DNA from: a virus
Virus record (IMG/VR): IMGVR_UViG_3300032304_000251
Coordinates: 1-23,986 of that record
Length of the DNA: 23,986 nucleotides
Strand: one strand, 5' to 3'
Numbering within the stretch: the first letter of the stretch is position 1; each line of letters opens with the position of its first letter. Of the stretch, positions 1 through 23,986 are shown in pieces. Under the pieces are notes generated by a model. It was not told the DNA's origin and searched no databases. It worked only from the letters and a program-made list of their open reading frames with translations. The translations under genes were made by a program, and so were the position numbers.

Positions 1-1
1 C

Positions 2-1993
2 TTTACGGGATATACTCAGCCTGAAGGTATGTTCTTCAGTAGTGATGGGTATAAATTATTCATTACTGATCTAAATGCAAAAACCTTAGATGAATATAAC
101 CTGTCGATTCCATGGCAAGTTAATACTGCAACATATGTTACTAGTTCACTTGGGCAATTCAGTAACAATGTCACCGGAATCTATATCAAACCTGATGGTA
201 CTAGGTTATATGCTACAGTTGGTAACGATACAACTGCGGGACAAATTCATCAGTATACATTTGAACCATTAACAATTGACGGACATAGAATTTGGAATTC
301 ATCGAATGATGGCTCTGGTTCTGGTCTAGATGCTGATAAGCTTGGAGGATTGACTTCTACTGGATATCAGACGACTGCTGGGCTTTCCGCAAACGTAGCG
401 ACTCTGACGTCGAACAACTCTACATTTGCATTCAGTAAGACTGAAATTAACCTCAATGTCAATAATGCTCTAACATCAAACAATTCTAGCTTCCTAGGTG
501 GTTTAGTTTCTACTGGATATCAGACTACTGCTGGCCTATCAGGGAATGTTGCTACTCTTACAGCAAACAATGCTAATAATCTTCTAGGACGAACATGGGT
601 AGCACCCGGAACGATTGGTTCTACGACTGCTAATACTGGACGATTTACTACACTAGATTCAACTGGCGTGACTACAGTAACTGCGGGAGGCGCAGCGGTT
701 CGTGGGTTCATAGTAGCAAATGGTGCTAGTTATATTGCATTGACTGCAAATATGTCTGCAGGATCATATAACCCACTAGTACTCAATAGTGAAAATTCGT
801 TAATATTCTCTAATGGTACTTCGAATGGTGGATCATTCTTTATCGGACCATGGACAACACGCTCAACTGGAATCAGAGTTGATGGACCAACATCAAATAT
901 TTCACTAATTTCAAATAATGTTACTATACTAGCTAACGTAAATATTGATGCTGGAACATTATATGTAGATGGACTGAATAACCGAGTTGGCATCTCAAAT
1001 ACTAATCCATTACACATACTATCAGTAAATGGTGATGGGTACATTAATGGTAATGTAATCGTCGGTAACACTTCGACAAATACTGTCATTAGTTCTAGTG
1101 GATTATCACTAGCAAATTCAACTTCTAACACTAGACTTTCTATCCCATCGACTGCACAATATTCAGCAACGAATGTATTCCTACATGCTAACGGTTCTTG
1201 GATAGCTCCTAGTGCTTACGCATATACTGCACCTACTATTACAGTTATGGTGAATGATCCTAATGGAGATTCACTCGTTACCGGAAACGCTCAGGCTTAT
1301 ATTCCAATTCCAGCTTCGATCAATAATTATAGCCTAGTGAATGTGCTTGCTACGGTGGTGAATGCATCATCTTCAGGAAATGTATCACTTCAGTTCTACA
1401 ATGTCACGCAAAATAGAAATATTCTGACCACAGAATTAACCATTGACAATAACGAAGTAAGCTCTACGACTTCTGGAATTACTGCAGTAGTCAACTCGGC
1501 TGCATCATCTATATTGACTGGCGATCTAATTTCTATTCAGGTTAACCAAGCGGGTACCGGAGTGAAGGGCTTAATGGTCAATATGACATATCAGACTGTC
1601 ATTACTGCAAGCAGCACCTACACACCAACTATCACGAAATATGTTACCGATCCATTTGGTGATGAATTAATTACTGGTGATGGTCAAGCTTATATTCCTA
1701 TCTCCCCTGACCTAAATGGATTTAAGATTGCTAGTGCCATGGCGACAGTTGCTAATTCATCATCGTCTGGTACACCAACTATACAGATCAGAAATACATC
1801 TACTGGAGTAGATTTACTTACGACACCAATTACGATTGATGCTGGAGAAACTTCAAGTATTACTGCGGCGACTCCTCCAGTAATAAATACTTCTGCTGTT
1901 GCATTAGCAACTGGAAATCTTCTGGCCGTAGATATTGATGTTGCTGGCACTGGAACTAAAGGCCTAATCTTAACTCTAACATTTGGATTATAA
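2..1993 (+). CDS. Tail fibre-like structural protein, 5' end missing
   Basis: The reading frame is open to the left edge, so the gene starts upstream; the first in-window ATG at 29 is internal. The visible part is about 664 residues, rich in Asn, Ser and Thr, with no transmembrane segment. The first ~80 residues carry IKPDGTRLY-type repeats of the kind seen in beta-propeller-like phage surface proteins. Two copies of a GYQTTAGLS-centred repeat follow (nt 356-405 and 509-558). A segment near nt 985-1080 (RVGISNTNPLHILSVNG) matches the pattern common in phage tail-fibre and tailspike shafts. The last ~255 residues are two tandem copies of a ~125-residue beta-rich domain (about nt 1223-1618 and 1619-1990). 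I infer a distal tail fibre or other adhesion protein. The exact fibre role is not determined. Confidence 0.75.
   Translation, partial: FTGYTQPEGMFFSSDGYKLFITDLNAKTLDEYNLSIPWQVNTATYVTSSLGQFSNNVTGIYIKPDGTRLYATVGNDTTAGQIHQYTFEPLTIDGHRIWNSSNDGSGSGLDADKLGGLTSTGYQTTAGLSANVATLTSNNSTFAFSKTEINLNVNNALTSNNSSFLGGLVSTGYQTTAGLSGNVATLTANNANNLLGRTWVAPGTIGSTTANTGRFTTLDSTGVTTVTAGGAAVRGFIVANGASYIALTANMSAGSYNPLVLNSENSLIFSNGTSNGGSFFIGPWTTRSTGIRVDGPTSNISLISNNVTILANVNIDAGTLYVDGLNNRVGISNTNPLHILSVNGDGYINGNVIVGNTSTNTVISSSGLSLANSTSNTRLSIPSTAQYSATNVFLHANGSWIAPSAYAYTAPTITVMVNDPNGDSLVTGNAQAYIPIPASINNYSLVNVLATVVNASSSGNVSLQFYNVTQNRNILTTELTIDNNEVSSTTSGITAVVNSAASSILTGDLISIQVNQAGTGVKGLMVNMTYQTVITASSTYTPTITKYVTDPFGDELITGDGQAYIPISPDLNGFKIASAMATVANSSSSGTPTIQIRNTSTGVDLLTTPITIDAGETSSITAATPPVINTSAVALATGNLLAVDIDVAGTGTKGLILTLTFGL
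356..558 (+). repeat. Direct repeat pair inside the fibre gene
   Basis: Nt 356-405 and 509-558 are near-identical over about 50 bases, sharing the exact stretch TCTACTGGATATCAGAC at both starts. Both encode STGYQTTAGLS followed by NVATLT. This is an in-frame duplication in the fibre shaft region. Confidence 0.7.
1223..1990 (+). repeat. Tandem duplicated ~125-residue domain at the fibre C-terminus
   Basis: Copy 1 spans about nt 1223-1618 and copy 2 about nt 1619-1990. Matching landmarks recur in the same order: YTAPTIT/YTPTIT, DPNGDSLVTG/DPFGDELITG, QAYIPI in both, NASSSGN/NSSSSGT, LTTELTID/LTTPITID, and AGTGVKGLMV/AGTGTKGLIL. The copies have diverged, so this is an old duplication of a beta-rich, probably surface-exposed domain. 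Confidence 0.8.
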
Positions 1994-1994
1994 T

Positions 1995-2450
1995 ATGAAT
2001 ATACAACGAAGAAGAGTAAATCAGCAACCGGAACTTACGGTTGATTATACAATCACTAATATTGATGAGTTCGGTATAGTCGAGGCTGATCCTATCAGAA
2101 TAATCTATTCAGATGGTAGTGTACTTACTACCATTCCCGGTGATGAAGATTTTCCTGATGCAGTATATGATCCCGATGCAGTAAATGATGAATATAACAG
2201 CCTAGTCTATAAGGACAGGTTATATTTGGATGTCTGCATTGAACTTGAGAAAATTATTCCAGATGCAGGAAATTTATATCGATTAGATGTAGATGGGATT
2301 GTGATCATTGGAATACCATCAATATATTTGGAACATGCCCAAACTATCATAACAATGCTTACTGAGAAGTTTACTGATCAATTAGAGTGGTATGAATTGG
2401 GTATTGTATGGGCTGATGCTCCAGTACATGAGGTAGAACAAGATGGCTAG
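1995..2450 (+). CDS. Hypothetical 151-residue protein between fibre genes
   Basis: I do not recognise this protein. It starts at ATG 1995, two bases after the fibre stop; a TTG at 1983 in the same frame is less likely because it lies inside the fibre gene. The product is acidic, with many Asp and Glu and no membrane segment or signal peptide. An N-terminal part (ITNIDEFGIVEADPIRIIYSD) looks beta-rich, and a C-terminal half around LEHAQTIITMLTEKF looks helical. Its last eight bases overlap the next gene's start (ATGGCTAG). Position between two fibre-type genes suggests a tail-fibre accessory protein or chaperone, but this is inference from context only. Confidence 0.7.
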   Translation: MNIQRRRVNQQPELTVDYTITNIDEFGIVEADPIRIIYSDGSVLTTIPGDEDFPDAVYDPDAVNDEYNSLVYKDRLYLDVCIELEKIIPDAGNLYRLDVDGIVIIGIPSIYLEHAQTIITMLTEKFTDQLEWYELGIVWADAPVHEVEQDG

Positions 2451-3624
2451 ATCAATATTAGCTTCAGCCTTTACTCAAACTATAACTGCAAATTCGTTTG
2501 TCGGATTTGGCGGTCCTTCTTACGCTGAAGCAACAGAATCACTTACAAATCTTTATATCTATAATAAAGCAAAGTTATATGGATTCTATATCAACCCATC
2601 TTCGACTGCTGATGGAAGATATTATACTATAAGGAAGAATGGTGCAGACTCTACACTTAAAATAGGGCCATGGAATACAGTAAACGGCACTAACTCAGTA
2701 TCTAATGGTATAAGCATTACTATCAATAGTGGTGATTATATCAATATGTCATATAATGCTGCTGCTAACTCTGCATTTTCATCCAGAGTTATTCTTAAGC
2801 CATATGGAAGACATTTCTTTATTTTGTCATCAACACCACAATCTGCACCAAGTTCTTTTGGTGTTGGCACCAGATATACGCAGTTGGGTGGAGCGATGGG
2901 GGTCACTACAGCAGAGGATAGAACTCACTTTAGAGTAAAGGTGCCGGGTACGTTAAAAAATATGCAGTTGAAGGTGACAACAAATACCACAGGCACTGCT
3001 AACGTATTCACGAGAATTAGTAACACTCTAGGTAATTTGAATATATTTGTAGGTGCTGGTCAAACTGGACACTTTTCAGATATCTCCAGAAGTGATGCGG
3101 TATCCGCAAATTCAACCATTAACATTAGAGCAGTTATAGCTACGGCAGCAATAACCTTTTCACAGTTTTCAGCACATTTCGAACCTACTAATGTTGGTTC
3201 AAAGAAACAAGAATTATGTGTCAGCGCAGCAGCTACTCTTACACCTTCATTAACTCCATCATATACTCCAATAGTAGGTGGTATTAGCGGAAGCAGTTCT
3301 GAATCGTCCAGATCATTAACATTTGGTTATCCAGTAAAACTAAACAATCTTAGAATATATGCTTATACAAATACTTGCAATACTACGTTACGTGTTACTA
3401 CAAGAGTTAATTCTACTAATACGGTGTTATATACTGATATAGCTGCTGGAGCCACGGGGTGGTTTGAAAATAACGTTGATGGTATTGTTGTAAATCCGAA
3501 TGATACGGTTTCATTTAGACTAGAATCATTATCTGCACCAACAGGAACTGTTCAGGTAAGTAGTATTGGTTTAACTGCTGAAGATTTGTCTCCACCAGAC
3601 TACCCTAAAATCTCTATGCAATAA
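2443..3624 (+). CDS. Virion surface / tail fibre-associated protein with three similar beta domains
   Basis: 393 residues, rich in Thr, Ser, Asn and Ala, with no catalytic motif. It appears to hold three related beta-sandwich-like units of about 120 residues. Each has a strand pattern of the type L-x-G/N-x-x-I/L-x-x, seen at LYGFYINPSST, LKNMQLKVTTNTT and LNNLRIYAYTNTC, followed by a repeated pattern of strands ending near an aromatic residue. A GAGGT Shine-Dalgarno sequence at 2430-2434 sits 8 nt before ATG 2443, supporting the start and the 8-nt overlap with the preceding gene. Low-complexity beta architecture next to fibre genes suggests a receptor-binding or fibre-tip role; this is inference. 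Confidence 0.65.
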   Translation: MARSILASAFTQTITANSFVGFGGPSYAEATESLTNLYIYNKAKLYGFYINPSSTADGRYYTIRKNGADSTLKIGPWNTVNGTNSVSNGISITINSGDYINMSYNAAANSAFSSRVILKPYGRHFFILSSTPQSAPSSFGVGTRYTQLGGAMGVTTAEDRTHFRVKVPGTLKNMQLKVTTNTTGTANVFTRISNTLGNLNIFVGAGQTGHFSDISRSDAVSANSTINIRAVIATAAITFSQFSAHFEPTNVGSKKQELCVSAAATLTPSLTPSYTPIVGGISGSSSESSRSLTFGYPVKLNNLRIYAYTNTCNTTLRVTTRVNSTNTVLYTDIAAGATGWFENNVDGIVVNPNDTVSFRLESLSAPTGTVQVSSIGLTAEDLSPPDYPKISMQ

Positions 3625-3628
3625 ATAA
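3621..3628 (+). promoter_or_regulatory. T4-type late promoter candidate before gene 13
   Basis: ATAAATAA lies within AATAAATAAT, overlaps the preceding stop codon and sits 17 nt before ATG 3646. The same AATAAATAAT string precedes genes 22 and 23. It matches the core of the T4 late promoter (TATAAATA), recognised by gp55-RNA polymerase. Confidence 0.6.
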
Positions 3629-3645
3629 TTAAAAGGAGTTTCACT

Positions 3646-4389
3646 ATGGCAGTACCTACGAACCGAGAAGAATTTAAAGCATACGTATTGAGAAAATTGG
3701 GTGCGCCAGTTATCAATATTGATGTATCAGATGATCAAGTGGATGATCGCCTAGATGAGTCATTGAAGTACTACGCCGACTATCATTTCGATGCAAGTGA
3801 AAAGATTTATTATAAACATCAGATTACTGAACAAGACAAGATCAACCAGTATATCACACTTCCAGAGAATGTTATGGGGGTTGTGAATCTATTTCCCACA
3901 TCCAACATTGGTATTAACTCTAATGACATGTTCAGTATCCAGTATCAAATTGCACTGAACGACCTCTATACTCTAACTAATACTTCTCTTGTACCATACT
4001 ACATGATGAGAGAGAATTTGGCATTAATTGAAGAGTTATTGGTTGGTCAGAAGCCTATTCGATACTCAAGACATAAGGATAGACTATTCATTGACACCAA
4101 GTGGAGTCAATTTGTCGTCGGCAATTACATCCTCGTTGAGTGCTATGAAGTTATTGATCCAGAAGTCTGGACAGACGTTTGGTCCGACCGATGGCTTCAA
4201 AATTATACAGCAGCTAAAGTTAAATATCAATGGGGAAGTAATATTACGAAGTTCACTTCTATGTCACTCCCCGGTGGGGTTCAGTTCAATGGCGAGATGA
4301 TTCTTAAGGATGCCGAGCAGGAAATTCTTAAGATGGAACAAGAGATGCTGAGTTCTTATTCTCTACCGGTTATGGATATGTACGGTTAG
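3646..4389 (+). CDS. 13: Neck (head completion) protein gp13
   Basis: 247 residues, compared with about 309 in T4. gp13 joins gp14 in the neck that closes the DNA-filled head and receives the tail. The N-terminal pattern REEFKAYVLRKLGAPVINI, then VSDDQVDDRLDESLKYYADYH (split here, residues about 27-47), is characteristic of the cyanophage-like gp13 family. The C-terminal LPGGVQFNGEMILKDAEQEI is also typical. Gene 14 follows directly, as in T4. The start is well supported by AAGGAGT at 3633-3639, 6 nt before ATG, and by the late-promoter-like sequence upstream. No oddity apart from the shorter length. Confidence 0.9.
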   Translation: MAVPTNREEFKAYVLRKLGAPVINIDVSDDQVDDRLDESLKYYADYHFDASEKIYYKHQITEQDKINQYITLPENVMGVVNLFPTSNIGINSNDMFSIQYQIALNDLYTLTNTSLVPYYMMRENLALIEELLVGQKPIRYSRHKDRLFIDTKWSQFVVGNYILVECYEVIDPEVWTDVWSDRWLQNYTAAKVKYQWGSNITKFTSMSLPGGVQFNGEMILKDAEQEILKMEQEMLSSYSLPVMDMYG

Positions 4390-4398
4390 ACACTCGTT

Positions 4399-4482
4399 AT
4401 GACTGCAGTAGATGCTTCCAAGGTAGTTGGTGTCGGTAGACAAATAATTACTAAATATGGGAAAGCATTAGGATACGTTTAA
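4399..4482 (+). CDS. Possible 27-residue leader peptide coupled to gene 14
   Basis: ATG 4399 opens a 27-codon frame ending in TAA at 4480-4482, whose last base is the first base of the gene 14 start codon (TAATG). The peptide begins MTAVDASKVVG and is mildly basic and hydrophobic. No clear Shine-Dalgarno sequence precedes it. The exact TAATG junction matches several confident junctions in this window, so it could be a real small gene or a leader that couples gene 14 to gene 13. It could also be chance in a 92-nt gap. I do not recognise the peptide. Confidence 0.35.
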   Translation: MTAVDASKVVGVGRQIITKYGKALGYV

Positions 4483-5204
4483 TGACAAATATTTACTTTA
4501 ACAACTTTGAGCATCCCGGTCAACAAGATTTGATATCCTCACTTATCGAGGAGTCAATCGCGATCTATGGTCATCATGTCTGGTACTGCCCAAGGTCTAC
4601 TGTAAAATTGGACGAAATTTACGGAGAGGATATCCTCTCTGAGTATAATGATGCGCTGATGATGGACATGTACATTCGTAGTTATGATAGTTATGAAGGC
4701 GATGGTACATTCCTATCAAAGTTCAATATCGAGATTAGAGACCAGACTACCTTCACAATATCCAGAAGAACTTTCGGTAAGAAGATCGGTGAATATACCG
4801 AATTGACAAGACCCAGAGAAGGTGATCTAATCTATTCTAAGATGTTGAAACGTCTTATGGTAATCAAGTATGTCAATAATACTGCAATCTTCTATCAAAT
4901 GGGTGACCTACAGGTCTGGGACATAGTCTGTGAAGTGTTTGAATATTCTAACGAGAAGATCAATACTGGTGTTCCGGAAATTGACAGCATCGAGAGAGAT
5001 TACTCATTCAACGAAGAGGGTCAAGGCGTGATGACTGCAGACGGATATTTGCTTACAGACGAAGACGAACATTCATTCAATCTTGGTCAGTTTGATCATG
5101 ATGAACAACTTGGAGATGTATTCTCTGATAACAAAGAATTTAAAGAGGATGTGGTCGAATTGGATTGGAATCCAGATGATCCATTCTCGGAGGCATTACC
5201 ATAA
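4482..5204 (+). CDS. 14: Neck protein gp14
   Basis: 240 residues, near the 256 of T4 gp14. It acts with gp13 at the portal vertex to complete the head and form the tail-joining site. The N-terminal half resembles T4 gp14 as I know it: a segment like LISSLIEESIAIYGHHVWY-PR, then DEIYGEDILSEY and a DSYEGDG-FLSKF-IEI segment followed by FTISRRTF. The C-terminus is strongly acidic and ends in DPFSEALP. The start overlaps the previous frame as TAATG; AGGA at 4470-4473 lies 8 nt upstream. The stop overlaps the gene 16 start by one base. T4 places gene 15 next, but here gene 16 follows immediately. Confidence 0.92.
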   Translation: MTNIYFNNFEHPGQQDLISSLIEESIAIYGHHVWYCPRSTVKLDEIYGEDILSEYNDALMMDMYIRSYDSYEGDGTFLSKFNIEIRDQTTFTISRRTFGKKIGEYTELTRPREGDLIYSKMLKRLMVIKYVNNTAIFYQMGDLQVWDIVCEVFEYSNEKINTGVPEIDSIERDYSFNEEGQGVMTADGYLLTDEDEHSFNLGQFDHDEQLGDVFSDNKEFKEDVVELDWNPDDPFSEALP

Positions 5205-5599
5205 TGAAAGACGCGATTTACGAAACATTAGACTTGACACCGATTGTGTATGAAGGTGAAACTTATAGCAAGCAAGAAGGCGACAATATTACTCAAGAGG
5301 AGAAGGATGCAGAACGTGCTAGAGACCTTCTGATGGATGTTGTGGAAGTCGGACAGAAGGCTATGAAAGACCTTTCAGAATTAGCTTTCCAGTCTCAGGA
5401 CCCTAAGACGTATACTGCACTTAAGGATATGCTGGACAGCATGACCGACGTCAGTAATAAGATTCTCGATCTTCAGATCAAGAGAGATAAAATTTTTAAC
5501 AAGCCTGATGGTCCAGATAAGGTAGTGAATAACAACACGCTAATCATGACTACAGAACAATTAAACAAAGTATTAGATGGGATCAAGAACAATGGCTAA
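5204..5599 (+). CDS. 16: Terminase small subunit gp16
   Basis: 131 residues, compared with about 164 in T4. gp16 oligomerises, recognises concatemeric phage DNA and regulates the gp17 ATPase/nuclease during packaging initiation. The sequence is mostly helical and charged: an N-terminal segment with VYEGETY, a central helix pair (ERARDLLMDVVEVGQKAM and YTALKDMLDSMTDVSNKILDL) that fits the coiled-coil oligomerisation core, and a C-terminal LIMTTEQLNKVL motif typical of cyanophage-like gp16. GGAGG at 5189-5193 lies 10 nt before ATG. Its start and stop both overlap neighbours. It is separated from gene 17 by one inserted gene, unlike T4 where 16 and 17 are adjacent. Confidence 0.85.
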   Translation: MKDAIYETLDLTPIVYEGETYSKQEGDNITQEEKDAERARDLLMDVVEVGQKAMKDLSELAFQSQDPKTYTALKDMLDSMTDVSNKILDLQIKRDKIFNKPDGPDKVVNNNTLIMTTEQLNKVLDGIKNNG

Positions 5600-6422
5600 A
5601 ATTATAGATATTTTATTCTCCGAAGCTACCTATAAGGGCAAGACGGTTCCACTGAATAAGCCTATGGCGGGTGATGTCAAGAAGTCAAAGGTCTATGTCG
5701 ATCCGGATGGCGATGGTAAAGCACAGAAGGTGAACTTCGGTGACAAGACCCTTAGCATAAAGAAAAATATCCCAGATCGTAAGAAATCCTATTGCGCTAG
5801 GTCGGGTGGACAGGGTAATCTTAATGATAAGACTTCGGCTAATTATTGGTCGAGGAAGGCATGGAATTGCGAAGAACTGGAATTGGATGAAGCTATGAGA
5901 TCAAGCATTAGCAAAAGAAACACTAAGAAATTAATTTCGAAGTGGCATGATGATCAGCAGGGGCAGACTTATGGAGACCAACCATATTCGTCTCACCCAA
6001 AGTCAGTAATGAATATTGGTAAGAAGGTGTTTGGCTCTAAGCGATTCGGAGAAGAGACCAAGAAGGTAGCTCTTCTACATGACGTACTGGAGGATACTCC
6101 AGTGACGCCTGAACAACTCTCTAAGCGTGGGTTCAGTGACGACGTGATTGGCGCTGTCAAGCTCCTATCCAAGGACAAGTCTCTATCATACGAAGACAAT
6201 ATCAGAAATATTGCTAATGGAACTACTGCTGCACACAAGCATGCTCAGATGGTAAAATACAGTGACAATATGTCAAATTATTTGGCCATGCCTAAGCCTG
6301 AATGGAGCAAGGATAGGGTCGAGAAGCAAAAGGGAAAATACATGGATTCCATGAGAGTTCTCGGCAAAGTTCTTGGGGTTAACCATCATGAAAGACTAAA
6401 TCCAAAGTGGAAATCTGAGTAA
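5592..6422 (+). CDS. SpoT/MESH1-like HD phosphohydrolase fused to a phage virion-type N-terminal module
   Basis: 276 residues from ATG 5592, chosen for the 8-nt ATGGCTAA overlap with gene 16; an in-frame ATG at 5577 is possible. Residues ~22-93 form a basic module with KKSKVYVDPDGDGK, KVNFGD, IPDRKKSYCARSG and KTSANYWSRKAW. I associate this pattern with a DUF5872-like module in phage virion proteins. Residues ~115-235 match the hydrolase domain of RelA/SpoT homologues: GQTYGDQPYSSHP (H135), LLHDVLEDT (H163, D164, E167, D168) and KYSDNMSN (D225, N229). These are the metal-binding and catalytic positions for Mn-dependent removal of pyrophosphate from (p)ppGpp. No synthetase domain is present, so it resembles a small alarmone hydrolase; another nucleotide substrate is possible. 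It lies between the two terminase genes, coupled to both. Confidence 0.8.
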   Translation: MAKIIDILFSEATYKGKTVPLNKPMAGDVKKSKVYVDPDGDGKAQKVNFGDKTLSIKKNIPDRKKSYCARSGGQGNLNDKTSANYWSRKAWNCEELELDEAMRSSISKRNTKKLISKWHDDQQGQTYGDQPYSSHPKSVMNIGKKVFGSKRFGEETKKVALLHDVLEDTPVTPEQLSKRGFSDDVIGAVKLLSKDKSLSYEDNIRNIANGTTAAHKHAQMVKYSDNMSNYLAMPKPEWSKDRVEKQKGKYMDSMRVLGKVLGVNHHERLNPKWKSE

Positions 6423-8059
6423 TGTCAGAACAGTATGAAGTTGAACCTAGAAGAGGTTATAACGGTAACCCACTACTAAAAAAGCCCAGAAACAAAATTA
6501 TCTGGACTAAAGAGCGTATGGAAGAGTTTGCCAAGTGTAAATTTGACCCTATCTACTTTGCACAAAATTATATTAAGATCGTTCACGTAGATCATGGTCT
6601 AATTTCACTGGAGCTTTATGAATACCAAAAGGAAATCATAAACAAAATCTCAAACAATAGACTCTGCACAGTAGTTACGTCTAGACAGGCTGGTAAGACA
6701 ACCACTGCGGCTGCTATTATTCTACATTACATTATATTTAATGATAATAAGACGGTTGGCCTTCTCGCCAACAAAGGCGACGCGGCTAGAGAAATTCTCG
6801 AAAGAATTAAAATTGCATATGAGGCACTACCAGATTGGCTTCAGCAAGGAGTTCTCATCTGGAATAAAGGTGACATAAAGTTAGAGAATGGCTGTAAAGT
6901 AATAGCTGCATCTACTACATCTACATCCATTCGTGGTAAATCTGTGTCATTCCTATATATCGACGAAGCTGCCTTCGTTGAAAATTGGGACGAATTCTTT
7001 TCTTCTGTATACCCAACTATCTCATCTGGTGATACCACAAAGATGCTATTTACGTCTACTCCAAACGGACTGAACCACTTCTACAAGACTTGTGAGGGTG
7101 CCAGAGCGGGGACTAATGGATATGAATTCGTTGAAGTACCTTGGCATAGAGTACCACGAAGGGATGAAAAGTGGAAGCAGGAAACTCTTGCTGCCATGGA
7201 TTTTGATTACGAAAGATTCGAACAGGAATTCAACTGTGGATTCCAAGGGTCATCTGGTACACTCATTTCAGGTGCTACACTTAAGACTCTCGTAGCTAAG
7301 AAGCCACTCTCCTCAAAGGATGGGCTTACTCAATATTATCTACCAGAAACAGAACACCGATATGTCATCACTGCTGACGTCTCTCGTGGTAAAGGACTTG
7401 ATTATTCAGCATATCAGGTAATTGATGTCACGTCAATGCCATATCAACAAGTTTGCACCTATAGAAGCAATCTTATTACCCCTAACGACTATGCTTCTGT
7501 CATTCACTATATATCAAAGACATACAACGATGCAACTATTCTTGTCGAAATTAATGACATTGGTGGTCAAGTAGCCGATACGCTCTATAACGAGTTCGAA
7601 TCGGATTCTCTCATCTGCACAGAAAATGGTGGCGCAAGAGGAAGAAGAATCTCTAGTGGATTCACTAAAACTTCTGAGCGTGGAGTGAGAACTACCAAAA
7701 GTGTCAAGTCGGTTGGGTGTTCGATTCTAAAGCTTCTTGTAGAGCAGCAACAATTAATTATTAACGATCACCAAACGATCTTTGAGCTATCAAGATTCTC
7801 ACGTAAGGGGACTTCATATGAGGCAGAGCCGGGTTGTAACGATGACTTGGTCATGTGTCTCGTATTATTTGCGTGGATGTCAGATCAGCAATATTTCCGT
7901 GAACTTACAGACATAAATACTCTTATGAAATTGAGAGAGAAGACTGATGACGACATCGAAAATGATGTTATTCCATTCGGTTATATGGTTGATGGTCGAG
8001 AAGAACACAATGAAGAATTTGATTACCAGAAACCAGAATTCAAAGGTCTGTTCTTTTAG
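6422..8059 (+). CDS. 17: Terminase large subunit gp17 (packaging ATPase and nuclease)
   Basis: 545 residues, shorter than the 610 of T4. It is the motor that cuts concatemers and pumps DNA through portal gp20. In the ATPase domain I see Walker A SRQAGKTT (about residues 87-94), Walker B FLYIDEA (177-183, with D181 and E182) and the coupling motif LFTSTPNG (209-216). In the RNase H-fold nuclease domain, catalytic acids sit in ITADVSRGKG (D319), ILVEINDIGG (E376) and GCNDDLVM (Asp pair near residue 470). The start overlaps the HD-hydrolase stop as TAATG. A 69-nt gap with a late promoter follows. All key residues seem intact. Confidence 0.97.
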   Translation: MSEQYEVEPRRGYNGNPLLKKPRNKIIWTKERMEEFAKCKFDPIYFAQNYIKIVHVDHGLISLELYEYQKEIINKISNNRLCTVVTSRQAGKTTTAAAIILHYIIFNDNKTVGLLANKGDAAREILERIKIAYEALPDWLQQGVLIWNKGDIKLENGCKVIAASTTSTSIRGKSVSFLYIDEAAFVENWDEFFSSVYPTISSGDTTKMLFTSTPNGLNHFYKTCEGARAGTNGYEFVEVPWHRVPRRDEKWKQETLAAMDFDYERFEQEFNCGFQGSSGTLISGATLKTLVAKKPLSSKDGLTQYYLPETEHRYVITADVSRGKGLDYSAYQVIDVTSMPYQQVCTYRSNLITPNDYASVIHYISKTYNDATILVEINDIGGQVADTLYNEFESDSLICTENGGARGRRISSGFTKTSERGVRTTKSVKSVGCSILKLLVEQQQLIINDHQTIFELSRFSRKGTSYEAEPGCNDDLVMCLVLFAWMSDQQYFRELTDINTLMKLREKTDDDIENDVIPFGYMVDGREEHNEEFDYQKPEFKGLFF

Positions 8060-8080
8060 ATTCCGCTAAGATGACATTAT

Positions 8081-8088
8081 TATAAATA
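8081..8088 (+). promoter_or_regulatory. T4-type late promoter before gene 18
   Basis: An exact TATAAATA, the T4 late consensus, lies in the gene 17-18 gap. Transcription would start about 6 nt after the box and give a short leader carrying AGGAG at 8118-8122. Confidence 0.75.
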
Positions 8089-8128
8089 TATCATGGAATT
8101 AAGAATCCTTAACATGCAGGAGATATAA

Positions 8129-10456
8129 ATGTCAGTACCAAATATTGGATCAGGTGGTGGGGGATTTCAAATCAGTCCCGGTGTTACTATCAATGAAAGT
8201 GATCTAACAACTTCAATCGGCCCAGTCTCTACTACAGAAGGTGCCATCGGTGGCGTATTCGCATGGGGACCTATCGATAAGCTCTCTCTAGTAGACTCAG
8301 AGAACACTCTAGTACAAAAGTACGGAAGACCATCTTCCCTAAACCCAGAAACATGGTTCACTGCAGCCAACTTCTTGGCTTATGGCAGTGCTCTATACGT
8401 GAGCCGTGCTGGTGATACATCCGGATTCTCAAATACTATATCATCAATTAACCTTTCTAGCAATACGTCAATTTCAGTAGCAGGGAATACTACATTCACT
8501 ACTTCTGGAATTGAAGTCGGACAAGGTGTTTATGGTAATGGTATACCATCTGGTACTACTATATCAGCAATTCTAGTAGGTAATAACTCACACGCAAGAG
8601 CTACACTTTCAAATGCAGCAACACTTACTGGAGCAAAGTCACTCAACTTCTTTGACAACTCACTAACTTTCAACGCAGTTGCTGCAGAGACTTTCGAACC
8701 AACAAGACTACCATATCTAATCAAGAACATAGAAGACTATGATACTAAGGATGACTCATTCGGATCAAACGTAAACTTTATCGCTAAGTATCCCGGTGAA
8801 CTAGGTAACTCACTGAAGGTTTCAGTTTGTGAATCTTCAGCACAGTTTACTTCTGTTGTAAATATTGCTACAGTTGCTAACAGTTCACTGTTCACTGGTA
8901 CATTTTCTATCCCAGTAGGTTCAACTGTCGCTAACGTAGTTATTGCCAATACAGTTGCACTATCTGGAAATTCAGCCCTATCCGCAGTACAGCTAGTAGC
9001 TGATAAGTTTAGTGTAGGTGATATTGTTGAAGTAGGTGATACTTCAATCGGTAAGCAATATATGAAGGTTAAGACTATTGGTGCAGCTACAGAAGTTCAA
9101 TCTGGTGGAGCTAACACTGGGTCCGGATACTTCCAACTTACCTTCGATACATTATTCAGATTGTCAACCGATTTTTCTGCAAATTCTGTCACAAGAAATT
9201 GGGAATATTATAACCAAGTTGATACTGCACCAACTCAATCACAATATGTGACTGACTTTGGTAATACTTCAGCCTACGATGAGCTACACCTAGTTGTAGT
9301 AGATGAAGGTGGTAAGTTTTCTGGTAATCCCGGAACTGTTCTTGAAATCTTCAGTGATATGTCACGAGCTACAGATTCCAAGAATTCATCTGGATCAACA
9401 AACTACTATAAGACAATCATCAATGATCAATCAGCCTACATTTGGTCTGCTGCTGATAGAGCGGGATCAAGCTCTACAACTGCTGCACTAATCTCTTCAA
9501 CATCTAACTCTAAGCCGCTAACCCAACGATTTGTGGGTGGTAAGGACACTGCTGCAGAAGGTTCACTTGCTTTCGGTGATCTAGCCAGAGCTTATGATTT
9601 ATTCTCAGTTGCTGACGAAGTTGATATCTCTATCGTTATGGGTGGTATGTCTAGGGGTGGTGAGAATGGTTCACAGTTAGCGAATTATCTGATCGACAAT
9701 ATTGCTGAAGTACGAAAAGATTGTATCGTTTTCGTTTCTCCCGAACGTGTTGATGTCGTAAATTCTACGTCTCCTGCACAAAATGTAGTAACATTCAGAA
9801 ATTCTCTACGATCAACTTCATACGCTGTCCTAGACTCTGGTTATAAATATCAATACGATAAATATAACGATGTGTCAAGATGGATTCCACTAAATGGAGA
9901 TATCGCTGGTATATCAGCTAGAGCAGATACAACTAATGATCCTTGGTACTCTCCTGCTGGATTCAACAGAGGTCAGGTTAAGAATATCGTCAAGTTAGCA
10001 TTCAATCCATCTAAGGCAGACAGAGACCTCCTGTACAAGAATGGAGCTAACCCAGTTGTTACCCTTGCTGGTCAAGGTACTATTCTTTACGGCGATAAGA
10101 CTCTACTGAACAAGACTTCTGCATTTAGTGCTATCAATGTTCGTAAGCTATTCATTGTTCTTGAGAAGTCAATCTCAAAGGCAGTTACGGGTACACTATT
10201 TGAATTCAATGACGAGTTCACTCGTCTACAATTCAGAAACTATGTTGAACCTTATCTACGTGACGTTCAGGGTAGAAGAGGGATTGTGGACTTCAAGGTA
10301 GTCTGTGATGACAGTAATAATACTGACGAAGTAATCTCTTCAAGCAGATTTGTTGGTGACATCTACATTAGGCCCAACAGAAGTATTAACTACATCACTC
10401 TGAACTTCATTGCGGTTCGTGGTAGTGTTGAATTTACTGAAATTACTGGATCATAA
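8129..10456 (+). CDS. 18: Contractile tail sheath protein gp18
   Basis: 775 residues, clearly longer than T4 gp18 (659). It polymerises around the gp19 tube and contracts to drive the tube into the host envelope. The N-terminus has the family pattern ISPGVTINESDLTTS followed by GAIGGVFAWGPI. The C-terminus has the conserved core with FRNYVEPYLRDVQGRRGI, DFKVVCDDSNNT and FVGDIYIRPNRSINYI, which forms the sheath-sheath contacts. The extra length appears to sit in residues ~110-350, a Ser/Thr/Asn-rich beta stretch that is probably a surface-exposed insertion. The start is fixed by AGGAG at 8118-8122, 6 nt before ATG. An exact late promoter lies 40 nt upstream. Confidence 0.95.
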   Translation: MSVPNIGSGGGGFQISPGVTINESDLTTSIGPVSTTEGAIGGVFAWGPIDKLSLVDSENTLVQKYGRPSSLNPETWFTAANFLAYGSALYVSRAGDTSGFSNTISSINLSSNTSISVAGNTTFTTSGIEVGQGVYGNGIPSGTTISAILVGNNSHARATLSNAATLTGAKSLNFFDNSLTFNAVAAETFEPTRLPYLIKNIEDYDTKDDSFGSNVNFIAKYPGELGNSLKVSVCESSAQFTSVVNIATVANSSLFTGTFSIPVGSTVANVVIANTVALSGNSALSAVQLVADKFSVGDIVEVGDTSIGKQYMKVKTIGAATEVQSGGANTGSGYFQLTFDTLFRLSTDFSANSVTRNWEYYNQVDTAPTQSQYVTDFGNTSAYDELHLVVVDEGGKFSGNPGTVLEIFSDMSRATDSKNSSGSTNYYKTIINDQSAYIWSAADRAGSSSTTAALISSTSNSKPLTQRFVGGKDTAAEGSLAFGDLARAYDLFSVADEVDISIVMGGMSRGGENGSQLANYLIDNIAEVRKDCIVFVSPERVDVVNSTSPAQNVVTFRNSLRSTSYAVLDSGYKYQYDKYNDVSRWIPLNGDIAGISARADTTNDPWYSPAGFNRGQVKNIVKLAFNPSKADRDLLYKNGANPVVTLAGQGTILYGDKTLLNKTSAFSAINVRKLFIVLEKSISKAVTGTLFEFNDEFTRLQFRNYVEPYLRDVQGRRGIVDFKVVCDDSNNTDEVISSSRFVGDIYIRPNRSINYITLNFIAVRGSVEFTEITGS

Positions 10457-10465
10457 GGATAACAA

Positions 10466-10999
10466 ATGTTCAATATAAATCTAATTAAATCGGCACTGAA
10501 GGACGGGGGAGCTAGACAAAATCTATTCTCCGTTCAATTCAGAAACCCAGCCAATCAGAAGGGTGACTTAACTGCACCCTTTCTAATTCAAGCATCAAGT
10601 ATTCCTTCGGCTGATATTGGTACTATTCAAGTTCCATTCTTCGGTAGGTTTATCAAACTTGCTGGGGATCGTCAATATCCAGAATGGCAAGTATCAATTC
10701 TCAATGATGAAAACTTCCTTATCCGAGATGCTCTGGAAGAATGGTCAAACAAGATTAATGGTTTTGCTCAAAATATTAGAACTCTAACCAACTATAAGTC
10801 TGAGGCTACAGTTACTCAGTACTCAAAGACTGGAAAGATTATTAGACAGTACGAATTCCATGGCATTTTTCCAACTAACATTGGCGCAATTGGTCTTAAT
10901 TGGGCAGAAACCGATCAGATTGAGATGTTCGATGCAACATTTGCGTTTGACTATTGGACCGTAGCTAGTGGTCCTACTGGCAATGCGGGTGGTGTCTAA
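10466..10999 (+). CDS. 19: Tail tube protein gp19
   Basis: 177 residues, close to the 163 of T4. It forms the hexameric rings of the inner tail tube through which DNA passes. Family features are the N-terminal RQNLFSVQFRNP, PFLIQASSIPSADIGTIQVP followed by FFGRFIKLAGDR, and the middle WQVSILNDENFLIRDALEEW. The C-terminal half has LNWAETDQIEMFDATFAFDYW. Placement directly after gene 18 and before gene 20 is the T4 order. AAGGA at 10455-10459 lies 6 nt before ATG. There is no promoter between 18 and 19, so they are probably co-transcribed. A second protein of similar fold is encoded at 17973. Confidence 0.93.
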   Translation: MFNINLIKSALKDGGARQNLFSVQFRNPANQKGDLTAPFLIQASSIPSADIGTIQVPFFGRFIKLAGDRQYPEWQVSILNDENFLIRDALEEWSNKINGFAQNIRTLTNYKSEATVTQYSKTGKIIRQYEFHGIFPTNIGAIGLNWAETDQIEMFDATFAFDYWTVASGPTGNAGGV

Positions 11000-11024
11000 T
11001 ACTATAGAGTAAGGTGATAATATT

Positions 11025-12584
11025 ATGGCTGGAATAGATTTATTCGGTTGGCAGATTAAGCGTAAAGAAGAAGAACCTGTATCATTTGTACCTAAACAAA
11101 CAGATGACGGGGCGACTATTGTTGCGGAAGGTGGTACTTACGGTACTATTCTCGATTTAGATGGTACCGTAAGAACTGAAGCTGAACTAGTTAACAAATA
11201 TAGAGAAGTATCTTTGTATCCTGAAGTGGATGAAGCCATTGACAATATTGTCAATGAAGTCATTGTTCAGGAACCAGAGACGAAGGTGGTCGAATTAATT
11301 CTCGACGATCTTGAGCAACCAGAAAACATCAAAAAGATGCTATTGGCAGAATTTGATGAAATTCTGAAGCTGCTTGAATTCCAAGATTTATCTTACGATG
11401 TATTCAGAAGATGGTATGTAGATGGGCGTCTGTATTACCATGCAATTCTTGACGAGCAAAACCCCAAGAATGGTATTATTGAACTTCGATATATTGATCC
11501 AAGAAAAATCAAGAAGATTCGAGAAATTAAGAAGAAGAGAGGGGCAACCGATATGCCCATGTCTCAGACTGCTAAAGAATACTACATGTATAACGACAGA
11601 GGCTACACTAAAGCCAACGGTTCTACTGCACTGCCAAGCAATTCTATCAATGGTCTAAAGATCGCCAAGGATTCTATTGTTCATTGTAGTAGTGGATTGA
11701 TGAGCAATAATGGGGATATGGTAATTTCCTATCTTCATAAGGCTATCAAGCCACTCAATCAGTTGAAGGCTATGGAAGACTCACTAATTATTTACCGAAT
11801 CTCCCGAGCACCAGAACGAAGAATTTTCTATATCGATGTCGGCGGATTACCTAAGGCTAAGGCAGAGCAATATTTACGTGACGTTATGACACGCTTCAAG
11901 AATAAAGTGGTCTACGATCAGAATACCGGTGAGGTTCGGGATGATCGTAAGTTCATGACTATGATTGAAGATTTCTGGCTACCCAGAAGAGAAGGTGGAA
12001 GAGGAACTGAGGTTACTACTCTACCCGGTGGACAGAATCTAGGACAATTAGACGATATCATATATTTCCAAAGGAAGCTATTCAAAGCATTGAATGTTCC
12101 AGTCTCAAGACTTGACCCAGAACAAGCATTCAATATTGGTAGGTCTACGGAAATTACTAGAGATGAAGTTAAGTTTGGTAAATTTATCAATCGTCTACGT
12201 AACAAATTCTCTACTCTATTCACCAAAATTCTAGAACGTCAGTTAATTCTTAAGGGTATCATTACTCCTGAAGAATGGGACCTATTTAAGAACTCTATCA
12301 ACTACAAGTTTGCTCAAGATAACCTATGGGCAGAACTTAAAGAGACCGAGATTCTTCGTGATAGAATTGCAATGTTACGTGATATCGATGACTACGCTGG
12401 TAAATATTATTCACATAGTTGGATTCGCAGAATGGTACTTCGTCAATCGGATGAAGATATGGAAGAAATTGATGAGCAGATTGTTGAAGAGCAATCTAAT
12501 CCACAATATTTCCCTCCACAAGAAGAGCCACCTATGCAGGAAGGTCCGGCGGGTAACACTTTCCCAGCACAACCTAATAACTAA
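11025..12584 (+). CDS. 20: Portal protein gp20
   Basis: 519 residues, almost the T4 length (524). The dodecameric portal nucleates prohead assembly, docks the terminase and later carries the neck. Conserved stretches include LYPEVDEAIDNIVNEVIV, FRRWYVDGRLYYHAI, ELRYIDPRKI and LIIYRISRAPERRIFYIDVG. Further on are LPGGQNLGQLDDIIYFQ and FKALNVPVSRLDPEQAFNIG. The last ~35 residues are acidic, then rich in Pro and Gln, and look disordered. AAGGTG at 11011-11016 lies 8 nt before ATG. The 25-nt gap after gene 19 carries no late promoter. Confidence 0.96.
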   Translation: MAGIDLFGWQIKRKEEEPVSFVPKQTDDGATIVAEGGTYGTILDLDGTVRTEAELVNKYREVSLYPEVDEAIDNIVNEVIVQEPETKVVELILDDLEQPENIKKMLLAEFDEILKLLEFQDLSYDVFRRWYVDGRLYYHAILDEQNPKNGIIELRYIDPRKIKKIREIKKKRGATDMPMSQTAKEYYMYNDRGYTKANGSTALPSNSINGLKIAKDSIVHCSSGLMSNNGDMVISYLHKAIKPLNQLKAMEDSLIIYRISRAPERRIFYIDVGGLPKAKAEQYLRDVMTRFKNKVVYDQNTGEVRDDRKFMTMIEDFWLPRREGGRGTEVTTLPGGQNLGQLDDIIYFQRKLFKALNVPVSRLDPEQAFNIGRSTEITRDEVKFGKFINRLRNKFSTLFTKILERQLILKGIITPEEWDLFKNSINYKFAQDNLWAELKETEILRDRIAMLRDIDDYAGKYYSHSWIRRMVLRQSDEDMEEIDEQIVEEQSNPQYFPPQEEPPMQEGPAGNTFPAQPNN

Positions 12585-12589
12585 AATAT

Positions 12590-12597
12590 TATAAATA
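12590..12597 (+). promoter_or_regulatory. T4-type late promoter before gene 67
   Basis: An exact TATAAATA lies in the 39-nt gap between genes 20 and 67, followed by GAGGA at 12611-12615 as ribosome site for ATG 12624. Confidence 0.75.
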
Positions 12598-12623
12598 TAC
12601 AATCATAACAGAGGAATTATCTC

Positions 12624-12905
12624 ATGTCAATTACCGCAGACCTTATCAACTACGCAATCAATAAAAATCCCATCGAATTCGAGGATGCCTTCAATGACAT
12701 TCTTATGCAGAAGGCTGCGAATGCAGTGTCTGAACTTAGGCAAGAAGTTGCTTCAAATGTTTACGATGATGAACCGGAAGACGATTTTGATGACGTGACT
12801 GACGATTTTGATGACGAACTGGAAGATTTAGACTTAGATTTAGACTTAGATTTAGACGCTGATCTTGACGATCTAGAAGGAGAATTCGATGACGAAACCG
12901 ATTAA
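12624..12905 (+). CDS. 67: Acidic prohead core protein gp67-like
   Basis: 93 residues, compared with 80 in T4. It sits at the T4 position after gene 20. In T4, gp67 is a small core protein needed for correct prohead shape and degraded by gp21. The N-terminal ~45 residues are an amphipathic helix region (LINYAINKNPIEFEDAFNDI, MQKAANAVSELRQEV), as in cyanophage-like core proteins. The rest is almost entirely Asp, Glu and Leu, with an LDLDLDLD run, matching the very acidic tail of T4 gp67. The tail is built from short tandem repeats. The gene's last 17 nt overlap the next gene, whose Shine-Dalgarno sequence lies inside this coding region. The assignment rests on position, composition and N-terminal similarity. 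Confidence 0.8.
   Translation: MSITADLINYAINKNPIEFEDAFNDILMQKAANAVSELRQEVASNVYDDEPEDDFDDVTDDFDDELEDLDLDLDLDLDADLDDLEGEFDDETD
12780..12857 (+). repeat. Short tandem repeats in the acidic tail of gene 67
   Basis: The 15-base unit GACGATTTTGATGAC occurs at 12780-12794 and 12801-12815. The 12-base unit GATTTAGACTTA occurs at 12825-12836 and 12837-12848 with a partial copy at 12849-12857. All are in frame and encode Asp-rich sequence, so copy number could change without a frameshift. Confidence 0.85.
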
Positions 12906-14250
12906 TTATTTTTATGAGGTCTACGCGCCTAAGGCTAAGGATGAACAGCGATTTGTCGATAAGCATGTCGTGATTAAACATAAAGATCGCAACGGTAATG
13001 ATGATGATCTCTTTAATGCAAAGAACATCAAGACTATTAAGCGCGACAAAGAAGGTCATGGATACGACTCTGGTAAAGACGAGAAGGTCTATGAAGATGT
13101 TGAAAATATCAATGAAATTACTGCTCACGAGAGGGTACTGGCACATCCTGCAGTACAAAATGTAGATAATGGCGGAAAGGGTGATTATTTTGTAAATCTT
13201 AAGTCACCCTATCACTGGTCTGGACAACAGGCTTTTGGAGTCGAGAGTCCAAGAGAAGCATTAAGACTTTTGAAAGATACGCGCATTGGTGTTCCGGGAG
13301 TAGACTTTGAAGAAGCTTATAACAAGGATGCAGTTGACAAGTCTATTAAGTCTTCACGTCAGAAGATCGGCGGAAAAGAAGCCAAGATGATTCATGCTCT
13401 ACTTAAGGGTAGAGACAGAAATAAAGAAGAAACTAAAAGAACATTTCCTAATGTAAAACACTTCACTCAAGATGGTCATCCAGATTGGAAGAAGCATGGA
13501 GTAGAAGAGGAATTTGATATTGACGAAGAAAATCTTAACGAATTAAGTCCTCAAACGTATAGAAACGCAGCAGACAAACGTTTGGATCAATATGATTCAT
13601 TAAGACAGCATGTCTCCGATAACAGAAATAAATTAGGTGGGAAAACTCGCGAAAAATATGATCAAGCTATTGACACATTGAGACAAAAAGCCAACAAATT
13701 AGCTGGAAAAGCAAAGTCTAGAGAAAGAGAAGAAACGATAAAAAATGTTCCTAATAAATTAGGAATTGGTGGTTCGATGGGTAAGAAATTGGGGAATCTC
13801 GATAAATCGTATTCGACTGCATCAAGATTTAATAAAAATGTTTACGAAAGAGCACTAGCAAATTTTGTTCCAGAAATTAATGATCAAGAGCAACTTTCAG
13901 ATGCAGAACGTCTAATCTCTCTACTCGACTCGACATTATCTGAAAATAATATTCATACACTCTTAGGACTGTTTGAATCACTTAGTGAAGATAACAGAAT
14001 CAAGATGCTAATGTTAGCAGAAGATCAAGATGGAATCAATGAACTTCTAGATTTTGCGATTTCTCTTAAAGAGCGGGCGACAGAAGAAGATTTACAAGAT
14101 CATGAACCTAGAAAAGTTCAAGGTGTTTATGGCATGAAGTCTAAACAATTCGTTAAGAAGTTCAAGAATCAAATTGCTCAAGATAAATATTTTGATCATC
14201 CTGACCGAGAGGGTCAGTACGAAATTCACCATGTTCAAAGGGATAACTAA
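12889..14250 (+). CDS. Multi-module head-associated protein at the gp68 position
   Basis: 453 residues, far larger than T4 gp68 (141), at the gp68 position between the core gene and protease gp21. AAGGAG at 12877-12882 lies 6 nt before ATG 12889 inside gene 67, so the 17-nt overlap is convincing. Residues ~25-70 (HVVIKHKDRNGNDDDLF, HGYDSGKDEKVYE) resemble a module I associate with internal proteins of T4-like phages. Residues ~213-275 (LNELSPQTYRNAADKRLDQY) form a basic, helical segment of a type also seen there. Residues ~335-400 are acidic helices. Residues ~410-450 (MKSKQFVKKFKNQIAQDKYF, ending YEIHHVQ) look like a further recurring phage module. I infer an internal head or scaffold-associated protein; no enzyme motif is visible. 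Whether it replaces gp68 is unproven. Confidence 0.7.
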   Translation: MTKPINYFYEVYAPKAKDEQRFVDKHVVIKHKDRNGNDDDLFNAKNIKTIKRDKEGHGYDSGKDEKVYEDVENINEITAHERVLAHPAVQNVDNGGKGDYFVNLKSPYHWSGQQAFGVESPREALRLLKDTRIGVPGVDFEEAYNKDAVDKSIKSSRQKIGGKEAKMIHALLKGRDRNKEETKRTFPNVKHFTQDGHPDWKKHGVEEEFDIDEENLNELSPQTYRNAADKRLDQYDSLRQHVSDNRNKLGGKTREKYDQAIDTLRQKANKLAGKAKSREREETIKNVPNKLGIGGSMGKKLGNLDKSYSTASRFNKNVYERALANFVPEINDQEQLSDAERLISLLDSTLSENNIHTLLGLFESLSEDNRIKMLMLAEDQDGINELLDFAISLKERATEEDLQDHEPRKVQGVYGMKSKQFVKKFKNQIAQDKYFDHPDREGQYEIHHVQRDN

Positions 14251-14651
14251 TGGCAGTCACGATTACATCAAATAAAAAGAATAGATCAGCTTGTTTGCAT
14301 ATCAATGCAAACGCAACTATTGTTGTTGCTGGGAACTCAAGTGTAAGTAACGTTGCTACTTCAGATGAAACTTTATCAGGTGTTACTATTACTCAAGTTT
14401 TCTGGGGTATTGATCCATCCAATGACGGTCATGCTATGATTACGCGAGATGGTTCAATAGTAGGAGTTTATGATTCCACAGGATATAAAGACTATGCAGG
14501 TAATGGCATGGCGCTTAATGTCAATTCAACTGCAAATATTGAAGTTACATTCCATGGTAGTCGCCATGGAGGTGGTACGGCAGAGGGGTATCTCTTTATT
14601 GAAGTGCAAAAGATCGGTACATTCATTGACGAATATTTCAGAGGAGCATAA
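14250..14651 (+). CDS. Small beta-rich protein, probable virion component
   Basis: 133 residues with no catalytic motif or signal peptide. The start overlaps the previous stop as TAATG, and AAGGGA at about 14237-14242 lies 7 nt upstream. The sequence alternates short beta strands (ATIVVAGNSSVSNV, VTITQVFWGID) with a Gly/His-rich turn (SRHGGG) and ends EVQKIGTFIDEYFRGA. It resembles small structural proteins I associate with marine T4-like phages, but I cannot name a family. It sits among capsid assembly genes, so a head decoration or minor capsid role is plausible by context. It has no counterpart at this locus in T4. Its last codons contain the Shine-Dalgarno sequence of gene 21. Confidence 0.7.
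   Translation: MAVTITSNKKNRSACLHINANATIVVAGNSSVSNVATSDETLSGVTITQVFWGIDPSNDGHAMITRDGSIVGVYDSTGYKDYAGNGMALNVNSTANIEVTFHGSRHGGGTAEGYLFIEVQKIGTFIDEYFRGA
14293..14312 (+). other. Perfect 8-bp hairpin near the start of the 133-residue gene
   Basis: GTTTGCAT (14293-14300) and ATGCAAAC (14305-14312) are perfect inverted copies around the 4-nt loop ATCA, beginning 43 nt after the gene start. It lies in coding sequence, so it may be chance or may influence translation or mRNA processing. Confidence 0.35.
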
Positions 14652-14654
14652 TCA

Positions 14655-15323
14655 ATGAAACTGATTACTGAACTGAACGAAAGTGTAGAGAATATTACTG
14701 AAGCTACTGAAGATGGAGCTAAGAAGTTCTATATTGAGGGTATCTTCCTACAGTCTGCTATCAAAAATAGAAATGGTAGAATTTATCCAGAAGAAATTAT
14801 GGATAACGAAGTCGGTAGATATATCAAGGAATCCGTAGACTCTAATAAGGCACTCGGTGAACTTGGGCATCCTAACGGACCACAGATCAATCTCGATAAG
14901 GTTTCCCATCGAATTGTATCTCTGCGTAAAGAAGGTACCAACTGGATTGGTAAAGCACTAATCACTGGTACACCTAACGGAAATATTGCTAAGGGCCTGA
15001 TGGAGTCAGGAACTAAGCTAGGGGTATCTTCTAGAGCTATGGGTACTCTGAAGCCAAATAAACAAGGAATCAACGAAGTCCAAGCAGACTTCAGACTAGC
15101 TACTGCTGCTGATATTGTTGCTGACCCATCGGCACCAGATGCTTGGGTGAACGGAATTATGGAATCATGCGATTGGTTTTATGATGAGAAGTACGGTTGG
15201 AAGATGATTGACTTGGCAGAACAAGCTAAAGCAGAAATCGAACAGGCTACGAGAGCAAGAAAGCTAAAAGAGTCTAAACTGAAGCTTTTTGAAGATTACA
15301 TGAGTAAGATTTCAAAATTTTAA
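14655..15323 (+). CDS. 21: Prohead core protein protease gp21
   Basis: 222 residues, compared with 212 in T4. This serine protease matures the prohead by cutting scaffold and capsid proteins after an (L/I)-x-E motif. Family features are FYIEGIFLQSAIKNRNGRIY, GELGHPNGP with the probable catalytic His (H72), and KLGVSSRAMG with the probable catalytic Ser (S125 or S126). DFRLATAADIVADPSAPDAW follows. An I-T-E/A site at residues 14-17 fits self-processing of a short propeptide. GAGGAG at 14641-14646 lies 8 nt before ATG. There is a 3-nt gap after the preceding gene and no internal promoter. Gene 22 follows, as in T4. Confidence 0.93.
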   Translation: MKLITELNESVENITEATEDGAKKFYIEGIFLQSAIKNRNGRIYPEEIMDNEVGRYIKESVDSNKALGELGHPNGPQINLDKVSHRIVSLRKEGTNWIGKALITGTPNGNIAKGLMESGTKLGVSSRAMGTLKPNKQGINEVQADFRLATAADIVADPSAPDAWVNGIMESCDWFYDEKYGWKMIDLAEQAKAEIEQATRARKLKESKLKLFEDYMSKISKF

Positions 15324-15328
15324 GATTA

Positions 15329-15336
15329 ATAAATAA
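15329..15336 (+). promoter_or_regulatory. T4-type late promoter candidate before gene 22
   Basis: ATAAATAA within TAATAAATAATA lies in the gene 21-22 gap and is followed by AAAGGAGT about 12 nt later. It shares the extended string AATAAATAAT with the sites before genes 13 and 23. Confidence 0.65.
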
Positions 15337-15360
15337 TAGAGGATTACAAAGGAGTTTCCA

Positions 15361-16371
15361 ATGTCAAAGGTAGATACAATGAACGAATATTTAACTGAAA
15401 CTGCAGCAGGAGAAACACTGAGACCCGGTGCTGGTTCTGGTGGTTCGATGTCACGATCAGAGATGTTATCAACATTCACTGATCTCTTAGCTCAGCTAGG
15501 TAAGGAAGATTTGTCTGACCTGTTCAATAGAACACTATCACAAATCGGTCACGAAGCAGACCTTATTCCATCTAACGCATCAGCTAAGAATGCGGCAACA
15601 ATTACAACTAAGGAAGATATGGATGACATCTTCTCAGGTGACGAGCTTACAGAAGACCTGAAAGAACGTGCATCTGTCATCTTCGAAGCTGCTCTTAATA
15701 CTCGACTGAATGTTGAGATTGCTAAGCTTGAAGAAGAATATTCTGAGTTAGTATCTACACTAGAAGAAGAATACGAAGAAAAGCTTGAAGAGCGTTTGAC
15801 TGAATCTCTAGATGAAATGTGTGAAAAGCTTGACCTCTATCTAGACCATATCGTTGAAAACTGGCTTGAAGAAAATAGAATCGAGATGACCACTTCTATT
15901 AGAACTGAGATTGCAGAATCTTGCCTAGAACAAGTTAAGAGAGTATTCGAAGACCACTATATTACTATTCCAGAAGAGAAGACAGATATTCTTGGCGAGA
16001 TGAAGAATACTATCGAAGACCTCAAGGACAAGCTTAACGAAGCACTTGATAAGAAGCTGGAACTAGAGCAAGTCATCGAAGAAGCTACCAAGGAATCAAC
16101 TATCGATGAATTTAGTGAAGGTCTAGCTAAGACTCAAGTAGAAAAGCTAAAGCAACTATCTGAAGGTCTAGAATTCACTGACGTAGATTCATACAGAAGA
16201 AAAGTACAGATTATCAAGGAAAATTACTTTGATAAGAAGTCTCCTGCGCCAAAGACAACTGGTATGATTACTGAGGAAATCGATGGGTATGATGACTCAC
16301 TTGAAGAGCAAGTAGTTGTTCCCGGTGTAATGGGTAAATATGCTGCAGCAATCTCAAGAACTGCAAAATAA
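15361..16371 (+). CDS. 22: Prohead scaffold (core) protein gp22
   Basis: 336 residues, longer than T4 gp22 (269). It forms the internal scaffold around which gp23 assembles and is then degraded by gp21. The protein is highly charged and helical. Residues ~110-170 and ~215-250 are Glu/Lys/Leu-rich predicted coiled coils (for example LEEEYSELVSTLEEEYEEKL). The C-terminus carries VVVPGVMGKYAAAISRTAK, a motif I associate with T4-like scaffold C-termini. An L-T-E/T sequence at residues 11-14 fits a gp21 cleavage site near the N-terminus. AAGGAGT lies about 7 nt before ATG. Location between genes 21 and 23 matches T4. Confidence 0.9.
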   Translation: MSKVDTMNEYLTETAAGETLRPGAGSGGSMSRSEMLSTFTDLLAQLGKEDLSDLFNRTLSQIGHEADLIPSNASAKNAATITTKEDMDDIFSGDELTEDLKERASVIFEAALNTRLNVEIAKLEEEYSELVSTLEEEYEEKLEERLTESLDEMCEKLDLYLDHIVENWLEENRIEMTTSIRTEIAESCLEQVKRVFEDHYITIPEEKTDILGEMKNTIEDLKDKLNEALDKKLELEQVIEEATKESTIDEFSEGLAKTQVEKLKQLSEGLEFTDVDSYRRKVQIIKENYFDKKSPAPKTTGMITEEIDGYDDSLEEQVVVPGVMGKYAAAISRTAK

Positions 16372-16378
16372 TAAATAA
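16371..16378 (+). promoter_or_regulatory. T4-type late promoter candidate before gene 23
   Basis: ATAAATAA within TAATAAATAATA begins at the last base of the gene 22 stop codon. It leaves a leader of about 40 nt with AGGAG at 16411-16415, 7 nt before ATG 16423. A dedicated promoter for the major capsid gene is also found in T4. Confidence 0.65.
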
Positions 16379-16422
16379 TAAGACCAAACGGTTACAAATA
16401 AAAATTTCTTAGGAGAAGAAAA

Positions 16423-17781
16423 ATGTCAAGTTTAGTAGAACAAATTACAGAAAAATGGGGTCCAATTCTAGACCACGCTGATCTGCCTAGCATTACCGAT
16501 AAGAGAAAGAGAGCAGACACTGCTATCGTTCTTGAGAATACAGAACGTGCACTCAATGAAGGTCGTTCAATCTCTGCCGGTCAATCCTTCCTAGGTGAAG
16601 CGTCCCCAACAAACTCAACTGGCTCTCATGTCGATAACTTCGATCCAGTACTTATTTCACTAGTTAGACGTTCTATGCCTAACCTAGTAGCATATGATAT
16701 CTGTGGTGTCCAGCCTATGACTGGACCAACCGGACTTATCTTTGCTATGAGATCACGTTACGAGTCACAGACAGGAACTGAAACTTTCTACAACGAAGTG
16801 AACACTGGTTTCTCTGCTCGTGGTGGGTCTAATACCGCTGCTGCTGGTGCTGGTTATGCTGCTGCTACTTATCTAGGTGGTGCTGCAAGCAACATCGGAA
16901 CTGCACCCGGTGTATCTAATAACGCTGGTGCTGACACCTATAACTTTGCTGGTGGTGTTGTTACATCTCTAGCAGAAGCACTAGGTTCTAACGCAACTGC
17001 AGTGTTCCCACAAATGGCCTTCAGCATTGAAAAGGTTTCAGTAGAAGCTAAGTCACGTGCTCTAAAGGCTGAATACTCACTAGAACTAGCACAAGACCTA
17101 AAGGCTATCCATGGTCTAGATGCCGAGACTGAACTTTCTAATATTCTTCAGTCTGAAATCCTAGCAGAAATCAATCGTGAAGTTCTTAGAACTGTCATTA
17201 TTACTGCTAAGCAAGGTGCAAGCTCTGGTACAACTACAGCAGGTCGCTTCGATCTAGACACTGACTCTAACGGTCGTTGGTCAGTAGAAAAGTTCAAGGG
17301 TCTAATGTCACAAATCGAGTTCGAATGTAACAAGATTTCAAAAGATACCAGACGTGGTAAGGGTAATATGGTAATCTGTTCTTCAGATGTTGCCTCTGCT
17401 CTTATGATGGCCGGTGTTCTAGATTATACTCCTGCTCTTAACTCAAATCAACTAAATGTTGACGATACAGGTAATACTTTTGCTGGTGTTCTAAATGGTA
17501 GACTTCGTGTTTACATTGACCCATATGCAGGTTCAAACTTTATCGTTGTAGGTTATAAGGGTTCTTCAGTATTTGATGCTGGTCTATTCTACTGCCCATA
17601 TGTACCACTACAAATGGTACGTGCAGTTGATCCAGATACCTTTGCTCCTAAGATCGGGTTCAAGACTCGTTACGGAATGGTAGCAAATCCATTCGCTGGT
17701 GGTGCAACTGCTAGCCTTGGTGTTCTAACTCAAGACTCCAACGTTTATTACAGAAGAGTACTAGTCGATAATTTGATGTAG
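16423..17781 (+). CDS. 23: Major capsid protein gp23
   Basis: 452 residues, compared with 521 in T4. It forms the hexamers of the icosahedral shell. Conserved stretches include VDNFDPVLISLVRRSMPNLV, DICGVQPMTGPTGLIFAMRS, then AFSIEKVSVEAKSRALKAEY and YSLELAQDLKAIHGLDAETE. Near the C-terminus are YIDPYAGSNFIVVGYKGSS and FYCPYVPLQMVRAVDP. An L-G-E/A sequence at residues 57-60 sits where T4 gp23 is cut by gp21 (after residue 65), so the mature protein would be about 393 residues. No gene 24 (vertex protein) follows in this window. The gene has its own late-promoter-like site and a strong downstream terminator, as expected for the most abundant virion protein. Confidence 0.97.
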   Translation: MSSLVEQITEKWGPILDHADLPSITDKRKRADTAIVLENTERALNEGRSISAGQSFLGEASPTNSTGSHVDNFDPVLISLVRRSMPNLVAYDICGVQPMTGPTGLIFAMRSRYESQTGTETFYNEVNTGFSARGGSNTAAAGAGYAAATYLGGAASNIGTAPGVSNNAGADTYNFAGGVVTSLAEALGSNATAVFPQMAFSIEKVSVEAKSRALKAEYSLELAQDLKAIHGLDAETELSNILQSEILAEINREVLRTVIITAKQGASSGTTTAGRFDLDTDSNGRWSVEKFKGLMSQIEFECNKISKDTRRGKGNMVICSSDVASALMMAGVLDYTPALNSNQLNVDDTGNTFAGVLNGRLRVYIDPYAGSNFIVVGYKGSSVFDAGLFYCPYVPLQMVRAVDPDTFAPKIGFKTRYGMVANPFAGGATASLGVLTQDSNVYYRRVLVDNLM

Positions 17782-17833
17782 TACACTATACTTTCTAGGT
17801 TATTCACTAATCTAGACGATAGTATTGTAAAAT

Positions 17834-17864
17834 AAAACCCCAGAAGAATTCTTCTGGGGTTTTT
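17834..17864 (+). terminator. Strong palindromic terminator after gene 23
   Basis: A perfect inverted repeat of 15 bases per arm (17834-17848 and 17849-17863), with a GC-rich CCCCAG/CTGGGG core, is followed by more T residues. An A-tract precedes it, so it could end transcription from either side, although all neighbours are on the + strand. It lies 52 nt after the gene 23 stop. Confidence 0.92.
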
Positions 17865-17871
17865 CTTCGAA

Positions 17872-17879
17872 TATAAATA
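17872..17879 (+). promoter_or_regulatory. T4-type late promoter after the gene 23 terminator
   Basis: An exact TATAAATA lies 8 nt after the terminator and would restart late transcription for the structural gene at 17973. The leader of about 90 nt includes a small imperfect hairpin (GAACA/TGTTC arms at 17903-17917) and AGAAGGA at about 17948-17954, somewhat far from the start codon. Confidence 0.7.
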
Positions 17880-17972
17880 AGTATATATACCTCACCCAAC
17901 CGCGAACAACTTATGTTCCGCTGTTACTAAAGATTATACTCACTTCCAGAAGGACTGTCAACAGGTATTTCA

Positions 17973-18437
17973 ATGAATAACTTAAATTTACTATCAATTG
18001 TCAACTTTTCTCTCAAGGTTGTGAAAGCACCTACTGTCAATTTCTTGGTTCAACAAGTAAATATGCCGGGATTAGTATTAGGACAAGCACCTAGAGCTAC
18101 TCCATTCGTAATGCTATCCGAACCGGGTAAGTTACAGTATGATGAGTTCCGTGTCACCTATAAAGTTGACGAATCTCTAGAAAGTTACATGGAGATTTTT
18201 AATTGGATGGTGGCCCTAGGTACTCCAGACGCCTTTACCCAGTATGATAACTCAAGATCAGACATCTCCTTAATAGTGCTCAACTCATCGAATAGACCAA
18301 TTATGAATATTCACATGACTGAAGCCTATCCTACTTCACTATCGGGATTAAACCTTGACGCTACACTACAACAGATAGACTACGTTACTGTAGACGTCTC
18401 ATTTAAATTTGACCGATTCTACTATAATCCAATTTAA
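17973..18437 (+). CDS. Tail-tube-fold structural protein, possible gp3-type tail completion protein
   Basis: 154 residues. The sequence follows the pattern of the tail-tube superfamily: a first strand LSIVNFSLKVVKAPTVNFLV, then VNMPGLVLGQAPRATPF, KLQYDEFRVTYKVDESLESY, FNWMVALGTPDAF and PTSLSGLNLDA, ending VDVSFKFDRFYYNPI. It is not the main tube protein, which is gene 19 at 10466. In cyanophage-like T4 relatives a tail completion gene (usually called gene 3) lies after gene 23, so a gp3 or baseplate-tube role is likely by position. I am sure of the fold type but not of the gene number. It has its own late promoter. The ribosome site is weak (AGG at about 17963). Confidence 0.65.
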   Translation: MNNLNLLSIVNFSLKVVKAPTVNFLVQQVNMPGLVLGQAPRATPFVMLSEPGKLQYDEFRVTYKVDESLESYMEIFNWMVALGTPDAFTQYDNSRSDISLIVLNSSNRPIMNIHMTEAYPTSLSGLNLDATLQQIDYVTVDVSFKFDRFYYNPI

Positions 18438-18440
18438 CAG

Positions 18441-18469
18441 TTGACAAGAGTAATACCGAGTGATAAACT
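18441..18469 (+). promoter_or_regulatory. Sigma70-type promoter before uvsY
   Basis: A perfect -35 box TTGACA (18441-18446), a 17-nt spacer and the -10 box TAAACT (18464-18469) preceded by TG at 18461-18462 make an extended -10 promoter. The predicted start is near 18476, 17 nt before uvsY. It differs in kind from the late promoters in this window and stands where late structural genes give way to recombination genes. Confidence 0.55.
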
Positions 18470-18492
18470 GTGAAACAACATGAGAAAATCAG

Positions 18493-18945
18493 ATGAAATT
18501 AGAAGAGCCAATGAAAATAGAAAAAATATTCGAACTTTGGGCAGAGGATTCCAAGATTAACCGACTTGATCTAGTCAACGAATCGTTATCCCAACCAGAA
18601 CTCCACTATAAATACTATAAGATATACATCAATGAGAAGTTGACGACTCGTGGATACGAGTCCGATCTTAAGAAGCTAAGGTTTGATAAACATGAATTTT
18701 ATACTTCGGGTCCTACAGAAATTACAAATGAGAAGGGCTGGAAATTGCCAGCTTCTGGCCGGATACTTAAAGCGGACGTAAATAACTATCTGGATGTCGA
18801 TCCAGACATAGTTTTCTTAACATTGAAAATCGGAATTCAACACGAAAAGATTGAGTTACTAAAGTCAATTATTGATTCAATCTCTAAAAGGACATTCCAG
18901 ATCAAGAATGCCATTGAGATGATAAAGTTTGAGAATGGGGTTTAA
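18493..18945 (+). CDS. uvsY: Recombination mediator UvsY
   Basis: 150 residues, compared with 137 in T4. UvsY loads the UvsX recombinase onto gp32-coated single-stranded DNA during recombination-dependent replication and repair. The family pattern is visible: ELWAEDSKINRLDLVNESL, LHYKYYKIYINEKL, ILKADVNNYLDVDPDI and the C-terminal SKRTFQIKNAIEMIKFE. An in-frame ATG at 18511 would start the protein at MKIEKIFELW, which fits the usual family N-terminus better; neither start has a strong ribosome site, so the true start is open. The gene is coupled to uvsW by a TAATG overlap. UvsX is not in this window. Confidence 0.9.
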   Translation: MKLEEPMKIEKIFELWAEDSKINRLDLVNESLSQPELHYKYYKIYINEKLTTRGYESDLKKLRFDKHEFYTSGPTEITNEKGWKLPASGRILKADVNNYLDVDPDIVFLTLKIGIQHEKIELLKSIIDSISKRTFQIKNAIEMIKFENGV

Positions 18946-20405
18946 TGGCAGCAGATGTACATTTAAATTATGTAGATAACGTCTACTGCAGAGTAGTATG
19001 TGAGGCCGGTATACTGATGGAACTTTCAGAGTTCTTCACGTTCTATGCCGAAAACTACAAGTTCAGTCCTAAGTACGTTGGTAAAGGTGGTTCATGGGAC
19101 GGGAAGATTCGTCTCATCAATAATCTCACCAGACTAGTCTACGTTGGCTTAGCACACCGAATAAAGAAGTACTGTGACCAGCACGGATACTCCTTCTCTT
19201 TCGACACCAAACTGACTTACGACAACGTATCAGAGAAAGAGCTACTTGATTTTATCAAAACTCTAAATCTACCATTTGAACCCAGAGACTACCAGATCAA
19301 GGCAGTCCTCAAATCTGTTAGATCGAAACGAAGGATTATTCTTTCTCCTACGTCATCCGGAAAGAGTCTGATCATCTATATGATCATGCGATGGTACGGA
19401 CTGAAGACTCTTTTAATTGTTCCTACGACTGGACTTGTAACCCAGATGGCTTCAGATATCAAGTCATATGGTTATGATAAAGAAATCTGCACTTCGATAG
19501 ATGGTCTGGAGCGAGGAAAGATCAAGGAAGATATTGTGGTCACGACATGGCAAGCTCTGAGTAATGGTAAAACTGAAGTCCATGAATCTTGGTACAAGCA
19601 ATTTGACGTAGTCATCGTGGACGAATGTCATGGCGCGAAAGCAGCTATGGTCACGAGTATTCTCAAGAAGATGCCTAACGTTGAATATAGATTCGGAACA
19701 ACTGGTACACTAGACGAAGTCGAATTGAACCAGTTGACGATTGAAGGTCTGTTCGGACCACAATATAAAACGATTACTACCAGAGAGATGATCGATCAGG
19801 GATATGCGTCTAAATTAGTTATCAAATGTATCGTTCTGAAGTACCCAGAAGACGAGTGTAGGTTAGTCAAGCAGATGACCTATGATGAGGAGACTAAATA
19901 CTTAATCACACATGAGAAGAGAAACAAGTTCATCAGCAATCTGGTCAATTCTCTCAAGGGTAATAAGCTGGTATTCTACAACAGTGTAGAACATGGTGAC
20001 GCCCTTCAGGAATTAATGGATGATGGTGACGCCTCATTCTTCAGAATCGATGGTTCAGTTAACGCCAAGGAACGTGAAAGAATCAGAATACTTCTTGAAG
20101 AAGAAGAGAACGCTAAATTTCTTGCTTCACTTAAGACCACAGCGACTGGAGTTTCAGTAAACCGACTACATCACATGATCCCGGCTCAGCCATCTAAGAG
20201 TAAAATTAGAGTCATGCAGTCTATCGGAAGAATGTTAAGACTGCATGAAGAGAAGGAACAGGTGGGAGCTACTCTATATGACATCGTTGATGACTTCTCC
20301 TATGGTAAGACCGAGAACTATTCAGTTCAACACTACAAGGCTAGACTGAGATTATACGACGCAGACAAATTTGAATATAAAATCTACAACGTAAGGATTA
20401 CATAA
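18945..20405 (+). CDS. uvsW: Recombination helicase UvsW
   Basis: 486 residues, close to T4 UvsW (about 500). This superfamily 2 helicase unwinds R-loops and branched DNA, regresses forks and helps switch T4 from origin- to recombination-dependent replication. An N-terminal DNA-binding domain (residues ~1-100, with SWDGKIRLIN) precedes the motor. In the motor I see Q-motif-like FEPRDYQ (111-117), Walker A SPTSSGKS (134-141), the DECH box VIVDECHGA (223-231), FGTTGTLDE (motif III) and a C-terminal VMQSIGRMLRL arginine-finger motif. The start overlaps the uvsY stop as TAATG. The 20406 gene starts on the base after its stop. Confidence 0.95.
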   Translation: MAADVHLNYVDNVYCRVVCEAGILMELSEFFTFYAENYKFSPKYVGKGGSWDGKIRLINNLTRLVYVGLAHRIKKYCDQHGYSFSFDTKLTYDNVSEKELLDFIKTLNLPFEPRDYQIKAVLKSVRSKRRIILSPTSSGKSLIIYMIMRWYGLKTLLIVPTTGLVTQMASDIKSYGYDKEICTSIDGLERGKIKEDIVVTTWQALSNGKTEVHESWYKQFDVVIVDECHGAKAAMVTSILKKMPNVEYRFGTTGTLDEVELNQLTIEGLFGPQYKTITTREMIDQGYASKLVIKCIVLKYPEDECRLVKQMTYDEETKYLITHEKRNKFISNLVNSLKGNKLVFYNSVEHGDALQELMDDGDASFFRIDGSVNAKERERIRILLEEEENAKFLASLKTTATGVSVNRLHHMIPAQPSKSKIRVMQSIGRMLRLHEEKEQVGATLYDIVDDFSYGKTENYSVQHYKARLRLYDADKFEYKIYNVRIT

Positions 20406-20798
20406 ATGATTAAACTCGTAAAGCTAACCAATGGCGATGAATTAATCGCAGATGTCCAAGTGAATGATGACTGGTACAATCTGGATCACCCGTTCGTCAT
20501 CAATTCAGTTCATGGAGACCTATCTTTAGTGGATTATATGTCATTAAGTGAAGAAACCCTATTGACAATGCACTCAAGATATATTATATCTACGTCAGTT
20601 CCGCTTCCCGAGTTGACCGAGTACTATACAACTGTCAGGGAATATACTGCCAAGTATAGTAAGCCTAGAATGGGATCGATGATCAGCGTTTCAACCGACA
20701 ATCTCAGAACTACTCTAGAGCAATTGACAGAGAATGCGGACGCCATCAACGAAGCCTATAACGAAATGAACAATAACCCAAAACGAGTATTACAGTAA
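20406..20798 (+). CDS. LSm-like small phage protein
   Basis: 130 residues. The N-terminal MIKLVKLTNGDELIADV, a strand-turn-strand centred on NGDE, is the Sm1-type pattern of LSm/Hfq-fold proteins. The next ~50 residues continue as strands (HPFVINSVHGDLSLVDYMSL, YIISTSVPLPELTEYY). The last ~40 residues are helical and polar. Similar small proteins occur near replication genes of T4-like marine phages in my memory, without known function. RNA binding is a reasonable guess from the fold but not shown. The ATG directly abuts the uvsW stop, so it is co-translated with uvsW, and gp55 follows after 10 nt. Confidence 0.65.
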   Translation: MIKLVKLTNGDELIADVQVNDDWYNLDHPFVINSVHGDLSLVDYMSLSEETLLTMHSRYIISTSVPLPELTEYYTTVREYTAKYSKPRMGSMISVSTDNLRTTLEQLTENADAINEAYNEMNNNPKRVLQ

Positions 20799-20808
20799 GA
20801 GTAACAAA

Positions 20809-21381
20809 ATGGCAGTAGATTATGTAGATAACAAGAAGCTTTACGCTGCCATGTGCGTTCATATCGCAGCGTACAGAAAAGCGAAAGAAGATGGAACTGA
20901 AACCCCAAGGATCAGCAATTATATTGCTGACTGCATTCAGAAGATTGCAGATGGGGTAGGTGAGAAGGGTAACTTTGTCAACTATACCTACAAGGAAGAT
21001 ATGATTGGAGATGGCGTAGAGAATTGTCTACGATACCTTCACAACTTTGATCCCGAGAAGTCAAAGAGTCCATTCTCATACTTCACCACTATTATTTGGT
21101 ATGCTTTCCTCAGACGAATCGATGCTGAGAAGAAGCAAACATATATCAAATATAAACAGATGGAAAGTACTATTGTGGAGCATGCTCTCCTTGGTATATC
21201 CTTGGAGGATATGAAGGTATTTGAAACTGCGATGACGTCATCTACTTATGATATAGTAAAGATGACTGCACTCACAGATAGATACAAGAAAAAAGACAAG
21301 GTTCCAAAAGAAATTAAAAAAATTGGTTTAGAAAAATTTATGGAAGATGAAGACAATGAAGACAATGAAGACAATGGATGA
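20809..21381 (+). CDS. 55: Late-transcription sigma factor gp55
   Basis: 190 residues, compared with 185 in T4. gp55 replaces the host sigma factor, recognises TATAAATA late promoters and is activated by the sliding clamp gp45. A sigma region 2-like core is visible around ENCLRYLHNFDPEKSKSPFS (71-90) and YFTTIIWYAFLRRIDAEKKQ (91-110). The C-terminus ends LEKFMEDEDNEDNEDNG, a hydrophobic then acidic tail like the clamp-binding end of T4 gp55. The acidic tail is encoded by a 9-base tandem repeat that also supplies start codons for the next gene. Six matching late promoter candidates occur in this window, consistent with its role. Confidence 0.92.
   Translation: MAVDYVDNKKLYAAMCVHIAAYRKAKEDGTETPRISNYIADCIQKIADGVGEKGNFVNYTYKEDMIGDGVENCLRYLHNFDPEKSKSPFSYFTTIIWYAFLRRIDAEKKQTYIKYKQMESTIVEHALLGISLEDMKVFETAMTSSTYDIVKMTALTDRYKKKDKVPKEIKKIGLEKFMEDEDNEDNEDNG
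21347..21373 (+). repeat. Triple 9-base repeat at the gp55 end reiterating start codons
   Basis: ATGAAGACA occurs three times (21347, 21356, 21365) and a fourth ATG follows at 21374. In the gp55 frame it encodes the acidic EDN repeat; in the next frame it gives four in-frame start codons for the downstream small gene. Confidence 0.9.
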
Positions 21382-21592
21382 CGAAACACTTAACGAAAGA
21401 TTTATTGGTATTCCTATCGCAGTAAGGCAGATGGGAGAAACTGTGCTGGATGAGAAGACTCATCCTTCAGAGAGATTTAATAAATGTAACATGATCAGAA
21501 CCGTTCGTGATTATTGTAATGCGGTTCTATCAGAACACGATAAGCAGGAGTCGAAAGATTTCTTCAACTTTAAGAAAAAGGCCCTTAAGTGA
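21374..21592 (+). CDS. Small conserved-looking protein after gp55, function unknown
   Basis: I do not recognise this 72-residue protein. I chose ATG 21374 because it gives the 8-nt ATGGATGA overlap with the gp55 stop that recurs in this window; in-frame ATGs at 21347, 21356 and 21365 would add three MKT repeats. The sequence is mixed charge and helical, with GIPIAVRQMGETVLDEK, NKCNMIRTVRDYCNAVLSEH and a basic C-terminus FFNFKKKALK. No metal-binding set or membrane segment is visible. Coupling to gp55 suggests a link to late transcription or DNA metabolism, but it does not resemble the T4 coactivator gp33 as I know it. Confidence 0.65.
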   Translation: MDDETLNERFIGIPIAVRQMGETVLDEKTHPSERFNKCNMIRTVRDYCNAVLSEHDKQESKDFFNFKKKALK

Positions 21593-21605
21593 AGATTGAC
21601 TAAAG

Positions 21606-22274
21606 ATGGCATTTCATGTAGTTTATAAAACCATAAATAAAGTTAATAATAAGTACTATATTGGCGTACATAGTACGACCAACATTAATGATAATTATAT
21701 GGGGTCTGGAACTGCATTGAAACTAGCAATCACAAAATATGGTCCTGAGAATTTCATTAAAGAAGTCATCGAAATATTTGACTCTAGAGAAGAAGCTCTA
21801 TCTCTAGAGTCAAAATTAGTTACTGAAGAATTGGTATTGGATAAGGGATGCTATAACTTAACATTTGGTGGTGGCTCTCCACCAGTAACCAGTGGACGAG
21901 AACATCCACTATATGGATGTATTAGGCCAGATTCCAAATTAAGGATGCTGAAATCTAATCCAGCTAGACTTCCGCAGGTGAAGACTAAGCATGCGGAAAC
22001 TGTCATGGTTAGAGATTTAGACGGTAATATTCTCAAGATTAAACGAGATGATTGGAATCCCAACACTCATATTCAGATTAATAAGGGAATGATTACTGTT
22101 AAAGATTCTGATGGAAATTCTCACTATCTCCCTAAAGATGATCCTAGAGTCATGAATGGTGAATTGGTACATATATCGAAGGGGCTGGTGTTAACTTGTC
22201 CACATTGTAATAAGGTTGGAGGAAGTACCATGAAGCGATGGCACTTCAATAATTGTAAGGATAAAAATGACTAA
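21606..22274 (+). CDS. GIY-YIG homing endonuclease, Seg-like
   Basis: 222 residues. The catalytic domain shows the GIY-YIG variant VVY (5-7) and YIG (18-20), followed by NYMGSGTALKLAITKYG and a probable catalytic Glu in LSLESKLV (E69), matching free-standing Seg enzymes of T4-like phages. Two DNA-binding-type repeats follow: VRDLDGNILKIKRDDW (about 135-150) and VKDSDGNSHYLPKDDP (about 165-180). A C-terminal zinc-finger-like motif CPHC-x11-H-x3-C spans 198-217. Such enzymes cut related genomes lacking the gene and spread by repair. It lies 13 nt after the small gene and its last eight bases overlap gene 47. All expected residues seem present, so it is probably active. Confidence 0.9.
   Translation: MAFHVVYKTINKVNNKYYIGVHSTTNINDNYMGSGTALKLAITKYGPENFIKEVIEIFDSREEALSLESKLVTEELVLDKGCYNLTFGGGSPPVTSGREHPLYGCIRPDSKLRMLKSNPARLPQVKTKHAETVMVRDLDGNILKIKRDDWNPNTHIQINKGMITVKDSDGNSHYLPKDDPRVMNGELVHISKGLVLTCPHCNKVGGSTMKRWHFNNCKDKND
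22257..22261 (+). promoter_or_regulatory. Ribosome binding site of gene 47 inside the homing endonuclease gene
   Basis: AAGGA lies 5 nt before ATG 22267 and inside the last codons of the homing endonuclease, so the mobile gene supplies the translation signal of gene 47. Confidence 0.65.
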
Positions 22275-23322
22275 AGTCGCATTGATAACAGATACACACT
22301 TTGGTGCTCGTGGTGACTCTCTACTATTTTATGAATTCTTTGATAAGTTCTACTCTGAAGTATTCTTTCCATATCTAGAAACTCATAAGATCGATACAGT
22401 CATCATGTTGGGTGATACGTTTGATAAACGTAAGCACACCAATCACCTAACTGTATCCAAGTCAAAGGAATTTTATTTCGATAAGCTTCGAAAATATAAA
22501 GTTCACATGATAGTGGGGAATCACGATTCGTTCTACAAGAATACGATTTCAGTGAATACGCCTAGTCTGATGTTGGGTGAGTATGACAATCTCAGAATCC
22601 ATTCTGAACCAACTACCATCTCATTTCCGGATGGTACAACAATCGACATCATGCCTTGGATATGCTCAGAAAATTATGACCGGGCAATGAATCTCATTAA
22701 GAATACTAAGTCTACGGTTCTTATGGGACATCTGGAACTTAAGGGATTTGAGATGTACAAGGGTTCGGTGAATGATCATGGTATGGACGCAGAGGTGTTC
22801 AGCGGATATGATAAGGTCTTCTCTGGACATTTCCATACGAAGTCCACCAAAGGTAATATTACCTATCTTGGTGCTCCATATGAGATGTGCTGGTCAGATT
22901 ACAATGACGCCAGAGGATTTCACATCTTCGATACTACAACTAAAGACTTGACATATGTAAGAAATCCTTATACAATGCATAACGTGTTGTATTACGATGA
23001 CTCGAATACAACTATAGAAAATCTTCTCACCTTTAATGAGAAGATTAAAAATACATACGTAAAGGTTGTAGTCAAGAACAAGACTAATCCAGCTTGGTAT
23101 GAGACGTACAAGAAATCTGTAGAAGAGTTCGGAGTAGCCAAGCTTCAGACAGTTGAAGACATCCTCACCCTAGAGGATGTGGGAGAAGAATTAGCTCTCG
23201 GTAACGTAGAGGATACTCAGACAATTATCAAAAATACTATCGAAAGTCTGGAAACCAAAGTTGATAAGACTAAGCTTACGAAATTTATGAATGATCTGTA
23301 CCTAGAGGCACAATTAATTTAA
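22267..23322 (+). CDS. 47: Recombination nuclease subunit gp47 (Mre11-like)
   Basis: 351 residues, compared with 339 in T4. gp47 is the metallophosphoesterase nuclease of the gp46-gp47 complex, the phage counterpart of Rad50-Mre11 and SbcCD, which resects double-strand ends for recombination. The phosphoesterase motifs are in order: TDTHFGARGD (D9, H11), LGDTFDKR (G49-D50), VGNHDSF (84-87), GHLEL (154-155) and SGHFHTKS (186-190). The C-terminal ~100 residues would bind gp46. The start overlaps the homing endonuclease by 8 nt (ATGACTAA). The stop overlaps the gene 46 start as TAATG, so the two subunits are coupled. Confidence 0.95.
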   Translation: MTKVALITDTHFGARGDSLLFYEFFDKFYSEVFFPYLETHKIDTVIMLGDTFDKRKHTNHLTVSKSKEFYFDKLRKYKVHMIVGNHDSFYKNTISVNTPSLMLGEYDNLRIHSEPTTISFPDGTTIDIMPWICSENYDRAMNLIKNTKSTVLMGHLELKGFEMYKGSVNDHGMDAEVFSGYDKVFSGHFHTKSTKGNITYLGAPYEMCWSDYNDARGFHIFDTTTKDLTYVRNPYTMHNVLYYDDSNTTIENLLTFNEKIKNTYVKVVVKNKTNPAWYETYKKSVEEFGVAKLQTVEDILTLEDVGEELALGNVEDTQTIIKNTIESLETKVDKTKLTKFMNDLYLEAQLI

Positions 23323-23986
23323 TGATAACATTCAAGCAAATCAGATACCAGAATTTCCTTTCATCTGGCAACATTTTCACTACCATCGACCTCAATACCC
23401 ACGAATCTACATTGATCGTGGGTAAAGTAGGTAATGGCAAATCTACCATCATCGACGCATTCATTTTCGTTTTATATGGTCACGCATTCAGAGATGTCAA
23501 TAAGCCAATTCTGATTAACAGCATCACAAATAAAAATTGTCTTGTGGAGCTAGATTTCTCTATCGGAAATAATGAATATATGGTTCGTAGAGGCATGAAG
23601 CCTACGGTGTTCGAAATCTACATGAATGGTAAGATGTATGACCAGAATGCTGATCAGAAGTCTTACCAAGACCTTCTAGAGAATACGATCCTTGGATTGA
23701 ATTACAAGACATGTACGCAAGTCATTGTACTGGGTAAGGCTAACTATACGCCATTCATGAGCCTGAAGGCTGCAGACCGGAGAGTGGTGGTAGAAAATCT
23801 GATCGATATCGCTATTTTCAGTGTCATGAACTCTCAGTTAAAAGAGAAGGTTCTTACGAATAAGCAGTTGATTTCCGAGCTAGAAAAGAATATCATGCTG
23901 AAGACGCAAGCCATCGATCTAGCGAAGAAGCACGTCGAAACCATGCAAAATTATAATGAAAGTCTGGTTGAGGAAAAGCAGAAGAA
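23322..23986 (+). CDS. 46: Recombination nuclease ATPase subunit gp46 (Rad50-like), 3' end missing
   Basis: ATG 23322 opens a frame that stays open to the window end, giving the first 221 residues of a protein of about 560 in T4. It begins MITFKQIRYQNFLSSGN, with Walker A GKVGNGKS (34-41), then FVLYGHAFRDVNKPILINS, closely resembling the T4 gp46 N-terminus as I know it. A LGKANYTPFMSLKAADRR segment (Q-loop region) follows. The last ~40 visible residues are Lys/Glu/Leu-rich and start the long coiled coil. It partners gp47 and its ATPase drives nuclease action on DNA ends. The TAATG overlap with gene 47 confirms the start. The rest of the gene lies beyond the window. Confidence 0.93.
   Translation, partial: MITFKQIRYQNFLSSGNIFTTIDLNTHESTLIVGKVGNGKSTIIDAFIFVLYGHAFRDVNKPILINSITNKNCLVELDFSIGNNEYMVRRGMKPTVFEIYMNGKMYDQNADQKSYQDLLENTILGLNYKTCTQVIVLGKANYTPFMSLKAADRRVVVENLIDIAIFSVMNSQLKEKVLTNKQLISELEKNIMLKTQAIDLAKKHVETMQNYNESLVEEKQK

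Follow-up and report, generated by a model that had tools for sequence, protein, structure and literature searches.

A SAH/MESH1-type hydrolase domain behind a capsid-targeting-like leader: a candidate head-delivered enzyme of an environmental T4-type phage

A gene of an environmental T4-type phage joins an alarmone-hydrolase-type HD domain to sequences which mark head-packed proteins in related phages, so that injection of the enzyme along with the phage DNA is probable. The window, i.e. the whole stretch of DNA analysed here, is a 23,986-base IMG/VR virus record whose late genes stand in T4-type order and include homologues of gp21, gp22 and gp23. The gene itself (5592..6422, on the plus strand like all features below) was delimited by its open reading frame and by Pfam and PHROG matches; it encodes 276 amino acids arranged as leader, module and HD hydrolase. 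Directly visible are the HD fold and its catalytic residues, the shuffling of cassettes, the protease-site-like borders and a protease gene. On balance we favour the reading that the protein would be a gp21-processed internal-head cargo of the T4 type which brings an alarmone or tRNA-pyrophosphate hydrolase into the cell at injection. The parts are known from SAH enzymes, T4 internal proteins and the virion enzymes of cyanophages. Their combination and the rule for cassette boundaries described below appear to be new within the literature searchable here, in which we found no account of an alarmone hydrolase delivered from the head.

The open reading frame is located between the genes of the terminase small subunit gp16 (5204..5599) and the terminase large subunit gp17 (6422..8059), both assigned by PHROGs, and overlaps them by 8 bp and 1 bp, respectively. 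Starting at 5577 instead would lengthen the protein by five residues; with the start at 5592, the leader equals in length that of several relatives. The first-pass annotation had stressed the insertion between the terminase genes. The position is real, and gp16 and gp17 directly adjoin each other in T4, as they do in 71 of the 77 close relatives. By itself, however, it is unremarkable: this gap has been described as a hot spot of insertion in cyanophages (PMC3037559), and 6 of the 77 relatives carry other inserts there. The position was therefore dropped as a hint of a packaging role. Among the gap genes of loci L124, L125, L135 and L191-L193, one GIY-YIG-like and one SNase-like ORF were recognised by eye.

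The late head-gene neighbourhood would fit expression during head assembly, although it is no proof of it. It comprises a gp21-type head maturation protease (14655..15323; phrog_207, 2.7e-72), which is the candidate processing enzyme, a gp22-type scaffold protein (15361..16371; PHROGs) and a gp23-type major capsid protein (16423..17781; PHROGs). The latter carries a candidate gp21 site by site pattern, SFLGE/ASPT, where the slash marks the putative cleavage position here and below. Between an acidic gp67-like ORF and gp21, a 453-aa ORF (12889-14250) resembles another multi-module head protein; it has no Pfam match and a weak match to phrog_26626, and its borders read FEE/A and LNE. A further ORF (21606-22274) looks GIY-YIG endonuclease-like by eye.

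The C-terminal half, residues 101-276 (5892..6419), is an HD hydrolase domain of the SAH/MESH1 type, and this family assignment is firm. It matches phrog_990, 'metal-dependent phosphohydrolase', at 1.9e-28. Solved SAH/MESH1 chains, to which it is about 22-27% identical, are found by phmmer at 4e-7 and by profile search down to 2e-31. The domain model (pLDDT 90.7) has its best solved fold match in the (p)ppApp hydrolase 7smg (Z 19.2, 139 residues, 1.9 Å), and further matches in the Pseudomonas SAH 6yvc (Z 19.0) and human MESH1 3nr1 (Z 18.1). The alignment locates H135 of the HP motif (5994..5996), H163-D164 and E167-D168 of the HD and ED motifs (6078..6095, seen by profile as well) and K222, D225 and N229 of the third conserved motif (6255..6278). 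All eight residues are present and invariant among 29 aligned sequences. Furthermore, the domain keeps the glutamate that is replaced by glutamine in entry 6z3o, a mutant of the Pseudomonas SAH. Pfam and PHROG scans of the 276-aa protein returned HD and module families only and found no synthetase domain. The initial call of a SpoT/MESH1-type hydrolase lacking a synthetase is thereby backed by sequence, catalytic residues and fold, including the structural overlay that had been suggested for it (Z 18.1-19.2), and sequence and model together support a predicted functional SAH-type hydrolase. A recent cellular donor is not indicated: the best cellular relatives show ~40% identity, confined to short stretches.

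Residues 12-100 (5625..5891) form a basic module with a conserved core of about residues 12-92. The profile search which the first-pass annotation had proposed for both halves matches the module to phrog_7595 (1.6e-10); the Pfam match, to DUF6321, is weak (0.066). In IMG/VR loci the module occurs alone (83-97 aa), at the C-terminus or within proteins of up to 1357 aa. It is also present in the cultured T4-like Kyanoviridae HTVC008M, Melnitz and C48C1, in several pelagiphage podoviruses and in Roseobacter phages, of which CRP-6 (L289 838-1524) has it joined to a phage protease of the XkdF family (PF14550, 7e-18). The module had been described as a virion-type sequence of residues ~22-93. Its end at about 93 holds, but it starts at residue 12. 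The T4-type leaders and protease-site borders and the CRP-6 protease fusion speak indirectly for the virion connection; even so, the module is a general shuffled cassette and not an established virion protein. The most telling feature, prohead-protease-like borders together with an HD cassette that is shuffled among multi-module proteins, had escaped the first-pass annotation. Kinship with T4 IPI was rejected (profile comparison probability 0.2%), and the fold model of the module was too weak for use (pLDDT 63). Module and HD domain were aligned separately; a joint alignment put the halves out of register.

The sequence directly in front of the module is strongly patterned. In T4-like phages, the P1 residue is glutamate in 56 of 56 distinct contexts and the full pattern [LIVF]xE/A is found in 53 of them. 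Another count gave [LIVF]xE before the module in 49 of 51 distinct instances; in random windows its frequency is 7.7%. This pattern resembles the site of the T4 gp21 prohead protease, whose specificity is L/I-x-E (PMC9026906). N-terminal modules of T4-like phages follow leaders such as MLSFKEFIAE/A and MITFKEFLLNE/A, and the T4 internal proteins start in a similar way: IPII and IPIII with MKTYQEFIAE/A, IPI with MKTFKEF...ITE/A. The first ten residues of IPIII, the CTS, suffice for head packaging; targeting is determined mainly by residues 4 and 7, processing by residues 8 and 10 (PMC9026906). Cleavage of Alt takes place at ITE-6 and LTE-619 (PMC5694885).

CTS-like N-termini were counted on 60 of 3226 ORFs of the plus strand and 7 of 3931 of the minus strand, compared with 5.05 expected from shuffling; the rate is not that of an average genome, because the loci were fetched for the module. 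Many of these leaders sit on proteins other than module proteins. In locus L076 (997-4261), five ORFs have CTS-like starts (MTTFKQYLSEA, MRSFKDYITEA, MISFKEYLEEA, MISFKQYLQEA and MISFKEYLEEE), and one of the five encodes a DUF6267 protein (3e-100). Podo- and siphophages provide a natural control: their modules begin directly with MAKYKGRTVKLNKP and have neither leader nor E/A, so the module itself does not demand the E/A. Within T4-like phages, the E/A could partly be inherited along with the module. The brevity of [LIV]xE counts against the cleavage reading. Two other modules follow the rule less cleanly (DUF5824 25% and CWxGY 34%, against about 9% with the same window definition), and we therefore do not claim it for every module.

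In place of a T4-type capsid-targeting leader, the 276-aa protein begins with MAKIIDILFSE (residues 1-11; 5592..5624), identified by comparison with the leaders of relatives; the leader region reads MAKIIDILFSEA. Position and length are as in relatives and L8 is present. The aromatic residues which relatives have at positions 4 and 7 are missing here, both positions being isoleucine, and P3 is phenylalanine. For these reasons we call the leader CTS-like and not a proven CTS. Exactly two [LIVF]xE[AGS] sites exist in the ORF, FSE/A after residue 11 and LDE/A after residue 100, and both coincide with domain borders; the two border sites arise together in 0.0007 of shuffles (0.07%). The first is F-x-E, against the L/I-x-E of gp21. 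The second, L-D-E/A after E100 (5883..5894), is by its pattern a candidate prohead-protease site in the linker between module and HD domain.

The HD domain travels in comparable company elsewhere. HD domains 53-71% identical to it are found in sixteen IMG/VR loci (L082-L097), all within multi-module proteins except in L096, which is cut off by the contig end. In a tree, the multi-module HDs and that of the window form one group (98/96). An [LIV]xE lies just upstream of the HD in all eight other distinct close relatives as well as in the window, where LDE/A stands behind a short extra spacer; the sequences directly before the HD read LAE/A, LDE/Y, VNE/Y, IEE/Y and LEE/Y. The partners of the HD cassette, in several architectures, include DUF6267, cytidylyltransferase-like (NMNAT-like) and dCMP-deaminase domains. 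Fusion with the cytidylyltransferase-like domain is seen in L083, L091 and L092, and the L083 polypeptide (1166-4177) unites a dCMP-deaminase domain (4e-13) with DUF6267, cytidylyltransferase and HD. Two proteins, from L001 and L003, share both ends and differ in the middle: behind the same LAE/A, the former has the HD and the latter the module of the window, which argues that the two cassettes move as units. The HD polyproteins of L092 and L082 have an N-terminus without an obvious CTS. In most HD polyproteins of L083-L097, the C-terminus is a conserved ...DYLEEK tail, perhaps serving as a second signal for targeting or processing. In L084 (3757-6516), a twin-arginine-like motif (SRRGFLRGAGAAAAL) is found inside a multi-module protein beside the HD cassette. 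MPTase, DarA-N and DdrB-ParB were not among the Pfam-scan matches, although such domains may still occur.

These architectures bear on the strongest competing explanation, in which a late cytosolic alarmone hydrolase stays unpackaged and lowers (p)ppGpp or reverses toxSAS damage in the producing cell, the module being a mere fusion partner, for example for nucleic acid binding. Many phage SAH-like HD proteins are indeed stand-alone and leaderless, plain intracellular expression of the phage SAH PaSpo-SSU5 is enough to neutralise FaRel2 (PMC11559606), and the leader described above is an imperfect CTS. A hydrolase made late would also make sense, since newly synthesised capsid protein activates CapRel (PMC9712102). 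However, it is the more distant HDs (<38% identical) that stand alone, whereas the closest clade resides in multi-module proteins with protease-site-like borders. We consider an unpackaged enzyme rather unlikely.

The most likely action of the HD domain, judged by its family, is the removal of a 3′-pyrophosphate. The domain could act on (p)ppGpp, on (p)ppApp or on tRNA ends that toxSAS toxins have pyrophosphorylated, a modification which PaSpo-SSU5 reverses (PMC11559606). Homology does not set the target, because SAHs are substrate-promiscuous (PMC9765508). A packaged enzyme might instead act on NADPH, PAPS-like nucleotides or another 3′- or 2′-phosphorylated metabolite and serve metabolism, not anti-defence. 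SAH/MESH1 enzymes hydrolyse NADPH besides alarmones (PMC9765508), and the fusions of the relatives' HD cassette to cytidylyltransferase/NMNAT-like and deaminase domains point to nucleotide or NAD metabolism. Yet alarmone hydrolases give the best matches in both fold and profile, and XccSAH uses alarmones far more efficiently than NADPH (PMC9765508), which makes a non-alarmone substrate improbable. The earlier suggestion that the enzyme protects packaging nucleotides found no result in its favour. Lastly, the multi-module proteins look like fast-shuffling mosaics of many small modules of unknown function, and the protein might be a relic, inactive or structural, whose shuffled cassette is retained for head assembly with no enzymatic role. 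This is very improbable, given that the catalytic residues do not vary within the clade or in distant homologues.

For the favoured head-delivered hydrolase, we infer the following course of late expression, packaging, cleavage, injection and substrate use. The protein would be synthesised late from within the gp16-gp17 operon; its leader would carry it into the prohead core, and the basic module would perhaps help to hold it to the core or to DNA. The gp21-type protease of the phage would then cut behind E11 and E100 and release the HD domain, which would remain in the head and enter the next host together with the DNA. There it would remove the 3′-pyrophosphate from (p)ppGpp, (p)ppApp or toxSAS-modified tRNA ends. 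This action would precede phage gene expression, as is the case for T4 IPI against GmrSD.

Phage alarmone hydrolases are known, and T4 is known to inject head-packed anti-restriction proteins. If the proposal is true, phages can disarm nucleotide or tRNA-pyrophosphate alarms ahead of any phage gene expression. A wider and more tentative idea is that environmental T4-like phages may possess a kit of interchangeable enzyme cassettes, carried in polyproteins, bounded by protease sites, packed into the head, cut and injected. One of them would be an alarmone/tRNA-pyrophosphate eraser that counters the stringent response or toxSAS at time zero. The boundary rule, an [LIV]xE leader or linker directly before a cassette, is a simple and testable recogniser of injected enzymes, and it can be applied to many unknown genes of environmental T4-like phages. 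Related cassettes in the cultured phages HTVC008M, Melnitz, C48C1 and S-SM1 make it testable there.

Compared with known systems, the HD half shares the fold, the H, HD, ED and K-D-N motifs and the synthetase-free state with SAH/MESH1 enzymes (6yvc, 7smg, 3nr1) and with PaSpo-SSU5. Unlike these, the phage ORF adds a leader and a shuffled module, and its HD belongs to its own clade of multi-module proteins. With T4 IPI, IPII, IPIII and Alt it has in common a short leader ending in E/A, candidate sites of the prohead-protease type and an encoded gp21-type protease; IPI acts against the GmrSD restriction enzyme (PMC3012670). It differs from them in its alarmone-hydrolase-type cargo, in the absence of aromatic residues at leader positions 4 and 7 and in its packaging, which is a prediction, while its relatives, unlike the T4 proteins, have several cassettes in tandem.

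Enzymes behind CTS-like leaders in cyanophage virions are another parallel. The T4-GC190 cytidylyltransferase was detected by virion proteomics of S-SM1 (PMC3037559), and its sequence starts with MKKFSAFLNE/A. The virion proteomes of S-CBWM1, S-SZBM1 and S-SCSM1 are reported to contain NMNAT-like proteins, with a caveat on co-purification from the authors themselves (PMC10665884); the virion-annotated protein of S-SCSM1 starts with MKSFLQFLKE/A. The S-SM1 and S-SCSM1 data indicate that at least one partner enzyme family of the HD cassette is virion-associated and leader-bearing. In contrast to these proteins and that of S-SZBM1, which were detected in virions, the 276-aa protein is a different enzyme and a predicted virion component.

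Polyvalent proteins are likewise multi-domain and fast-shuffling and have been proposed to be delivered with DNA (PMC5512222); several domains per polypeptide, shuffled between relatives, are a trait found here as well. The alarmone-related domains described for them are RelA/SpoT synthetases, and their processing is ascribed to peptidase domains of their own; the term 'HD domain' is absent from the text of that paper (PMC5512222). Finally, MuF polymorphic toxins with a (p)ppApp synthetase and Aph1 immunity hydrolases (PMC12226406) share with our protein a head association, predicted in its case, and alarmone chemistry. The MuF head protein makes (p)ppApp, whereas the cargo proposed here would destroy such nucleotides.
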